DNA of 62,496 nucleotides from Bdellovibrionales bacterium (GTDB lineage Bacteria > Bdellovibrionota > UBA1018 > CAIMNF01): NCBI GenBank assembly GCA_947462765.1, contig CANHQK010000010.1, positions 1 through 62,496 of the forward strand, written 5' to 3'. Below, one piece after another: positions 1-62,496 of this stretch (the first letter of the stretch is position 1; the number at the start of each line of letters is the position of its first letter). Both the position numbers and the translations under genes were made by a program. Under the pieces are notes generated by a model, which was given only the letters and a program-made list of their open reading frames with translations, was not told the DNA's origin and made no database searches.

Positions 1-124
1 GAGGCGTGGGGGCCCAGGAAGACAAGGGTTGGGATCTGGTCTCTTATCTGGCGTTCGAAGCGGCCTACACCGGACAGCTTGCCGAACTCGGATACGAGGA
101 CACCTACAGCAGGAAAGAGGAGAT

Positions 125-1771
<1,647 letters not shown>

Positions 1772-1868
1772 TGGAGCGTGATAGCAAAATTCCCTAATAT
1801 TTTCAAGAATATAAAGAAATCCCAAAGAAAATCCTTATGCCTGACTGTTTTGGTCCGATAAGTGTAGT

Positions 1869-2324
1869 ATGAAAAGTGCGGAACAACCGACCATTGCCAT
1901 CGTAGTGACCCGGGACGGGGGGGAACCTGTCCTAGCTGATACGCTGACCAGCCCCGAGGAAATTCTCGAGCTGGAGTTGGCAATGATCAATCGGGAGCCT
2001 GAGCCCCTGAAGCGGGTGGAGGCGTTCCGGACCAAGCAGCGGGCCGACGACGAAGAGTTTGCGGACTATGTGGAGGGCTTGCTGTCTCAGCCATTCCTGA
2101 AGCCCGAAGTTCAGGAACATGCTGTCCAGTGGTTCAAATCACGTTCAAAAATAGAGAGTTATCAGAAAGCCGAGGATGAGGCCTCCCGGGTGATCGCCCA
2201 GTATGCCTTCCAGGTTTTTTCGGATGATCCCGCAAAAACCGATTTTCTCCTGGCTGGGCCGAAGGCCCGCGTGCGGATCCGGGTGATCGACCTCTCGGGT
2301 TATCGTCCGTCTCTGGCAGCTTAA
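1869..2324 (+). CDS. Conserved-looking hypothetical protein, 151 aa
   Basis: A soluble, acidic protein with no signal peptide or membrane segment. It opens MKSAEQPTIAIVVTRDGGEP and is mostly helical and charged in the middle (roughly residues 30-110), ending with a short beta-type segment around RVRIRVIDLSGYRP. I do not recognise a family. The gene is divergent from prfC, with about 97 bases between the two chosen starts, and is followed after 94 bases by a secreted protein gene. Codon use matches the neighbours, and the lack of a competing frame supports it as a real gene. Confidence 0.7.
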   Translation: MKSAEQPTIAIVVTRDGGEPVLADTLTSPEEILELELAMINREPEPLKRVEAFRTKQRADDEEFADYVEGLLSQPFLKPEVQEHAVQWFKSRSKIESYQKAEDEASRVIAQYAFQVFSDDPAKTDFLLAGPKARVRIRVIDLSGYRPSLAA

Positions 2325-2418
2325 ACTGTCGATTTCCAACAAAAACCATTTGCCCGGAAGGCGCATCTTGTCGTAAACCTACCGCATCGCATTTTTAACG
2401 CGATCGAAAGGTCCAGAC

Positions 2419-2907
2419 ATGAGAAGCTTGCTCGGCTTGTTGGTGTTCTTCCTCGGGTTTCAATTTGCGGAGGCTTCGCTCTCCGGAGGGATTCCACCCT
2501 GTTTGGACGACAGTTACCGCCCCCTTGCCGTGAATAACGCGCATGTGCTCACTCTGAGAGAGAGCACTCAGGATCAACACAAAGAGCGGGCCTTTGTGCA
2601 GGGTGTTGTGACCAATGTCTATGCAGACCGTACCGGGCACGATCACTTTGCGGTGAACCTCGACGCGCACCCTGCAGGGGACATCGAATTGATTTATAAT
2701 CAGAAATTCGGTGATCTACCGAGAGTGGTTCCCGGAATGAGTGTGATCGCATGCGGGGACTACATCACCGCAGGACCCCGCTCCCGTCTTCCTTCCCCGA
2801 TGGGCGCCATTATCCATTGGTTGCATTACAATCCGGGTGATCGGGACGGTGGGAAACATCCTCATGGATTCCTAGCCATCAATGGGACAGTCTACGGTTA
2901 TCACTGA
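2419..2907 (+). CDS. Secreted DUF3465-like protein
   Basis: A 162-aa protein with a clear N-terminal signal peptide (MRSLLGLLVFFLGFQFAEAS). The mature part carries a beta-rich core with FVQGVVTNVYADRTGHDHF, VIACGDYI and a C-terminal NPGDRDGGKHPHGFLAINGT, a pattern I associate with DUF3465 proteins, which are small exported OB-like domains of unknown role. Conserved histidines near the end (HWLHYNPGDR...KHPHGF) could be functional. The stop lies only 3 bases before the RNase D start, so the two are probably co-transcribed, although their functions do not obviously connect. Confidence 0.7.
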   Translation: MRSLLGLLVFFLGFQFAEASLSGGIPPCLDDSYRPLAVNNAHVLTLRESTQDQHKERAFVQGVVTNVYADRTGHDHFAVNLDAHPAGDIELIYNQKFGDLPRVVPGMSVIACGDYITAGPRSRLPSPMGAIIHWLHYNPGDRDGGKHPHGFLAINGTVYGYH

Positions 2908-2910
2908 AGC

Positions 2911-4143
2911 ATGACCGGATTTGTTTCGCCCCCGCCCTCTGAACTCGATTTGATCACCGACCCGAAGCGAATTGTTTCGATCGGTCAAATTCTTTCGGCT
3001 TCAAAGTGGATTGCCTACGACACCGAATTCATCCGGGAGAGCACCTTCTACCCGAAGCTGGAAGTGCTCCAATTGGCCACTCCCGAGGGCGCCTGGCTGA
3101 TCGACGCTAAGGCGGTACAAAAGCGGGACATGGCTCCCATACTCGATGCCTTGGTCGATCCCTCTATTCTGAAGATCGTTCATGCGGCCCATGGTGACCA
3201 GGAGTGTTTGCTCGCCAGTTACGGAATCCTGGCCCAACCCCTTTTTGATACCGCGGTCGGGGCTTCGCTTTGTGGTCTTGGAGACAATATCGGTCTCGGG
3301 AATCTGCTCCGCTCAGTGCTGGGTATCGAACTTCCGAAAGGCTACGCCCGGACTAACTGGTCCAAGCGTCCGCTTCCGAAACCTGTTTTGGAATATGCGC
3401 TACTGGATGTGAAGCATCTCATTGAAGTGGCGGAGATCCTGTTCCAGCGATTGGATGAAAACGGAAGGCGGGATTGGGCTCTCGATCTGTCCTCTAAGTT
3501 CTCAGATCGGAATCTCTATGAGGTGCCACCCGAAGATATTGCCAAGCGCTTGGCTCAATCCGGTAAGTTCCATGTTCGGGACTATGCCATCTTGCTCGAG
3601 CTCGTACGTTGGCGTGAGGCTCGTGTACGTGAACTGAACGTGCCCAGACGCTGGCTCGCAGAAGATGGAGTGCTCATCGATCTTGCCAAGATCAAACCCG
3701 CCACTCTCGAGCAGCTCCAGGGATTCCGTGGGTTGTCAAAAGGGGAGACCAAGCCCCCGCACGGAGAACGCATTCTGGAAGCGGTCATCCGCGGGATCGC
3801 AAGTCAGGACGAAATACCTGTTGAGGTGAAGCGCCGGAACATCCTTCAGCCCAGTGCCGAAGAAGGGCGTTCAATGGATTTATTGCGCGTGGTTCTCGAT
3901 ATCCTCTCGGACGAGTTCCGCGTTTCCGCGAAGCACATTGTCCAGCCCCAGAACCTCCTGCCTCTACTCAGACTCCACCCGAAGGAACTTTCAGATCTTT
4001 CAGATTCCGGCCTCGTCAGCCCGCAATTGGGTGATTCGGGATTGCAGGTTCTTCTGTCATTCTTGAACGGCGAGTTGCACCTCTCTCTTGAGGGAGGACG
4101 GACGGTCAGGCTTTCCGGCAAGAGTCAGGTTGACGGGGAGTAA
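2911..4143 (+). CDS. rnd: Ribonuclease D (3'-5' exoribonuclease)
   Basis: RNase D trims 3' ends of tRNA precursors and other structured RNAs. The 410-aa protein has the DEDD exonuclease motifs in order: AYDTEFIRE (about residues 34-42), VHAAHGDQECL (about 90-100) and EYALLDVKHLIEVAE (about 152-166). An HRDC-type helical region follows around residues 215-290 (LARWREARARELNVPRRW-like region, here VRWREARVRELNVPRRWLA). Length fits the family, and the extra C-terminal helical part may be a second HRDC-like unit. The last 19 bases overlap the convergent VOC gene. Confidence 0.92.
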   Translation: MTGFVSPPPSELDLITDPKRIVSIGQILSASKWIAYDTEFIRESTFYPKLEVLQLATPEGAWLIDAKAVQKRDMAPILDALVDPSILKIVHAAHGDQECLLASYGILAQPLFDTAVGASLCGLGDNIGLGNLLRSVLGIELPKGYARTNWSKRPLPKPVLEYALLDVKHLIEVAEILFQRLDENGRRDWALDLSSKFSDRNLYEVPPEDIAKRLAQSGKFHVRDYAILLELVRWREARVRELNVPRRWLAEDGVLIDLAKIKPATLEQLQGFRGLSKGETKPPHGERILEAVIRGIASQDEIPVEVKRRNILQPSAEEGRSMDLLRVVLDILSDEFRVSAKHIVQPQNLLPLLRLHPKELSDLSDSGLVSPQLGDSGLQVLLSFLNGELHLSLEGGRTVRLSGKSQVDGE

Positions 4144-4544
4144 GTCGTTCTTTTGGCAACAGGCGGGTGGTAAAGCACCTGAATGACGATTCCATCCGGG
4201 TCTTCGAGGTAAAAGGAACGCGCTCCATCCCGGTGGGTCTTGATCTCCTTGACGACTTTTGCCCCCTCCTTTTGGATGTGTGCGTACCACTCATCGACCA
4301 TTTCCGGGGTGGGGACAAAAAAGCCGATATGATTCAAATATCCAGCACGGTGTAGGGGCGCATCCGCCTGATGAAGGGCGAGATTATCGAGACCGGGTCC
4401 TTGTTCGTCCAAAGAGGTGAGGTAGACGCTCTTCGGATCCGGTTCCCACTCGACTTGCATCTGGAATACCCGGCAATAGAACTCCTTGGAAGCCTGGGCG
4501 TTCCGGACGTTCAGAGCAACGTGTCTCATTCCCTGCGTTTTCAT
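4125..4544 (-). CDS. VOC-family (glyoxalase/dioxygenase-like) protein
   Basis: A 139-aa single-domain protein with the two beta-alpha-beta-beta-beta modules of the vicinal oxygen chelate fold. The first module begins MRHVALNVRNAQASKEFY; the second begins AGYLNHIGFFVPTPEMVDEWY and ends RSFYLEDPDGIVIQVLYH. Likely metal ligands are His in RHVAL, His in LNHIGF and Glu in YLEDPDG. Members act on many small substrates, so no specific reaction can be assigned. It converges on and overlaps the end of rnd and is divergent from glutaredoxin. Confidence 0.85.
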   Translation of the reverse strand: MKTQGMRHVALNVRNAQASKEFYCRVFQMQVEWEPDPKSVYLTSLDEQGPGLDNLALHQADAPLHRAGYLNHIGFFVPTPEMVDEWYAHIQKEGAKVVKEIKTHRDGARSFYLEDPDGIVIQVLYHPPVAKRTTYSPST

Positions 4545-4584
4545 CGTGGTTCACTCTATCATCGATTTGGGGTAAAATGAATCC

Positions 4585-4836
4585 ATGAAGAAAATCACCG
4601 TCTATTCGATGCTCAACTGTCCCTACTGTGTGAAAGCCAAAGCGCTACTGACCCAGAGGGGAGTGAGTTTCGAGACCATCATGATCGACGATTGGTCGGA
4701 CGCAGCCTGGGATGAATGGGTCAAAAAAAGCGGTATGAAGACGGTCCCTCAAATTTATGTCGATGGCCAGCTCATTGGCGGGTACACCCAGCTCGCCGAG
4801 GTGGACTCCAAGGACCAGCTCGCCAGCTTGAAATAA
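4585..4836 (+). CDS. grxC: Glutaredoxin 3-type protein
   Basis: An 83-aa dithiol glutaredoxin. It shows the active-site motif CPYC (YSMLNCPYCVKAKALL, about residues 11-14), the cis-proline TVPQIYVDGQ and the glutathione-binding GGYTQLAEVD. Such proteins reduce disulfides using glutathione and often serve ribonucleotide reductase. The size is typical. The gene stands alone between the divergent VOC gene and the convergent radical-SAM gene, with only 3 bases before the latter's stop codon. Confidence 0.93.
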   Translation: MKKITVYSMLNCPYCVKAKALLTQRGVSFETIMIDDWSDAAWDEWVKKSGMKTVPQIYVDGQLIGGYTQLAEVDSKDQLASLK

Positions 4837-4839
4837 GTC

Positions 4840-5712
4840 TCAGCTGAATCGGGTCACATACTGACACCTGCGGCAGAGCGGGTCGGTCAGTTTCCTTGCA
4901 AGAAAACCCTCCAGCATTTCCCGTGCTTTGGGACTGTCGAGGATCTCGAGCAGGGGTTTTTCTCCGATTTTTCCAAGCGGGATCCGGCCTTCCTTGTCCA
5001 AGCAACATGGAACCACCGTTCCATCGGCCAGTATTCCGATATGATTTCTGAGCCCCATGCACGTTCCCCGGTCTCCAAGCTCTGGAAGTGAGGGGTCGGG
5101 CCAGATGAACTCGGTATCGTAATGGATGTAGAGCCGGTTCAAGAGACGGTGACTTTTTTGCTTTCGGACATCCCCGACCCCGGGAATCTCAACGTTGAAC
5201 TCCTTTTCAATGAGTCGTCGGATTCGGGTATTGGTCTCGTGATCCATTTCCGGACCCTCGAGATTCCACAGTCTGTAATTGAGATAGAGATCGGGGCGAT
5301 ACTCGAATGCATCCCGGGTGAACCGGAAAATTTTCGAAAGATAAGGCTCCGGATCCTCACCCGGGTGATTGTCGGCGAAACTGTGAACCGAGAAATTCAC
5401 TTGCCGGATGGCGGGGTGGAGCAGGAGCTTTGCTCTCGTGTCGGTGAGTAGGGCGCCGTTCGAAACGAAAAATACTCGGACATTTTTATTGCCGCACAGA
5501 TCGAGCATCTGAGCCAGATCCGGATGAAGCAAGGGTTCTCCCATGAGGTGAAAGGTCACCTGCTCGGTGAGAGGAGCAACCTGCTCGATCACAGTCTCGA
5601 ATAAGGGTAGACGCATGAGTTGCTTGGAGCGGATGACCTCGGGGCAAAAACTGCATTGGAAATTGCAGATGTTGCTGATCTCGATATTGATCTTGTGAAA
5701 ACGCGGGGCCAT
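4840..5712 (-). CDS. Radical SAM/SPASM-domain protein
   Basis: A 290-aa radical SAM enzyme. Near the N-terminus (about residues 13-20) it has CNFQCSFC, the CxxxCxxC loop that binds the 4Fe-4S cluster and S-adenosylmethionine, followed by HLMGEPLLHPDL, the usual 'GEP' motif. The C-terminal part has a SPASM-like set of cysteines (GTCMGLRNHIGILADGTVVPCCLD and CRRCQ), which would bind auxiliary clusters. I chose ATG 5712 (MAPRFHKINIEISNIC) because the long upstream extension of the open frame runs across the divergent serine protease gene. Such enzymes modify peptides or proteins, but no precursor peptide is evident next to it. Confidence 0.88.
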   Translation of the reverse strand: MAPRFHKINIEISNICNFQCSFCPEVIRSKQLMRLPLFETVIEQVAPLTEQVTFHLMGEPLLHPDLAQMLDLCGNKNVRVFFVSNGALLTDTRAKLLLHPAIRQVNFSVHSFADNHPGEDPEPYLSKIFRFTRDAFEYRPDLYLNYRLWNLEGPEMDHETNTRIRRLIEKEFNVEIPGVGDVRKQKSHRLLNRLYIHYDTEFIWPDPSLPELGDRGTCMGLRNHIGILADGTVVPCCLDKEGRIPLGKIGEKPLLEILDSPKAREMLEGFLARKLTDPLCRRCQYVTRFS

Positions 5713-5886
5713 CTCCTGCGGTCTAACATAGGCCAAGGGGGAGGGGAATCCCGAACGGCTAAAAAACCCCGTTTTTGCCAGCACTTGCCTGTTGATGCAT
5801 TTTTCCTCTGGATTCCCCATTCCGGATCCCGCTACACTAGAAGAGTCTCGTTCCGAAACGGATTTCGGAAAGGATGAAGTAAAGCG

Positions 5887-7077
5887 ATGCGGAAAAATGG
5901 ATTTTTCCTTGGAATCGGTCTGACCTTCCTGCTTCAAGCTTGCGGGAGCGGCGCTCCTGAAGCGGACGGGGTCATCACCATGGTCAATCAGGAGCCCGTG
6001 GTCATTCGTGATCAAGTTCGGGCCAAGCAGATCTGCGAGACCCAGTATTGCGAGCCGAACTATCTTTTGTACGCCAACTTCGCCAGGCGCCGGCCCCCTT
6101 CCAACCCGGTTCTGACCCCGACTCCTGCCCCACGTCCGGCCTTGGATCATTCCGTGCCACTCAATTTCGGCAAGGGAGGCGATCTCTACGACATGGCGAA
6201 GGTGATCATGAATGTCTCCGAAGCATGGGAGAAAAGCGAGGGTGAGCAAGTCGTGGTGGCCGATATCGACTCTGGCATCGACCTCACCCATCCGGATCTG
6301 GTGCCGAATCTCTGGAGCAACCCCTCTGAAAGCGCACAAAACCCAGGACGCGATCACGATGGCAACGGATTGCCGAATGACGTGCATGGTTTTGATTTTT
6401 ATGCGAACCGCGGGGAACCCTTGGATGAGAACGGGCACGGGACCCACACAGCGGGAACGATTGCCGCCTCCCGCGACGGGAGCGGTGTGATAGGAGTCGC
6501 ACCCAAAGTGAAGGTCATGGCCATTCGCTTTTTAGGCCCGGAAGGCCAGGGAACCACCGAAGGAGCAATTCGCTCCATTCGCTATGCGGTACGCATGGGT
6601 GCCCGGGTGATTTCGGCCTCGTGGGGTGGGCCGGGTTTCAGTTCTTTGCTGGCCCAAGCAGTTCAAGAGGCGGTTGACGCCGGTGTGGTTTTTGTCGCAG
6701 CAGCGGGGAACGAGGGGCGTGATATCGATCGGGTGCCGGTTTACCCGGCCTCTCTGCCTGGAGTGATCTCCGTTGCAGCCAGTAATTCAGTGGATCAGTT
6801 GGCGGGCTTCTCGAACTTCGGCCTCTCCTCGGTGTGGGTCGCTGCCCCCGGGGACCGGATTTACAGCACGCACTTGAATGGCAAGTACGCGTCGCTTTCC
6901 GGAACCTCCATGGCTACTCCGCAGGTCGCCGGAGCGGTCGCGCTTGCGCTTGGCAAGAACCGTTCGATGTCTCCCGCTTCGGTGAGGCAGTTGATTTGCT
7001 CTACGGCTGACTCCCGATTCCAATCCCAAGTCAGATGTGGACGGATCAATGTGGGCAGGATGCTCCGGGCCCTGTGA
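5887..7077 (+). CDS. Subtilisin-like serine protease (S8 family), predicted lipoprotein
   Basis: A 396-aa protein with a lipoprotein signal ending in the lipobox LLQAC (cysteine about residue 19), so it is probably membrane anchored outside the cytoplasm. The catalytic triad is visible: Asp in VADIDSGIDLTHPD (about 123), His in ENGHGTHTAGT (about 186) and Ser in SGTSMATPQVAGA (about 344). The oxyanion Asn lies in AAAGNEG. There is a proline-rich linker (NPVLTPTPAPRPA) before the catalytic domain, and a short prodomain at most. It converges with the SDR gene (3 bases between stops). Confidence 0.93.
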   Translation: MRKNGFFLGIGLTFLLQACGSGAPEADGVITMVNQEPVVIRDQVRAKQICETQYCEPNYLLYANFARRRPPSNPVLTPTPAPRPALDHSVPLNFGKGGDLYDMAKVIMNVSEAWEKSEGEQVVVADIDSGIDLTHPDLVPNLWSNPSESAQNPGRDHDGNGLPNDVHGFDFYANRGEPLDENGHGTHTAGTIAASRDGSGVIGVAPKVKVMAIRFLGPEGQGTTEGAIRSIRYAVRMGARVISASWGGPGFSSLLAQAVQEAVDAGVVFVAAAGNEGRDIDRVPVYPASLPGVISVAASNSVDQLAGFSNFGLSSVWVAAPGDRIYSTHLNGKYASLSGTSMATPQVAGAVALALGKNRSMSPASVRQLICSTADSRFQSQVRCGRINVGRMLRAL

Positions 7078-7080
7078 GGT

Positions 7081-8178
7081 TCAGATCATTGCTTGTTTGC
7101 GGATCTCGGGGTGTTTTTTCATGAATTCGACCAAACGGAAGGCATATTCGTCGAAACGAGGGCAGTGGATTCCGAGCTTCTGCAAGTGAGCGGTTGCGTT
7201 CGTCGTGTCATAAGAGGTGGGATGGACGAAGTAATCCAAAGAAGACCTCGGGATTCCTAGCCACCGTTCGAGGCCTGGGATTCCTCCGACCGCTGACTTA
7301 GCCAGCCACTTCGGCAAGGGGATTTCGATCAATCGTTTGCCGCAGGCCTCTGCAATGACTCGGACGGTTTCACCGATCGTTAAAGGGGCGGGATGGGCGA
7401 GTTGAAAGGTTTTTCCCGCAGCGGACGGATCCGCGCACAGTGCTGCAATGGCTTCGACTACGAAGTCACTCGGCACCAGATTGATGGTGAAGCGGTCCGG
7501 ATCCCCGAGGCGGGGCAGGAGGGCACGATCACCCTGTCGTAACAGCCACTGCATCACAAAATAAGGGCCATCGAACTTATCCGTCTCACCGGTACGGCTG
7601 TTCCCGACCACGATGGCGGGTCGAAAGATGGTCGCTGGAAGGCCGTTTTTCATAGCCAGTCGAACAGACTTCTCCGCTTCGTGCTTGGTCGATTCGTAGT
7701 GATTGTTGAACACTTTCGCCCGGTCGAGATCGTCTTCCTTGAATACACCTTCATACTTACCGCTCACGTAACAGGTGCTCACATAGTCGAGTCTTGAAAG
7801 ACGGGGGAGCCCTTCGCAAAAACGGAGAATATTCTGCGTGCCCTCGACATTGATTCTTTGAGCGATTTCTTTTTTCACATTCAGATCGTAGACAGCCGCA
7901 AAGTGCTGAACTCGACTGACGTCGCTCAAGCCGTCCGAGACGGTGATCCCGAGCCCTGCTTGAGTGATGTCGCCTTCGATCAGTCGGACCCGATCCCGGA
8001 CCTCAGGATGCTTTCCGGTCCAGGATTCGAGCTTTTGCTCTGCGAGCGGGCGGAATTTCCCTTGAACCAGACACGAAAATCGGTCCGAACTTTTTTTGAG
8101 GGAGCGGAGGAGGAGTTCTGATCCGAGAAATCCGGGGAATCCAGTCAGGAGGATGTGGTCGGAAGTGAGGGTGTTCAT
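7081..8178 (-). CDS. SDR-family NAD(P)-dependent reductase, fatty acyl-CoA reductase-like
   Basis: A 365-aa extended short-chain dehydrogenase. The cofactor-binding motif ILLTGFPGFLGSELLLRSL sits at residues 8-26, and the active-site YESTKHEAEK (YxxxK) at about 149. An NAD-binding-4-type arrangement (IRLIEGDITQAGLG-like segment, then HFAAVYDL) recalls fatty acyl-CoA reductase or 'male sterility' domains, and the C-terminal part is not the thioester reductase of NRPS systems. Divergent from a TetR regulator with two palindromes between them, which suggests TetR control. Confidence 0.85.
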   Translation of the reverse strand: MNTLTSDHILLTGFPGFLGSELLLRSLKKSSDRFSCLVQGKFRPLAEQKLESWTGKHPEVRDRVRLIEGDITQAGLGITVSDGLSDVSRVQHFAAVYDLNVKKEIAQRINVEGTQNILRFCEGLPRLSRLDYVSTCYVSGKYEGVFKEDDLDRAKVFNNHYESTKHEAEKSVRLAMKNGLPATIFRPAIVVGNSRTGETDKFDGPYFVMQWLLRQGDRALLPRLGDPDRFTINLVPSDFVVEAIAALCADPSAAGKTFQLAHPAPLTIGETVRVIAEACGKRLIEIPLPKWLAKSAVGGIPGLERWLGIPRSSLDYFVHPTSYDTTNATAHLQKLGIHCPRFDEYAFRLVEFMKKHPEIRKQAMI

Positions 8179-8276
8179 GATTTGAGGCTACCTGATTGCA
8201 GAGGGTGCATCCAGCGGGCACTACCTAAAGGTTGTAATTCTATAAAATCATATGATTTCGTGGTTTTAAGTGTTTT

Positions 8277-8294
8277 GTTCATGCTAACTTAAAC
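8277..8294. promoter_or_regulatory. Predicted TetR operator, distal copy
   Basis: Reads GTTCATGCTAACTTAAAC; on the other strand GTTTAAGTTAGCATGAAC. It matches the proximal copy at 8327-8344 in the outer arms (GTTTAAG...TGAAC) and the central GC. It lies upstream of the probable -35 box of the tetR gene and in the region where the divergent SDR promoter should be. Binding by the neighbouring TetR protein is inferred from location only. Confidence 0.5.
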
Positions 8295-8299
8295 AAAGT

Positions 8300-8328
8300 T
8301 TGACAAGACGCAGGGCTGGAGTTATTGT
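8300..8328 (+). promoter_or_regulatory. Predicted sigma70-type promoter of the tetR gene
   Basis: TTGACA at 8300-8305, a 17-base spacer and TATTGT at 8323-8328. The expected transcription start falls at about 8335, exactly on the ATG of tetR, so the message may be leaderless. The -10 box overlaps the proximal palindrome, which would suit autorepression. Confidence 0.5.
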
Positions 8329-8344
8329 TTAAGCATGCTTGAAC
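8327..8344. promoter_or_regulatory. Predicted TetR operator, proximal copy over the start codon
   Basis: GTTTAAGCATGCTTGAAC, a palindrome of two 9-base arms with one mismatched pair. It overlaps the putative -10 box, the predicted transcription start and the ATG at 8335. The matching distal copy is 50 bases away (start to start), near five helical turns, so two dimers could sit on the same face. Confidence 0.55.
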
Positions 8345-8904
8345 TACCTACCAGCAAACGTATCTTGAAAGAGGCCCAGGATCTGATTCAGCGTCGTGGA
8401 TTCTTTGGATTGAGTCTCCAGGATCTGGCGGATCGGATTCAAATTCGTAAACCAAGCTTGTATGCACACTACGACTCGAAAGAGGCCTTAGCGGTGGCTC
8501 TTTTGCAGGATTACTTGGAAGGGTTCCGGACCTGGTCTGAGGGATTGGGCGGGTTATCTCCCGAATCCCGGATTAAGGCTTTTTTAGGGATCTATGATGA
8601 GTACGTGGTCGACGGGAAGGTCTGTCCTCACGCGGCTCTTGCTCTTGACGGCCCCCTTCTGCCTTCCTCGATTCAAGATGCATACCGGAGTCTACGTGAG
8701 GCCCAGGTGGTTTGGATCGGTCAAGTCATCCGGGAGGGTGTTGAATCCGGGCAGTTCAGAAACGACCTGGAGTATTCCGCCCAGGCTGAGCGTTTGATCC
8801 AGCAAATGGTGGGAGCTCAGCTCGGTTTCCGCGTAACCGGAGACCGGGTCAGGTTCGAGGAGATGAAGGCTGATATCGTCCGTTCCTTGAAAAAGTTCCA
8901 CTGA
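8335..8904 (+). CDS. TetR-family transcriptional regulator
   Basis: A 189-aa repressor with the standard N-terminal helix-turn-helix: RILKEAQDLIQRRGF then LSLQDLADRIQIRKPSLYAHY at about residues 25-45. The C-terminal helical ligand domain contains DGKVCPHAALALDGPLLPSS, where the HAALA part resembles the TetR_C domain of AcrR/YcdC-type proteins. It is divergent from the SDR reductase and shares with it the two palindromes described here; it is followed at 22 bases by an EamA exporter, so it may control one or both. There is no good Shine-Dalgarno at normal spacing. Confidence 0.9.
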   Translation: MLELPTSKRILKEAQDLIQRRGFFGLSLQDLADRIQIRKPSLYAHYDSKEALAVALLQDYLEGFRTWSEGLGGLSPESRIKAFLGIYDEYVVDGKVCPHAALALDGPLLPSSIQDAYRSLREAQVVWIGQVIREGVESGQFRNDLEYSAQAERLIQQMVGAQLGFRVTGDRVRFEEMKADIVRSLKKFH

Positions 8905-8926
8905 GGGGGCAGACTGGGGCTCCGTG

Positions 8927-9859
8927 ATGAAGCCCCTTGTTTCCAACCCGATTGATCTCAGAGGAATCCTTGCCGGGGCCTCGACCGGTATATTCTGGGG
9001 TTTGCCTTTCCTGGCTCCTCAAGTTTTGACCGGTTTCACCGCTTTAGAAATCGCCTTCGGGAGGTTTTTCTTTTTCGGTCTGGTCAGTCTCGGTTTCTCT
9101 GGAGCTGTGTTGAAGATTTGGAGGTCACTTGACCTCTCAGGGAAGACCCGTCTCATCCTGCTCAGTGCTTCAGGATTCTGGCTGTATTCCATTCTTCTGT
9201 TTTGGTCGATCCAGCGCACTGATGGAATTGTTTCCTCTCTGATCCTCGGCCTTCTTCCGATCACCATACCCTTGTTCGGTGGAGGGAGGACGGCCCGCGG
9301 GCGGAGGGTTTTGCCCGGCCTCAGTTTGATTCTCTCTGGTCTTTTGGTTTTGGTGTGGGTTCCCTGGAGTCGGCAAGGGGGGACACTTAGCTCTCATGAT
9401 CCGTATGGTGCTGTGGGGCTGCTGGTTTGTTTGGGCTCATGGACCTGGTACGCCATTGCAAACGGTAACTTCCTGCAGAAACACCCGGGTATCTCAGGAA
9501 AAGACCTTTCGAGTGCTATGGGGGTGATCTCATTGGTCTTCATGTTCCCGCTCTTGTTTCTGTTTTCGAGTCCTGCTGAAATGTTGCTGCGTCCAGGTGC
9601 GGGAGCTTATCTTTTGATCGCTGCGGGTCTCGGATTCGGTTCCTCCTGGTTTGCGAACTGGCTTTGGAATTACTGCTCGGGCCGTGTTCCGCATTCCATT
9701 TCCGGCACCCTTTTGGTGTTCGAGACGGTGTTCGGACTTTTGTATAGTTTCATCTTTGAAAAAAGATGGCCACACGTCCATGAGACGGTGGCCATCGCAC
9801 TCTGCTTGATCGGGGTCGTCTGGTCGGTCGGAGCTCAGCTCGCCCGGGATCCCGACTGA
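8927..9859 (+). CDS. EamA/DMT-family transporter
   Basis: A 310-aa polytopic membrane protein with about ten hydrophobic segments arranged as two EamA repeats. The first opens [20 protein letters not shown] and the second begins around [20 protein letters not shown]. Members export amino acids, metabolites or drugs; the substrate cannot be read from sequence. I use ATG 8927; a GTG directly before it is also possible. It lies 22 bases behind tetR, probably in the same transcript, so it may export a compound sensed by that regulator. The 3' end overlaps the convergent chemotaxis receptor gene by 25 bases. Confidence 0.87.
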
Positions 9860-11514
9860 CCTTCCAGGGTGTTTTTCAGCATCTGCACCGAGGCGCGGAG
9901 CTGGGTTGCCTGTCGGGCCAACCGCTCAGCCGCAGCCGATGACTCTTGTGACGCCGCGGTGTTCTGGTTCGTGATCTGATTGAGCTGGATCATGGCTTTG
10001 TTGATCTCGATCACACCACGACTCTGTTCTTGTGAGCCGGCGCTGATCTCACTTACCATCTGGCTCACATTCAATGCTCCGTCGACGATCTCGTCCAGGA
10101 CTTCCCCGCACTGACGGGCCACCTGGGTTCCGGAAGCAACTTTTTCCCGCCCGGAGTTCATCAGGGTCTCGACCTTGCTCTTCGTCTCATCCACAATGGA
10201 TTCCACGCGCGAGATGCTCTTTTCGAGGATCTGGGTGATCTCTGAAGCGGCTGTTCCGCTCATTTGGGCGAGGTTACCGACTTCTTCCGCGACGACAGCA
10301 AATCCCTTTCCATGTTCACCGGCTCGAGCGGCCTCGACCGATGCATTGAAGGAGAGGAGTTTGGTCTGGAAGACGATCTCGTTGATCACTTTCGTCTTAT
10401 TGCCGATGTCGGCAATGAGTTTTGCGATCTCGCTCATCTGACGGTTACTCTCTTCCACCTGGACCATGATCTCATTATTGCTCTGATCGATCTGTTCGAT
10501 AGACTGGATCATGTCATTGACCACGCTCTTTCCCTTTTCGGCGTTCTGTTGGCTGCCGTTCGCGACCCCCTGCGATTTCATCGCGTTTTCGGCGTTCCGG
10601 CTGACCATGGCGCTCATTTCTTCCATGGATGCCGAAGTCTCCTCGAGAGCTGCCGCCTGCTCCGAAACACCGGAGTTGAGCTGGGTGCTCGTCGAGGCGA
10701 TCTGAGCGGACATCGCAGCCACTTCCTCAGCGGTTCCTGAAAGGTTGTTCGCAAGCTCAGAAAGCCCGGCGATCGGCTTTCTGATCACCAGGAAGGCGAG
10801 GCTCAGGGCGAGTGCGGTCATGAGTGTCCCCCACAAGAGGATATTCTTCACCGCTCCATTCACACTCGCCTTTACAGGATCGAGGCTCGAGATGATGGTG
10901 AAGCTGCCCCGGAGATCCTTGTCTTTCTGGTCTTCCATGGCGTAGCCCAGGATATCTTTTCCATTTTTCCAAGGACTGGTGGAGGGGTGGCCATGGCAAG
11001 TGAGGCAACCTTGCTTCTCCGAAATCCGTACCGGTCTCGAAACTTTCATGAACTGTCCGTCCGAGGTCACTTCGACATGCTCGGTGTAGGTCTCGTCCTT
11101 CCTGAAGCGCTCGATCAGCGCAGCTTCCTCGGGGCTTGCTTGATTCTCCTTGTTCCGGGGTTGGTCCGAGGCGATCCTGAACTTGTAGTTCTCTTTTTCC
11201 GAACCGATTTCACCGATTTTCATGGCAGCAAAAATCGGGACGCTTTTCAGAACTTTCAATTTCTGTTCTTCGCTGATTTTTCCATCCGGGAATTTCTTGA
11301 TGGTTTCGGCTACCACCGCGTCGAGAGTGTCCATCTGTGCCACATATCCCGCACCGACTTCCAGTCTTGAAAGAACCGCACGTGATTTCTCGACTAAGGC
11401 GTCCTCGCCCCTTTCTCTCAGTTTGTTGGAGGCGACAAAGATGGCAGATGCGGTACAGACCGCACAGGCAGCTGCGATGGTCAAAAGCATTCGATTTCTG
11501 AAGTTCAGTTTCAT
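9835..11514 (-). CDS. Methyl-accepting chemotaxis protein with a DUF3365/Tll0287-type haem sensor domain
   Basis: A 559-aa receptor. A transmembrane helix at about residues 8-28 is followed by a periplasmic domain with [20 protein letters not shown], a CxxCH c-type haem attachment motif typical of DUF3365 (Tll0287-like) sensors. A second helix lies at about 220-240. The cytoplasmic part ends in a classical signalling tip, [20 protein letters not shown] then [20 protein letters not shown] standard HAMP domain is not obvious between helix 2 and the coiled coil. It probably reports redox state, oxygen or NO. No che genes are adjacent. Confidence 0.93.
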
Positions 11515-11571
11515 GGATTTCCTCTCAATGAATCATCAAGCTATTCGGTTTGAAAGTCACTGTTGTTGAAT

Positions 11572-11589
11572 GGTTTTTCTCGAAAAACC
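11572..11589. repeat. Inverted repeat between the chemotaxis receptor and HAD genes
   Basis: GGTTTTTCTCGAAAAACC: perfect 7-base arms around a 4-base loop. It lies 58 bases upstream of the receptor start and 67 bases before the HAD gene, in the shared promoter region. It could be a protein-binding site; there is no U tract placed to make it a terminator for either gene. Confidence 0.4.
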
Positions 11590-11655
11590 CCTGAAAATCG
11601 TTCTGAATATTGTCTTGTTGTGTGGCGTTATCTTTTTTTTGTGTAACATTAAAGA

Positions 11656-12300
11656 GTGATTGAAGATTTGGCACCAATTGAAGCGGTCATTCTCGATTTG
11701 GGTGGAGTCATCGTCCCGCTCGACTACGGCCGGACCTATAGCCTGTTTGCCGGACGTTTCGAAGGAGTATCGGTGGAGACCTTTTGCGGGGGGCGCACAC
11801 AAGACGAGGTGTACAACCTTTTCGAAGTAGGGAAGATGGACTCCGAGGTGTTCCGTTTGGCCTTCCGCGATCGTTCGGGTGGGGCGGCTGATCCCGTCTG
11901 GTTCAGAGATGCTTGGAATGCGATGATTCTGGGTTTACCCCCGGAGCGAATCGAGTGGCTGAAAAAATTGAGTGGGCGGACTCGGCTTTTCCTTTATTCC
12001 AATATCAATGCGATTCACTACGAACACCTGAACCACCTTTACGCCTCTTTCGCCACGGGGTCATTCTCAGACCTGTTCGAAAAAGCCTATTTTTCGCACC
12101 TGTTCGGTTTCCGTAAGCCTGATCCGACAGGATTCCGACGGATCATCGATGAAAATGGTCTCGATGCATCGAGGACTCTATTTGTGGATGATGGCTTACA
12201 CCACGTTAAGAGTGCTCGGTCCATGGGGATCCGATCCGAGTGCTTGGTCGCCCCTGAAACGATCGAACAGCTGATGGTTCGATTGGGATTGATGGATTGA
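11656..12300 (+). CDS. HAD-superfamily phosphatase (YihX-like)
   Basis: A 214-aa haloacid dehalogenase-like hydrolase. Motif I is AVILDLGGVIVPLD (about residues 10-22), motif II FLYSNIN (about 115), motif III lysine in GFRKPDP (about 155) and motif IV TLFVDDGLHHV (about 175). The DLGGV form of motif I is shared with YihX-type sugar phosphatases, so a phosphorylated small molecule is the likely substrate. It starts with GTG at 11656 with AAAGAG overlapping it. It stands alone, divergent from the chemotaxis receptor, and is followed by a tRNA on the opposite strand. Confidence 0.85.
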   Translation: MIEDLAPIEAVILDLGGVIVPLDYGRTYSLFAGRFEGVSVETFCGGRTQDEVYNLFEVGKMDSEVFRLAFRDRSGGAADPVWFRDAWNAMILGLPPERIEWLKKLSGRTRLFLYSNINAIHYEHLNHLYASFATGSFSDLFEKAYFSHLFGFRKPDPTGFRRIIDENGLDASRTLFVDDGLHHVKSARSMGIRSECLVAPETIEQLMVRLGLMD

Positions 12301-12312
12301 GTAGCCCTGACC

Positions 12313-12330
12313 ACCGGCTCCGGATCCGGT
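12313..12330. terminator. GC-rich hairpin between the HAD gene and tRNA-Arg
   Basis: ACCGG at 12313-12317 pairs with CCGGT at 12326-12330 around an 8-base loop. It sits between two convergent transcripts and could end either one, but no T run follows on either side, so a role as an intrinsic terminator is weak. Confidence 0.25.
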
Positions 12331-12344
12331 TTGGGGCTTGAAAG

Positions 12345-12422
12345 TGGCGTCTCCTAGAGGATTCGAACCTCTGACCTTTAGCTCCGGAGGCTAACGCTCT
12401 ATCCAGGCTGAGCTAAGGAGAC
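12345..12422 (-). tRNA. tRNA-Arg (anticodon CCG)
   Basis: Read on the minus strand the sequence folds into a full cloverleaf: acceptor GTCTCCT/AGGAGAC with discriminator G and an encoded CCA, D arm GCTCAGCC...GAGC, anticodon stem TTAGC/GCTAA around the loop CTCCGGA (anticodon CCG, reading CGG) and T arm AGAGG TTCGAAT CCTCT. A possible promoter (TTGTCC, 17 bases, TAGCGT) lies just upstream at 12431-12459. Confidence 0.95.
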
Positions 12423-12520
12423 TTGTGTTTGACGCTATCACCCTTACAGGATTCGGACAATAGATAGAATTTAATGCGTTGCGGTGCCAAATCAGATTGA
12501 CACGGGCTCGCTGAGCGGGA

Positions 12521-13294
12521 ATGGTGAGGCCCATGAGATCCATTTTCGGGTTAGTTCTGATCGGAACGCTTTTGCAGATGCAAGCCCTCGCCTCTACCCG
12601 CCTGCTTTTGGTCGGGGGAGGGAAACGGCCTGAGCAGGCGTTGCGGCGGTTCTTGGCTTGGTCCGGTGAGTCAGCCTCCCGGATCCTGATCATTGGTTGG
12701 CCTTCGACTATACCTGGGGATTATGTTCGAAGTCTGTCGGCAGAACTCTCCGCTGTGGGGGCTAACCGAATTTTGGTGTCTGAAACAGCACCGGTGAGCG
12801 AATCCGGGAAAGAAGAGTTTCTCAGCCAACTCGCGCAGGCCACGGGTGTCTTTTTCACTGGAGGAGACCAGAATCGTGCCATGGCGGCCATTGAGGCCTG
12901 GGATTTGAAATCATCCCTTCGCAAGCGCTTCGAGGCCGGGATCCCCTTTGCCGGCACCAGTGCAGGGACTGCTTTGATGGCAGAGGCAATGATCACGGGA
13001 AAAGAGTATCCCCGGACCGCTCCGGGCCTCGGTTTGTTTACTCCAGCCGTGATCGACATGCATTTTTTGAAGCGTAACCGGGAGCCTCGTTTGATCGCCG
13101 CAATGGCGGATGCCGGGATGCACTTTGGCATCGGCGTGGATGAGGACGGGGCTGTGGCGATCGAGGATTCCCTGAGGGCAGAGGTTCTCGGCACCCAACA
13201 CGTGATGTTTTATGAGTCAATAGGCGGTAGGACTATGAGCTTCGAGTTAGAGGGCGGCGATCGCTTCGATCTGAAAGGCTGGAGATCCAGATGA
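12521..13294 (+). CDS. Cyanophycinase-like peptidase (S51 family), exported
   Basis: A 257-aa protein with an N-terminal signal peptide ending near QALAST. The S51 motifs are clear: FTGGDQNR (about residue 113), the nucleophile Ser in FAGTSAGTALMAE (about 147) and the conserved DMHFLKRNREPRLIAAM block (about 180). Cyanophycinases cut beta-aspartyl-arginine bonds; this exported, slightly short form could cut other isoaspartyl peptides. The gene overlaps the following M20 peptidase by 4 bases (ATGA), so the two exported enzymes are made together and may act in sequence on peptides or cyanophycin-type polymers. ATG 12533 is an alternative start. Confidence 0.88.
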   Translation: MVRPMRSIFGLVLIGTLLQMQALASTRLLLVGGGKRPEQALRRFLAWSGESASRILIIGWPSTIPGDYVRSLSAELSAVGANRILVSETAPVSESGKEEFLSQLAQATGVFFTGGDQNRAMAAIEAWDLKSSLRKRFEAGIPFAGTSAGTALMAEAMITGKEYPRTAPGLGLFTPAVIDMHFLKRNREPRLIAAMADAGMHFGIGVDEDGAVAIEDSLRAEVLGTQHVMFYESIGGRTMSFELEGGDRFDLKGWRSR

Positions 13295-14487
13295 GGCAAC
13301 ATGGAATGTGGTGGGCGTTTCTAACGATGTTCCTGATCCGTCCTGGTCTGGTTCAGGCCAAGACTCCCCTGGAGCGTTTAAAGGAGATCGTCTCGATCAA
13401 TTCCGGATCTGCGAACCTCGAGGGGGTTCTGGCAGTTCAGAAGAAGATCCGACCCTGGTTCGAGGAGCTCGGCTTCGAGGTGGTGCTCAAAGAGAACCCC
13501 GAGGGATCAGCGAAATCGGCTCCGATGCTGATCGGGACACTGGTCGGGAAAAGTCCGCGCTCGATCACACTCACGATGCATGCCGACACCGTGTTTGAGC
13601 CTTCTTCTCCGTTCCAGAAGTGGATCATGAAGGACGAATCACTCATGAACGGTCCCGGGGTCATGGACGACAAGGGTGGGATCATTGTCGCTCTCGAGGC
13701 GCTCGAAATTTACCTTTCTGGCCTGAAGTCCCGGAATGAAAAGCCTCGCTACACCCTGATCGTGGAGGTGACCCCGAACGAGGAAGTGGGAGCTCTGGGG
13801 TGGGAAAAAACATTCCGTGAACTCTCGGAGCAGAGCGATCTGGTGATCGGGCTTGAGCCCGCTTATCGAAAAGGGATTGTCGAGGGCCGGAAGGGAAATG
13901 TCTGGTTCGAGATCGAAGTGACCGGGAAAGAGGCCCACGCGGGGGTGAATCACCGCCTCGGGGTGAATGCCTGTAATCTTTTGGCAAAGAAGATGGTCGA
14001 GCTCGAGAAACTCACCGACTATCCAAAGAACGTGACGGTCTCGGTCGGTCGGATCGAGGGTGGTCAAGACAAGTACAATATCGTCTGTGGCTGGGCCAAG
14101 GCCAAGATGGACTCGCGGGTGCCCGATGCCGCCGCTCGCGATCGCTTGGTGAAGGCGGTGGGCCGGATCCTGAAAGATCCTGCCATCCGTTTCAAGATCA
14201 CCGATGAAACCGTACCGATGGCAGCGAGACCCTTGTCCCGGCCGTGGACGCAAAAAGTGCTCGAGTGGATCCGGCAGGAGGAGGGCGGCTCGCCGGAAGC
14301 CCATATTTCGGGTGGGGTAGGTGACGTGAATCACTATGCGCGGGAGGGTTTGGTGGTCATGGATGGACTCGGTCCGGTCGGGGATCACATGCATACTCCC
14401 GAAGAATTCATCGATCTCCGGACGATTCCGACCCGGGCCCGGGTCCTGGCCCGCTTGCTCGAAGAGTTCGGTAGCAAGAGGCCCTGA
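13291..14487 (+). CDS. M20-family metallopeptidase (glutamate carboxypeptidase-like), exported
   Basis: A 398-aa zinc peptidase with a signal peptide ending about GLVQAK. The metal and catalytic motifs are in order: TMHADTVFEP (first His/Asp), NGPGVMDDKGG (bridging Asp), TPNEEVGALG (catalytic Glu pair), GLEPAYRKG (Glu/Asp ligand) and the last His in HMHTPEEFIDL. The dimerisation domain starts around VWFEIEVTGKEAHAGVNH. This matches carboxypeptidase G2-type enzymes that remove C-terminal glutamate or similar residues. It is coupled to the S51 peptidase by a 4-base overlap. Confidence 0.9.
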   Translation: MRQHGMWWAFLTMFLIRPGLVQAKTPLERLKEIVSINSGSANLEGVLAVQKKIRPWFEELGFEVVLKENPEGSAKSAPMLIGTLVGKSPRSITLTMHADTVFEPSSPFQKWIMKDESLMNGPGVMDDKGGIIVALEALEIYLSGLKSRNEKPRYTLIVEVTPNEEVGALGWEKTFRELSEQSDLVIGLEPAYRKGIVEGRKGNVWFEIEVTGKEAHAGVNHRLGVNACNLLAKKMVELEKLTDYPKNVTVSVGRIEGGQDKYNIVCGWAKAKMDSRVPDAAARDRLVKAVGRILKDPAIRFKITDETVPMAARPLSRPWTQKVLEWIRQEEGGSPEAHISGGVGDVNHYAREGLVVMDGLGPVGDHMHTPEEFIDLRTIPTRARVLARLLEEFGSKRP

Positions 14488-14539
14488 CCCGGAGGGCTTG
14501 ACTTGGGTGGAATGAAGCCCATTGAGAAAGGGAGGTTTT

Positions 14540-14965
14540 ATGGAAACTTACGCACCTTGTCCTGCTTGTCATCAGTTGAACCGCATCTCCTTGAGTCAAG
14601 GGATGAGGACGCCTGTTTGTGGGGCGTGTAAAACTGAAATTCCGATGCACGCTCGGGTGATCGAGGTCGACGCGGAGGGGCTACAGAAGCTGATCCGCAA
14701 ATCTCCTTTACCGGTGGTCGTCGATTTTTGGGCTCCTTGGTGCGGTCCTTGTCGCATGTTTGCACCCACCTACGAGCAGGCTTCCCGCGATCTCGAGGGG
14801 CGTTTCGTATTTGCCAAGCTGAATACCGAGGCGCATCCTGGGGGAGCCGCGCCGTACGGGATCCGGAGCATTCCCACACTCATGGTGTTTCAGAATGGCG
14901 CCGAGAAAAAAAGGCAAAGTGGGGCAGCGCCACTTGAAGCCTTCAAGAGTTGGCTCCAACAATGA
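14540..14965 (+). CDS. trxC: Thioredoxin 2 (zinc-ribbon thioredoxin)
   Basis: A 141-aa thioredoxin of the TrxC type. An N-terminal zinc ribbon (CPACHQLNR...CGACK, four cysteines in residues 6-35) precedes a thioredoxin fold with active site WAPWCGPCRMFAP and cis-proline IRSIPTLMVFQNG. TrxC is a stress-related disulfide reductase. The ATG at 14540 is chosen because GGGAGG lies 5 bases upstream and because it puts the first zinc ligand where E. coli TrxC has it. The stop overlaps the start of the SOUL gene (ATGA). Confidence 0.93.
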   Translation: METYAPCPACHQLNRISLSQGMRTPVCGACKTEIPMHARVIEVDAEGLQKLIRKSPLPVVVDFWAPWCGPCRMFAPTYEQASRDLEGRFVFAKLNTEAHPGGAAPYGIRSIPTLMVFQNGAEKKRQSGAAPLEAFKSWLQQ

Positions 14966-15528
14966 GTAGGACGAGAGTCATTTTCGCCCTCCTTATTTTG
15001 ATGATCCCGGAGGTATCCATGGCGATCGAGGAACCGCAGTTTCAAGTGTTGATGGAAGAGGGCGCCTTCAGCGTCAGAAAGTACGGAGCAGTCGTCCTTG
15101 CCGAGACCGAAGTGGAGGGAGCCTTCGAGGACGCGGGAAATCGCGCTTTCAGCAAACTTGCCGGATATATTTTTGGCAAGAATTCGAGCGAGCAAAAAAT
15201 TGCCATGACGGCTCCCGTGGGTATGGAACCCAGCGGTTCGCGTTACAAGGTGCAATTCACCATGCCCGGAACGTTCAGCCTTCAGACCCTTCCGGCTCCG
15301 GACGAAAAATCAGTCCGTTTGATCGAGCAGAAGCCGAGAAAGCTGGCAGTGCACCGGTACAGCGGGAGTTGGTCCGAGAAGCGCTACCGTGATCACGAAC
15401 TGGAATTGCGGGAATGGATGGAAGCTAAAGGCTTGAAAGCATCCGGGCAAGCGATCTTTGCACGATTCAACTCACCTTGGACCCTGTGGTTTCTGAGGCG
15501 AAACGAGGTCTGGATTCCAGTCGAATGA
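14962..15528 (+). CDS. SOUL-family haem-binding protein, exported
   Basis: A 188-aa protein with a signal peptide (about residues 1-22, ending SMAIEE). The SOUL/HBP domain is recognisable from FSVRKYGAVVLAETEVEG, GYIFGKNSSEQKIAMTAPV and YKVQFTMPG. SOUL proteins bind haem or related tetrapyrroles without a fixed axial ligand. It starts at ATG 14962, overlapping the trxC stop by 4 bases, so both are in one transcript. Its 3' end lies 1 base from the end of a convergent unknown gene. Confidence 0.9.
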   Translation: MSRTRVIFALLILMIPEVSMAIEEPQFQVLMEEGAFSVRKYGAVVLAETEVEGAFEDAGNRAFSKLAGYIFGKNSSEQKIAMTAPVGMEPSGSRYKVQFTMPGTFSLQTLPAPDEKSVRLIEQKPRKLAVHRYSGSWSEKRYRDHELELREWMEAKGLKASGQAIFARFNSPWTLWFLRRNEVWIPVE

Positions 15529-15529
15529 C

Positions 15530-16465
15530 TCAGTGGCCTTTGTTGGCGTCATCGGGCTGAGGAGCAGGTGAAGGTACGGAGATCTGGTCCTGCACCAGCT
15601 TCTCCTTGCTCTTCTGCTGACTCTGTTTCAGTTCTTCTAGCTGAGGGGTGGGGGCTTTTCCTGTCAGCTTTGCCCTGATGATCGCCTCATCTGCCGCTTT
15701 CTTGGCCAAGTAGTCTTTACAGTTGCCGGTCAGTTGGGTGTTCGCCAGCGACCAAAAGGAGTTGATGGATGCCTTGCAAAGGCTCACGCCCTGACGTTCC
15801 GCACTCTTTTTGAGGGGTTTCAGGCTTTTCTTGGACATGATTTCCTTGTCCCAGAAGGCTTCTTCTGTGAAGCAAGCCTGTTGGTAAACCATCCAAGCTT
15901 GTCCCAGATCAGCCGGTTGATCACGCTCGACTGCGGGAATCACCACACCCGGAGCAAAGGACTTGTTTTGAAGCTTGAGGTCACTGAGTTCGGTGCCCAG
16001 TCCTCTCTTGGCGCGTTCCCGTGCGAATTTTTCTCCGTCCACGCCACAGAATCCTTCCTGGGTTCGGACCACCGAAAGCTGAGCGTTTTCAGGGAAATAA
16101 TGGCAAAAGGTCTCTTTCTTCCCTTCAAGATCAGTCAACTCCGTACAGAGTTCGTATCCCCGGCAATCAGTTGTGGTCTTGAATGTGGAATTGCCAAACT
16201 TCGTTTGGGGCACTTGATCTGGAGAAAGGACTTTAGACGAGTTTTGTCCGCCCTTTTTTTGATTACAGCTCAGGAGCAGGTTCACCACTTGATCCATAGT
16301 GATGTCAGCCGATCGTGGAGCGCAGCCGAAGCTCTTGGAGATTTTAGAATCCGGAGAGTGAAGCTCAATGAACCGATCCATCTTCTTGCAGACCTCTGGT
16401 GAAAGTTGGTCTTGAGCAATGGCCGTGGCCCCGGTAAATCCCAAAATGATCATCAGTAGTCCCAT
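15530..16465 (-). CDS. Secreted cysteine-containing protein of unknown function
   Basis: A 311-aa protein with a signal peptide (MGLLMIILGFTGATAIAQ). The mature part has about nine cysteines (for example CKKMD, FGCAP, LLSCNQ, DCRGYELC, FCHYF, GFCG), so disulfides in the periplasm are likely. The C-terminal 70 residues are lysine/glutamine rich and proline rich. I do not recognise a family. ATG 16465 is chosen because AGGAGG lies 5 bases upstream; the upstream ATG-less extension has none. It shares the exported, Cys-rich character of the unknown gene at 21405-22316. Confidence 0.75.
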   Translation of the reverse strand: MGLLMIILGFTGATAIAQDQLSPEVCKKMDRFIELHSPDSKISKSFGCAPRSADITMDQVVNLLLSCNQKKGGQNSSKVLSPDQVPQTKFGNSTFKTTTDCRGYELCTELTDLEGKKETFCHYFPENAQLSVVRTQEGFCGVDGEKFARERAKRGLGTELSDLKLQNKSFAPGVVIPAVERDQPADLGQAWMVYQQACFTEEAFWDKEIMSKKSLKPLKKSAERQGVSLCKASINSFWSLANTQLTGNCKDYLAKKAADEAIIRAKLTGKAPTPQLEELKQSQQKSKEKLVQDQISVPSPAPQPDDANKGH

Positions 16466-16527
16466 TCGGACCTCCTCTGAGTTAAATGATAACACGCAAC
16501 GTTATGCTGATTGTGGTTTTTTCGGTC

Positions 16528-16986
16528 TTATGGCCTCTTCCCGCAAACCAGGAAGACAGAAAAGGATTTTGACGTGTTTCCTTTGAGGGTCTTTCCTGAG
16601 ACAGATATTGCAAAGGGCTTGATTTTGCTTCGAAATACCCTTTCCCCCTTCGACCCTTCGTGCCGGAGCGGAGTCAGGTCCATTTCATGCTCGGATGGGC
16701 ATAGGTCTTTCTGAATGGCGGTCCTGACCTCGGCCTCAGAAGCAAAAACTCCTTGGAATTCCGAGCTCTTATTTGCGGTGTACAGCAAGGATTGAACGAA
16801 GGCTGCGGATTCTCCGACGATCCGGTTGTCCTCTGCCTCCACTACTTGTGCCGGAACTTTAACCCGGATCCAGGTGTCGAAGGCGTAGGCGGCTTTCTCG
16901 GCCACCCATTGTTCAGTCGGAGGGGGGGAGGCCAGGGCTACTGTAGAGAATGAAACGGTGAGGACCAGGACCAGTGTGTGAATCAT
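16528..16986 (-). CDS. Small secreted protein of unknown function
   Basis: A 152-aa protein with a signal peptide (MIHTLVLVLTVSFSTVALAS). The mature part begins PPPTEQWVAEKAAYAFDTWI and has cysteines only at DLCPSE and LVCGKRP, which could pair. No family recognised. The ATG at 16986 is preferred over a longer TTG-started form that would overlap the AlkD gene. It lies downstream of and in the same direction as that gene, so it may be co-transcribed. Confidence 0.65.
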   Translation of the reverse strand: MIHTLVLVLTVSFSTVALASPPPTEQWVAEKAAYAFDTWIRVKVPAQVVEAEDNRIVGESAAFVQSLLYTANKSSEFQGVFASEAEVRTAIQKDLCPSEHEMDLTPLRHEGSKGERVFRSKIKPFAISVSGKTLKGNTSKSFSVFLVCGKRP

Positions 16987-17024
16987 AAAAAATCCGTATC
17001 GAATCCTGAAGGGGAATGCAAGCC

Positions 17025-17732
17025 TCAGCGAGCCTTGAGCCAACGCTTGCGTTCTGTTTCCGAGAATCGCTCAATGGCATACCGGAGCATGGTCCTTGGC
17101 ATGCTTCCCGAGAAGGTTTTCAGGAAGGATCGTAAAACTCCGGGATCCCGTTTTCCGATTTCCCTCAGCATCCAGCCAGATGCTTTGTGAATGAGATCTT
17201 CCTGATCCTCCAGCACGGAAGCGCATGCGAGCCAGGCGTTGTTGAAGTCCTTTTTCCGGATCGAATAGAAGGTGCTCAGGATGGCAATCCTGCGATCCCA
17301 AAGGTTTTTGGACCCAAGAAGCCTCTTGAAGGTTTGGACCATGAAAGGACGTTTTCGATAAAGAGAAGGGCCGAGCAGATCCGGTACCGAAACATCGATC
17401 AGATCCCAATTGTTGGCCACTTTCTTGTTTTTCAGAAACAAACGGGCAATCCGGTCCTGTTCGGCCTCGGTGCCGGATTTGCTGGCGGTCACCCAAATGA
17501 GAAGACCCGCCATGCGCTCCTCGTGATAGAGGCTATTCAGCAGGGTTTTTTGCCGAGAAACAGTCAGGGCCAGGCGGTTTTGTTTTACGTATTCTCGCAA
17601 AACCGGCATCCGGATTCCGAGGAATCGATCGCCTTCTCCGTACTCGCCGGGGCCGGTCTTGAAAAAGCGAGCAAGGATTTTGGCTTGATTGGGATCAGCC
17701 AGAGTTCGAAGGGAGGGCAGCTTGTTTCTCAT
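17025..17732 (-). CDS. DNA alkylation repair protein (AlkD-like DNA glycosylase)
   Basis: A 235-aa all-helical HEAT-repeat protein matching the AlkD family: YGEGDRFLGIRMPVLREYVK at the start, NNWDLIDVSVPDLLG in the middle (the Trp-Asp pair that contacts the damaged base), DRRIAILSTFYSIRKKDF, and HKASGWMLREIGKRDP near the end. AlkD removes bulky N3- and N7-alkyl purines without flipping the base. Size is typical. It is divergent from the SNF2 ATPase gene, with 140 bases between starts. Confidence 0.92.
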   Translation of the reverse strand: MRNKLPSLRTLADPNQAKILARFFKTGPGEYGEGDRFLGIRMPVLREYVKQNRLALTVSRQKTLLNSLYHEERMAGLLIWVTASKSGTEAEQDRIARLFLKNKKVANNWDLIDVSVPDLLGPSLYRKRPFMVQTFKRLLGSKNLWDRRIAILSTFYSIRKKDFNNAWLACASVLEDQEDLIHKASGWMLREIGKRDPGVLRSFLKTFSGSMPRTMLRYAIERFSETERKRWLKAR

Positions 17733-17872
17733 CGGATTCCAGTTTGGAGGAGATCAGCACGTGAGACAATGAAAGTCCGACTTGATTGCGCTGCGTTAAA
17801 ATTGAAAAGGAATGCCCCTCATGAAAACAACTGGACGAAAGCCCGTTGAACTGAGAAGACTTGAGCTTTCAA

Positions 17873-20800
17873 ATGACGAATCCTCAATCTCCAGCGGGTC
17901 ACCCTCGTCGCAACCGACATCGTCGCGGCAGAAGAGGGGGTCCGAAGCAACCTCGAGGCCCGATCCCAGGGCAGGATGCACCAGAGGACCAAGCGATTCT
18001 TGAAGGCGCTCCGGTCGAAGGTGAATTGGCATCCGAGCAGATCTCCGAAGCAGACGGAGAGACTGCCCCGGAGTCTTTGACGGGCAATGAAGTTCGCGAC
18101 CCTGCACAGGTTCAAAATCAAATTCAATCCCCCCAGGGAAATGGCAGGCAGCATTCCCGGCCGTCACACAACAAATCCGGCCTCGAGCAACGCTGTATCC
18201 GGAACTTCCCACGAGGCGTTCTGATTCGAGGGCGTGATTATTTCCGCTCGGGCTACGTTTCGGACGTGAGCCAGATGGGCAACGCGTTCTCGCTCACGGT
18301 TCAAGGTAAGGGCGAGAAATATCATGTTTGGGTGGACTTCACCCAGGCCACCGCTTCGGGTTCGATGGAAGCCCGTTGCACCTGTCCCTTTTATGCCGGT
18401 GGAGCTTTGTGCAAGCACCTGTGGGCCGCGGTGATCCAACTTGAGCGTTCGGGATTATCCGAAAAAGTGGGCGGATCGGGCCCCCTAAAAATTCTACTCG
18501 AGGGGGGCAAGGCCCCTCTGCGATCCAAGCCTCAAGAAGGGCAGGCCGGGGGAGGGGTGATCCAACCTCGTGCCGTGGTTCCGACCGAAAAATGGATGGA
18601 ACGCCTCGATTTGATGCAAGGGAAGTTTGTCCAGGCATCGCGCCGTCTTGGTGGTAATTTTTTCGCAGCGTTCGTGATCCATGCGGCGGAGACCAATGCC
18701 TCTGGAAAGCTCGTACTCGATTTTTGGAACCGTCGGAAAGGCATGCACGGAGAAGCAGGGCCGCTCCGGCCTGCACGTGCTCCAGAACGGGATTTTCAAC
18801 ATTTTTTTGCGGATTCGTCCGATCAGGAACTGGTCGCTCTTTTGGCCAGGACCGGGAATCCGAAGACGGTCAACTCATTTGGCAGTCCTTGCACCCGTTT
18901 CACTCTGGATCTCATTCTCGAGAACCAGGTGCTCAGTACATTGACCTCGGTCGGAAAGCTTTTCATCTCCAGATCTCCGAATGGTTCTCCGGACAATGCC
19001 GAGCGCCCACTCCGGATGGATCGCGGAAAAGCATGGGATCTCGAGCTCAGGATCGACGCTCTCGGTTCCGCTTACCGGCTCGAGGGGGTTCTCCGTCGGG
19101 ATGATGAAGTTAAGACCATCAACGAACCGGTATCGGTCCTGCGTTCCGGTCACCTTTTGTTCGGTGACCGCGTGAGTCGCCTGGCCGAACCGAAGCATGC
19201 CTCTTGGTTGATTCACCTCCGTGGTGGAGACTTCGTGGTCCCCCAGGACCAGGGTGATCTTTTACTCAAGAAAATCCTGACCGATCCGAATGCGCCCAAA
19301 ATCACCTGGCCCGAAGGGATGGGCTGGAAGCGCACGACCATTCAACCGAGACCTAAAGGTGTCTTCCGTCCGCTTGGAAATGATCCTTCCACCGGCCGCA
19401 TGACCCTGACTGTCAGCTTCGATTATGCCGGTCATGAAATCACCCTCGCTGATGAAGTCGACCAGATCCTGGATCTCGAACACTTCCAGGTCTACTCGCG
19501 TGATCGGGAGTTCGAAGAGGCGACCCTCACTCAGGCACTCGAGATCTTGATGGATCCGACCGGGACCATTCCGATGAGCGGGCTTCAGCGTGCCGCCACC
19601 GAGCTCGGAGAAAGCGGTTGGGTGGTTTACATCGAGGGCAAGCGCGTTGTCGTGGCCGATGATTTCGCCATCCAAGTGAGCTCTTCAACCGATTGGTTCC
19701 AGGTCAGTATGGAAGCGACCTTCGGCGGGGACAAGATTCGCCAAGCCGATATCATCGCCGCTCTTGAGGCCAAGAGTTCAGTGGTGAAGCTCAAGGATGG
19801 AAGCGTCGGGATCCTGCCTGAAGAATGGATCAATCGTTTTCAGACCCTTCAGGGCATCGGTAAGAAGTCCGAAGACGGCACCTTGCGTTTCAGTGCATCA
19901 CAAGGTCTTTTGTTGAATGCCGCATTAGGGGATGATGAGGAAGTCCGGGGAGATTCCGGTTTCACCAGCTATCGCGAACGCATTTTGAACTACGACCGGG
20001 TCAAGGCGGCAAAAGCCCCGACCGGTTTCAAAGGGAAACTCCGCTCGTATCAAAAAGACGGGCTCACCTGGCTCCGTTTCCTGCAGGACTTCCGCTCGGG
20101 CGGCATTCTTGCCGATGACATGGGTCTTGGAAAAACCATTCAGGTCCTGGCTTTCTTGCTCTCCCGTAAAAAAGACACCGAGTTACCGAGCCTGGTGGTC
20201 GCTCCAAAAAGTCTGGTGTTCAACTGGATTGATGAGGCCCAGAAGTTCGCGCCGACTCTGAAAGTGGTTCAGTACGCAGGTGGCGCACGCCAAAAGGTGG
20301 AGAAAGAAATCTCCTCTGCCGATCTGGTGGTCACCACCTATGGAACCTTGCGTACGGATATTGAAAAACTCCGTGAGATCCAATTCGATGTGGCGGTGAT
20401 CGATGAGGCTCAGTTCATCAAGAACCCGCGCTCACAGTCGGCTATCGCGTGCAAGCAGCTCAAGGCTTCTTATCGGATTGCCCTGACCGGTACACCCATT
20501 GAGAACTCCATTCGTGATCTGCTTTCCATTCTTGAGTTTTCAAACCCCGATTTGCTCGAGCTTCCGAATCCCGAAGATCTATCCAAGGACCTTCAGGGGA
20601 CTCTGGCGCGTTTGCTGAAGCCATTCATGCTCCGCCGGACCAAGGAGGCTGTACTGACCGAGCTTCCGGAAATGACCGAGCAGGTCCTGTTTTGCGAGCT
20701 GAATCAGGAAGAGGGCGATTACTACGCGGCGGTCCGAGAGCGGTACCGCCAGTCGATCGAGGAGTCGGTCAAGGAGAATGGTCTCGGGAAGTCGAAGATC

Positions 20801-21391
20801 CACGTGCTCGAGGCTCTGCTCAGACTCCGTCAGGCGGCTTGTCATGCGGGACTGATCGATGAGGCCAAGCTGAACGAGCAGAGCTCCAAGCTCGAGCTCC
20901 TTTTGACCCGTTTGAAAGAGCTCATTGCCGAGGGCCACAAGGCGCTCGTTTTCTCGCAGTTCACCAGTTTGCTTTCGATCGTGCGTTCCTCTCTCGAAGC
21001 CGAGGGGATCCATTACGAGTACCTCGACGGACAGACCACTGATCGGAAGACCCCGGTGGAGCGCTTCCAGAATGATCCGTCCAAGTCAGTATTCTTGATC
21101 AGTCTCAAAGCCGGTGGCACCGGTTTGAACCTGACAGCCGCGGATTATGTGTTCATTCTCGATCCTTGGTGGAACCCGGCAGTCGAAGCGCAAGCCATCG
21201 CTCGTGCGCACCGGATGGGGCAAACCAATCGTGTGTTCACTTACCGGATGGTCGCCCGGGGAACGGTCGAAGAGAAGATTCTCGAGCTTCAGCGCAAAAA
21301 GAAGGATCTCGCCGATGCGGTCATCGCCGAGGATACTGACTTCATGAAGAAGCTTTCCAAACAAGATCTCGAGCAGTTGTTCCTCGAGTAG
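17873..21391 (+). CDS. SWIM zinc-finger SNF2-family ATPase/helicase
   Basis: A 1172-aa DNA-dependent ATPase. The N-terminal 100 residues are low complexity and Arg/Gly/Pro rich (PRRNRHRRGRRGG). A SWIM zinc finger (CTCPFYAGGALCKHLWAA) follows at about residues 172-190. The helicase core occupies about 725-1165: Walker A in ADDMGLGKTIQVLAFLL, DEAQ box VIDEAQFIKN, LTGTPIEN, and motifs V-VI in LKAGGTGLNLTAADYVFILD and ARAHRMGQTNR. Related proteins remodel nucleoprotein or move stalled RNA polymerase. ATG 17873 lacks a good ribosome binding site; a TTG at 17861 is in frame, and a short out-of-frame ORF with a better site starts just upstream. Confidence 0.92.
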   Translation: MTNPQSPAGHPRRNRHRRGRRGGPKQPRGPIPGQDAPEDQAILEGAPVEGELASEQISEADGETAPESLTGNEVRDPAQVQNQIQSPQGNGRQHSRPSHNKSGLEQRCIRNFPRGVLIRGRDYFRSGYVSDVSQMGNAFSLTVQGKGEKYHVWVDFTQATASGSMEARCTCPFYAGGALCKHLWAAVIQLERSGLSEKVGGSGPLKILLEGGKAPLRSKPQEGQAGGGVIQPRAVVPTEKWMERLDLMQGKFVQASRRLGGNFFAAFVIHAAETNASGKLVLDFWNRRKGMHGEAGPLRPARAPERDFQHFFADSSDQELVALLARTGNPKTVNSFGSPCTRFTLDLILENQVLSTLTSVGKLFISRSPNGSPDNAERPLRMDRGKAWDLELRIDALGSAYRLEGVLRRDDEVKTINEPVSVLRSGHLLFGDRVSRLAEPKHASWLIHLRGGDFVVPQDQGDLLLKKILTDPNAPKITWPEGMGWKRTTIQPRPKGVFRPLGNDPSTGRMTLTVSFDYAGHEITLADEVDQILDLEHFQVYSRDREFEEATLTQALEILMDPTGTIPMSGLQRAATELGESGWVVYIEGKRVVVADDFAIQVSSSTDWFQVSMEATFGGDKIRQADIIAALEAKSSVVKLKDGSVGILPEEWINRFQTLQGIGKKSEDGTLRFSASQGLLLNAALGDDEEVRGDSGFTSYRERILNYDRVKAAKAPTGFKGKLRSYQKDGLTWLRFLQDFRSGGILADDMGLGKTIQVLAFLLSRKKDTELPSLVVAPKSLVFNWIDEAQKFAPTLKVVQYAGGARQKVEKEISSADLVVTTYGTLRTDIEKLREIQFDVAVIDEAQFIKNPRSQSAIACKQLKASYRIALTGTPIENSIRDLLSILEFSNPDLLELPNPEDLSKDLQGTLARLLKPFMLRRTKEAVLTELPEMTEQVLFCELNQEEGDYYAAVRERYRQSIEESVKENGLGKSKIHVLEALLRLRQAACHAGLIDEAKLNEQSSKLELLLTRLKELIAEGHKALVFSQFTSLLSIVRSSLEAEGIHYEYLDGQTTDRKTPVERFQNDPSKSVFLISLKAGGTGLNLTAADYVFILDPWWNPAVEAQAIARAHRMGQTNRVFTYRMVARGTVEEKILELQRKKKDLADAVIAEDTDFMKKLSKQDLEQLFLE

Positions 21392-21404
21392 GGTTTGCTG
21401 CTTC

Positions 21405-22316
21405 TCAAAAGTGGGTGAGGATGTAGTCCTTCATCTCGGCCGGGGACCAAAGCTTTTTGTCACAGAAGGTCCCATCCTCGAATTTGCGGTGTATTTTCTC
21501 GCCGATATAGAGTTTGTGGCAAATGAGCTCATTTTTTGCTCCGGCACATTCTTTCTGACAGCCCGGATCCTTTTTCGATAGATCCTCGATGGTCCGTCTT
21601 AGCCAGCGATGGTAGTCGGTCTTGCCGGTCCGGAGGTTGTACTCAGTGAAGTCTTTTTCAGCATCCACCAAGGCTTCGATTTTCCCGGCTTTCAATCTTT
21701 TGAAGTCCGCCATCAGCGTATTGAAGAAGGCGTCATTCCCGGGACGGTCGATTTTCATGGCTTTGCCGAGAAGCTCTTTTCTTTTCAGTGAGTGCCTCAT
21801 CTCGCAGGAGTAGACAGCCCGGTCATTGCAGAACATACCGGTGATGGAGCTCACTGAGGTGTTGTTGCCTTTGTTCTTTGAGATGATGGCCTGTCCATTT
21901 CTCGATACCACAGTCCAGCCAAGCTTACGGTTCTCGGAGTAGACCCGATACAGGCTCTTCGCTCGCTTCTTGAAGGTTTTTCTCGAGTACGGTTCCGCCT
22001 GGTGGCAGAAGTCACCGTTTTGGAACTGTTCCTCGAGGTGTTTCAGAACCGTCTCTTTTGTCGCGGTAGGATCCAGGGCCCTCAGCTGAGGGTCTTCGAG
22101 TATTCCTTTAGAAACCTCGTCAAGGAAGGCGGAGTCGAGCTTGAACTTCTCATCTTGCTCGTAAATCTCTTTGCAGGTGAGTTTTTTTTCAACGTTTTCG
22201 CAAAAAGAACCCATGCGGCCGGCTTTTTCGAGGGCCTGCAACGCTTCGCCCTCGGCCAGTGCAGATGACGGAAGGATTGCAGAAAAGAGCAAGATTGGCG
22301 CGAGATAGGATTTCAT
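21405..22316 (-). CDS. Secreted cysteine-containing protein of unknown function
   Basis: A 303-aa protein with a signal peptide (MKSYLAPILLFSAILPSSALA). The mature chain is helical and charged and has paired cysteines (SFCENVEKKLTC, GDFCHQ, MFCNDRAVYSC, DPGCQKECAG, LICHK, GTFCDK), so several disulfides are likely. No known domain recognised. Repeated phrases NGDFCHQAEP and DGTFCDKKLW suggest an internal duplication of a short Cys motif. The end converges with the SNF2 gene (13 bases between stops). Confidence 0.72.
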   Translation of the reverse strand: MKSYLAPILLFSAILPSSALAEGEALQALEKAGRMGSFCENVEKKLTCKEIYEQDEKFKLDSAFLDEVSKGILEDPQLRALDPTATKETVLKHLEEQFQNGDFCHQAEPYSRKTFKKRAKSLYRVYSENRKLGWTVVSRNGQAIISKNKGNNTSVSSITGMFCNDRAVYSCEMRHSLKRKELLGKAMKIDRPGNDAFFNTLMADFKRLKAGKIEALVDAEKDFTEYNLRTGKTDYHRWLRRTIEDLSKKDPGCQKECAGAKNELICHKLYIGEKIHRKFEDGTFCDKKLWSPAEMKDYILTHF

Positions 22317-22362
22317 GAACCCTTTTCGGGAAATCCTCCATTTCCTTTAAAGAACGGACCGT

Positions 22363-22615
22363 TCAAGGGTTTCGCGAGCACACCAGAGTCGCTGCTGTCA
22401 CTTCTGTGACGGCGTTTTCTACGCGATAAGGAAGGGGCGCCTTCAATTTCAAAGTGAAACTGGATCCGGCGATGGTTTCGGTTCCTTTGCGGATCCCTAG
22501 GGCAGAAAGCTGTAGATTCATCCGGTCTCCGGCCGAGCTTGCTAAATCGATGGTAGCCGCCCCTGTCTGGGTGATCGAGACCTGGTAGGTAAATTTAGTA
22601 TCAATTTTGCGATAC
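22363..22615 (-). pseudogene. Remnant of a gene, C-terminal about 83 residues only
   Basis: An open frame on the minus strand runs from just after an in-frame TAA to a TGA at 22363. It reads as a beta-rich protein end (KFTYQVSITQTGAATIDLAS... then AGSSFTLKLKAPLPYRVENA). Only an internal ATG at 22521 is available, which would leave 52 residues and cut the apparent domain. The upstream DUF6671 gene is complete and ends 2 bases away, so the 5' part of this gene seems lost. It could instead be a very small real gene from ATG 22521, which has GGAG 5 bases upstream. Confidence 0.45.
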
Positions 22616-22616
22616 G

Positions 22617-23477
22617 TTAGGGATTACAGTTTTGACAGATCCCCGCGTGGACCTTTCCCGGTGCGAGGGGGTCTGCTCGGTGCTCCTCGTGTCCGCAGTG
22701 TCGGCAGCCCCAGGTATGACCCGCAGGGATCCTGGTCGGGGTTCCGCAGTCCGGGCAGGGGACTCCCGCTCCTGCGCGTTCGGGCCAGAATCCCGGAGTT
22801 TCGCAGATGGTGCAGAGGGAGGAAATCCGTTCGACCAATTTCACTCCCAGTTCGCGAATGACCTCCATCCGGGTGGGATTGAAGTGGGCCCTGAGATCGG
22901 CGCCGATGTACAGTCTCCGAGGCGGACCCGGCAGTTTTGAAATACGCCTCAGAGCCTCCTCCAGGCGGTGCCTGGAGCGGATGACCGTATTGAGAGGGAG
23001 GGCCTCTCCTTCGACTCGGATCGTAAGGGCATGACTTGGAAAGCGGGTCTTCTGGATCTCGGCCAACGCATCTCCCCCGGGTTCCACCACCAGTTCGAAG
23101 TGGTGAACCTGGGTTGATAAATGATCCACAAAGATCTCGCCGGGCTGGTCTCGTTCACTCCACAGCATGGCTTCATGATCTGAAGGAATGCCGACCAGCG
23201 GGTGAGGTCCGAAGCTTCCTTCACTTGCCAGTGCGAAGCGGGCCTGGGGGACTTGTTCGAAAACCTTCTGGACTTTTGCTTGGAGCGTCTCCCGGATCGA
23301 TGCCACTCGGGGCACCGATCCGGAAAAGGTTCCAAATGCGTCGGTATCAATCCGTGCGGTCACACACCGGATGCCAAGTGCCTTCAGGCCACCCTGGACG
23401 GCACGGGCTTTTCCGTGACGGGTGCCGAAATAGACCGTCTGTCCTGCCCAAGGATGGGACTTACTGGCCTTGCCCAA
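22617..23477 (-). CDS. DUF6671-like protein with C-terminal zinc ribbons
   Basis: A protein of about 286 aa. The N-terminal part (GQTVYFGTRHGKARAVQGGL, about residues 11-30) matches the opening of DUF6671 proteins, which start with a similar 'T.HGKE' segment. The C-terminal 80 residues carry CTICETPGFWP, VPCPDCGTPT, WGCRHCGHEEH and GICQNCNP: four CxxC pairs, enough for two zinc ribbons. No in-frame ATG exists near the start; TTG 23477 with AAGGGA 7 bases upstream fits. The gene overlaps the end of icd by 17 bases and is probably translated in the same message. Confidence 0.72.
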   Translation of the reverse strand: MGKASKSHPWAGQTVYFGTRHGKARAVQGGLKALGIRCVTARIDTDAFGTFSGSVPRVASIRETLQAKVQKVFEQVPQARFALASEGSFGPHPLVGIPSDHEAMLWSERDQPGEIFVDHLSTQVHHFELVVEPGGDALAEIQKTRFPSHALTIRVEGEALPLNTVIRSRHRLEEALRRISKLPGPPRRLYIGADLRAHFNPTRMEVIRELGVKLVERISSLCTICETPGFWPERAGAGVPCPDCGTPTRIPAGHTWGCRHCGHEEHRADPLAPGKVHAGICQNCNP

Positions 23478-24906
23478 GCGAGAATCCCTTTTCGCCGTTG
23501 AACAGGTACAGATTCTCGGTCTTGATGACATCGACATTCGCTTGCGACAACTCGCGGAGCAACATCCAGATCACTCCCGGATTGGTAGTGCCACCCTCTT
23601 TTGCCACCATTCGGCAACGCCAATGGTCGGTGCAGAAGGTCTCCTTCAGTCCTTGAGGCCACACTTTGACCCCTCGATTGGAGATCATTTGAAGTTCGAC
23701 CGGAAGATCTTTGGCCGCTTGTTTCACCCGCTTTGCGATCTCCTCCGGGTCCCGCAGACGTTCATGCACGAAGACATCCACGCCGATCAGTTCTTTTTTC
23801 GCGGCAGGGGCCGGTTTCGGTGTCGGGAGAACCAAAGGTTCTGCGGCAGCATAGCTCGCTTTGGCGAGTTTTAGGGGCTCCTCACCCATGCGTTGGCAAA
23901 CAGCTTTTGCGAACTCTTTGGTGCCGACTTTCTTCTTACTGATGCCTTCCTGGTAGATGTCGTAGGTGTGCACGCCGTCTTCGATGGTCTTGAGCCAGGC
24001 GTTGTGAACTTTCTCGGCAGCCTTCCCTTGACCCATGTGCACCAGCATTTGAACGGCACCAAGCAGGAGGCCGCTCGGGTTCGCGAGATCTTGGCCAGCG
24101 CGTCTCGGTGCGGAGCCGTGGATCGCTTCAAACATGGCGCAGTGCTCTCCGATGTTGGATGAACCGGCCAACCCTACAGAGCCGGCGATCTGAGCGGCGA
24201 CGTCACTCAAGATGTCTCCGTACAAATTCGGCATCACGATCACATCGAAGACCTCCGGAGTATCGGCGAGCTTGGCAGCGCCGATATCGACGATCCAATG
24301 TTCCTTTTCGAGGCCTGGATATTCCGCCCCGATTTCATCGAAGACTTTGTGGAAGATTCCGTCGGTCATCTTCATGATGTTGTCTTTGGTGAAGCAGGTC
24401 ACTTTTTTGCGGCCTGCACGCTTGGCGAACTCAAAAGCGTAGCGAACGATCTTCTCGCAGCCTGGTTTGGAAATCACTTTCAGGCACTGATACACCTCAT
24501 CGGTTTGACGGTGTTCGATGCCAGCATAGAGGTCTTCTTCATTCTCGCGGATGATCACAAGATCCATACCAGGGTGCTTGGTGCGGATGAAAGGATTATA
24601 AGATCTGCAAGGGCGGACATTCGAGTAGAGCCCAAGGCTCTTCCGAACCGTCACATTCAGGCTCTTAAATCCGCCTCCTTGCGGAGTGGTGATCGGGGCT
24701 TTTAGAAAGATCTTGTTTTGAATGAGCTTTTCCCAGGACGACTCATCGATCCCGGCGGTCTGTCCCCGGAGGTAGACCTTCTCACCAATTTCGATGGTGT
24801 CGTAGGCCAGCTGGGCTCCAGCAGCCTCAAGAATGTTGAGCGTGGCAGCCATGATCTCAGGGCCGATTCCGTCTCCGTGTGCAACAGTGATTCTGGGAAG
24901 GCTCAT
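23461..24906 (-). CDS. icd: NADP-dependent isocitrate dehydrogenase, Thermus/Rickettsia-type
   Basis: Converts isocitrate to 2-oxoglutarate and CO2 in the TCA cycle. The 481-aa protein begins LPRITVAHGDGIGPEIMAAT and shows the substrate-binding FKSLNVTVRKSLGLYSNVRP, the ENEEDLYAGIEHRQT loop and the metal site MPNLYGDILSDVAAQIAGS. After the roughly 335-residue core comes a linker (LPTPKPAPAAKKE) and an extra C-terminal domain of about 110 residues, as in Thermus and Rickettsia IDH rather than the E. coli form. ATG 24906 is chosen because AAGGAGA is upstream. Divergent from a LysR regulator with palindromic boxes between them. Confidence 0.93.
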   Translation of the reverse strand: MSLPRITVAHGDGIGPEIMAATLNILEAAGAQLAYDTIEIGEKVYLRGQTAGIDESSWEKLIQNKIFLKAPITTPQGGGFKSLNVTVRKSLGLYSNVRPCRSYNPFIRTKHPGMDLVIIRENEEDLYAGIEHRQTDEVYQCLKVISKPGCEKIVRYAFEFAKRAGRKKVTCFTKDNIMKMTDGIFHKVFDEIGAEYPGLEKEHWIVDIGAAKLADTPEVFDVIVMPNLYGDILSDVAAQIAGSVGLAGSSNIGEHCAMFEAIHGSAPRRAGQDLANPSGLLLGAVQMLVHMGQGKAAEKVHNAWLKTIEDGVHTYDIYQEGISKKKVGTKEFAKAVCQRMGEEPLKLAKASYAAAEPLVLPTPKPAPAAKKELIGVDVFVHERLRDPEEIAKRVKQAAKDLPVELQMISNRGVKVWPQGLKETFCTDHWRCRMVAKEGGTTNPGVIWMLLRELSQANVDVIKTENLYLFNGEKGFSLGQGQ

Positions 24907-24959
24907 GTGGGGGGTCTCCTTTGCGTGTGAGTATGGAGTAAAATCGCTCTCACTAAAAA

Positions 24960-24995
24960 TAGATAAAATCATTCATTTTAATCTATAAAATAGAT
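24960..24995. promoter_or_regulatory. Predicted LysR binding region: three TAGAT/ATCTA half-sites
   Basis: TAGATAAAA starts at 24960, and ATCTATAAAATAGAT at 24981-24995 is a palindrome with 6-base arms around AAA. The first half-site also pairs with the TTTTAATCTA at 24976-24985 as a wider imperfect palindrome. The boxes end 3 bases before the LysR start and lie 54 bases upstream of icd, the usual layout for a LysR protein controlling itself and a divergent target. Confidence 0.5.
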
Positions 24996-24998
24996 ATC

Positions 24999-25871
24999 AT
25001 GACCGGTATGAGCCGTCTGAATCATCATCACCTCCACTTGTTTTATGTGTTTGGAAAGACAATGAGTTTTACTCGAACTGCGGAGGAATTGCGCGTGGCT
25101 CAATCTGCTGTCACTTCGCAGATCAGGAAGCTCGAGGAGAGTCTAGGGCTGATCCTGATTGATCGACAGAATCCGCGACGTCCGACTTTGACTCCCGAAG
25201 GGAGAAAGGTGCTCGAATACGCCGATGCGATTTTTGAGTCCAGTCGTGAGCTAGAGCAGTGGGCGTCAGGCGGAGGAATGAAACAGAGAGAAATTCGTAT
25301 CGGTGCCATTTCTGGTTTATCCCGGAACTTGCAGTTCGAATTCATGTCTCCCCTTCTCGGAAAGCCGGGTTTCCGCTTTGAGGTGTTCACGGGTGATCAG
25401 CAGCATCTGTTGGGAAGATTGGTCTCACATGAATTGGATGTGGTATTGAGTTCCCGGAGCGGTGGGGTGGAGGGGGCACGTATTCAGGCCCAGGTGTTGA
25501 CCCGTTCACCTGTCTACCTGGTGTCGAATCGCAGGTTTTCTTCCCTTCAGGACTTAGATGTTTTCCTTCCCGGGAGCAGTTTCGAGGCTCATGCTGAACT
25601 CGAGACTCATCTGCAATCCCGCTTTAGCGGGTACCGGGTGGCGGGTCATATCGAAGATATCGCCTTGCTCCGGATCCTCGCGCTCAGATCGGGCGCTGTG
25701 GTGGCGGTGCCAGAGATGGGGGTACGGGCAGAGGTCGAGTCAGGCGAACTGAAGGTCTTCGCCAAGCTTGAGGCGGTCGAGCAGAAGTTTTACGCTCTGC
25801 ACCTTTCCCGTCTCAAGCCTGACCCCGTCATTCATCAATTGATCAGGGGTATGACCCGAAGGCGCTCTTAA
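24999..25871 (+). CDS. LysR-family transcriptional regulator (NhaR-like)
   Basis: A 290-aa regulator. The winged helix starts MSRLNHHHLHLFYVFGKTMS and contains RTAEELRVAQSAVTSQIRKLE (about residues 27-47). The opening 'HHLHLFYVF' and the short effector domain resemble NhaR-type proteins. The effector-binding domain starts about residue 95 (REIRIGAISGLSRNLQFEF). It sits opposite icd, sharing 92 bases with half-sites. Control of icd is therefore the simplest guess; regulation of isocitrate dehydrogenase by a linked LysR protein is uncommon. ATG 25008 is a second possible start; neither has a clear ribosome binding site. Confidence 0.9.
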   Translation: MTGMSRLNHHHLHLFYVFGKTMSFTRTAEELRVAQSAVTSQIRKLEESLGLILIDRQNPRRPTLTPEGRKVLEYADAIFESSRELEQWASGGGMKQREIRIGAISGLSRNLQFEFMSPLLGKPGFRFEVFTGDQQHLLGRLVSHELDVVLSSRSGGVEGARIQAQVLTRSPVYLVSNRRFSSLQDLDVFLPGSSFEAHAELETHLQSRFSGYRVAGHIEDIALLRILALRSGAVVAVPEMGVRAEVESGELKVFAKLEAVEQKFYALHLSRLKPDPVIHQLIRGMTRRRS

Positions 25872-25882
25872 TCGGCGATTTT

Positions 25883-27268
25883 TTAGCGTTTGAACATCTT
25901 CACTGAACTCAATACAAATCTGTTGGGTGATGAAATCTCGTTGAACTGGAGAATGAGGTCGAAGGGCTGAACGTCAGGATCCGATTGGATCACTCGTTCC
26001 CTTTCTAGAATCACTCGCTGGGCATGCATCTTCACCGTTACATTGAAGGCAGGAGGACTTTCCGAAACCCACGTGATTTCGGCGCTCTTGGTGCAGAGGT
26101 TTCTGTATTCAAGCTTGTGATCCGGGGATTTTCGGAAGGTTTCTTCCAAAAATCGGATGAATTCAGCTTTGGAAATAGCGGAGAGATTCGATAGATTCCT
26201 GGTTTCCAGGCAATCGATATAGCTGAGAGCGGCGGTCCGTCCGTAGTTCCGCATCCGGTTCTCCTCCCAGATGGGGTTGCGCTTGCCTTGTCCCCGGATC
26301 CAACGTGAAATCTTGGCCCGTGGATCGAGGTTCGGCATCAAGGGTTCTTCTTCGTTAAGGGTACTGTTTTGAAGCACGACTGAGTTCGGCTCGGTGAGTA
26401 AGGGGCTCGCATCCACCTGGTCGATTTCCCTGAGCAACCATTGCCGACCATCGTGTTGGAAGGTCCAAAACTCCTCGAATGGCTCGATTTCAAGTGAACC
26501 CCGGAGGATTTTCCCGGAGCCTTCGTCGAGAGTATAGTCGCGGGCCTTAGCTTCGATCAGGGCAGAGAAGGAGTATCCGTTTTTTGCGGCATCGACGACG
26601 AGGTGAATGATTCGGATGGAAAGGATCTCGACCTCTTCCATTTTGTTGATTTCGCGATGGCGGATCATGGTCCCGATCTGGGACTCGTGCGCCTTTCGAA
26701 GGTGGGTGAAGACGAGAGGGGCCATGGACCTGTAGTCACGCAGGCACCATGCTTCTTGAAGTGTGAGAAAAGCCCGCCGAATAGCCTGGAGAGTTGTTTC
26801 CCACTCGAAGCGGGGGTCATGCTTGGCGAGGCCCCGGAAGAGCGTCTCGGTCTGGTCGGCCTTTTGCCTGACCGGTCCGGCTGCAGTTCCGAAGATACCC
26901 GCTACCGGGGTCGAGGACCGCCGGCTCCGGATTCCCCCACGGAGAAACTTGGCCACCACTCCCAGGAGTAAGAGTACAAAAAACAAATCATCCCGTGATC
27001 TTCTTCGGTCATACCAGCGGCTGTAGGGGTAGGGATCCCAATAACTCGGTCTCAAATAGTCCAAATAGCTCGATCGACGGTAGGGGCGGTCGTAGTCGCT
27101 TCGATCTCTGTCCCGGTAGCCGCCACTGGAATACCCGCTTCCCCCCGAAAATCCACCTCCGCCGGAACGACTGCCCCCCGACGAACGGCCTCCTCCGCCC
27201 CTTGCCAAAGTGTCGAGAGGCAGTGTCACCAGAAGGAAGGTGAGAATGAAAAAGGCCGCGGGTCTCAA
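25883..27268 (-). CDS. Tim44-like domain membrane protein
   Basis: A 461-aa protein with signal-type N-terminus (RPAAFFILTFLLVTLPLDTLA) followed by a Gly/Ser/Arg/Tyr-rich low-complexity segment (about residues 21-80) and a membrane helix (DDLFFVLLLLGVVAKFL). The rest has two Tim44/NTF2-like units: one around DPRFEWETTLQAIRRAFLTL to LREIDQVDAS and a second from about residue 330. I chose the TTG at 27268: it lies 1 base after the stop of the upstream small membrane gene and starts exactly at a good signal sequence. Tim44-like proteins in bacteria have poorly known roles at the inner membrane. Confidence 0.82.
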   Translation of the reverse strand: MRPAAFFILTFLLVTLPLDTLARGGGGRSSGGSRSGGGGFSGGSGYSSGGYRDRDRSDYDRPYRRSSYLDYLRPSYWDPYPYSRWYDRRRSRDDLFFVLLLLGVVAKFLRGGIRSRRSSTPVAGIFGTAAGPVRQKADQTETLFRGLAKHDPRFEWETTLQAIRRAFLTLQEAWCLRDYRSMAPLVFTHLRKAHESQIGTMIRHREINKMEEVEILSIRIIHLVVDAAKNGYSFSALIEAKARDYTLDEGSGKILRGSLEIEPFEEFWTFQHDGRQWLLREIDQVDASPLLTEPNSVVLQNSTLNEEEPLMPNLDPRAKISRWIRGQGKRNPIWEENRMRNYGRTAALSYIDCLETRNLSNLSAISKAEFIRFLEETFRKSPDHKLEYRNLCTKSAEITWVSESPPAFNVTVKMHAQRVILERERVIQSDPDVQPFDLILQFNEISSPNRFVLSSVKMFKR

Positions 27269-27269
27269 G

Positions 27270-27533
27270 TCAGTAGAGTCCGACAAAGATTGCGGTCGCG
27301 ACAATGATGCTGGTACCAAGGATCAAAGCCGAAACAATCCGACCGTGGTACTCAGCCACCGCACGGTTTCCCTCCGCAATCTCCCGTTCTTCATTGATGT
27401 GCGGAGTGAAGCGGGCCAGAAAGCGCGGCAGGATCAGGGTGATGACCATCAACAAGAGGGTCCCTAGAACGGCAGCCAAGGCCGATACCAATACGGGTGA
27501 GAGAGGATGGGGAGGAATGGGGTTTGTGTCCAT
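27270..27533 (-). CDS. Small DUF350-like membrane protein
   Basis: An 87-aa protein with two hydrophobic helices (VLVSALAAVLGTLLLMVITLI and IVSALILGTSIIVATAIFVG) around a charged loop HINEEREIAEGNRAVAEY. The 'EIAEGN.AVA' loop resembles the repeat unit of DUF350 membrane proteins. It lies directly upstream of the Tim44-like gene; its TGA is followed after 1 base by that gene's likely TTG start, so the two are translationally coupled. Confidence 0.68.
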   Translation of the reverse strand: MDTNPIPPHPLSPVLVSALAAVLGTLLLMVITLILPRFLARFTPHINEEREIAEGNRAVAEYHGRIVSALILGTSIIVATAIFVGLY

Positions 27534-27572
27534 ATCGAGAGTTTGACAGAGGTTCTCGGGTGAGAAAAGGCC

Positions 27573-28442
27573 TCAGTGAGGATGAAGCGGGCGTTTTTTG
27601 ATCATGCCCCCTCTGGTCTCATTGACCGATTGCTGGACGATGAAGGCGGTGGGATCGATCTTCTCGATCGTGGTGATGAGCTGGTGCACCTCGAGCCGGG
27701 TCACGACCGAGAACAGGATCTCGATCTCATTTTCCCGGATTCCGCTACTTCCGAAGCCTCCATGACCTTTGTAGACCGTCACGGCGCGTGCCAGTTCGTG
27801 AATCACGGCTTTCCGGATTTCCTCGGCTTTTTTAGAGATCACAGTAACCCCGATGTACTCCTCGATTCCGGAAATCCAGAAATCAACTGACTTCGATGCC
27901 GCGACGTAGGTCAGGATGGAGTACAGGGCAGTCTCGATATTGATGACGAGTGCCGAAATCGAAAATAATGCGATATTGAAAAGTGCGATGACATCGCCAA
28001 CGGTGAGGCTGGTACGACGGCTGAGATTGAGTGCTAGGACCTCAGTGCCATCAATCACCCCTCCGCCCCTCATGGCAAGTCCGATACCACTCCCCAGAAA
28101 AAATCCACCGAAAATCGAAATCAAGAGTTTGTCCTGAGTGATCTGCGGAAACCTGAAAAAGTGAACCATCAGAGCAAGAGTCAGGATCGAAATGGCGGTA
28201 CGGATGGCGAATACGCGTGAAATTTGTTTGGCGCCCATCAGAATGAAGGGGATGTTCAAACCGAGGATCAGGATGGACAGATCAATCCCACTGATACGGT
28301 TAATCAAAAGGGAGATGCCTGTGATCCCTCCGTCCAAAAAGCCATTGGGCAGCAAAAATCCTTTGAGGCCGATCGTGGCAAAGACCACACCAAGCGCCAT
28401 CATCACCAGGCTTTTGATCTGTTTCTTAATGGGATGATTCAT
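27573..28442 (-). CDS. YitT-family membrane protein (DUF161/DUF2179)
   Basis: A 289-aa protein with about five membrane helices in the first 190 residues (GVVFATIGLKGFLLPNGFLD, then LAMRGGGVIDGTEVLAL) and a soluble C-terminal DUF2179 domain (about residues 205-285, EYIGVTVISKKAEEIRKAVI ... NEIEILFSVVTRLEVHQL). Members such as YitT are widespread with no proven transport substrate. The start overlaps the end of the upstream secreted-protein gene by 4 bases, giving one transcript. Confidence 0.9.
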   Translation of the reverse strand: MNHPIKKQIKSLVMMALGVVFATIGLKGFLLPNGFLDGGITGISLLINRISGIDLSILILGLNIPFILMGAKQISRVFAIRTAISILTLALMVHFFRFPQITQDKLLISIFGGFFLGSGIGLAMRGGGVIDGTEVLALNLSRRTSLTVGDVIALFNIALFSISALVINIETALYSILTYVAASKSVDFWISGIEEYIGVTVISKKAEEIRKAVIHELARAVTVYKGHGGFGSSGIRENEIEILFSVVTRLEVHQLITTIEKIDPTAFIVQQSVNETRGGMIKKRPLHPH

Positions 28443-29311
28443 TCAAAAAACGGCTCAGCGGGAGTCGGGATCGAGCTCAGATCGAGGGCGAGCCCGCTAT
28501 GGCGTCCTTCTGAGATCTCTTGCCAGGGAGACGCGGCTCCCAGGAGCAATTGCTCACCCACCCAGTCGTACATCCGGTTCGGTTCCCAGAAAAAGATCGG
28601 TGCCGTTTTTTCCGATTCACGGAGGGGCCAGGGGTTTGATTTCAAGGCAAGGGCCGCCAAGGGTACTCCGCGTTCCTGAGTTCCGATCAGGGATTTCGGA
28701 ACAAGAAGAGACCGACTCCAGCGCATGGAAGCTTCTCGGAGAGGTGATGCCTGCAGGGCGCCCGCGATCTCAAGAAAGCTCATTCCGAAGGCCGAGCATC
28801 CGGCACCCTCTCCCTTGCGGGGACGCAAGGGCAAGCCGTAAAAGCGGGAGTGGCCCTTGGCTTCGAATTCACGGGCATAGTCCATGAGGCGGCCGCAGGT
28901 CGGGCTCGAAAGGGTGAGCTTGATGAACCGGACATTCCTGTTCCGATCGAGCCTGCGTTCGATTTCGTCGCGATTCTCGAGCCTGCCCGCAAAACGGTGA
29001 AACAGGATACCGAGACCGATGTTTCCGGAGGTGAGCAAACGCACGGACTCCATCGGGTCTTCCTGGGTCATGGCGGTATGGAGAGAGGTGCCGTCCTCGC
29101 ACTCGAGCTTCACGGTGACATGGCCAAGGGCAATATTCTCTTGGCCGCGGAGCAGGTCTTTGGTGCCGCTCAGAAGTGTGGTGCGGGTGAGGGCTCTAGG
29201 CGTGTTCCAGTTCAACTTCACGGGGGAGCGGTAGAAATAAAGGGTGAGGGTGTTCATGGGGGTGGCCTCGCCGGCCAGCGGCCAGAGTAGAAAAATCCAA
29301 ATGAATTTCAT
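28439..29311 (-). CDS. Exported protein of unknown function, possibly a papain-like fold
   Basis: A 290-aa protein with a signal peptide (MKFIWIFLLWPLAGEAT). A His in ALGHVTVKLECEDG (about residue 64) comes before a Cys in EGAGCSAFGMSFLE (about residue 171), and a tail of hydrophobic/aromatic segments follows. The 'GHV...' strand then 'C-x-x-F' helix order is reminiscent of circularly permuted NlpC/P60-type or DUF4105-type proteins, but similarity is weak and only a guess. It is coupled to the YitT gene by a 4-base overlap. Confidence 0.65.
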   Translation of the reverse strand: MKFIWIFLLWPLAGEATPMNTLTLYFYRSPVKLNWNTPRALTRTTLLSGTKDLLRGQENIALGHVTVKLECEDGTSLHTAMTQEDPMESVRLLTSGNIGLGILFHRFAGRLENRDEIERRLDRNRNVRFIKLTLSSPTCGRLMDYAREFEAKGHSRFYGLPLRPRKGEGAGCSAFGMSFLEIAGALQASPLREASMRWSRSLLVPKSLIGTQERGVPLAALALKSNPWPLRESEKTAPIFFWEPNRMYDWVGEQLLLGAASPWQEISEGRHSGLALDLSSIPTPAEPFFE

Positions 29312-29434
29312 GGGCTGGATCTAGCACGGCGAGTTAAAGCTGGCAAGTTGATCACCGAATGGGCGGGTGAGTCAATAAAATCTTGACCAAAACAATCTGG
29401 TAATATATCCTCCCGCCTCACAAGGAGCCTTCTC

Positions 29435-30142
29435 ATGATGTTTCGACCTCTTTTTGGTTTTTCGACGGTGCTTTTGTTGGTTTTGGGCGTGTCGGCCTGC
29501 GGGAATCACGGCGCACGACGGATCACTCAGGGCCAAGGTCTGAATGGCGCATCGAAGGTCCAATTCGAGGGGGCCGGTAAAAAATCAACCTGTCCGGTGC
29601 CGTTTTCTTTGGTGGAGGCCGAATTGACCCCGCTTACCCAGCGGGATCAATTCCCGATCGCAAAATACGAGCTCAGCGAGATGCAAATCCATGAGGAGTC
29701 CGAGTCGAGCGGCAAGTCCTTCTCAGCGATTGCCCGAGCCGGAAAGAATTTCGACGTCGAGTTGGAGTGCGATGCGGTGAGAGATACCGAGGGAGATGAC
29801 CAAACCCACGCAACATTCCAGGCAACCATGGGCCTCGATCTGATCCAAAAAATCCGGGACACCCGCCAGCGTGAAATCCGAATCGGTTTCCAAAACGGGA
29901 AACTCACGGAGTCCCTCACTCGTGTGATTTCGGATCAGGAGGGGTCTCAATCCGACGAACTCGGAAACATTCCAGAAGACCGGATTCAGATTGGCGAGGA
30001 TTCATTTTTAACCATGAAGATCTATTCACTCCCGGATACGGCCTTGGAGTTCCGGATGAAGTGGGAAGGTCCAGCCGATGAATCCGGTAAGCGGGTGATT
30101 CAACACAGCCGTGCCCGGTACACACCGGTGGCGAAGGAGTGA
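29435..30142 (+). CDS. Predicted lipoprotein of unknown function, 235 aa
   Basis: The N-terminus ends in a lipobox, LGVSACG (Cys about residue 22). The mature part is polar, with one further Cys pair (STCPVPF and LECDAV). The segment ATMGLDLIQKIRDTRQREIR sits in the middle. No family recognised. AAGGAG lies 7 bases before the first ATG. Upstream, TTGACC at 29383 and TAATATAT at 29401 may be a weak promoter. It is followed 6 bases later by a second small lipoprotein, so the two are likely one operon. Confidence 0.7.
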   Translation: MMFRPLFGFSTVLLLVLGVSACGNHGARRITQGQGLNGASKVQFEGAGKKSTCPVPFSLVEAELTPLTQRDQFPIAKYELSEMQIHEESESSGKSFSAIARAGKNFDVELECDAVRDTEGDDQTHATFQATMGLDLIQKIRDTRQREIRIGFQNGKLTESLTRVISDQEGSQSDELGNIPEDRIQIGEDSFLTMKIYSLPDTALEFRMKWEGPADESGKRVIQHSRARYTPVAKE

Positions 30143-30148
30143 TCCCGC

Positions 30149-30562
30149 ATGAAGTCGCTTTTGACAGTCATCTTGTTGATGGGATTGTCAGCCTGTTCTA
30201 CGGCCAAAGTCCGGATTTTACCCGGTGAGACTTCGAACAAGGTCGTTTCGACCGACTTCGAGAGCGATGACGCCGAGGAAGCTGCTATCGAAAAAGCGAA
30301 CGAGTATTGCCAAAAGTACAATAAGCGTGCTGTTTTCTTGAATTCGGATAACAAAAGCAAATATACCGGAAAAATGGACGAAGGGACCCGCAACACAGTA
30401 AGGAAAGCATCCCATGCCGCGATGGTACTGGGAGGGCCGATCGGAGCAGGGACCCGGAGTGGTGCCGCCGGAGGACTCCTCGGAAGTGCCGGATTCATCG
30501 GGCATGCCATGACCAATGATCGGGACTACCGCGCTGAATGGAACTTCAAGTGCGTGAAGTGA
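30149..30562 (+). CDS. Small predicted lipoprotein, 137 aa
   Basis: Signal peptide with lipobox GLSACS (Cys about 16). The middle has DAEEAAIEKANEYCQKYNKR, a segment seen in several small Bdellovibrio-type and proteobacterial lipoproteins, and a Gly-rich hydrophobic stretch (GGPIGAGTRSGAAGGLLGSA) that may insert into a membrane. The C-terminal WNFKCVK gives a second Cys that could pair with the one at CQKY. It follows the 235-aa lipoprotein gene and its end overlaps the convergent DUF3095 gene by 17 bases. Confidence 0.72.
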   Translation: MKSLLTVILLMGLSACSTAKVRILPGETSNKVVSTDFESDDAEEAAIEKANEYCQKYNKRAVFLNSDNKSKYTGKMDEGTRNTVRKASHAAMVLGGPIGAGTRSGAAGGLLGSAGFIGHAMTNDRDYRAEWNFKCVK

Positions 30563-31721
30563 GTGTCCGGTTTTTTTGGATCTTCATTTGTTCGGCCGCA
30601 AGAGCATAGCCACCATCGGAACCATCGATGAAGTGCAGATGCTGTCCGGGATTCAACCCCTCCACGAGACAGGTCATCAAGGCTTCGTTCGATTGGCAGG
30701 TTCCGTAATGGATGGCTCCAGACTCGTGTTCCTGTTTCAGTAAGGTTTCGAGTGCCCGGACTTGCTCGGGAGTACAGTCCAGGACCGCACGCAAGGAAGA
30801 GTCGAATTTTCGAAAATCGCAGTGGGCCGGGGTATCGCGAACGTATTGTCGTAGAACCGGGACAGGGATCCGCCGATTGAATAGAAACCCCGCGACAAGG
30901 ATCTCAAAAACACGGATGAGTCTGGAAAGGGAAAGGCCAGGCTTTTGAAACCGTTCCTCTTCCCTGAGCAAGGTCATGCTCGGCCGGTACCCCCGCAACT
31001 CAGCGAGGCTGGGATTTGCCGAATCCATCCCATCCGGAAAGAGAGCTTCCATTCGCTTGACCAAGCGTTCGAAGGTAACGGACGGATCCTGTCCGTCACC
31101 GGAGCGGGCCTCAATGATCACCGTGAGCATCACCCCGTTCCTGGACAGGAATGGTTTCCAACGGCAGGACAGACCGCGTAGATCGGGGTCGGCAATGCCC
31201 GGTCCCCGATATTCAAGAGTGCTCCCCGGTTGCTTGAATTGCTCCTCGGCCAGACGTAAGCCTTCCCCCCGGAATTCCGCAATGGTGCAGGTGTCTGAAA
31301 CTGCGAACTTGGCCACTTGGACTCCGGCCCCGAGGTTTTCAAGTTCTGAGATTCTGACACTTGCGAGCCTGAGTTCGAGACCGAAGTTCACTGAAGCGAG
31401 ATCTCTGAGCCCAGCCAAGCTAGCCAAAACCCGTTCCTGGTGGCCATCCGGTACCAGCAGGGTCGCCCCGTCTCCTCCGAATGCGAATGGAAAATCCAGC
31501 TTCCCGAGAACTCTTCGAGCGACAGCGATGGTTGCGGCGCCCAAGGTATTCACGTCCTTGTACCGACCCTCACGGATGGCTCGGGTCGACCCACGGATGT
31601 CTGTCAAAACCATCCACCAATCCGGCGGGACATCGGTGTAGAGCGACAGTTGGGCCAGTGAGGAAAAATCAGTGATAGGGGTCAGATCGCGGTAGAAACT
31701 CTCATGGGAAGCTAGGCTCAC
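30546..31721 (-). CDS. DUF3095-family protein, nucleotide cyclase-like
   Basis: A 391-aa soluble protein matching DUF3095. The N-terminal half resembles a class III cyclase fold: VLTDIRGSTRAIREGRYKDV (about residues 39-58, with a metal-binding-type Asp) and FPFAFGGDGATLLVP (about 77-91, second acidic site). The C-terminal part contains HFIDGSDGGYALAAEQMK. DUF3095 proteins have no established activity; cyclic nucleotide production is only inferred from the fold. It starts with GTG overlapping the end of the upstream gene (GTGA), so both are expressed together. Confidence 0.85.
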   Translation of the reverse strand: MSLASHESFYRDLTPITDFSSLAQLSLYTDVPPDWWMVLTDIRGSTRAIREGRYKDVNTLGAATIAVARRVLGKLDFPFAFGGDGATLLVPDGHQERVLASLAGLRDLASVNFGLELRLASVRISELENLGAGVQVAKFAVSDTCTIAEFRGEGLRLAEEQFKQPGSTLEYRGPGIADPDLRGLSCRWKPFLSRNGVMLTVIIEARSGDGQDPSVTFERLVKRMEALFPDGMDSANPSLAELRGYRPSMTLLREEERFQKPGLSLSRLIRVFEILVAGFLFNRRIPVPVLRQYVRDTPAHCDFRKFDSSLRAVLDCTPEQVRALETLLKQEHESGAIHYGTCQSNEALMTCLVEGLNPGQHLHFIDGSDGGYALAAEQMKIQKNRTLTSRT

Positions 31722-32854
31722 TTGTATTTTCCCCGGGCATCAATTACTTCTATCCCAAGCCTCTCGAACTCAAGCAACTCCTGTGCGCTCGGCGGGTCGG
31801 AGTGGTAAATGAAGGCCTTGATTTTGGAAGAGGGCAGTTCACCGAAGTGGAGTCCCTCCACGTAGTTTCCGTATGGTCTGAAAAGTTGTTCGCCCTCAAA
31901 GGGAGCCAGCTCAGGGAATTGCTTCATGAACTTTTTATTGAAATCGGGCTGTGAAGAGTTTTCGAGCACACTCTGCCAGGTCGGAATGTGTTCTCCCTCC
32001 TCAATTCTTTTATTGTAGGAGCGGGTATAAGCATCCGGTTCGACGAACCTAAGCTTGTTGTGTTGTTTGACTTCACGATAATAGAAAGGGATCGAGGTTT
32101 TAGCCCAGTCGAGAGGGAGAAGGTAGTCCACTGCAAGCTTTTCACTCATCTTCTGTTCGGGCAGCACTTCCATAGAACGCCAATCGTCGACGAGGCCGGA
32201 TTCAATGAAGGCACGGTCGAGGCTGTCTCCTACAGTCACCAGAGTGTTCTCTTCTATGGCTTCGCGCTTCAGGATCCAAGTGTCACCGATCCGCTTTTTT
32301 TGAAAGGCATCGAGGCTATAATGGGTAGGTGTGAACTCGATTCCTGTCGAGGGCTCGGGAATCAGGTACATCGATTTCGGCTTCACCGGTGCCGCGATTC
32401 GCTCATATTCGGAGGGATCCATCCTCAGGTACCTGGACTCGACGATATTGCGCGCTCCGGGATTGAATACTCCGTTCGATCCGGCGATCTCATGCTGGTT
32501 CTTGATTCCACCCTTCAAGATATCCATGCGGGCTTCGCGGCTGGTATCGACTGCGAAGGTAAATTGCTTGTTCTCGAACATGTCCTGGAGCTTCTTGAAG
32601 ATGGGATCCCGTTTGGCGATGGTCTCGATCGCCCGGATCTGGTCTTCAAAGTGCAGACCATTCTGAACGCTCTGCTCGCGGGTGGCTTTCCCGATACGGT
32701 TCACGAGACTCTTGGCATCCAAAGGGGCCGGATGGTCGGTGATCTCTTGAAGGAGGGTCCGGAATGTCTGTTCGCAATCTGAGGCGAAGGATCCTGCCGG
32801 TTGTCCGGCAATCAGGAGCGCGAGTAAAAGGGGTGAAAACATTCGATGGATCAT
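31718..32854 (-). CDS. Exported protein of unknown function, 378 aa
   Basis: Signal peptide at the N-terminus (MIHRMFSPLLLALLIAGQPA ... FASDCE). The mature protein has ENTLVTVGDSLDRAFIESG (about residues 198-216) and YGNYVEGLHFGELPSSKIKA (about 328-347). The order of a 'GDSLD' segment and a 'YVE..HFG' segment is loosely like DUF3626 proteins, but I am not confident. It is directly upstream of, and overlaps, the DUF3095 gene, an odd pairing of an exported protein with a cytosolic cyclase-like one. Confidence 0.68.
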   Translation of the reverse strand: MIHRMFSPLLLALLIAGQPAGSFASDCEQTFRTLLQEITDHPAPLDAKSLVNRIGKATREQSVQNGLHFEDQIRAIETIAKRDPIFKKLQDMFENKQFTFAVDTSREARMDILKGGIKNQHEIAGSNGVFNPGARNIVESRYLRMDPSEYERIAAPVKPKSMYLIPEPSTGIEFTPTHYSLDAFQKKRIGDTWILKREAIEENTLVTVGDSLDRAFIESGLVDDWRSMEVLPEQKMSEKLAVDYLLPLDWAKTSIPFYYREVKQHNKLRFVEPDAYTRSYNKRIEEGEHIPTWQSVLENSSQPDFNKKFMKQFPELAPFEGEQLFRPYGNYVEGLHFGELPSSKIKAFIYHSDPPSAQELLEFERLGIEVIDARGKYK

Positions 32855-32907
32855 GGATACCCAGTTGATAGGGTAAACCCGTGGTCAGAACTCGTAAAGA
32901 ATCGAGC

Positions 32908-34383
32908 TCAGGTGTTGGAAGTATGACGGTTGAGGACGCCTTTTGCGGCTCTCCTGACTTCAGAACGATTCTTCCATTCGAAGATCCGTTCCTTGGCTCG
33001 ACGATAGCTCTCGTCCGGGTCCACAATCGGCATCGGATAATGCACCCCCGACTGAAAGCCAGACTCAAGTTGTAGTAGGGGGGGCATGAGGTGCGGTTCT
33101 GCAAGATCGCTCACTGGAACACGTGACAGTTCGGGAAGGTGAGCCCTGATGAAACGGCCTTCAGGGTCCTGGTCCAGCAGCTGTTTTTTCGGAGAGTAAA
33201 TCCGGATGGTGTTGATTCCTGTGACTCCAGCCTGCATTTGAACCTGGCTGTAGTGGATGCCGGGCTCGAAGTCGACGAACTGCCGGGCCAAAAAAATTGC
33301 CGGCTTTTTCCAATGGAGCCAGAGCTGGTAGGTGGCAAAGCTGAGGAGCATGGCCCGCATTCTGAAGTTGATCCAGCCGTTCCGGTGGAGAGCCCGCATG
33401 CAGGCATCGATCATGGGGAATCCGGTCTCGCCCTTGCACCAGGCTTCGAACTTGGCATCGTCGAATTCGCTCTCCCGCATGCCATCGAACTCGCGATTTA
33501 CGTTTTCGAATTCCATCGACGGTTCTGATTCGAGCTTCTGGATGAAATGACAATGCCACCAAAGCCGGCTCTCGAACTGCTCGAGTGAACGCAACCACTT
33601 GCCTGTCCGGGACAGGGAGTGGAGTGCGGAACGTTTCTTTTGGATCGCAGAATGGACTTCGGATAGCGAGAGTGTGCCCCAGGCCAGATGGGGGCTGAAG
33701 CGGCTACACCCATCACCCGCGGTATTGGGCGATGAGATCGAGCCGGAATAGTCCTCCCCGCGCTCCTCGAAAAACGAGCGTAAGAGGATGTGGGCCTCGG
33801 TCCGGCCACCTTTTTGGGCCCCTGGCTTCAGCTGCGCCGGATCCGGAATCGGAACTCCATCGATCATTTCCGGCCATGGGGACTCGAGACGGATTTGACC
33901 GTTCACCCGGATCAACGGACGCTCGATGATTCGAGTGCGTTTTTCAGGCCAGGTCTTCCTGTCCTTCAGCTTGCGGACCACCCCGAACTGCTTGAACTCA
34001 CGCCAAGGAATGGAGTGTTGCCGGCACCAGGCCCCGACCGCGAGGTCCCTATTGAAGGACCACTCGAGGCTCGTTTCCTGATGCGAATACAAAGTGTGAA
34101 TCGGATGTTGCCGGTGCAAGCTCTCGAGCACCTCGATCATCGAGCCCTGCCGAATCAGGAGGGGGACCCCTTTTTCAGCCAGGGCGACCCGCAAATCTCG
34201 CAGACATTCGAGGGCGAATTGAAGGTGGCAGGGGGCGAAATCATCAGATCGGAGCCATTCCTCCTCCACCACAAACAATCCCACCGTTGGCCCTGACGCG
34301 AGAGCTGTGGCCAAAGCCTGGTGGTCTTCAGTCCGGAGGTCTCGCTTGAACCAGACGAGTTGGATGGAGGAAGGAGACTTCAT
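32908..34383 (-). CDS. Cryptochrome/photolyase-family flavoprotein
   Basis: A 491-aa protein of the DNA photolyase/cryptochrome family, which repairs UV pyrimidine dimers or senses blue light using FAD. The antenna-type Rossmann domain opens IQLVWFKRDLRTEDHQALA. The FAD-binding helical domain has LWWHCHFIQKLE, AWCKGETGFPMIDACMRALH, GWINFRMRAMLLSFATYQLW and the 'DFEPGIHYSQVQMQAGVTG' stretch. The last segment replaces the common 'DYDPGIHWSQ'-like motif of other classes. I chose ATG 34383 rather than the TTG 9 bases upstream. It is divergent from the ArfB-like gene. Confidence 0.9.
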   Translation of the reverse strand: MKSPSSIQLVWFKRDLRTEDHQALATALASGPTVGLFVVEEEWLRSDDFAPCHLQFALECLRDLRVALAEKGVPLLIRQGSMIEVLESLHRQHPIHTLYSHQETSLEWSFNRDLAVGAWCRQHSIPWREFKQFGVVRKLKDRKTWPEKRTRIIERPLIRVNGQIRLESPWPEMIDGVPIPDPAQLKPGAQKGGRTEAHILLRSFFEERGEDYSGSISSPNTAGDGCSRFSPHLAWGTLSLSEVHSAIQKKRSALHSLSRTGKWLRSLEQFESRLWWHCHFIQKLESEPSMEFENVNREFDGMRESEFDDAKFEAWCKGETGFPMIDACMRALHRNGWINFRMRAMLLSFATYQLWLHWKKPAIFLARQFVDFEPGIHYSQVQMQAGVTGINTIRIYSPKKQLLDQDPEGRFIRAHLPELSRVPVSDLAEPHLMPPLLQLESGFQSGVHYPMPIVDPDESYRRAKERIFEWKNRSEVRRAAKGVLNRHTSNT

Positions 34384-34430
34384 TTTGTTCAATGTACCAT
34401 AAACTATCGATCCGGAGTATGCTGATTCCC

Positions 34431-34832
34431 ATGACCCGAATGGTTCACATCCCCGATTCCGAGTTCGAATTCTCTTACGCCCGAAGTTCAGGCCCCGGGG
34501 GACAGAATGTGAACAAGGTGAACAGCAAGGCGATCCTGAAATGGGATCTCGAGCGGAGTCCCTCGCTCACGGTGGAGCAACGGGATCGACTTTGGGGAAA
34601 GCTCCGGGTGAGTGAGGCGGGGCAAGTGGTGGTCATGAGTGACCGGTACCGGGATCAGGGTCGGAATCGTGAAGACTGCATCGAGAAGTTCCATGCCCTC
34701 ATCGAGCAGGCGCTTCATGTCCCCAAGAAACGGAAGAAAACCCGTCAGTCTTATTCCAGTCGCCTGAAGGCCAAAGAGAGTAAAAAAAGGCATTCGGAGA
34801 AGAAGAGCCGGCGGGCCTCACGCGATTGGTGA
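34431..34832 (+). CDS. ArfB/ICT1-type peptidyl-tRNA hydrolase (ribosome rescue)
   Basis: A small class I release factor-like protein (133 aa from this start). It carries the GGQ motif (SYARSSGPGGQNVNKVNSKA, about residues 13-32) and a basic C-terminal tail (KKRKKTRQSYSSRLKAKESK) of the kind that enters an empty mRNA channel. It lacks the codon-recognition domains of RF1/RF2. Such proteins hydrolyse peptidyl-tRNA on stalled ribosomes. ATGs at 34392, 34419, 34431 and 34440 are in frame; GGAG 12 bases before 34431 makes it or 34440 likely, but this is not settled. Confidence 0.87.
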   Translation: MTRMVHIPDSEFEFSYARSSGPGGQNVNKVNSKAILKWDLERSPSLTVEQRDRLWGKLRVSEAGQVVVMSDRYRDQGRNREDCIEKFHALIEQALHVPKKRKKTRQSYSSRLKAKESKKRHSEKKSRRASRDW

Positions 34833-34841
34833 CGGAGCCAC

Positions 34842-35069
34842 CTAATTCCCGTGATCGAATTGCATCGACTCGTTGGATCCCACGTCGCTCGGAGGGGGTG
34901 TGGTTTGATTCGTTTTTCTATTCGGATTCAGGCGATGGTAGTCCTCTTCCAAACGTGCGGCGAACTCGATGAGAACGAGTTCTTCCATGGCATAGGCAGT
35001 CCCGGGTGCCGGAGTCGAGATGGAGCAAGCTGAACAAAAAAGAGTGATGAGGAAGAGGAATCTGATCAT
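34842..35069 (-). CDS. Small predicted lipoprotein, 75 aa
   Basis: Signal sequence with lipobox FCSACS (Cys about residue 15) and a short mature part with helical MEELVLIEFAARLEEDYHRL followed by a polar tail. The start overlaps the end of the upstream HAMP-like gene by 4 bases (ATGA), so it is translated with it. Function unknown; being paired with a membrane sensor-like protein it may be its outer partner. Confidence 0.65.
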   Translation of the reverse strand: MIRFLFLITLFCSACSISTPAPGTAYAMEELVLIEFAARLEEDYHRLNPNRKTNQTTPPPSDVGSNESMQFDHGN

Positions 35070-35503
35070 TCTTTGATCCGGGTTTTGAGCTCATTCACGA
35101 CAGGCTCCAGGTCCTTGAGAAAGTCGTTTTTCCTGAGTCTGAACTCCGGCCCGTCTGGGGATATGACCCGAGTCAGATAGCCCTTAAGTTTATGAATTGG
35201 CCCCGCGATCCGGTGGGAAACCACCACGCCCACACCAATCAGGACAATCAAATTGACCAGGGCGAGAATGGCGAAGGTGAGGTCCAGATCGCGTTTCTCA
35301 TTCCCAATGAATTGGAAAAAGATGTGTCCTTCCGGAATCCCAACATTCAGCGCCTTTTGGCGGAGCCGCCAGAAGAAGATGAAGACCGTCGAATAAAGGC
35401 TGACGGTCGTGAAGGCAAAGATTCCAGCAAAATAGGAGATCAACTTGAGTTGGAACTCAGGTTCGATCAGATAGTTCTTTAACTGCCTTTTGTAAGTCGA
35501 CAC
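35066..35503 (-). CDS. Short membrane protein with a HAMP-like segment
   Basis: A 145-aa protein with two hydrophobic helices (SYFAGIFAFTTVSLYSTVFIF and TFAILALVNLIVLIGVGVVV) followed by SHRIAGPIHKLKGYLTRV, the 'P.xxL' signature of HAMP linkers. No output domain follows; the protein stops soon after DFLKDLEPVVNELKTRIKE. It thus looks like the membrane and HAMP part of a chemoreceptor or kinase alone. Similar short HAMP proteins occur in Bdellovibrio-like genomes. It begins with GTG 35503 with AAGGA immediately upstream, an unusual spacing. Confidence 0.72.
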   Translation of the reverse strand: MSTYKRQLKNYLIEPEFQLKLISYFAGIFAFTTVSLYSTVFIFFWRLRQKALNVGIPEGHIFFQFIGNEKRDLDLTFAILALVNLIVLIGVGVVVSHRIAGPIHKLKGYLTRVISPDGPEFRLRKNDFLKDLEPVVNELKTRIKE

Positions 35504-35544
35504 TCCTTCATCTTCCTAGGTTTGAGGCGAACTTGCAAGATCCC

Positions 35545-35955
35545 TCAATACAGAGTGCCACCCCGGCAGGATGGTAAATTCTCTAGTAGCTTCCGGAAAT
35601 ACACGTCCTCGTCTCTTCCGAATGTCCTGCGGGATTCTTCGAATATCACTCGATACCCTCTTGCATGATCCCGGGTGATGAGTTGCATGGTGGCGGTCGT
35701 CCCTAGACGGATCACGCCACTGTCCGAGAAGTGGAGGAGGAAGCGGGTTCGAAAGTCGCCAGGGCCGCCTGTGTTTCGATAGATGGTGTAGCCTTTGTTC
35801 CTTAAAGTCTGGATAAAGTCCTGCTGGTACTCGGCGCTTTGGTACGCGATCGTTGGATTGGAAAGGGTTAGGTCGCAGCCATTTCCTTGGGCAATGGCCC
35901 CGGGAACGATGAACGGGATCCAGGACAAGCAGATCGATTTCAGTATCGAATTCAT
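35545..35955 (-). CDS. Secreted protein of unknown function, 136 aa
   Basis: Signal peptide at the N-terminus (SICLSWIPFIVPGAIAQ). Two cysteines, near each end (NGCDLTL and LPSCRGG), may form one disulfide. The middle contains YQQDFIQTLRNKGYTIYRNT and FRTRFLLHFSDSGVIRLGT. No family recognised. It is the last gene before the AT-rich stretch and the island at 36.3 kb. Confidence 0.68.
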   Translation of the reverse strand: MNSILKSICLSWIPFIVPGAIAQGNGCDLTLSNPTIAYQSAEYQQDFIQTLRNKGYTIYRNTGGPGDFRTRFLLHFSDSGVIRLGTTATMQLITRDHARGYRVIFEESRRTFGRDEDVYFRKLLENLPSCRGGTLY

Positions 35956-36456
35956 TTTCAGAGGCCTCCTACGATTTCACAAAATTTCCGGAAATCGTGA
36001 TTCCGGTCGGGAGGGTAGTGCGTGTTCTTTGTGAGTTGTGAAAAAAATTGTGAATGAAGTGAGGGAACTCATGTATTCCATCAAAAGTAAGGGGTTATTT
36101 CGTAGGTCCATCAAGTAGTTGGATCTCGGAACCCTGAATATCAGTTTGACCCAGAAGTTGGTAACCATGTGCCTATAAATCGGAATTCTAATTCCTGCCC
36201 TGGGGGCTTTAATTGGAGAGTTTCCGAGTTCAAGCTTGCCAAGACTAAGGAGCTCGATGATCTGGTAAGGCAAATCCGGGAGGTCTCGAATAACGAAAGT
36301 CAGTTACGGATTTGTGGAGTAATGGCGTCCCCACTGGGAGTCGATTTTAAGTCGGATGCATCGTGTGGCAAAAGAAAAGTTTAAACGATTCAGAGCGATT
36401 CATGATGATGCGTTTCGGCACTCTTTTTTTCTTGGGAGCAGATAGACCCTGTAGAC
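35956..36456. other. AT-rich non-coding stretch with the left island boundary
   Basis: About 500 bases without a convincing gene. Two short open frames (minus 35977-36273 and plus 36169-36384) have neither a good start nor a family-like sequence. It is visibly richer in A and T than the neighbours and contains one copy of the tRNA-Glu 3' end (36321-36344). A T run at 36422-36430 is the only other notable element. Confidence 0.7.
36321..36344 (-). repeat. tRNA-Glu 3'-end copy 1 (attachment-site-like)
   Basis: Matches 23 of 24 bases of the tRNA-Glu segment at 39526-39549. On the minus strand it begins TCGACTCCCAGTGGGGACGC, the T-arm and acceptor end. The rest of the tRNA is absent. Confidence 0.75.
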
Positions 36457-38490
36457 TTAACAACCGATATTGAGGTTAACGCAGAACCATGTTTGGCATT
36501 TTCCGTAAGGGCGCCAGTACTGATTTAATTTGTTATCTGGGAAAGTGGTGATTTTGCATTTTCCTGTGACGCATTCCTCGTCTTGAAAGCATTTACTGCC
36601 TGCGCTCATGGGCGCAGCGCAGACTTTATTTTCATGGCAGGCCCCGGAAACGCAATCGTTGTTTGTGCGGCAGTGGGAGCCATTCCCCAGGCGGTTTTGA
36701 CAAACCCTGTTGTCAAAGCAGTCGTTGGAGGCACACTCTTCGTTCCTACTGCAGGTGGAGCCTACTCCAAGGGCAAGCCTCTGGGCGCAGATCCCTGAGG
36801 CGCATAAACCGGATACGCAATTCAGATCAGAAACGCAGGCCGCGCCATTCCCGCCCAAAGCTTGCGCTCGACAAGACCCACCGGTGCAATTGCCAGAAAC
36901 ACAATCTTGTGAGCGGGCGCAGGCCGTTCCGTCGGCTCTCTGACTTCGGGCGCAGGTCCCCGAGATGCAAAGGCCTGAATCGCATTCCAGATTTCGTCCA
37001 CAAGTGGAGCCATGACCGAGAATGTTTCCACATACGCCAGATTGAGAGTTGGACGAGAGTCCATAACAAATACCGGAGGTGCATTGGGCATCAGTGGCAC
37101 AGCCTTGACCATAGGCACGATTCCCGGAATTTCTGAGAATCAGGGATAGTGAAAGAAACGCAAGCGCATCGCCCGGAGAGAAGGTGGATTGCTTTGAGCG
37201 AAAGAGAGATGAGGCTTTATCTACGAGGGTGGGGGTGAAGGGGCCAAGAATACTCCACATCCCGTAAACACGAAAGATATCTGCCGTATTGTTATTACTG
37301 CTGGCGGAGGCATTGTAAAAGTAGTTCCAGCTGTGAGGGGGATAGGGCGTGGAGGGGGGGTTGGTTCGGGGAAGGGGGTCAGGTCGGCTGTAGGTATAAA
37401 GACGCTCAGTCGCAATCCGACCATACTGAGTTAAGACAATCGAGGGTAGGCCAAGCCCGGGAGTGTTCTGGAGTGAGGGCCCGATGGAAGGGACCCCGAT
37501 ACCGGTCTCATGTGCGGCTTTCAAAAACTCAGCATTCATCCAACCATGACTGGCGTCTTCTGCTCCAGTTTCGATTCCCCAATAGTCAACGTAGTAAGGT
37601 GCGGGTGGATAAAGGGCGTCGATATAGTTTCTCAAGAGCCCTCGGGCGACCTGCAGATACTCGGACTTTTGAGTCACGTCATAGAGATAGGCTGCGGTCG
37701 TTCCCAAGCAGTTTTGCATGTTGTAGGGAAGCTGGTTGAATCGAGCCATGGGGCGCCCGGAAGTGTCAAAAAAGAACGGAGAGGTCTCTTCGCGAGGCTT
37801 GAATGAGCCCCGAATCCCCGGCATCGTAAATACCGCTTGATTACTTAACAGATGGGTCACGGAAAGCGATACGGGAAGCTCTCGGTACTCTCTTCGCATA
37901 TGCCAACGCACCGTCTCTTCAGCGTAGAGCACATATCGATTCGCGATCGCCTGGAATGAAGCGTACTTAGAGAGATCCGGGTAGAGATTTCTGACGGAAA
38001 GTGAAAACCGGCCGTCGAGGCGATGGTGTTTGACCAAGTAAGCGAATCGGGCCATTGGCCAGGTGATCATCCCTGAGTCAACAGTGAGTCCATAGGTCCT
38101 CCCCTGAAGGTTGGGGAGACGGTTTCCCCATACCGGTTCGCGGAGATTTCTCTGCGCCCGATCATCCCGCTGATTGATCACCGCATCCGCATGCTTCACA
38201 AAAAGATTCAGCCAAGCCGGGTCGAGCGTGGCTTCATAGGCGTTCAGGTAAGCGAGCATCACGTAGGATTCACCCCAAGTGAATCCCTGCAGTGCATTGG
38301 CGTCGGGAGAAAGGTAGTACCCCCCCCGATCCAGAGCAAGTCCATCGGAAACCAAGCGAGGAAAAAGATCAGAGTGAAAGCTACTCAACTGCGCGGGCTG
38401 GGGGAGAAGGGAGGACCTCTGGGCTGAGGAAGGGACGGACCATACCAGCAATGAAATGAGTTGAATGAGTAATCCCGCTTGAGCTTTCAT
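36457..38490 (-). CDS. Secreted (alpha/alpha)6-toroid-like protein with seven C-terminal cysteine-rich repeats
   Basis: A 677-aa exported protein: signal peptide at residues 1-24 (MKAQAGLLIQLISLLVWS). Residues about 30-430 look like a helical-toroid sugar enzyme (LQGFTWGESYVMLAYLNAYE, LTVDSGMITWPMARFAYLV, YWGIETGAEDASHGWMN), similar to glucuronyl C5-epimerases or lyases. Residues about 460-670 hold seven repeats of the form G-x-x-C-x5-C-x-S-G-x-C-x(3-5)-C, such as GSTCGRNLECDSGLCISGTC. ATG 38490 is chosen for GGGAGA just upstream. It is the main cargo of the tRNA-Glu island. Extracellular polysaccharide binding or modification is inferred. Confidence 0.78.
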   Translation of the reverse strand: MKAQAGLLIQLISLLVWSVPSSAQRSSLLPQPAQLSSFHSDLFPRLVSDGLALDRGGYYLSPDANALQGFTWGESYVMLAYLNAYEATLDPAWLNLFVKHADAVINQRDDRAQRNLREPVWGNRLPNLQGRTYGLTVDSGMITWPMARFAYLVKHHRLDGRFSLSVRNLYPDLSKYASFQAIANRYVLYAEETVRWHMRREYRELPVSLSVTHLLSNQAVFTMPGIRGSFKPREETSPFFFDTSGRPMARFNQLPYNMQNCLGTTAAYLYDVTQKSEYLQVARGLLRNYIDALYPPAPYYVDYWGIETGAEDASHGWMNAEFLKAAHETGIGVPSIGPSLQNTPGLGLPSIVLTQYGRIATERLYTYSRPDPLPRTNPPSTPYPPHSWNYFYNASASSNNNTADIFRVYGMWSILGPFTPTLVDKASSLFRSKQSTFSPGDALAFLSLSLILRNSGNRAYGQGCATDAQCTSGICYGLSSNSQSGVCGNILGHGSTCGRNLECDSGLCISGTCARSQRADGTACARSQDCVSGNCTGGSCRAQALGGNGAACVSDLNCVSGLCASGICAQRLALGVGSTCSRNEECASNDCFDNRVCQNRLGNGSHCRTNNDCVSGACHENKVCAAPMSAGSKCFQDEECVTGKCKITTFPDNKLNQYWRPYGKCQTWFCVNLNIGC

Positions 38491-38512
38491 TTGAGTCTCC
38501 CCAATTGAAAGC

Positions 38513-39049
38513 TTACGGGTTTTCGTCGGGGGTCTCAAGGGGGGACTGGAGAGAGCTATTATTTACGTCTGTGGACTCGAGATCAGTCCCCCTTAAGGAG
38601 TCACGGAGTGCTTGGACGGCCTCCTCTGAGGCGTCGGGGCTCGTGAGCCCCCTCCCTTTCAGTTGCTGATACAAAACCAAAAGTTCTTGAAGGACTGCGC
38701 GATGTTCAGAGCTTGAGAAATCCGGAGAAATCCAAGCATTTTGTAGTGCCGGGAAGAAGAGGTCCGGATTCTCTCTGATTTTGGCAATCAGTTTTTCCTT
38801 GGATGCGGCATCGGTCAGGTCTGCAGGACGAATCAGAAAAACAGCCTCCGGGCCCGTGGAGGGCAAGGGCGCAGAGACCGGTTGAGCGATTTGTGGATTT
38901 TGCTCGACAAAACGAGCCATTTCCTTGGTGAGTTGGATCTGTTCTTCCGTGGTTCGGGTGAAGTTGTCCGGGGGGGTATTGAGGAGGTAGTGGAAGCCTC
39001 CAAAGATCACCAAGAAAGTCGCAACCGGGAGGAGTTTGGCAGATTTCAT
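38513..39049 (-). CDS. Membrane-anchored protein of unknown function, 178 aa
   Basis: One N-terminal membrane helix (LLPVATFLVIFGGFHYLL) and a polar, helical, Gln/Glu-rich exported part without cysteines. It contains AASKEKLIAKIRENPDLFFP and a C-terminal Ser/Asp-rich tail. No family recognised. It lies 22 bases upstream of the large cysteine-rich protein gene inside the island and is probably in the same transcript, so the two may work together at the cell surface. Confidence 0.68.
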   Translation of the reverse strand: MKSAKLLPVATFLVIFGGFHYLLNTPPDNFTRTTEEQIQLTKEMARFVEQNPQIAQPVSAPLPSTGPEAVFLIRPADLTDAASKEKLIAKIRENPDLFFPALQNAWISPDFSSSEHRAVLQELLVLYQQLKGRGLTSPDASEEAVQALRDSLRGTDLESTDVNNSSLQSPLETPDENP

Positions 39050-39394
39050 CTGGACCTTTGCTTCATGATCGAATCTTGGCTTCGGCAGGAAGGTTTGAAT
39101 TGATGGTTTCCATGTACAGGTTCATTAAACTAATTTAGTGCGGATTAAAGTTGCGACAATCATGTTTAGATTGCTTCTGATTGTATTGTTTTTCCCTGAT
39201 TTATCAAGAATTGTGCGGTTTCAGCTTGAGTGAGTCTCTAGGGTTTTGTCATTTGGGGATACTCATTTTTCAATCTAAAGCGGGGAGCCGTTCAAGCCAG
39301 CTCACTTCTGCCAGAAGGTATTTTGATGGCCCTTTTTTGGCCCTCGCAGAATGAGGCGAAACAGTTATGAGTTTGATCCTATGGGCTTGAAAAA
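39050..39394. other. Non-coding stretch of the island, upstream of its two genes
   Basis: About 345 bases without a credible gene. It should contain the promoter of the two minus-strand island genes; AT-rich runs around 39120-39215 fit, but I cannot pick exact boxes. An open frame running from 39539 through here on the minus strand is derived from the tRNA and its copy and is not a gene. Confidence 0.6.
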
Positions 39395-39418
39395 AAAGGC
39401 GTCCCCACGGAGAGTCGA
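39395..39418 (-). repeat. tRNA-Glu 3'-end copy 2 (attachment-site-like)
   Basis: Matches 22 of 24 bases of the tRNA-Glu 3' segment. On the minus strand the acceptor end is followed directly by a run of eight T, so this copy keeps the tRNA tail but has lost the rest of the gene. Confidence 0.7.
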
Positions 39419-39527
39419 AAAATCCCTTTTTAGCGAAATCGAGCAAGGTGAACGAATGAGTCAACCTTTCGTATGCCGAGCGAGTGAAGCCGCTACGAGA
39501 TACAGATAAAAAGGATTTTTGGAAGAA

Positions 39528-39603
39528 TGGCGTCCCCACGGGGAGTCGAACCCCGGTTACTGCCGTGAAAAGGCGGTGTCCTAGGCCTCTAGACGATGGG
39601 GAC
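39528..39603 (-). tRNA. tRNA-Glu (anticodon TTC)
   Basis: Minus-strand cloverleaf with acceptor GTCCCCA/TGGGGAC, discriminator G and encoded CCA. The anticodon arm is CACCGCC-TTTTCAC-GGCAG with anticodon TTC, and the T arm GGGG TTCGACT CCCC. The sequence is close to E. coli tRNA-Glu. Its 3' end is copied twice downstream (39395 and 36321), marking an integration target. Confidence 0.97.
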
Positions 39604-39763
39604 GCATATTTAGAGGAGCTCTTTTTCTAATCGAGGGGGCAGGAAGATTCAAGAGGAAAGTGGAGAAGGAGTAATTTTGTGCGGCGCGACAAGGACGTTA
39701 GGGGGAAGTCTCCGGCAAACCTTTGTCAGTGTATTCTTAGGCTTACCGGGTAGAATGGAATTC

Positions 39764-40762
39764 ATGAGTGAAATCAAAAAGCGGAATGTGAATCCCTTGG
39801 CTCTGGTCCTCGGGCTCTCTGCCGTGCTCTTCGGTTTTTTTCTGATCTTCTCCTTTGTCTATTACTTCATGAAGGGTGGAGACCATTGGAAGAACGGGGA
39901 TCAGCAAAAAATGTTTTCCGACAAGCACGAGCGGATCGCAATCATCGAGGTCAAAGGGGTCATTCTTGAATCCAAGAAGGTTTTGCGAAACTTGAAGGAT
40001 GCCGAGGAAGACAAGTCGATCAAGGCTGTGGTCGTCCGCTTGAATTCTCCGGGCGGTTCAGTGGCTCCGTCGCAAGAGATTTATGAGGCTGTGAAACGCT
40101 TCAAGAAACCCTTGGTGGTTTCCATGGGGAGTGTTGCGGCCTCCGGTGCTTATTACATCGCAGCAGGGTCGAAACATGTATTTGCGAATGCCGGCACCCT
40201 CACCGGGTCGATCGGGGTCATCATGGAGTTCATGAATCTCCGGAAACTCTACGAGTGGGCAAAGGTCGAGCGATATTCCGTGAAGACCGGCAAGTTCAAG
40301 GACAGCGGCGCGGATTGGCGAGACCTTTCTCCCGAAGAAAAGGATTATTTCCAAGCCCTCGTGATGGATACGCTAGCGCAGTTCAAGGGGGCGGTGGCAG
40401 AGGGACGTAAGCTTTCGGTCGAAGAAGTGAATGCCGTTGCCGATGGACGGGTATTCACCGGAACCCAGGCGCTCAAACTGAAGTTGGTGGACGAACTCGG
40501 CACACTGGAAGACGCGATTCGTTACATTTCCAAGGAGGCTGGCCTGAAGGGCAAACCTCATGTGGTTTATCCTGTAAAGAAAATGAGCGGATTACAGGAA
40601 CTCCTGATGGGGTCCCAGGACGAGGACGACGGGTTTGAGGATGAGGAGAGCCGATTCCTCGATCGGTTGGTGGGTAAAGTCGCAGAACGCCTGGTGGGTG
40701 GAACGAATGAAGTCAGGGTCCTTCCAGCCGGAATTTACGCAATTTGGCATGCTGCCCGGTAA
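39764..40762 (+). CDS. sppA: Signal peptide peptidase SppA (S49 protease)
   Basis: A 332-aa inner-membrane serine protease that clears leftover signal peptides. One N-terminal helix (LALVLGLSAVLFGFFLIFSF) anchors the enzyme. The catalytic Ser is in SMGSVAASGAYYIAAG (about residue 127) and the general-base Lys in VKTGKFKDSG (about 178); ANAGTLTGSIGVIMEF lies between. It is the short, single-domain form, not the 600-residue E. coli type. ATG 39764 (MSEIKKRNVN) is chosen; ATG 39755 is in frame. The 3' end overlaps the rsmB start by 14 bases. Confidence 0.92.
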   Translation: MSEIKKRNVNPLALVLGLSAVLFGFFLIFSFVYYFMKGGDHWKNGDQQKMFSDKHERIAIIEVKGVILESKKVLRNLKDAEEDKSIKAVVVRLNSPGGSVAPSQEIYEAVKRFKKPLVVSMGSVAASGAYYIAAGSKHVFANAGTLTGSIGVIMEFMNLRKLYEWAKVERYSVKTGKFKDSGADWRDLSPEEKDYFQALVMDTLAQFKGAVAEGRKLSVEEVNAVADGRVFTGTQALKLKLVDELGTLEDAIRYISKEAGLKGKPHVVYPVKKMSGLQELLMGSQDEDDGFEDEESRFLDRLVGKVAERLVGGTNEVRVLPAGIYAIWHAAR

Positions 40763-41999
40763 TTCCAAGTCAGGACCGGGTCAAAAGGGGGCTCAGTCGC
40801 TTGTCCGATTGAGAGAGCTAGCGGTTGAGATTCTGGCCCAGGCTGGTCACTCGAAGGGACCTCTTGAGGAAGCGATGACGACCGTGCTTTCTCGTGAGAG
40901 TGGGGCGACTTTCCAAGAGTTCGACCGCTCGTGGATTTTTGAGTTGTGCTCGGGGGTTCTTCGATACCGTGGGCGGCTCGATTTCATCATCGACACATAC
41001 TCTCTAAAAAAGAAGCCAACCGGTGAGATCAGACGCTTTCTGCAAACCGGAGTCTTCCAGTTGTTGGCTCAGGATACCCCGGTTGCCTTGGTAGTCTCGG
41101 AGTGTGTCCAGGCGATTCGTGAGATGGACGGTGAAGCGCCATCCAAGTTCGCCAACGCGATCTTGCGGAAGGTCGCTGACTCCAAAGAACAGTGGCAAAA
41201 CTGGAAGGTTACCGAGCAAAGCCCGTTCGAGGAGCAGCTTGCATGGTGCAGTCTGCCTGAATGGTTCTTCAAGAAGCTGCGTAAAGAGCGGGGGAGTCCA
41301 TGGACGTTCGCATTCTCAGAGGCGGTATTGACCCGTCCGAATCTCTGGTATCGGAGCGGTGAGGACTCGAGCATTTTGCATGATGGATTCCGGGGAGACG
41401 AGCCGGCCGGGTACGTGCAGGACATTTCGAACCAGTTGTTGGTGAAAGAGGTCATTGGCGAAATTGAGAAGTTAGGATGGAGGCAGCCTCGGATCCTTGA
41501 CTTGTGTTCCGCACCCGGTGGTAAGTCTCTCGGTCTCGCTTCGGCCGGATTTTCAGTTATCGCGACCGATATTGATGAGGATCGCCTGGAGAAAGTTCGA
41601 GAAAATTCCGTTCGTCTTGGTTTGTCGGCCAAAATCGAAATCCGCCCTCACGCCTCGGTATGGGATGGGACGGATTGCTATGATCTGATTTGGATCGACG
41701 CTCCTTGTTCGAGTACTGGGATCATCCGCAAGCACCCCGAAATCAAGTGGAACAGGGGTTGGCATGATGTCGAGCGTCTTGCATTACAGCAGGAAGAGTT
41801 GATCCACTGGGCCCGGGCTCACCTCTCACCGGGTGGCCGGATTCTGTATTCGACTTGTTCGATGCTCAAAACGGAGAATGAGCCCCAGCTCGGATCCGGA
41901 ATGTGTTTCGGCAGGCGGATGGAATGGGTGCCACAACTGGAACCGAAGGGTGACGGAATCCACGCTGTTTGGATCGAGATGCAGAAGATCCAGGGTTGA
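40749..41999 (+). CDS. rsmB: RsmB-type 16S rRNA m5C methyltransferase
   Basis: A 416-aa rRNA methyltransferase, close to the roughly 430-residue RsmB of E. coli (m5C967). An N-terminal NusB-like helical domain (about residues 20-150, LRELAVEILAQAGHSKG) precedes the catalytic domain: SAM-binding ILDLCSAPGGKSLGLASAG, DIDEDRLEKVRENSVRLGL, the catalytic-type IDAPCSSTGIIRKHPEIKW and the second Cys in YSTCSMLKTENE. ATG 40749 overlaps the sppA end; longer starts lie inside sppA. The very C-terminus is shorter and less typical. Confidence 0.9.
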   Translation: MLPGNSKSGPGQKGAQSLVRLRELAVEILAQAGHSKGPLEEAMTTVLSRESGATFQEFDRSWIFELCSGVLRYRGRLDFIIDTYSLKKKPTGEIRRFLQTGVFQLLAQDTPVALVVSECVQAIREMDGEAPSKFANAILRKVADSKEQWQNWKVTEQSPFEEQLAWCSLPEWFFKKLRKERGSPWTFAFSEAVLTRPNLWYRSGEDSSILHDGFRGDEPAGYVQDISNQLLVKEVIGEIEKLGWRQPRILDLCSAPGGKSLGLASAGFSVIATDIDEDRLEKVRENSVRLGLSAKIEIRPHASVWDGTDCYDLIWIDAPCSSTGIIRKHPEIKWNRGWHDVERLALQQEELIHWARAHLSPGGRILYSTCSMLKTENEPQLGSGMCFGRRMEWVPQLEPKGDGIHAVWIEMQKIQG

Positions 42000-42016
42000 A
42001 TTCGGATCTGCGTGAT

Positions 42017-43351
42017 TCAGGGGTGCCTGATCTTCTTTTCCTTCCGGTATGCCCGGACCAGTTCCGTACCCAGTACGGCTGACGCGATGATTGCCAAGAC
42101 GGTCAGAAGCGGGACCAGCGGTCGCTGGTCCAACCAGAACTCTTTTGGTGATTCCACGATGCTTTTGATCGGTGTCTGGACCAGGTTGGTGCAAATCATG
42201 GTCTGCCCGATCGCGCCGATCAGATTGAACACCACTGAGTAGGTCAGGGCTCCCCCAAGCAGTACCCTTTGCAGAGCATTTCCGGACCAGGGCAACAATC
42301 CAATGCAAAGGAATGGTAAAAGAGGCATCAGGTACCGAGCTCCGAACTGACAATGCCCTTCGGTACCCATGTTGAAAAGATAAGCCAGATGAATGAGAAC
42401 AAACGCGAAACCAAGATTTCGAATCTTGTGTAGATGAGCCGGAAGGAACAGAATACCGATCAGCCCGAGAAGAACAACGGGCATGGTATGAACCATGGAC
42501 ATGTTGCTCATCGGACTCAGGTACTCGTTCCAGCGGGTCAGAAGCAGTGTCCATGAAGGAGCGAAGAAAGTATTCGAGTAATTCCCGGCCATGTTGGCCT
42601 GGATGAGCGGGTTTCCAAAATAGTGAAAATTATAGATCGCTGTGGGAAGATATCCGATCAGGAAACCGACACAATACAGGGCTCCACTTCTCCATCCCAG
42701 GTGAAAGATCGAGAAAATCAGACAAGTGGCGACCAAAAGGGCAGGAAGCATCGAGAAAAAAAGCACACCGGCCAGTAGGGCGCCCGCCAGCACAATGGAG
42801 CGGACTCTTCTGCCGGGATGAAGCTCGAGAAGTGACATCGTTGAAAGTCCGAGCATGCAGGTAGCGAGGACATCATGGTGGGGTGTCCCGGTATAGGGAA
42901 ATAAATTGGTGCCAAAACCGAGAGCCAGGGTCACCAGAATCGCCTGCCCGCGACCGGTTCCAAGAGTCCTGACGAAAGCGAAAAATCTAACAATGAGTAA
43001 AGCCGTCAGAAGTCCGGAGGTCCACCAGGTAGTCCAAGCGGAGAGGAAGTCCCTGGATTTTTCGAAGCTGATGCCGAAGGGACGGATGACCGAGTAGGGG
43101 ATGGCGGCCGCAAAAAAAACTCCGGGCTGTTTCGCCGGAAGGAGACGCCCGTTGAAGGTGAATGAGTCGAGACTTGAATTGAACTCGGGAACTTTCGAAT
43201 TCCCTATCGCGAAAGTCCCCCTATCGACAATCGATTCCGCAACTGCTTGAGCGAGGGAATAGGTCCGGAGCTCGGAGGCGTTGATCATCGCTCCATAAAC
43301 CATCCAGACCAGCAGAAAGGCCCATATCCTCAAGGTGTTCTGAGATGCCAT
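42017..43351 (-). CDS. Polytopic membrane protein, glycosyltransferase (GT39/ArnT-like) type
   Basis: A 444-aa protein with about eleven hydrophobic segments. It opens NTLRIWAFLLVWMVYGAMIN and has a first periplasmic loop with VDRGTFAIGNSKVPEFN and LPAKQPGVFFAAAIPYSVI. This pattern (large first loop with acidic/polar residues, then many helices) is shared by GT39/GT83 lipid-linked sugar transferases. The specific activity cannot be assigned. It overlaps the upstream aldehyde dehydrogenase gene by 22 bases, so it is the last gene of the amino-alcohol operon, though no metabolic link is obvious. Confidence 0.72.
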   Translation of the reverse strand: MASQNTLRIWAFLLVWMVYGAMINASELRTYSLAQAVAESIVDRGTFAIGNSKVPEFNSSLDSFTFNGRLLPAKQPGVFFAAAIPYSVIRPFGISFEKSRDFLSAWTTWWTSGLLTALLIVRFFAFVRTLGTGRGQAILVTLALGFGTNLFPYTGTPHHDVLATCMLGLSTMSLLELHPGRRVRSIVLAGALLAGVLFFSMLPALLVATCLIFSIFHLGWRSGALYCVGFLIGYLPTAIYNFHYFGNPLIQANMAGNYSNTFFAPSWTLLLTRWNEYLSPMSNMSMVHTMPVVLLGLIGILFLPAHLHKIRNLGFAFVLIHLAYLFNMGTEGHCQFGARYLMPLLPFLCIGLLPWSGNALQRVLLGGALTYSVVFNLIGAIGQTMICTNLVQTPIKSIVESPKEFWLDQRPLVPLLTVLAIIASAVLGTELVRAYRKEKKIRHP

Positions 43352-44697
43352 CCGCGAGGTCTCACAAAGCTGAGAATTCCGAGCCACGAAAGGGTGGTTC
43401 CGAGCCCCGAGTGCTTGCGGCCGGCCCAAGGAAGGTAGGGACTGACCCGGTCACAGCAGTTCAGGTAGGATGTCCCGGTGTCGATCCGACCCAGAATGCT
43501 CCGTCCACGGGATTCGTTCCGGCTGTACACTGCGGCGGTGAGCCCGTACTCGCAGTCCTGCATGAGACGGACGGCTTCCTCGTCATCCCGGACTTTCATC
43601 ACTCCGATGACTGGCCCGAAGCTCTCCTCCATCATGATCCGCATCGAATGGTCGACATCCACCATCACTGTGGGTTCGAAATACGCGCCCGACCCTGGAA
43701 TACGCTTCCCGCCGCAAAGGATCCTGCCCCCTTTTGCCACGGCATCTGCGATCTGTTCCTCGAGAAAAGCGAGCTGTGCCGGGCGGGTCAATGACCCTTG
43801 CTGAGTCCCCGCTTCGAGGGGATTTCCCACCTTGAGGGACCGAACTTCGGCCTCGAAGTGTTTCATGAATTCATCGTAGATTTTTTCATGAACATAGACG
43901 CGTTCGACCGCACAGCAACTCTGACCGTTATTGTAAAAACAACCTTCGGCGACAGCTCCAGCCACCTTTTTGAGATCGTCGACCTCATCCGTCACGTAAA
44001 GCGGATCCTTGCCTCCGAGCTCAAGACCGACCGGCACCAGCTTTGAAGCAACTCTTTCGGCAATGTGCTGACCGGTGCGGTAGCTCCCTGTGAAGAAGTA
44101 TCCATCAATGGGTAAGTCAAGCAGGGCCTCCCCCGCAATTCGGTCTCCGATGATCGGGATGAATACATCCTCGGGGACGCCGGCTTCATGGAGCAGTCGG
44201 GCGATGTGAAGGCCGGTGAGGGTTGCGAACTCAGAGGGTTTGTAGAGCACCGCATTGCCCGCCAGGAGAGCTGGAACATAAACGTTCACTCCGACATGGT
44301 AGGGGTAGTTCCACGCTGAAATATTCGCAATCACACCGAGTGGATCAAGACTGATCTCTTCACGGGTGTTGCCTTCGGTACGGATGGATTGGGGCGATAG
44401 CCACTTCTCCGATTGTTCGAGAAAAAACCGGATCCTCCCACGAGCCCCCTGGACCTCGTTTTTCGACTCCTGCAGGGGCTTTCCAACCTCGAGAGAAAGG
44501 TCCCGGGCGAGGCGCTCGGCATCCCGATCGAGCAGGTCGTGGTAGCGCCGGATTACGGCCAGACGTTCCCCGAGAGCCTTCGCATTCCAAGCGATCTGAG
44601 CGATTCTGGCACGGTCCAAAGCACTTGAGATTTCTGCAGGCGAGGTTTCCCGAACTTCTTTCAGGGATTCTCCGGTAGCCGGATTGATGAGTTTCAT
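43330..44697 (-). CDS. Aldehyde dehydrogenase of the gamma-glutamyl amine operon
   Basis: A 455-aa NAD(P)-dependent aldehyde dehydrogenase. The NAD site FFTGSYRTGQHIAERV, the catalytic-type Glu in VGLELGGKDPLYVT, the nucleophile Cys in NNGQSCCAVERVYV and the late EESFGPVIGVMKV are all present. Proposed role here: oxidise gamma-glutamyl-aminoacetaldehyde to gamma-glutamylglycine. It could act on other aldehydes. The start overlaps the end of the gamma-glutamyl hydrolase gene by 4 bases and the end overlaps the next gene, so it is co-translated with the operon. Confidence 0.9.
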   Translation of the reverse strand: MKLINPATGESLKEVRETSPAEISSALDRARIAQIAWNAKALGERLAVIRRYHDLLDRDAERLARDLSLEVGKPLQESKNEVQGARGRIRFFLEQSEKWLSPQSIRTEGNTREEISLDPLGVIANISAWNYPYHVGVNVYVPALLAGNAVLYKPSEFATLTGLHIARLLHEAGVPEDVFIPIIGDRIAGEALLDLPIDGYFFTGSYRTGQHIAERVASKLVPVGLELGGKDPLYVTDEVDDLKKVAGAVAEGCFYNNGQSCCAVERVYVHEKIYDEFMKHFEAEVRSLKVGNPLEAGTQQGSLTRPAQLAFLEEQIADAVAKGGRILCGGKRIPGSGAYFEPTVMVDVDHSMRIMMEESFGPVIGVMKVRDDEEAVRLMQDCEYGLTAAVYSRNESRGRSILGRIDTGTSYLNCCDRVSPYLPWAGRKHSGLGTTLSWLGILSFVRPRGWHLRTP

Positions 44698-45440
44698 GGT
44701 CGGATCTCCTTCAAAAAACGATCGAGCAAGGGCTCGGGGCTGATGACATGCCCAGCGAGGGTGTGTGAGAACTCTGGATGCCACTGCACGCCCTGGAATG
44801 ATACGGGCTCGGGCCCTTCATAATGAAAGGCCTCAATGAGTCCGTCGTCCGGGCAATGTGCGTCGACTTTCAGGTGTTTCCCAAGTGTCTTCACTCCCTG
44901 ATGGTGGACGCTGTTCACCCGGAAACCTTGCACTCCGTAAATCCTGCCCAAGAGACTCCCCTCAGGGCACACCACCGCGTGATTCACGCGGTCATAGGTC
45001 TCGGCATTTCGATGCTCGACCGGGCTGGAAGTCTCTAGGTTCAGATCCTGATACAAAGTGCCCCCGAAAAAAACATTCATCAGCTGAAAGCCCCGGCAGA
45101 TCGCCAAGACCGGCTTACGGTTCCGGAATGCCCAGTCCATCAAGGTCAACTCATAACGGTCTCGATGCGGATCCCCCGGCCATCTTCCATTTTCGATCGG
45201 CGTCGCACCGTAGGTCCCGGGAGCGATGTCCGCCCCCCCTTGGAAGACGAATCCGTCCATTTGTTCCAGGTAGGGGATGAGACGGTCTCCGGGTAAATCT
45301 GGAATCAGGATCGGCATCACGCCTTCACGGGCCAGCCAGCGGCTCATGTCATGTTCGAAGTACGAGAGCTGCTTGTGCCCGAACACAGCACGCGACGGAT
45401 CAGGGTACATGAAGCAAGCGGAGACGCCGATCCGGATCAT
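44694..45440 (-). CDS. Gamma-glutamyl-amide hydrolase (PuuD-like, class I amidotransferase fold)
   Basis: A 248-aa enzyme of the peptidase C26 family. Nucleophile Cys in KPVLAICRGFQLMNVFFGG (about residue 114), His/Glu pair in GVQWHPEFSHT (about 223), and the N-terminal FVFQGGADIAP (about 67) are diagnostic. Family members such as PuuD split gamma-glutamyl-GABA into glutamate and GABA. In this operon the expected substrate is gamma-glutamylglycine or a similar end product, which regenerates glutamate. It overlaps both the aldehyde dehydrogenase and alcohol dehydrogenase genes by 4 bases. Confidence 0.9.
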   Translation of the reverse strand: MIRIGVSACFMYPDPSRAVFGHKQLSYFEHDMSRWLAREGVMPILIPDLPGDRLIPYLEQMDGFVFQGGADIAPGTYGATPIENGRWPGDPHRDRYELTLMDWAFRNRKPVLAICRGFQLMNVFFGGTLYQDLNLETSSPVEHRNAETYDRVNHAVVCPEGSLLGRIYGVQGFRVNSVHHQGVKTLGKHLKVDAHCPDDGLIEAFHYEGPEPVSFQGVQWHPEFSHTLAGHVISPEPLLDRFLKEIRP

Positions 45441-46594
45441 GCCAGTGCCTTCAGGTAAAGAGATGCAAAATCCTCTTTTTTGACGGTTCGCTCGTTCGAT
45501 CCGTGGCAAGGATCGGCTATCGCCAAGGAAGAGAGTTTTTCGACATGTTCGGGAGTCACTCCAAGAAGGGCGAGGGAGGCAGGAATCCCGAGTTTGGCAT
45601 TCATCTCATGGAGCCAATTAATGAACCCCTCGGCCGACTCGTCTTCCAGCCCGATCGTACGAGCAATAGTCTTCATCCTGGGGGCCGAGACCGGCGCGTT
45701 GAATTCCATTCCGTAAGGAATCATCACCGCATTAGCCAGACCGTGGTGCATGTCTACCAGGGTAGAGAGGGGATGTGCCAGGGAGTGAACGATGCCAAGT
45801 CCCTTTTGGAAGGCGGTGGCACCCATGAGTGCCCCCATCATCATTTTGGAACGTGACTCCAGGTCCGGTGCGTGTGTGGCACATTCGAGTGAGTCAGCGA
45901 TCAGGCGAATGCCTTCCAGGGCGACCCCGTCACAGAGGGGTGAGAACCCTTTTGCCAAATAAGCCTCCACGCAGTGAGTGAGAGCATCCATCCCGGTGGT
46001 GGCAGTGACGAAGGGAGGAAGACCCATGGTCAGGGCCGGATCGGCAAAGACCTTGCGAGCCATCAGTCGCGGAGAGAAAAGGATCTTTTTTTCATGGGTC
46101 ACATCATCTGCAATGACCGTCGAGCGCCCGACCTCGGAGCCGGTCCCGGAAGTGGTGGGAACCGTGACAAAGTAGGGAACGCGTTCAGTGACATGCCGGT
46201 CTCCACCGATCGCATCGTCGTATTCAAACAGATCGAGCGGGTGGTGGACCTTGAGGGCGATCGCACGGGCCACATCCATCGAAGCCCCGCCCCCGAAACC
46301 GACAATGCTGTCACAACCCGAGGCCAAGTAAAGATCCGAGCCCTTCAGTACATTCGACTTGACCGGGTTCTTTGCGATTTCAGAGAAAACCGTCACTTTC
46401 AGGCCCGACTTTTTGATCAGACCGGTGACTTGGTCGAAGACCGGTAGTTTGACCAGTCCCGGATCGGAGACCACCAGCACATGGCTCAGCTTCTCTTGGG
46501 CGAGATGCGGGCCGAGCTCGTCGATTACTCCGTTTCCAAAGCGGATCGAGGTCGGGAAATTGAAATTCATTCTTTGATTGAAGTCGTAGGCCAT
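45437..46594 (-). CDS. Iron-containing alcohol dehydrogenase
   Basis: A 385-aa group III alcohol dehydrogenase. The cofactor region has FGGGASMDVARAIALK and PTTSGTGSEVGRSTVI; metal ligands are Asp/His in TGMDALTHCVEAYL (about residues 196-200) and His in GIVHSLAHPLSTLVDMHHGL (about 264-280). Proposed role: oxidise the hydroxyl of gamma-glutamyl-ethanolamide to the aldehyde. An alcohol dehydrogenase in place of the amine oxidase (PuuB) of the putrescine route points to an amino-alcohol substrate. It lies 10 bases after the ligase gene and overlaps the hydrolase by 4 bases. Confidence 0.92.
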   Translation of the reverse strand: MAYDFNQRMNFNFPTSIRFGNGVIDELGPHLAQEKLSHVLVVSDPGLVKLPVFDQVTGLIKKSGLKVTVFSEIAKNPVKSNVLKGSDLYLASGCDSIVGFGGGASMDVARAIALKVHHPLDLFEYDDAIGGDRHVTERVPYFVTVPTTSGTGSEVGRSTVIADDVTHEKKILFSPRLMARKVFADPALTMGLPPFVTATTGMDALTHCVEAYLAKGFSPLCDGVALEGIRLIADSLECATHAPDLESRSKMMMGALMGATAFQKGLGIVHSLAHPLSTLVDMHHGLANAVMIPYGMEFNAPVSAPRMKTIARTIGLEDESAEGFINWLHEMNAKLGIPASLALLGVTPEHVEKLSSLAIADPCHGSNERTVKKEDFASLYLKALA

Positions 46595-46604
46595 GGTTGG
46601 TTCC

Positions 46605-47945
46605 TCAAATGATTTCGAAGTAGCGTTTGTATTCCCAGTCGGTCACCGCTTTGGCGTGTTGGCGCCATTCCCATTCGCGGGTTCCGGCAAAGTGTTTCAC
46701 GAAAGTTTCGCCGAACAGCTCTTTTGCGATCTCGGAGTTCTTGAAGCGGGCGGTGGCCTCCCAGAGATTCGGAGGAAGAACTCCGTTCGAGGTATTCCGG
46801 TACCCGTTGCCTTCGGTGGCAGGGACGGTCAGCTTCAGCCCTTTTTGAATCCCGTACAATCCGGATGCGAGTGAAGCGGCATGAGCCAGATAGGGGTTGG
46901 CATCACTTCCGACTACCCGAAGCTCGATTCGGGTGGACTTGGATCCGCCAGGGAGGGCTCGAATGGCGACCGTCCGGTTGTCGATGCCCCAAGTCAGTGT
47001 GGTCGGAGCCCAAGCTCCCTCGACCAAGCGCTTGTAAGAGTTAATCGTCGGAGCGTAGAGGGGAAGGATTTCGGGCATGCAATGGAGGAGTCCCGCCAGG
47101 TAGCTTTCCATGAGCGGACTCATTTTGTTCCGGCCCTTCTCATCGAAGAAGAGATTGGTTTTTCCGTCCGAGAGGCTCTGATGCAAGTGCCCCGAGCAAC
47201 CGGGGAGCTTTTCGCTGATTTTCGCCATGAAGGTCGGCATGATACCGTACTTGAGTCCGATCTCCTTCGCCCCTGACTTGAAAAGAACCGCGCGGTCCGC
47301 TGACTCGAGAATATCCGCGTAGAGTATCGCTGCTTCAAGCACACCCGGGCCCGTCTCGGTATGTAGCCCTTCGAGCGGAACCCCGAATTGGAACATCAGA
47401 TCGTACAGATCGTTCAAGTAGTCCGAGTTTCGTGACATCCGGAGCAATGAATACCCGAACATTCCCGGAGTGAGCGGGGTCGGATCACTGAAGTTTTTTG
47501 CATGGAGGGCCTCGGGGGTCTCGCGGAAATTGAACCACTCGAACTCCTGACCGAAGTTTGCATGAAAACCGGCTTGCTCGGCACGGGATTTGACCTTCTT
47601 CAGGAGATTCCGGGGGCAGATGTCTAGATCGAAATCCCCGAGGAAAAACGGCACATCCTCATCCCAGGGAACTTTACGGAAGGTTTGCGGATCGAGACGG
47701 GCCATCGCATCGGGATAGCCGGTGTGCCAGCCGGTATACTCCATGCCCTCGTAAGCCACATCCCCGGAGTCCCATCCGAAGACCACATTGCAGAATCCGA
47801 AGCCACCCTCGAGGCTACCGAGGAACTTGTCTTTGTGGAGGTATTTACCACGCAAGATCCCGTCGATATCCGTAATGGCGACTTTGACCTTGGGGTTGGC
47901 GGAGGTTTTGACCTCCTCCGTGATCCGTTCTTTGCTGAGTTTCAT
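46605..47945 (-). CDS. Glutamine synthetase-like gamma-glutamyl amine ligase
   Basis: A 446-aa GS-fold ligase. Metal and ATP residues are kept: Glu in FGQEFEWFNF (about residue 130), HTETGPGVLEAAI (about 195), GHLHQSLSDG, NRTVAIRALPGG and RIELRVVGSDANPYLAHAAS. It lacks the Tyr adenylylation loop, and the N-terminal region (VVFGWDSGDVAYEGMEYTGW) is unlike the ammonia-pocket 'FDGSS' of true GlnA. It thus belongs with PuuA/GlnA4-type enzymes that join glutamate to amines. With an ethanolamine-type permease next door, ethanolamine is the likely acceptor. It overlaps the permease end by 4 bases. Confidence 0.9.
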   Translation of the reverse strand: MKLSKERITEEVKTSANPKVKVAITDIDGILRGKYLHKDKFLGSLEGGFGFCNVVFGWDSGDVAYEGMEYTGWHTGYPDAMARLDPQTFRKVPWDEDVPFFLGDFDLDICPRNLLKKVKSRAEQAGFHANFGQEFEWFNFRETPEALHAKNFSDPTPLTPGMFGYSLLRMSRNSDYLNDLYDLMFQFGVPLEGLHTETGPGVLEAAILYADILESADRAVLFKSGAKEIGLKYGIMPTFMAKISEKLPGCSGHLHQSLSDGKTNLFFDEKGRNKMSPLMESYLAGLLHCMPEILPLYAPTINSYKRLVEGAWAPTTLTWGIDNRTVAIRALPGGSKSTRIELRVVGSDANPYLAHAASLASGLYGIQKGLKLTVPATEGNGYRNTSNGVLPPNLWEATARFKNSEIAKELFGETFVKHFAGTREWEWRQHAKAVTDWEYKRYFEII

Positions 47946-49279
47946 GCAGTCTCCTTATGAGCTGAAATTCGGGTGCGTGAATGGAACCAGAACGCGCCGG
48001 TCATCAGGAGCGCTAGGTAGATCAGACCCGGTCGCGGGTTGAAGTAAAACATAGAAAAAATACTGATGATCGCAATTCCGAGAGCCAGGCTCTGGGATAC
48101 CGGATAAAACGGGGCGCGGAAAGGGCGAACCAGTCCGGGTTCCTGTTTCCGGAGCTTGAAAAAGGAGGCAAGAGAGGCGAGGTAAAGAGTGATCGCGCCG
48201 AAACAGGAAATGGTGATGAGTTCGGAGGTTTTACCCGAGATCAGAGCGAGGACGCCGATGATCGCATTCAGGATGAGTGCGGAGGCAGGAGTCTTGAACT
48301 TCGGATGGGCACGTCCGAGAAATCCGGGAAGGTGGCCGTTCCGCCCGAGCTCGAAGGTGACCCGACCGGCAGCCAGAATCAGCCCGTGAAATGAGGCGAT
48401 CAGCCCGAAAAGCCCCACAGTCAGCAGCAGATGGTACAGGAAATGCCCCTTACCTACCACCTGCGACAGCGCAAGGGGGAGTGGAGAGTCCGAGGTCTCC
48501 GGCATTCCTTGAACCGGAAAAACAATCGCTTCCCAGCCGGCGACTCCCACAGAAGAGACGAAAGTCAGTCCACATAGAACGACCAGTGTGACAATCGAGC
48601 TCCCGAATCCGATCCGTATGTTCCGATCCGGATGAATGGTCTCTTCCGCCACGTTCGCCAGCCCCTCAATTCCAAGAAAGAACCAGATCGCGAAAGGAAT
48701 GGAGGCGAATACCCCGGACCAACCTTGAGGCAGTGCGTTCCGGGTGAGGTGGTCAGTTTGGAAATGCGGTAGGGTCACTCCTGCAAAAATCAGGAGTTCC
48801 AGTACCGCAAAGACCGTGATGAACAATTCAAAACGGGCTGCAGCTTTCACTCCGACCAGATTGAGTCCGGTGAAGAGCAGGAACGCCGTCATTGCGATTC
48901 CCAGAACCGGAAGCGACGGAAAGAACTCATGAAAATAGGCACCGATTGCAAAGGAGATGGCCGGCGGGGCAAACAGAAACTCGATCCACTGTGCGGTACC
49001 GGTCAGGATGCCGATTCCCGGACCGAATGCCCGCGCAGCATAGTCGTACGCGCCTCCCGCTCTAGGAATCGCGCAGGCGAGCTCGGCATAGGCGAATACG
49101 AAGAACACATACATGAGGGCGATGAAAAAGGTGGCAACCGCGAGTCCGAGGGTGCCACCGGCTGGTAAACCGAGGTTCCATCCGAAATACATCCCCGAGA
49201 TGACATAACCGACTCCGAGCCCCCAGAGCATGAGCGGGCCGAGAGAGCGTTCGAGAGTGGCATCAGTCCTGTGTTCCAT
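47942..49279 (-). CDS. APC-family permease, ethanolamine-permease-like
   Basis: A 445-aa transporter with about twelve helices. The start (LGPLMLWGLGVGYVISGMYF, then GWNLGLPAGGTLGL) and the segments FAYAELACAIPRAGGAYDYA and IEFLFAPPAISFAIGAYFHE closely resemble the ethanolamine permease branch of the amino acid-polyamine-organocation superfamily as I know it. Substrate identity is inferred. It is the first gene of the operon with the ligase, alcohol dehydrogenase, hydrolase and aldehyde dehydrogenase. Confidence 0.88.
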   Translation of the reverse strand: MEHRTDATLERSLGPLMLWGLGVGYVISGMYFGWNLGLPAGGTLGLAVATFFIALMYVFFVFAYAELACAIPRAGGAYDYAARAFGPGIGILTGTAQWIEFLFAPPAISFAIGAYFHEFFPSLPVLGIAMTAFLLFTGLNLVGVKAAARFELFITVFAVLELLIFAGVTLPHFQTDHLTRNALPQGWSGVFASIPFAIWFFLGIEGLANVAEETIHPDRNIRIGFGSSIVTLVVLCGLTFVSSVGVAGWEAIVFPVQGMPETSDSPLPLALSQVVGKGHFLYHLLLTVGLFGLIASFHGLILAAGRVTFELGRNGHLPGFLGRAHPKFKTPASALILNAIIGVLALISGKTSELITISCFGAITLYLASLASFFKLRKQEPGLVRPFRAPFYPVSQSLALGIAIISIFSMFYFNPRPGLIYLALLMTGAFWFHSRTRISAHKETA

Positions 49280-49293
49280 GGGGCTTTGGCCTC

Positions 49294-49322
49294 ATGCTAC
49301 CGGACTGCGGGTGGGGGAACAA
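49294..49322 (-). promoter_or_regulatory. Possible promoter of the amino-alcohol operon
   Basis: Reading the minus strand, TTGTTC (49322-49317), a 17-base spacer and TAGCAT (49299-49294) lie 15 bases before the permease ATG at 49279. Both boxes match the sigma70 consensus at four of six positions. No regulator gene is adjacent. Confidence 0.3.
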
Positions 49323-49358
49323 GAAATGAGCTTGGACGGACCGCGTCAGTTTGCGGGA

Positions 49359-49652
49359 TCACTTTTTGGGTGCTGCGACGAGCCCTGCAGCGGTTTCGAG
49401 GATCCTGCGGTGAATGTCAGGGAAGTGTGAGGCCCTCCGGGTCCATTCCTCTTCGAAGTTCTGGAGAGTCAGGTTGAGCAGATCCTGGTTTTTGGCCCGG
49501 AGCTGTTCGTTTTCAGCCAAAGAGGCCTCGATACCGCGGAGCTTGATCTCGAGTTGTTGGAGCTCTACTTCCATCTCGTTTTTTTGAGTCTCGAGTTGTT
49601 TGACCTGATCCACTACCGCTTCCTGGGTGATCAGAACGGCTTTCAGGCTCAT
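49359..49652 (-). CDS. Coiled-coil protein of unknown function, 97 aa
   Basis: Almost entirely helical with heptads from about residue 12 to 75 (ITQEAVVDQVKQLETQKNEM, then EIKLRGIEASLAENEQLRAK). No membrane segment. The start overlaps the end of the STAS-like gene by 4 bases, so the two are co-translated and their coiled coils may pair. It is the last gene of the Rsm22-psd operon. Confidence 0.7.
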   Translation of the reverse strand: MSLKAVLITQEAVVDQVKQLETQKNEMEVELQQLEIKLRGIEASLAENEQLRAKNQDLLNLTLQNFEEEWTRRASHFPDIHRRILETAAGLVAAPKK

Positions 49653-50251
49653 AGCGGGATGTCTCCGAATCCAGTTTTGATGGCCTCGCGTGCGACGCGC
49701 ACTTTCTCGACGTGCTCCGGATCAGTGGCGGGGGTCGATTGCTGGGATTTCATGCGCTCCTCTTGGGCGCGTACAGTCTGGCTCAGAATCCTGAGCTTTT
49801 CCCTGAGTATTTTATTCTCGAGGATCAGACGATGGGCATTGTCCTCATCCCCGCCAAGCTCCTCGATCCGTTTTCTCACCGATTCGATCTGCTCGTGAAT
49901 TCCGAACAAATCGTCCTCCAGCTTGAGACGTTCTCCGACCTGGCGCAGTTTGAAGCCACCCAATCTCGAAAAAAGAAGGCTGATTTCGGGGAAATCACAC
50001 AATCCCCGGACCTTGCCGATCCAATAGATTTTGTGGCGGGTGAGCTTCTGTACGGCTTTCTTGAGTTCGATCAGGTTCTTCGTGTAGGCCTCGTCGAACG
50101 GGGCACGGGTCACATTCACCACCATCGGACTCGGGGTGTTTTTGGCCAGACTTTCAAGACCGATCGCCAGTAGCCGGAATTGGGCGGCTTCGATCCGTCC
50201 GCGGATCGTGAATGAGCCGATCCCCTCGAATTGCTCATACTTTAGCTTCAT
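49649..50251 (-). CDS. STAS-like domain plus coiled coil, 200 aa
   Basis: Residues 1-120 read as a STAS-type fold: GSFTIRGRIEAAQFRLLAIG, PMVVNVTRAPFDEAYTKNL and LTRHKIYWIGKVRGLCDFPE. The usual phosphorylated 'DSS' is replaced by DEAYT, so it is not a classical anti-sigma antagonist switch. Residues 120-180 are coiled coil (IHEQIESVRKRIEELGGDED ...). A good ribosome binding site (GAGGTG) precedes ATG 50251. It overlaps the HDOD-like gene by 17 bases, suggesting a protein module of three. Confidence 0.68.
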   Translation of the reverse strand: MKLKYEQFEGIGSFTIRGRIEAAQFRLLAIGLESLAKNTPSPMVVNVTRAPFDEAYTKNLIELKKAVQKLTRHKIYWIGKVRGLCDFPEISLLFSRLGGFKLRQVGERLKLEDDLFGIHEQIESVRKRIEELGGDEDNAHRLILENKILREKLRILSQTVRAQEERMKSQQSTPATDPEHVEKVRVAREAIKTGFGDIPL

Positions 50252-51254
50252 TTTTCACCTCGGCTGACAGCAGAAGATCCAGAAACGAGAGTTCGGGAAG
50301 AACCGATCCGACTGAGCCGTCTCCTTTGAAATCTGAACCTTTGACGTGTTCTTTCAGGGCGGTCGCCAGCATTCCCATCGCGCACAAGTCGTGCACATCG
50401 CGGTTGCCGCTCATCCAACCCAGAAAAGGAGCGCCCCAGATGGCCATGGCGCGATCGAGGGGCGCAAAACCCGGAACCATCTGGGCGAGAAAGGCCGCGA
50501 TCATTCCACTGTGGATTCCGAAGGTTTGTTTTTCCATTGCGAGACGGACCGGCTCGGTGTGTTTCAAGGAAGAAAGTTTTTTGTAAAACTCGGGAGCCTC
50601 GCCCGATTTGATCAAGATGAGGGAAACCTGGGCAAGTTGCCTCAGGTAGCAGGTGACCGGAACCTGCCTGTCGAGAGAGAGTTTCTTTTTGAACTTGGAA
50701 AGCTTGAGACTCAGCAGTCCTTGCTCGGTACCGCGGGTAAAGGCCTGGTTGATCGGCTCGTCGAGCTTGATTCCGCCCAGATTCATCACGGGACTCCGGT
50801 GGAGAAAGAGCAGGTAGTCGAAAAGGAAGCCGGCTGCAAAAACATGGTCTTTGTAACGGCTCTCCTCTCCGAACTGATTCCGGGCTTCATTGGCGTATTT
50901 GAGAAGCTCGCCCGGTTTTCCCGGAAATTTCCCGGTAGTGAAATCGAGTTCGAGATCCTTGATCTTGAGAACCTGGTTGATCAGGCCCAGTAAAAGCCAG
51001 TGTCGTGTGGCGTTAGTGGTGTAAAACCGGATGTGCTCTTCGAGTGGAACCTCCCGATCCTGGGGGTTCAGTGATTTGATCAAAGTCTGAAAGGGGGGAA
51101 TGAACTGGGGGTGCCGGTTGAAATGATTGATCAGGTGAGAGACGCGGTCTTCCACATTGTCAGGTTCAAAAAGAAGGGGTGCGACGTCGGTTGCGGCGAA
51201 GGGGCCGATGATTTTCTGGAACAGCTCCTCGATCAGCGGCAGAGCCTTACTCAC
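50235..51254 (-). CDS. HDOD-like helical protein, 339 aa
   Basis: An all-helical protein I cannot place firmly. The layout resembles HDOD signalling domains: HFNRHPQFIPPFQTLIKSLN near the start, KDHVFAAGFLFDYLLFLHR where HDOD has its 'AGLLHDIG' helix, and FGIHSGMIAAFLAQMVPGFA like the late 'H..vGa.La..W' helix. Catalytic HD residues are absent. It begins with GTG overlapping the psd stop by 4 bases and overlaps the STAS-like gene. HDOD proteins are known in motility and stress signalling; a role here is inference. Confidence 0.6.
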   Translation of the reverse strand: MSKALPLIEELFQKIIGPFAATDVAPLLFEPDNVEDRVSHLINHFNRHPQFIPPFQTLIKSLNPQDREVPLEEHIRFYTTNATRHWLLLGLINQVLKIKDLELDFTTGKFPGKPGELLKYANEARNQFGEESRYKDHVFAAGFLFDYLLFLHRSPVMNLGGIKLDEPINQAFTRGTEQGLLSLKLSKFKKKLSLDRQVPVTCYLRQLAQVSLILIKSGEAPEFYKKLSSLKHTEPVRLAMEKQTFGIHSGMIAAFLAQMVPGFAPLDRAMAIWGAPFLGWMSGNRDVHDLCAMGMLATALKEHVKGSDFKGDGSVGSVLPELSFLDLLLSAEVKNEAKV

Positions 51255-52168
51255 GCGTCGGGGCGCTCACCCAACGCCTGTCCGAGTGGAACCCAGGTCT
51301 CCAGGTTCCGGGCGCTGTTCTCGACAAGATCCCGGCTGAGTTTCAATTTTCCTTTTTGGACAAGCCAGATCACGGTAGAGCCTCCAAATAAAAAGTAACC
51401 TTTTTCAGCTCCACGGGCAAATTTTACAGGCATCGCATCGAGCGATGAGTAGGCACTCTGGACGATCTTGCCCACTCCGAGTGCGCCCACTTCGATCATG
51501 GCCACCTTTCCGAAGACGGGATTTTGCAAGATGGCGACTTGTCTCTCGTTCTTGAGGAATACTTTTGGTTCGGCTTCGAACGCGGCGGGGTTCACCGAGT
51601 GGTATTCTCCGCTGATCCGGTAATGTCGAACCAGTTCTCCTTCGAACGGGAAGTGGAAGCGATGATAATCCACGGGGCAAAGTCGGGCCAGAATGAGGGC
51701 GCCTTCCTCGAATTCTTTTGCGATTTCAGCGTCCTGCAACAGGACTCCGAGATCGATCTCGATTCCTTTGACCGGGAAGGTCTGTCTCGGTTTCAGCGAT
51801 TCGAAGACCAGGTAGCGGGCCTCAGCGCCTGCGCAAAAAACTCCGGGATCGGATCCGAACGGTCTTTTGCCAGGTTTGAATTTCCGAATGAAGAATTGAT
51901 TGAAGTTCGAGTAATCGGACTTTTCGAACTCTTCCATGTCGACTTCATATTTTTCGATGAACTCGTCAATTTTCGAACGGCTCAGGGGAGAGTCTTCGAA
52001 AACACCGAAAATCCTGCTCACCCATTGTTTCGATAACACATGGCGGGTCAGCCATTTTCCCGGAGGTGTCCGATAGGCCCAGTGAAGCCAGGCCTCTCCG
52101 TAGACTTTCTCAGTTTCGACGCGTTGGCGGGTTCGATGGTAGTAACGGATCACGGATGATGTCTCCAC
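51251..52168 (-). CDS. psd: Phosphatidylserine decarboxylase
   Basis: A 305-aa inner-membrane-associated enzyme making phosphatidylethanolamine. The self-cleavage site that yields the pyruvoyl cofactor is FGGSTVIWLVQKGK (about residue 266). The charge-relay His is in PVDYHRFHFPFEGE (about 167). The start region (VIRYYHRTRQRVETEKVYGE) is typical of the PSD type found in Chlamydia- and Bdellovibrio-like genomes. It starts at GTG 52168 inside the Rsm22 gene, overlapping by 59 bases, and is coupled to the HDOD-like gene. GTG 52150 is an alternative start. Confidence 0.93.
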   Translation of the reverse strand: METSSVIRYYHRTRQRVETEKVYGEAWLHWAYRTPPGKWLTRHVLSKQWVSRIFGVFEDSPLSRSKIDEFIEKYEVDMEEFEKSDYSNFNQFFIRKFKPGKRPFGSDPGVFCAGAEARYLVFESLKPRQTFPVKGIEIDLGVLLQDAEIAKEFEEGALILARLCPVDYHRFHFPFEGELVRHYRISGEYHSVNPAAFEAEPKVFLKNERQVAILQNPVFGKVAMIEVGALGVGKIVQSAYSSLDAMPVKFARGAEKGYFLFGGSTVIWLVQKGKLKLSRDLVENSARNLETWVPLGQALGERPDA

Positions 52169-53318
52169 GGTGGTAGGGGCGATGAGGGGTTTTCACGTAA
52201 GTGAATCGCTCGGGTCGGCAAACCTGGTTTTGCAAGCCCTTCGGAGTCCTGAGTGGATCACTGATGATCCTGACCCAGCCTTTGGGCGGAGTAGCCGCTT
52301 TTTTTGAATCCCTGGTGGCGACCCAGAGAAAGGAAAACTTGAGCCACTCGCGGATTCCCCCGAGTTTGATTGAGAATTTTTTGAAGAAATTCCCGGGTAA
52401 TTTGGCAGGAATTGAAAAGTGGCACCAATCCCGACCTTCGGTCAACGGACAGGTTCCGGCATGCAAGCAGGGTCCCCAGGGAATCAACGGATCCTCCGTG
52501 AGGGTCAGTTCATTCCGGATGCCGGCGAGGCGTTGTGAGGCAGATTTGAACGCCGGTTCGATGAGAAGCACTCCGCCACCCTTGGGTTCGCGCAAAAAAG
52601 GCGCGAGACCTTGTTGAAAGATCCTTGGATCATCGGGGCATTCGTTCAGTACGTTTCCAAACAGGACCAATGAGGAGTCAAAGCGGAAGTCCTTCGGATG
52701 CTTCCACCAGGATCTCTGATCGAGAATGGCGCGAACATCACCGGTGATTTCGGGATAGAGTTCCAGGATCTTTCCAAGTAGCGCTTCGCCGTCTTTCAGG
52801 ATGGTTCCGTTCTGGTCGATCCAGACGAGTTCGATGGCAAAGGGAAGAGTGAGGGGGCGACGGTCGGCATTCCTGAGTCCGTCGAGCAAGAAAACCAGAA
52901 GCGCCAGCGAGGCGGTACCGGGACCTGAGCCCACATCCACAATCCGGAACACTCCGGTCTCGGTGGCGTGAGAAAGTGCAGCCTCGATTGCTTTCGGGTA
53001 TCGGTCGAAGAGCGTCAGGAACTTGGCACCCTGAAGCCCGAAGAAGTAAAGGAAGTAGCTCGAACGGAATCGTGCGGTGGTGAAATAGTTCGGTAGCTTG
53101 CTTCCATCGCGCTCGACGGTAAAGAATTCGGAGAGTTCAAGCAGGCCTTTCGAGAAAAAATTGACATCTTCCTTGTCGAAAGGCTTCTTCTTCCATGACT
53201 CCGATGGTGAGAACCGGTCTTTGACGAATGCGGGGAGTGATTCGTCCAAGACCCGGGTCCAGGTTTCCGGGAATTCGGGAGACTCCGTCAAAGAATGCTT
53301 TTTTGCATCGGTTTTCAT
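52110..53318 (-). CDS. Rsm22/METTL17-family methyltransferase-like protein
   Basis: A 402-aa protein with a SAM-binding fold: FRIVDVGSGPGTASLALLVF at about residues 126-145 and later FGNVLNECPDD. The C-terminal part has the family's cysteine set: PCLHAGTCPLTEGRDWCHFS (three Cys, about 287-301) and a fourth in LQNQVCRPERF. In the mitochondrial homologue four cysteines bind a 4Fe-4S cluster and the protein aids small-subunit assembly; the same may hold here. It is the first gene of the operon leading into psd. Confidence 0.85.
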   Translation of the reverse strand: MKTDAKKHSLTESPEFPETWTRVLDESLPAFVKDRFSPSESWKKKPFDKEDVNFFSKGLLELSEFFTVERDGSKLPNYFTTARFRSSYFLYFFGLQGAKFLTLFDRYPKAIEAALSHATETGVFRIVDVGSGPGTASLALLVFLLDGLRNADRRPLTLPFAIELVWIDQNGTILKDGEALLGKILELYPEITGDVRAILDQRSWWKHPKDFRFDSSLVLFGNVLNECPDDPRIFQQGLAPFLREPKGGGVLLIEPAFKSASQRLAGIRNELTLTEDPLIPWGPCLHAGTCPLTEGRDWCHFSIPAKLPGNFFKKFSIKLGGIREWLKFSFLWVATRDSKKAATPPKGWVRIISDPLRTPKGLQNQVCRPERFTYVKTPHRPYHRGDIIRDPLLPSNPPTRRN

Positions 53319-53366
53319 GAGGGTTTGGGTATACTCGTATCTGGGCGACTTTGAAAAGGAGTTTCA

Positions 53367-53885
53367 ATGCAGCCGATTTTTCAACACCGTTCGGTCCAAT
53401 CTTACTTGAAGAACCTGGAACGCCAGAAGTTCAGGTTCTTCTGTGTCTCTTGCAAAAAAGAGCGTCACCTCGCGCCGCCGGCCCGGATCGGTTCCCCGCA
53501 ATTCTTCGCACAGATTGCGATCACCACCGCATTCTGCTCCTTGCTGACCTGGCCGTGGATGGGTTGGAAGGGACTTTTGGCGTTCATGATTCCTGTCGGG
53601 CTGGTCTTCGAGGTCGGTTATCGTCTGAAAATGAGGTCCGCTTTGGTGTGTCCGGACTGCAAGTTCGACCCCATCCTGTATCTGGTGAACCGCGAGCGTG
53701 CGGTGGCTGAAGTTGAAGCCACCTGGCGGAAGAAGTTCGAGGAAAAAGGCCTGACATATCCGGAGCGTAAGCCACAGAAGGTTGCGCGGAGAAGATCCCT
53801 TGACTTGCCGATGACATCTGGCGTAAATCAGGGGCATGGCAATCAACAAAGTGATTCTGATCGGCAATCTGGGGCAAAATCCTGA
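53367..53885 (+). CDS. Zinc-ribbon membrane protein of unknown function
   Basis: A 172-aa protein with a split zinc ribbon: [13 protein letters not shown] near the start (about residues 26-29) and [13 protein letters not shown] (about 94-97). Two hydrophobic helices lie between ([20 protein letters not shown] and [19 protein letters not shown]). AAAAGGAG lies 5-12 bases before the ATG. The last 17 residues overlap the start of ssb in another frame by 50 bases, so the native end may be less important than the coupling. Function unknown. Confidence 0.72.
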
Positions 53886-54309
53886 GGTCAAGACTTCTTC
53901 CTCCGGACAGAGCATCTGCAACTTGAGTATCGCAACCAATGAATCCTGGACGGACCGCAATGGTCAGAAGCAGGAGAAGACGGAATGGCACCGCGTGGTG
54001 GTGTTCGGCAAGCTTGCTGATCTCTGCGGTCAGTACCTTCAAAAGGGGCGCCAAGCCTACATTGAAGGCAAGCTTCAGACCCGCTCCTGGCAGGATAAAG
54101 AAGGCCAGACCCGCTACACCACCGAGATTGTGGCTCAGCAGGTTCAGTTCCTCGGAGGCGGGGCTACCCGCTCTGCCGGGAATGAGTACGGCTATTCCAA
54201 TTCGAATCAGGGCCAGAACAACTACGGCCAAGACTACGGCAATAGCAACATGGCTTCGACCTCGTTCCAGGCCGAGCCCACCTTCACTGAAGAAGACGTA
54301 CCGTTCTGA
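53836..54309 (+). CDS. ssb: Single-stranded DNA-binding protein
   Basis: A 157-aa SSB. The OB fold begins [20 protein letters not shown] and contains [20 protein letters not shown] and [21 protein letters not shown] flexible Gly/Asn/Gln-rich linker follows (about residues 112-148), ending in the acidic tip EEDVPF that recruits replication and repair partners. The start lies inside the upstream zinc-ribbon gene. Its TGA overlaps the ATG of the next gene (TGATG). Confidence 0.97.
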
Positions 54310-55025
54310 TGACTCCCCCCGCAAAACGGGTCCTGATCGTCATCCCGACCTACAATGAGATTGAGAACTTAGGCCCGATCACCACGGAGGTTTTGAAGCG
54401 GACTCCGGAGGGGGTCCACATCCTCGTGGTGGATGATGGTTCACCGGACGGCACCGGGGCCCTTGCGGATCGCCTCTCTGAGGCTGATCCCAGGGTCCAT
54501 GTTCTCCATCGCACTCAGAAGCAAGGCTTGGGTCCAGCCTATATTGCCGGTTTTCGTTGGGGATTTTCACAGGGTTTTGATCAATTGATCGAAATGGATG
54601 CGGATTTCTCGCACCACCCTTCTTTTTTGCCTGCCATGCTCAATCTTCTGAACGAGCATGACTTCGTGATAGGTTCCCGATACGTCGATGGCGGGGGAAC
54701 GGTGAATTGGGGCTTGCTCCGCAAAATCATCAGCCGGGGCGGAAGTTTGTACTCCAGGATGGTGCTTGGGGCTCCGATCCGGGACTTTACTGGCGGATTC
54801 AATGGTTGGAATCGCCGCGTTCTCGAGGGAATCGATCTCGATACCCTCGAGGCAGGGGGGTACTCCTTTCAGATCGAGCTCAAATACCGTGCTTTCCGGA
54901 AGGGGTTCCGCTTCAAGGAGTTCCCCATTCTTTTCGAAGACCGCAGGGTCGGTAAGTCGAAGATGAGCTCCCGGATCGTGATCGAGGCCCTTTCTTTGGT
55001 TCCGAAGCTCCGCTTTAAATCCTGA
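54309..55025 (+). CDS. Polyprenol-phosphate mannosyltransferase (GT2, Dpm1-like)
   Basis: A 238-aa GT2 glycosyltransferase without the C-terminal membrane part seen in longer forms. Motifs: VLIVIPTYNEIENLG, VDDGSPDGTGALADRL, EMDADFSHHPSFLPAML (the metal-binding DxD region) and FTGGFNGWNRRVL ... GYSFQIELKYRA. This matches polyprenol monophosphomannose synthases. Translationally coupled to ssb by a TGATG overlap. A membrane sugar transferase such as the product at 42017-43351 would be able to use the lipid-linked sugar, but that is inference. Confidence 0.92.
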   Translation: MTPPAKRVLIVIPTYNEIENLGPITTEVLKRTPEGVHILVVDDGSPDGTGALADRLSEADPRVHVLHRTQKQGLGPAYIAGFRWGFSQGFDQLIEMDADFSHHPSFLPAMLNLLNEHDFVIGSRYVDGGGTVNWGLLRKIISRGGSLYSRMVLGAPIRDFTGGFNGWNRRVLEGIDLDTLEAGGYSFQIELKYRAFRKGFRFKEFPILFEDRRVGKSKMSSRIVIEALSLVPKLRFKS

Positions 55026-55049
55026 TCCGGAACAGGTAGTCTTTCCTCA

Positions 55050-55982
55050 ATGAGTTCCGGGTTCGAGTCGGGTTTTTGGGTCACCCTGGTTGCCGCTTTT
55101 CACTTGGCGGGGGCATCCCTTTCTTTTGCCGCTCCAAAATCCTCGCACGCCCATCACCCGCACACGCTGGTTCTGGTCGACAAGAAAACGAATCTTCTCC
55201 ATCTGGCTCATTACGAAGAAGATGATTCATTCAGAATTCTGAAGACCTATCACACCACCACCGGAAAGGTGAAAGGGGACAAGCAGGAGGAAGGCGACCT
55301 GAAAACTCCTGAGGGTGTTTATCAGTTCTCTTACAAAATTCTGCCTCCCCAGCTCAAAGCCAAATTCGGGGTGATGGCGTTCTATATCAATTACCCCAAC
55401 GAGTACGATCAGATTGCCGGGTGCACTGGCAACAACATCATGCTTCATGGCACGAACGAACCCGAGCGGTTGAAGCGTGATTTTGATAGCGAGGGCTGCG
55501 TGGTTCTGAAGAACGAGGAATTGCTCGAGATCCAACAGTCCATTCAGCCGGGTTTGACCCCGGTCTTGATTTTCGATGAACTGACTCCGAAGTATCAGAC
55601 AGGCGGGCGGGATGAGCGGCTGCACCGTTTTTTCGAAGCCTGGATCCGCGACTGGGAAAGTCGGGATGTCGAGAAGTACATGAGGCACTACCACACTGAT
55701 TTTGCCTCGCCGATCAAAGGTAGGCATGTGGACCGAGAGCAGTGGAAGGCTTATAAGGGAGTTCTCACAAAAAAATACTCCCGGATCAATGTGAATGCGA
55801 GCCATCCCTATTTCTTCCGTCACCCGAAGTACACGATGATGATGTTCACCCAGGATTACGAGTCCAAGTTAAAGGGTGGGGGAAAGGGTCTGGTTTCTCG
55901 CGGAACCAAGATTCTCTATATCGCCGAGGAAAACGGCGATCCGAAAATCATCTCCGAGAATTTTACCGAGATGATGTGGTGA
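55050..55982 (+). CDS. L,D-transpeptidase (YkuD) with a C-terminal NTF2-like domain
   Basis: A 310-aa exported protein. Signal peptide at residues 1-27. The YkuD domain (about 35-170) has HGTNEPERL and the nucleophile Cys in FDSEGCVVLKNEE (about 148). The C-terminal part (about 190-310) begins LHRFFEAWIRDWESRDVEKY and resembles the SnoaL/NTF2-like domain attached to several L,D-transpeptidases. It would crosslink or edit peptidoglycan, or attach other proteins to it. Distinct upstream genes make it a separate unit. Confidence 0.88.
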   Translation: MSSGFESGFWVTLVAAFHLAGASLSFAAPKSSHAHHPHTLVLVDKKTNLLHLAHYEEDDSFRILKTYHTTTGKVKGDKQEEGDLKTPEGVYQFSYKILPPQLKAKFGVMAFYINYPNEYDQIAGCTGNNIMLHGTNEPERLKRDFDSEGCVVLKNEELLEIQQSIQPGLTPVLIFDELTPKYQTGGRDERLHRFFEAWIRDWESRDVEKYMRHYHTDFASPIKGRHVDREQWKAYKGVLTKKYSRINVNASHPYFFRHPKYTMMMFTQDYESKLKGGGKGLVSRGTKILYIAEENGDPKIISENFTEMMW

Positions 55983-55995
55983 GCGGGGAGAATGC

Positions 55996-57261
55996 ATGGT
56001 CCGGTCCGCTCAGCATGTCAGCACTGAAGTCCTAGTAATCGGTGGCGGCCTGATCGGAAGTGCCATCGCTTACGGTCTGGTCAAGCAAGGTCTCCAGGAT
56101 GTTCTGGTGATCGACCCTGATCTGAGCGGGGAGTGGAGCAGTAGCGAATTGAACGCAGGCGGGGTTCGGGGAACCTGGTCCCAAACCGTCAATCTCGAGC
56201 TTTCCAAAGCGTCGATCGATTTTTTTTCACTCCATGCCGAACAGGTCGGCTACCGGCCGTGCGGTTATCTTTGGCTCCACCGTCCTGGAACTTGGGATGC
56301 CGCACTTCGGGCCAGGGAGATGCACGTCCGACACGGTTGGCCGGTCGAAGTGCTGGATGTGGAGGGGATCCGTCAGCGAGTCCCCTTCATCGATAAAACA
56401 TCGGACCTGGCGGGCGGGCTTTTCGGTGTCAGAGACGGATTGGTGAATCCAAATCGACTCAAAGAGCACTTCCGGGAGGAGGCTCAGCGGGGAGGTGCCA
56501 AGTTCATGGATGGCGCCTATTTCTGCGGGGCTGAATTTTCAGAGCAGGGCAGGGTTGGAGTGGAAGTATTCCGTTTTGCTTCGGGTCTTTCGAGCATAAA
56601 GAAACGGGAGTTGCTTTCACGAAATCCTTCGACGCGCGGCGAGTTTGCGACCGAAGATGGCGACTGGATCCGCATCGACACGGATCGGGTGGTGAATGCC
56701 TCCGGTGCCTGGGCTCCGGAGGTCGCTCGCCGCCTGGGGTACGACTGCCCCTCCCGGCCGGTACGAAGGCAGATCTCGCTTTTTCATGCGAGGGATCTGG
56801 ATTTGACCCCCTATGGGATGATCATCGATCCCTCGGGTGTGTATTTCCATCCTGAATCGATTTACGGACTCTCCGGGTTTGCGAATCAAGGTGAGAATCC
56901 GGGGTATCGCTTCGACTACGAGGGTGACTCTTTTTTCGAGGAGTGGATCTGGCCTGCTTTGTACGAGCGCTCCACTGCTTTCGAAAGCCTTCGGCATGTG
57001 AGCGGTTGGGCCGGATTGTATGAGGAATCACCCGATCATCATGCGATTATTGGAGAGGCGATCGGTGGAGTCATACCCGCCGGTCGTGTCTTTGAGGCGC
57101 ATTCGTTCTCAGGTCATGGGGCCATGCAAAGCTTCGCTGCAGGTCGCGGGATTGCCGAGAGGATGGTTCTCGGACGTTATGAAACCATTGAACTCGAATC
57201 GCTTTCGGCAGCACGATTCCGGGACGGGAAAAACATTCCCGGTGAGACCTGGGTGATTTGA
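55996..57261 (+). CDS. FAD-dependent oxidoreductase (DAO family)
   Basis: A 421-aa flavoenzyme. N-terminal FAD motif VLVIGGGLIGSAIAYGLVKQ (about residues 13-32), second motif RVVNASGAWAPEVARRLG (about 229-246) and C-terminal HAIIGEAIGGVIPAGRVFEA then SFSGHGAMQSFAAGRGIA. It is like sarcosine oxidase or dimethylglycine dehydrogenase, acting on secondary amines or amino acids; substrate unknown. A strong GGGGAG lies 5 bases before the ATG. The stop overlaps the serine hydrolase start by one base (TGATG), so three genes to the M48 protease form one unit. Confidence 0.88.
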   Translation: MVRSAQHVSTEVLVIGGGLIGSAIAYGLVKQGLQDVLVIDPDLSGEWSSSELNAGGVRGTWSQTVNLELSKASIDFFSLHAEQVGYRPCGYLWLHRPGTWDAALRAREMHVRHGWPVEVLDVEGIRQRVPFIDKTSDLAGGLFGVRDGLVNPNRLKEHFREEAQRGGAKFMDGAYFCGAEFSEQGRVGVEVFRFASGLSSIKKRELLSRNPSTRGEFATEDGDWIRIDTDRVVNASGAWAPEVARRLGYDCPSRPVRRQISLFHARDLDLTPYGMIIDPSGVYFHPESIYGLSGFANQGENPGYRFDYEGDSFFEEWIWPALYERSTAFESLRHVSGWAGLYEESPDHHAIIGEAIGGVIPAGRVFEAHSFSGHGAMQSFAAGRGIAERMVLGRYETIELESLSAARFRDGKNIPGETWVI

Positions 57262-58358
57262 TGGAAAACACCTACGCCGTCCGGCGGATTCGTGAGGGTT
57301 TGGAACGGGCGGTTTCCGATGGAATCGGTTCTGCAATGGCGGCCTCGTTCGGAAGAATCGAAGATCTGGTTACCGGTCGCCCCGTCACGGAGATATACAC
57401 CGGACATGCTTCGCTTTTTTTTGGTGCGGCAGAGATCGGTCCCTTCACCCGTTTCGATCTAGCCTCACTGTCAAAGATCCTCGGCACCACCCTGCTTGCC
57501 ATGAAGCGAGTGGAGGAAGGGAGTCTTCGTTTGGATGAGCGACCCATTCCGGATCGCCCCTTCAATTGGAGGGATTTGCTCCTCCATGCCTCGGGTCTTC
57601 CAGCCTGGCGCCCCTTTTATGAGGCCATGATCGGACACTTCGGTCCGGGGCTTCATTCCGTTCCGGTCGAAGAAAGGTCCCGACTGTTTTTTTCGGAACT
57701 CGATTCGGTGGGGCAAGAGTCTGCTCCCGGTAGTCGGATCGTCTATTCGGATCTTGGATTCCTTCATCTTGGAAGGGCGCTTTCTTCGGATCTTTCTTCA
57801 GATCTCGCGTCATTGTGGTCGCGAGCTCCGGGGGTGGGGCTGCACTTTCGTCCTGTGATCCGCTCACCACTTCAGGAAAGATTCTCCATTGAGGCAACCG
57901 GCGAGTCGGTGGCTATGACCGAGATTTGCCCTTGGCGGGGGCCGCTTGCGGGGCTTGTTCATGATGACAACTGCTACACACTGGGTGGGGTGGCCGGGCA
58001 TGCCGGGGTGTTCGGTACGCTTCCGGATCTTCTAGCCTGGATTGGTGGATTATTCCGCGGAGATTTTGTCTCGATGAGAACGATCAGGGAGTTTTCCAAT
58101 CCCATGGCGGATGGATCGGGCGGGAGGCGGGCGCTCGGCTTCGATTGCCCGGCTATGGATGGAAGCGGATCGACCGGTTTCGCGTTTTCTCAAGATTCCA
58201 TCGGTCACTTGGGATTCACGGGGACCTCGCTCTGGATGGATCCAGTTAATGGAAATTACGCGATTTTACTCACCAATCGGGTTCATCCCTCGCGGGAAGA
58301 CAACCGGATCCGGGCCTTCCGCCGTGCGTTTCATGAGGAATTAAGGAATCATTTATGA
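57261..58358 (+). CDS. Serine hydrolase, beta-lactamase/PBP4 fold
   Basis: A 365-aa protein with no signal peptide or membrane segment. Motif 1 FDLASLSKILGTTLLA contains the SxxK pair (Ser about 74, Lys about 77), motif 2 is IVYSDLGFLHLGRA (the Tyr-Ser-Asp form common in esterase-like members) and the third is GHLGFTGTSLWMDP. It resembles cytosolic esterase/amidase-like members rather than periplasmic beta-lactamases. ATG 57261 is chosen; it shares its A with the upstream stop. The stop overlaps the M48 gene by 4 bases. Confidence 0.88.
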   Translation: MENTYAVRRIREGLERAVSDGIGSAMAASFGRIEDLVTGRPVTEIYTGHASLFFGAAEIGPFTRFDLASLSKILGTTLLAMKRVEEGSLRLDERPIPDRPFNWRDLLLHASGLPAWRPFYEAMIGHFGPGLHSVPVEERSRLFFSELDSVGQESAPGSRIVYSDLGFLHLGRALSSDLSSDLASLWSRAPGVGLHFRPVIRSPLQERFSIEATGESVAMTEICPWRGPLAGLVHDDNCYTLGGVAGHAGVFGTLPDLLAWIGGLFRGDFVSMRTIREFSNPMADGSGGRRALGFDCPAMDGSGSTGFAFSQDSIGHLGFTGTSLWMDPVNGNYAILLTNRVHPSREDNRIRAFRRAFHEELRNHL

Positions 58359-59155
58359 GTCGATTCACCCGTGTGCTGTTTGCGATTTTGCTGATCTCGG
58401 CCTGTGCCACCTCTCCGCTGGGCCGGAAAAGGGTTTTGCTGTTCGGGGATTCCACGATGGATTCAATGGGGGTCCAATCTTTCGAGGAAATCAAAAAGAA
58501 AACACCGATTGAGACTGATCCGAAGATCAACGCTTATATCAAATGCATCGCACGACCCCTGATCGTGAATGCGGGAAGCAGGATTCCGGTCTCGGCTTGG
58601 GAAGTCGTCGTCTTCAAGGATCCGACACCAAACGCATTCGCTCTCCCGGGCGGTAAGATCGGAGTGCATACCGGGATGCTTCCCATTGCTCGCACGGCTG
58701 ATCAGCTTGCTGCCGTGATCGGACATGAAGTCGGCCATGTTCTGGCCCAGCATGGCAACGAGCGGGTCTCGCAGGGCGAATTGGCTTCCCTGCTTCTGGG
58801 TGTGGTCGACGTCAGTCTGCGCCAAATGGACCCCGACAAGAAAAAACTCTTACTCGGGGGTTTGGGTGTGGGGCTCCAGTTCGGAGCGCTGCTTCCCTTC
58901 AGCCGATCGCAGGAGTCTGAGGCAGACTTGATCGGGCTCCGCTTGATGGCAAAGTCGGGGTTCGATCCGAAGCAAAGTGTCGAATTGTGGAGAAACATGA
59001 AAGCCAGTTCCGGTGGAGGCGGTCCGGAGTGGCTTTCCACACATCCTTCTCCGGACTCGCGGATCCGGACCCTTGAATCCGAAGCCACCCGGGTCGAGCC
59101 GGAGTGGAATGCTGTCCGGGAGCGAGGGGGGATTCCCAGTTGTCCCCGTTCGTGA
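58355..59155 (+). CDS. M48-family metalloprotease, predicted lipoprotein
   Basis: A 266-aa protein with a lipoprotein signal ending LISACAT (Cys about 17). The zinc motif is VIGHEVGHVLAQHG (HExxH form, about residue 122-135) with the third ligand Glu in SRSQESEADLIGLRL. This is the short Oma1/LoiP-type (YggG-like) periplasmic protease in which a membrane helix is missing or reduced. It could clip outer membrane or periplasmic proteins under stress. Co-translated with the serine hydrolase gene through a 4-base overlap. Confidence 0.92.
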   Translation: MSRFTRVLFAILLISACATSPLGRKRVLLFGDSTMDSMGVQSFEEIKKKTPIETDPKINAYIKCIARPLIVNAGSRIPVSAWEVVVFKDPTPNAFALPGGKIGVHTGMLPIARTADQLAAVIGHEVGHVLAQHGNERVSQGELASLLLGVVDVSLRQMDPDKKKLLLGGLGVGLQFGALLPFSRSQESEADLIGLRLMAKSGFDPKQSVELWRNMKASSGGGGPEWLSTHPSPDSRIRTLESEATRVEPEWNAVRERGGIPSCPRS

Positions 59156-59200
59156 AGCTTCTCACTGGCCAGTCCCGTTTCGCTTCGCTATGATCCGTCC

Positions 59201-59680
59201 ATGGCACTAGCGATACGTGAAACCATCCTGCTCAGAACGTTTTCGTTTATTAAAATCCCGCTTCTTTACGCGGCAGGAGTCACCGTGGTTTCGATGGACT
59301 CCGAGTCCTGTGTGGTCAAACTCCCTTTTAGGCGGATCAATAAAAACCATCTGAACTCGATGTACTTCGGTGCGCTCTGTATCGGTGCCGACGCGGCCGG
59401 CGGCCTGATTGCTGCAAAACTGCTCCGTAATCTGAAAGGGGCGAAAGGTTCTCTGATATTCAAGGACTTTCAGGCGCGCTTTTTGAAGCGTCCGGAAGGG
59501 GATACCTATTTCACCTGTCGGGAGGGGCTCAAGATTGCCGAGGCCGTGGAGCAATCCCGTCAGACGGGTGAACGTGTGGATTTACCCGTTCCGGTAGTGG
59601 CAACCGTCCCGTCGATTTTCGGGGAAGAGCCGGTCGCCGAATTCGTTTTGACCCTCTCAGTGAAAGTGAAAAAAGGGTGA
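59201..59680 (+). CDS. DUF4442 hotdog-fold protein
   Basis: A 159-aa protein matching DUF4442 hotdog proteins, related to acyl-CoA thioesterases. Key parts: SESCVVKLPFRRINKNHLNS, then MYFGALCIGADAAGGLIAAK, which aligns with the central hotdog helix. The catalytic Asp/Glu of PaaI types is not evident except Asp in GADAAG. The end overlaps the methyltransferase start region. Substrate unknown. Confidence 0.83.
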   Translation: MALAIRETILLRTFSFIKIPLLYAAGVTVVSMDSESCVVKLPFRRINKNHLNSMYFGALCIGADAAGGLIAAKLLRNLKGAKGSLIFKDFQARFLKRPEGDTYFTCREGLKIAEAVEQSRQTGERVDLPVPVVATVPSIFGEEPVAEFVLTLSVKVKKG

Positions 59681-59685
59681 TCGAG

Positions 59686-60480
59686 ATGGCTTTCGACAAA
59701 TACCGGCACTATGAGAACTCAGTCCAGACTCCTGAGGAGCATGTCAGGATCTTCGAAAGCATGTTCTTCCAGATCAGGCGCAAGGAGGCCTTGAGCCTGA
59801 GAGAGGATTTTTGCGGCACGTTTCTGATCTCGTGCGAATGGGTCAAATCGAATGATCGTCGAACCGCGACCGGGATTGATCTTGATCCGGAGCCTGTAGC
59901 ATTTGGTAGAAAGAATTCATTTACGAAACTGACCGCTTCGCAGAAGCGAAGGCTCGATTTGCGATTGCAGGATGTCTGTGTTCCGACCCGTGACAAGCAT
60001 GAGATCATAGGAGCAGGGAACTTTTCCTTTAATATTTTCAAGGACAAGAGCGCCCTGAAACGGTACTTCTCTGCTGCCCGGAAGTCCCTGACAAAAGACG
60101 GGATATTCGTGCTCGAGATGGCCGGGGGACCGGGGTTCATTGCCAAAGGTCGGGAGCAGAAGACCTACAAGATTCTCGGACTGGGTAAGTTCACTTATTT
60201 TTGGGATCAGAAATCCTTCGACCCGATCACTCATTTCGGGACCTACGCTATTCATTTCAGGGATCGCAAAGGGGTCATGCACAAGGATGTATTCACCTAT
60301 GACTGGAGGGTCTGGAGCATTCCCGAGCTCCGGGAGGTGATGCTCGAGTCCGGATTCAAGGACACGAAGGTTTTCTGGGAGGATCCGGGGCCGGACGGAT
60401 CCGGAACGGGGGAATACGTGGAGATGGAGAAAGGCGATAACGCTTTCGCTTGGATCGCTTTTGTGGTTGGCATCAAGTGA
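59686..60480 (+). CDS. Class I SAM-dependent methyltransferase
   Basis: A 264-aa enzyme with Rossmann-like features: SLREDFCGTFLISCEWVK (motif I, an FCGT form of the SAM loop), TGIDLDPEPVAFGRKNS (acidic end of strand 2) and the later SLTKDGIFVLEMAGGPGF. The substrate is unknown. The start could be GTG 59677 (overlapping the previous stop) or ATG 59686; GGGTGA 5 bases before the ATG favours the latter. The end runs to within 17 bases of the mpl start. Confidence 0.82.
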   Translation: MAFDKYRHYENSVQTPEEHVRIFESMFFQIRRKEALSLREDFCGTFLISCEWVKSNDRRTATGIDLDPEPVAFGRKNSFTKLTASQKRRLDLRLQDVCVPTRDKHEIIGAGNFSFNIFKDKSALKRYFSAARKSLTKDGIFVLEMAGGPGFIAKGREQKTYKILGLGKFTYFWDQKSFDPITHFGTYAIHFRDRKGVMHKDVFTYDWRVWSIPELREVMLESGFKDTKVFWEDPGPDGSGTGEYVEMEKGDNAFAWIAFVVGIK

Positions 60481-60496
60481 AATCGGCCTCACAATC

Positions 60497-61945
60497 ATGA
60501 GGATGGAATCCTCTGTGGGAACCGGCCGGTTCAAGCATGTACATATTCTCGGTGTTTGCGGGACCCTCATGGGTGCCTTCGCAGCCTACCTCCGGCGCTC
60601 GGGAGTCCGGGTGACCGGGAGCGACCAGAATGTCTATCCACCCATGAGTGATGTACTCCGCAATGCCGGAGTTGAGCTTTATTCGCCGTACGATGCTGCC
60701 AATCTTGACAAGATCGGGGGAGTTCCCGATCTCGTGGTTGTTGGCAATGTCATCGTTCGGACCAACCCGGAAATGATCGCCTACATGAATCGGGGGGATG
60801 TCTATGTCTCCCTGCCGGAGTTCATGGAAAAACATCTGCTTTCCGTGACGCGTAACCTGGTGGTTGCCGGGACTCACGGGAAAACCACCACATCGAGTCT
60901 CCTCGCGCACGTACTGAATGTGAGTGGCCGGGCGCCATCTTATTTTATCGGGGGAGTGTCGGTCAGTCTTCCACACAGCTTCCACGTCGAGTCCGGTAGT
61001 TCCTGTTTTGTTCTCGAGGGTGACGAATATGATACGGCCTTCTGGGACAAGGTTCCAAAGTTCAATCACTACCTTCCTGACGATGTGATCCTGACTTCCG
61101 TGGAATACGATCACGCCGATATCTATCCTGATTTGGATGCGGTGAAGAATGCTTTTCGCGGATTGATCTCGAGGATCCGTACCGGCGGGCGGTTGATTGC
61201 TTGTGTCGAGACGGCAAACGTCCGCGAATTGATCGCCGAAGCTAAGGTTCCGGTGGTGAGTTATTCGAGGAATCTCTCCGATCCGGCTGATTATCACTTT
61301 TCAGGAGCCGTGACGGACGGTACCGGCATCCGCTTTGATGTGCTCCATCAAGGGAAAAAAATCGATGAATTGTCCCTTACTCTTCCGGGTGAGCACAATG
61401 CTTTGAACGCACTCGCGGTCTATATCGAGTGCCGCTTGCTCGGAGTCGAGTCCGAACAGATCAAGAAAGGCCTGGCCTCATTCAGCGGTATCAAGCGCCG
61501 ACAGGAAGAGCGTGGAGAGATCAACGGAGTGTTGGTGATTGATGATTTCGCACATCATCCGACAGCCGTACGTGAAACGCTCGCGGCTCTTGCTGCCAAA
61601 TATTCCGGCAGGAGGCTGGTCGCGGTGTTCGAGCCCCGATCCGCGACCTCCCGTCGTAAAGTGTTCCAAAAAGAGTATTCCGAGGCTTTCGACCGAGCTG
61701 ACGAAGTCTTCGTGGCAGTGGCTCATGACCAGAGCAAGATTCCGGCAGACCAGCAGTTTTCGAGTCAGGAGCTGGTCGATGGCCTGCGTGCGCGGGGCAG
61801 AAAGGCCGGATTTTTTGAGTCCGTCGAGGAAGGTGTCAATTCCGTGGCGATAAGCTGCCGCTCCGGCGACGTTGTAGCGGTACTTTCCAATGGGGGATTC
61901 GGTGGTTTCATTCCCAAGCTGCTTGAGCGTCTCCGTCAGGGTTGA
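60497..61945 (+). CDS. mpl: UDP-MurNAc:L-Ala-gamma-D-Glu-meso-DAP ligase (murein recycling)
   Basis: A 482-aa Mur-family ligase that reuses the recovered cell-wall tripeptide. Rossmann domain with VHILGVCGTLMGAFAAYLRR, ATP site VVAGTHGKTTTSSLLAHVL (about residues 116-134), the Mpl-type EGDEYDTAFWDKVPKF and the C-terminal IDDFAHHPTAVRETLAAL, ending in the FEPRSATSRRKVFQKEY block. These two motifs separate Mpl from MurC. It implies meso-DAP peptidoglycan, as in Gram-negative bacteria. The start is ATG 60497; ATG 60503 is next. Confidence 0.95.
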   Translation: MRMESSVGTGRFKHVHILGVCGTLMGAFAAYLRRSGVRVTGSDQNVYPPMSDVLRNAGVELYSPYDAANLDKIGGVPDLVVVGNVIVRTNPEMIAYMNRGDVYVSLPEFMEKHLLSVTRNLVVAGTHGKTTTSSLLAHVLNVSGRAPSYFIGGVSVSLPHSFHVESGSSCFVLEGDEYDTAFWDKVPKFNHYLPDDVILTSVEYDHADIYPDLDAVKNAFRGLISRIRTGGRLIACVETANVRELIAEAKVPVVSYSRNLSDPADYHFSGAVTDGTGIRFDVLHQGKKIDELSLTLPGEHNALNALAVYIECRLLGVESEQIKKGLASFSGIKRRQEERGEINGVLVIDDFAHHPTAVRETLAALAAKYSGRRLVAVFEPRSATSRRKVFQKEYSEAFDRADEVFVAVAHDQSKIPADQQFSSQELVDGLRARGRKAGFFESVEEGVNSVAISCRSGDVVAVLSNGGFGGFIPKLLERLRQG

Positions 61946-61947
61946 TT

Positions 61948-61976
61948 CGGGTACAGGAATTTTTTGCCCGTTTTTT
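61948..61976 (+). terminator. Possible intrinsic terminator after mpl
   Basis: CGGG at 61948-61951 pairs with CCCG at 61967-61970, followed by TTTTTT at 61971-61976. The stem is short with a long loop, so the call is tentative. Confidence 0.35.
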
Positions 61977-62008
61977 CAATAAATGCCTTCGGCTATTCTG
62001 GAGGCAGG

Positions 62009-62496
62009 ATGTCGACTGTCTCGGATTACACTGCGTATTCCAATGCCACTCAAAGGTTGAAGGACTCGTTCGAAGCGGAACGGTCCCAGAGTCAGACCCG
62101 TCACGAAGAAGAGGTGACACGTCTCAAGTCCGACCAAGAGCGTGAACTCGAAAGCCTGAAGCGTGAATACAATGAATCCTTGGCCGAGGAGAAAGATTCG
62201 GCCCGTCAGGAAGTCAGGAAGCTGAAAGAAGACCTGTACGGATCGAACGGTAAACGGATGTCGGATGACCTCAAACGACTTCATGAGGAACGGCAGGAGC
62301 TCGATCGTTACCGGAGGGAGGTCCAATCCGAGGCTTCCAGGAGAGTGGAGCGTGCTGAGGAGGTCGCCTCGGGACGCGAGAGCCGTATCCATGAAGCCGC
62401 AGAGACCAGGACCGAGGAATCCTTGGCCGCACAAAGACGCTCTCACATGACGGAAATGAAAGACCTTTATGATGAGCTCGCGATTTACCGGAATGA
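62009..62496 (+). CDS. Coiled-coil protein, N-terminal part (runs off the window)
   Basis: An open frame from ATG 62009 (GGAGG 4 bases upstream) to the window end, 162 codons visible. The sequence is almost wholly helical and charged, with heptad patterns throughout (RHEEEVTRLKSDQERELESL, KRLHEERQELDRYRREVQSE). No signal peptide or membrane segment. It begins 33 bases after the possible terminator of mpl. Function unknown; long coiled coils occur in cytoskeletal and polarity proteins. Confidence 0.72.
   Translation, partial: MSTVSDYTAYSNATQRLKDSFEAERSQSQTRHEEEVTRLKSDQERELESLKREYNESLAEEKDSARQEVRKLKEDLYGSNGKRMSDDLKRLHEERQELDRYRREVQSEASRRVERAEEVASGRESRIHEAAETRTEESLAAQRRSHMTEMKDLYDELAIYRN

Follow-up and report, generated by a model that had tools for sequence, protein, structure and literature searches.

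What is a five-gene operon that joins a permease and a glutamine-synthetase-like ligase to two dehydrogenases doing in an uncultured relative of the Bacteriovoracaceae, kin of predatory bacteria? In the 62,496-nucleotide stretch of contig CANHQK010000010.1 (the window), five open reading frames, all free of internal stops on sequence check, lie on the minus strand at 43330-49279. Profile searches gave all five proteins family matches far above chance. In order of transcription, the genes are:

47942..49279, minus strand: APC-superfamily permease, 445 aa (TIGR00908 ethanolamine permease, 422.4 bits, cut-off 381.75; PF13520)
46605..47945, minus strand: glutamine-synthetase-like gamma-glutamyl amide ligase, 446 aa (PF00120, 311 bits)
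45437..46594, minus strand: iron-dependent alcohol dehydrogenase (Fe-ADH), 385 aa, proposed gamma-glutamylethanolamide dehydrogenase (PF00465 and PF25137)
44694..45440, minus strand: PuuD-like class-C26 gamma-glutamyl hydrolase, 248 aa, proposed gamma-glutamylglycine hydrolase (PF07722 Peptidase_C26, 187 bits)
43330..44697, minus strand: aldehyde dehydrogenase (ALDH), 455 aa, proposed gamma-glutamylaminoacetaldehyde dehydrogenase (PF00171, 424 bits)

The preliminary description of this DNA had claimed five coupled genes in this order, and the sequence bears it out in place, strand and order. The permease and ligase genes overlap by 4 bases, a 10-base gap separates the ligase from the Fe-ADH, and the last two junctions are 4-base overlaps each; the five genes are probably co-transcribed. 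For the hydrolase, ATG 45440 is a likelier start than the listed TTG 45509 because it overlaps the ADH stop, and ATG 44697 is likewise preferred for the ALDH over the listed GTG 44784 because it overlaps the hydrolase stop. A promoter consensus scan returned 0 promoter-like sites against 2.6 expected by chance, and a terminator scan returned 9 against 8.4.

From sequence and gene context, these five genes would very probably let the bacterium use ethanolamine, the likeliest substrate, via a gamma-glutamyl route. The permease would import ethanolamine, the ligase would couple it to glutamate at the expense of ATP, the Fe-ADH, presumably working in the oxidative direction, would turn the hydroxyl into an aldehyde, the ALDH would yield gamma-glutamylglycine, and the C26 hydrolase would free glycine and regenerate glutamate, the whole route needing neither coenzyme B12 nor a microcompartment. 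The glycine could feed the glycine cleavage system; the genome encodes the P protein of this system (GcvP), which is present in all 12 genomes of the genus.

The enzyme assignments and pathway logic proposed earlier are supported by the family matches, the junctions and the active-site residues. In the Fe-ADH, Asp/His motifs that we take to be the metal ligands are kept in alignments to two solved Fe-ADHs. Cys115, His221 and Glu223 of the hydrolase are invariant in 5/5 aligned sequences including E. coli PuuD (35% identical over 198 aa), as are Cys261, Glu226 and Asn130 of the ALDH in 5/5 including E. coli PuuC (34% identical); a PDB search of the ALDH at the strict limit of E 1e-90 gave no match. 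The ligase, ADH, hydrolase and ALDH fall below every NCBIfam cut-off among the matches listed (25 of 44 for the ALDH), and the permease exceeds that of TIGR00908. This label is a name by homology; the gene, which lies beside those of the enzymes, encodes a predicted ethanolamine transporter.

Ethanolamine as the substrate, put forward in the preliminary description from the gene set, gains indirect support from the distribution of permease, ligase and EutB. EutBC, ethanolamine ammonia-lyase, is a B12-dependent lyase that gives acetaldehyde and ammonia; its route shares with the operon the proposed substrate and, in two genomes of the genus, the permease family, but differs in this lyase, and no EutB was found in the present genome (estimated 91% complete). 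Among the 12 genomes of the genus, nine carry the ligase and two others EutB, none having both; an over-cut-off TIGR00908 permease is found in exactly these 11, and the twelfth (G005) lacks all three. EutC adjoins EutB in both EutB genomes, and their TIGR00908 permeases (475 and 486 bits), to which that of the window is 43-44% identical, are encoded next to EutBC in one genome and ∼5.6 kb off in the other. The operon appears to take the place of the classical ethanolamine enzyme that sister species have. Over 58 relatives, the permease exceeded the cut-off in 17 (that of the window ranking 14th), and a ligase or EutB was present in 16 of these 17 genomes vs 8 of the 41 without the permease (Fisher p 1.3e-7, kinship not corrected for). 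A class-wide search at a completeness of 85 or more covered 46 genomes, all within the 58. Taken by itself, the exclusion of ligase and EutB is weak (p 0.045 within the genus and 0.17 over the 58). An over-cut-off permease is absent from 6/20 ligase genomes (G014, G021, G025, G039, G043, G048) and from 2/4 EutB genomes (G032, G045); G019 has the permease although its genome lacks both ligase and EutB, and G046 has permease and ligase on different contigs. The stretches fetched around these two lone permeases held no ligase, ADH, hydrolase or ALDH match.

A search of other genomes for the same five-gene order, suggested in the preliminary description, recovered it in at least 28 of 103 homologous loci, which rules out a chance arrangement. 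To count towards an order, a tblastn match (E 1e-8) had to cover 30% or more of the query and lie on the same strand, no more than 7 kb away; loci cut at contig ends as well as divergent hydrolases make the gene-order counts lower bounds. Neither L047 (in G045, a partial glutamine synthetase, 35%) nor L045, which a contig end truncates, entered the order and tree counts. The 80 named loci rank best among 591 confirmed matches, so the counts describe close relatives and not prevalence. Among these close relatives, the ligase is accompanied by the same partner genes across phyla; in 15/103 loci, some cut at contig ends, none of the other four genes lies near it on its strand, which suggests that ligases of this family may not always serve this pathway. 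A betaproteobacterial operon (L076; ligase-ADH-hydrolase-ALDH) comes with a permease that scores 624 bits on TIGR00908; this permease shares 50% identity with the EutBC-linked ones and groups with them. In Vibrio penaeicida, the homologous operon (L125) carries TRAP genes and a PF00117 protein, and ligases of its type form a separate clade, 45-47% identical to the ligase of the window. All trees here are quick ones, with SH-aLRT support only and a long outgroup. The L125 TRAP binding protein matches PDB 4uab/4xf5 at 563 bits, the former being, we presume, the ethanolamine-bound protein of Chromohalobacter salexigens. By locus-tag number, the Phaeobacter ethanolamine operon in excerpts of PMC10132767 has the same TRAP-ligase-ALDH-ADH order as L125; the hydrolase gene stands at opposite ends in the two, which therefore differ in their full gene order.

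Two neighbours were considered and set aside. The gene at 42017-43351 (LA_3751-type glycosyltransferase match, 35 bits, cut-off 200) overlaps the ALDH end, yet was seen to follow the operon only in L028. In the three nearest relatives (L028-L030), a block of Rsm22, phosphatidylserine decarboxylase (51251-52168 in the window) and two further genes adjoins the operon. The stretches fetched for the remaining five loci of the genus (L031-L035) did not show this block; we therefore treat the decarboxylase as a chance neighbour and not as a functional link.

Could the ligase be an ordinary glutamine synthetase (GS) beside an unrelated alcohol-use cluster? Its PF00120 match would fit, and the acidic residue opposite GS Asp50 is not lost: the ligase of the window has Glu66 there, and 81 of 103 aligned close relatives have Asp. 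The ligase is, however, far under the GS cut-offs (206.7 bits vs 469.6; 196.5 vs 429), as it is under those of all four NCBIfam models matched, and Trp (Trp312 here) replaces the flap Glu of GS in 103/103 of these relatives, which speaks against ammonia as the substrate without naming the amine. Besides the ligase, the genome encodes another PF00120 protein (758 aa), so the operon ligase need not be the housekeeping enzyme, and the partner genes that it shares across phyla also argue against this reading, the most improbable that we considered. The GS Tyr179 position falls at a gap in the alignment. Twelve metal-, glutamate- and ATP-site positions are kept in 103/103 close relatives, two of them Arg residues that we presume to belong to the site. 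The other ten are named in excerpts of PMC6529630, which also give PauA7 a Trp (W296) at the flap position. A pathway of the putrescine type (Puu), or one for polyamines in general, is highly improbable as well. The operon shares with E. coli Puu the glutamate-tag logic and homologous proteins (31% identity to PuuA, 25% to PuuP and the PuuD and PuuC values above), but the ligase reaches 163 bits on the GGputSyn model (cut-off 650), the permease passes TIGR00908, and the alcohol dehydrogenase has no substrate in a pathway that acts on putrescine through the amine oxidase PuuB. In agreement with the earlier claim that PuuB is absent from the operon, a tblastn search of the window with E. coli PuuB (E 1e-3) gave no match.

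That the same steps act on a different primary amino alcohol (2-amino-1-propanol/alaninol, 3-amino-1-propanol or serinol, with alanine, beta-alanine or serine as the product) is unlikely, although less so than these two readings. In its favour, chain length is not fixed by the enzymes. In Paenarthrobacter aurescens TC1, a relative of the ligase (∼41% identical) is annotated ipuC, gamma-glutamylisopropylamide synthetase, and its cluster resembles the operon in having an ALDH and a glutamine amidotransferase nearby; this relative too has the flap Trp, which is thus no pointer to ethanolamine. Moreover, the binding protein that the L125 one resembles has two PDB entries, of which 4xf5 presumably holds an amino-propanol. 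Against this, the permease passes a model named for ethanolamine, the operon and EutBC are mutually exclusive inside the genus, and no P450 occurs among the ten ORFs scanned, unlike the ipuC locus, which differs in its adjoining P450, ferredoxin and short-chain dehydrogenase and in its amine. 1-amino-2-propanol, a further candidate of the preliminary description, fits less well on chemical reasoning: as a secondary alcohol it would give a ketone, leaving the ALDH without a role.

With ethanolamine as the preferred substrate, the route itself is already known in other bacteria, and what is new here is the indirect substrate evidence and the recurrent five-gene form. A complete set in one Gram-negative operon, which the preliminary description had considered of interest, was already reported for Phaeobacter sp. 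MED193 and, as cited there, for C. salexigens and Agrobacterium tumefaciens (excerpts of PMC10132767). The Phaeobacter operon likewise holds ligase, ALDH, alcohol dehydrogenase and amidohydrolase and has the same proposed end product, glycine, but it has a TRAP transporter instead of an APC permease and the order ligase-ALDH-ADH (same excerpts). For C. salexigens, a table of PMC9397018 lists PF00120, PF00465, PF00171 and PF05013, i.e., the dehydrogenase family of the window with a different hydrolase, as ours matches PF07722/PF00117 and not PF05013. In the Streptomyces coelicolor GlnA4 pathway (SCO1610-1615), as excerpted from PMC6529630, a GS-like ligase was shown to glutamylate ethanolamine; the cluster shares with the operon this ligase type (likened by published description), an ALDH and, in a figure legend, a glutamine amidotransferase, and differs in its short-chain dehydrogenase instead of an Fe-ADH and its own regulator EpuRI, the ethanolamine permease of other Streptomyces being missing. 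There SCO1615 is described as a formylglutamate amidohydrolase family member, whereas the drawn amidotransferase, like the Vibrio PF00117 protein, is indicative that PF05013 need not define the pathway. The operon therefore agrees with the GlnA4/eto type in combining a PF00120 ligase, non-GS by score and flap residue, with an alcohol and an aldehyde dehydrogenase in one predicted operon, and is a mosaic in its APC permease instead of TRAP, its Fe-ADH and its class-C26 hydrolase instead of PF05013.

These observations extend to Bdellovibrionota and Bacteroidota an ethanolamine route that is documented but seldom annotated, with Pedobacter, Chitinophaga and Sphingobacterium as cultured hosts of the five-gene set (Pedobacter soli and Chitinophaga arvensicola, for instance, have its order), and offer a context-based substrate argument where annotation models stay silent. 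Ethanolamine is part of membrane lipids. Tentatively, and at somewhat less than even chances, the gamma-glutamyl operon and EutBC may be interchangeable means of ethanolamine use in Bacteriovoracia, swapped by horizontal transfer with the permease family retained, and the five-gene form may be a widespread B12-free ethanolamine route in Bacteroidota and Bacteriovoracia that draws on membrane lipid from cells that have been lysed or captured.

The source genome (2.33 Mb in 97 contigs, estimated 91% complete) carries on contig 10, the window, five intact, tightly packed genes within 43330-49279 on the reverse strand, which are in order of transcription:

47942-49279 (-), permease
46605-47945 (-), glutamine synthetase (GS)-like ligase
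45437-46594 (-), Fe-dependent alcohol dehydrogenase (ADH)
44694-45440 (-), PuuD-like hydrolase
43330-44697 (-), aldehyde dehydrogenase (ALDH)

The likely starts of the hydrolase (ATG 45440) and the ALDH (ATG 44697) each overlap the preceding stop by 4 bases. In our alignments, Cys261, Glu226 and Asn130 of the ALDH and Cys115, His221 and Glu223 of the hydrolase are conserved, and the ADH retains its metal-ligand motifs, all of them positions expected to be catalytic in these families. A membrane-type protein gene (42017-43351; weak LA_3751/LA_3752 glycosyltransferase match, 35 bits against a cut-off of 200) overlaps the end of the ALDH gene and follows the operon in one relative only.

By sequence, the ligase falls outside the plain glutamine synthetases, with 207 and 197 bits where the NCBIfam GS models require 470 and 429, and 163 bits where the gamma-glutamylputrescine synthetase model requires 650. 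One further PF00120 gene, of 758 aa, is present in the genome. The positions that section 12 of PMC6529630 gives for the metal, glutamate and ATP sites are retained in the ligase. At the position of E. coli GlnA Glu328 (mature E327), the alignment has Trp in 103/103 relatives and Tyr in PuuA, and the same position is occupied by Phe331 in GlnA4 and Trp296 in PauA7 according to PMC6529630. The Trp at this flap-Glu position argues against ammonia as the substrate and names no single amine, since an ipuC-annotated ligase is among the 103. The GS Asp50 position (Glu66 in the window ligase) cannot separate GS from this kind of ligase because the relatives have Asp in 81/103 and Glu in 16/103.

The distribution of the permease was compared with those of the ligase and of EutB, the ethanolamine ammonia-lyase subunit of the alternative route. 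Among the 12 genomes of the window's genus, nine have the ligase and two (G006 and G010) have EutB, with EutC adjoining; a permease over the cut-off of TIGR00908, the NCBIfam ethanolamine permease model, occurs in exactly these 11. The twelfth genome, G005 (93% complete), is without all three, a profile which suggests that ethanolamine use was lost or is lacking. The EutB-linked permeases of G006 and G010 (475 and 486 bits) are 43-44% identical to the window permease. In G010, ALDH-family and RnfC/Nuo51-like proteins lie between EutC and the permease (L129:12697-15488). Across all 58 genomes, 20 have the ligase at 53% identity or more, and none of the four with EutB (G006, G010, G032 and G045) is among them; G045 has only a 35% partial ligase match. 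The permease is over the cut-off in 17 genomes, namely 14 with the ligase (13 adjacent), two with EutBC and G019 with neither. With kinship ignored, the association of permease with ligase or EutB gives a Fisher p of 1.3e-7 over the 58 genomes, and the ligase-EutB exclusion alone gives 0.045 within the genus and 0.17 over all 58. Among the 58, a permease over the cut-off was not found in 6/20 ligase and 2/4 EutB genomes, and these gaps weigh against the ethanolamine link. The permease of a betaproteobacterial ligase-ADH-hydrolase-ALDH operon (L076; 624 bits on TIGR00908) is 50% identical to the EutBC-linked permeases and groups with them (SH-aLRT 96; row flagged long). The cut-off is exceeded by 12 of 14 permeases from other loci (NCBIfam); for L085 and L103, whose sequences were tblastn stretches, the scores are 352 and 356 (cut-off 382).

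The preliminary description had proposed a search for the same five-gene order, and the order does recur. It was found in 28 of the 103 loci scored with the window proteins as queries (18 relatives' loci, five plasmid loci and the best 80 named loci out of at least 591 confirmed matches), comprising 8/8 same-genus, 3/10 same taxonomic order, 14/25 Bacteroidota and 3/42 Pseudomonadota loci; in one extra Bacteroidota locus with this order, the ALDH match is split in two pieces. The remaining loci have ligase-ADH-hydrolase-ALDH without the permease (16/103), ligase-ALDH-ADH (17/103; five with a permease and 12 without), the ligase alone (15/103), or partial or different orders (26/103). On a Legionella lytica plasmid, the ligase, ALDH, Fe-ADH and a gene annotated as GMP synthase are consecutive. 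Four Bacteroidota/Balneolota ligase relatives (L072:9410-11307, L088:9498-11419, L090:9365-11266, L094:4273-6168) have no ADH or ALDH nearby; after them come a protein of ~350 aa, which matched no Pfam family in the three loci (of four) where it was tested, and a HAD-family hydrolase, likewise tested in three of the four. This is a separate recurrent gene set. Two alphaproteobacterial plasmid loci (L025:5780-16001, L024:6480-14462) carry a GS-like ligase, an aminotransferase, a P1-family peptidase and a spermidine/putrescine-type ABC transporter, L025 additionally with N-formylglutamate amidohydrolase and ALDH, apparently another gamma-glutamyl amine pathway.

The top named ligase matches among those listed are from two MAGs labelled Bacteriovoracaceae, at 76% and 74% identity. 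In a quick tree with a long outgroup, these sit among the window-genus ligases (11-row set, SH-aLRT 98), within a 39-row clade (SH-aLRT 99) that includes 25 Bacteroidota rows. On the strength of this one gene family, the window very probably comes from a member of Bacteriovoracaceae, phylum Bdellovibrionota. Nine ligases of the window's taxonomic order cluster instead with 17 betaproteobacterial ones (26-row clade, SH-aLRT 95), and another, L046, is unplaced. That one taxonomic order holds two ligase lines suggests transfer between phyla, though paralogy and loss may also have produced them.

Both the chemistry and a Gram-negative gene set contained in one operon have already been published. 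GlnA4 forms gamma-glutamylethanolamide (Krysenko et al., 2019; PMC6529630), and the Streptomyces proposal in that paper includes dehydrogenase SCO1611, ALDH SCO1612 and amidohydrolase SCO1615. A 2023 Science Advances paper (PMC10132767) describes a Phaeobacter operon whose proteins are raised on phosphorylethanolamine, whose binding protein was demonstrated to bind ethanolamine, and whose genes, according to the paper, are close relatives of the ones demonstrated in C. salexigens and A. tumefaciens (ref. 32 therein); for C. salexigens, a 2022 review gives PF00120, PF00465, PF00171 and PF05013 (PMC9397018). By its locus-tag numbers, the Phaeobacter operon runs TRAP-ligase-ALDH-ADH, as does that of Vibrio penaeicida (L125), where DctQ, DctM and DctP (563 bits against PDB 4uab/4xf5) precede the ligase; in Phaeobacter, however, an amidohydrolase precedes the TRAP genes (PMC10132767), whereas L125 has a class-I glutamine amidotransferase at the other end. 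Among the matches listed in the open-licence literature, by title and abstract start, no paper was found on the route in Bdellovibrio, Bacteriovorax or Bacteroidetes.

Gene set, gene order, residues and distribution are observed here, and the substrate and reactions of the gamma-glutamyl ethanolamine reading in the preliminary description are predicted from them; a full set in one Gram-negative operon, which that description expected to be of interest, had already been reported for Phaeobacter (PMC10132767). The operon is a mosaic form, combining an APC permease, an Fe-ADH and a C26 hydrolase, and probably serves ethanolamine catabolism of the known gamma-glutamyl kind.
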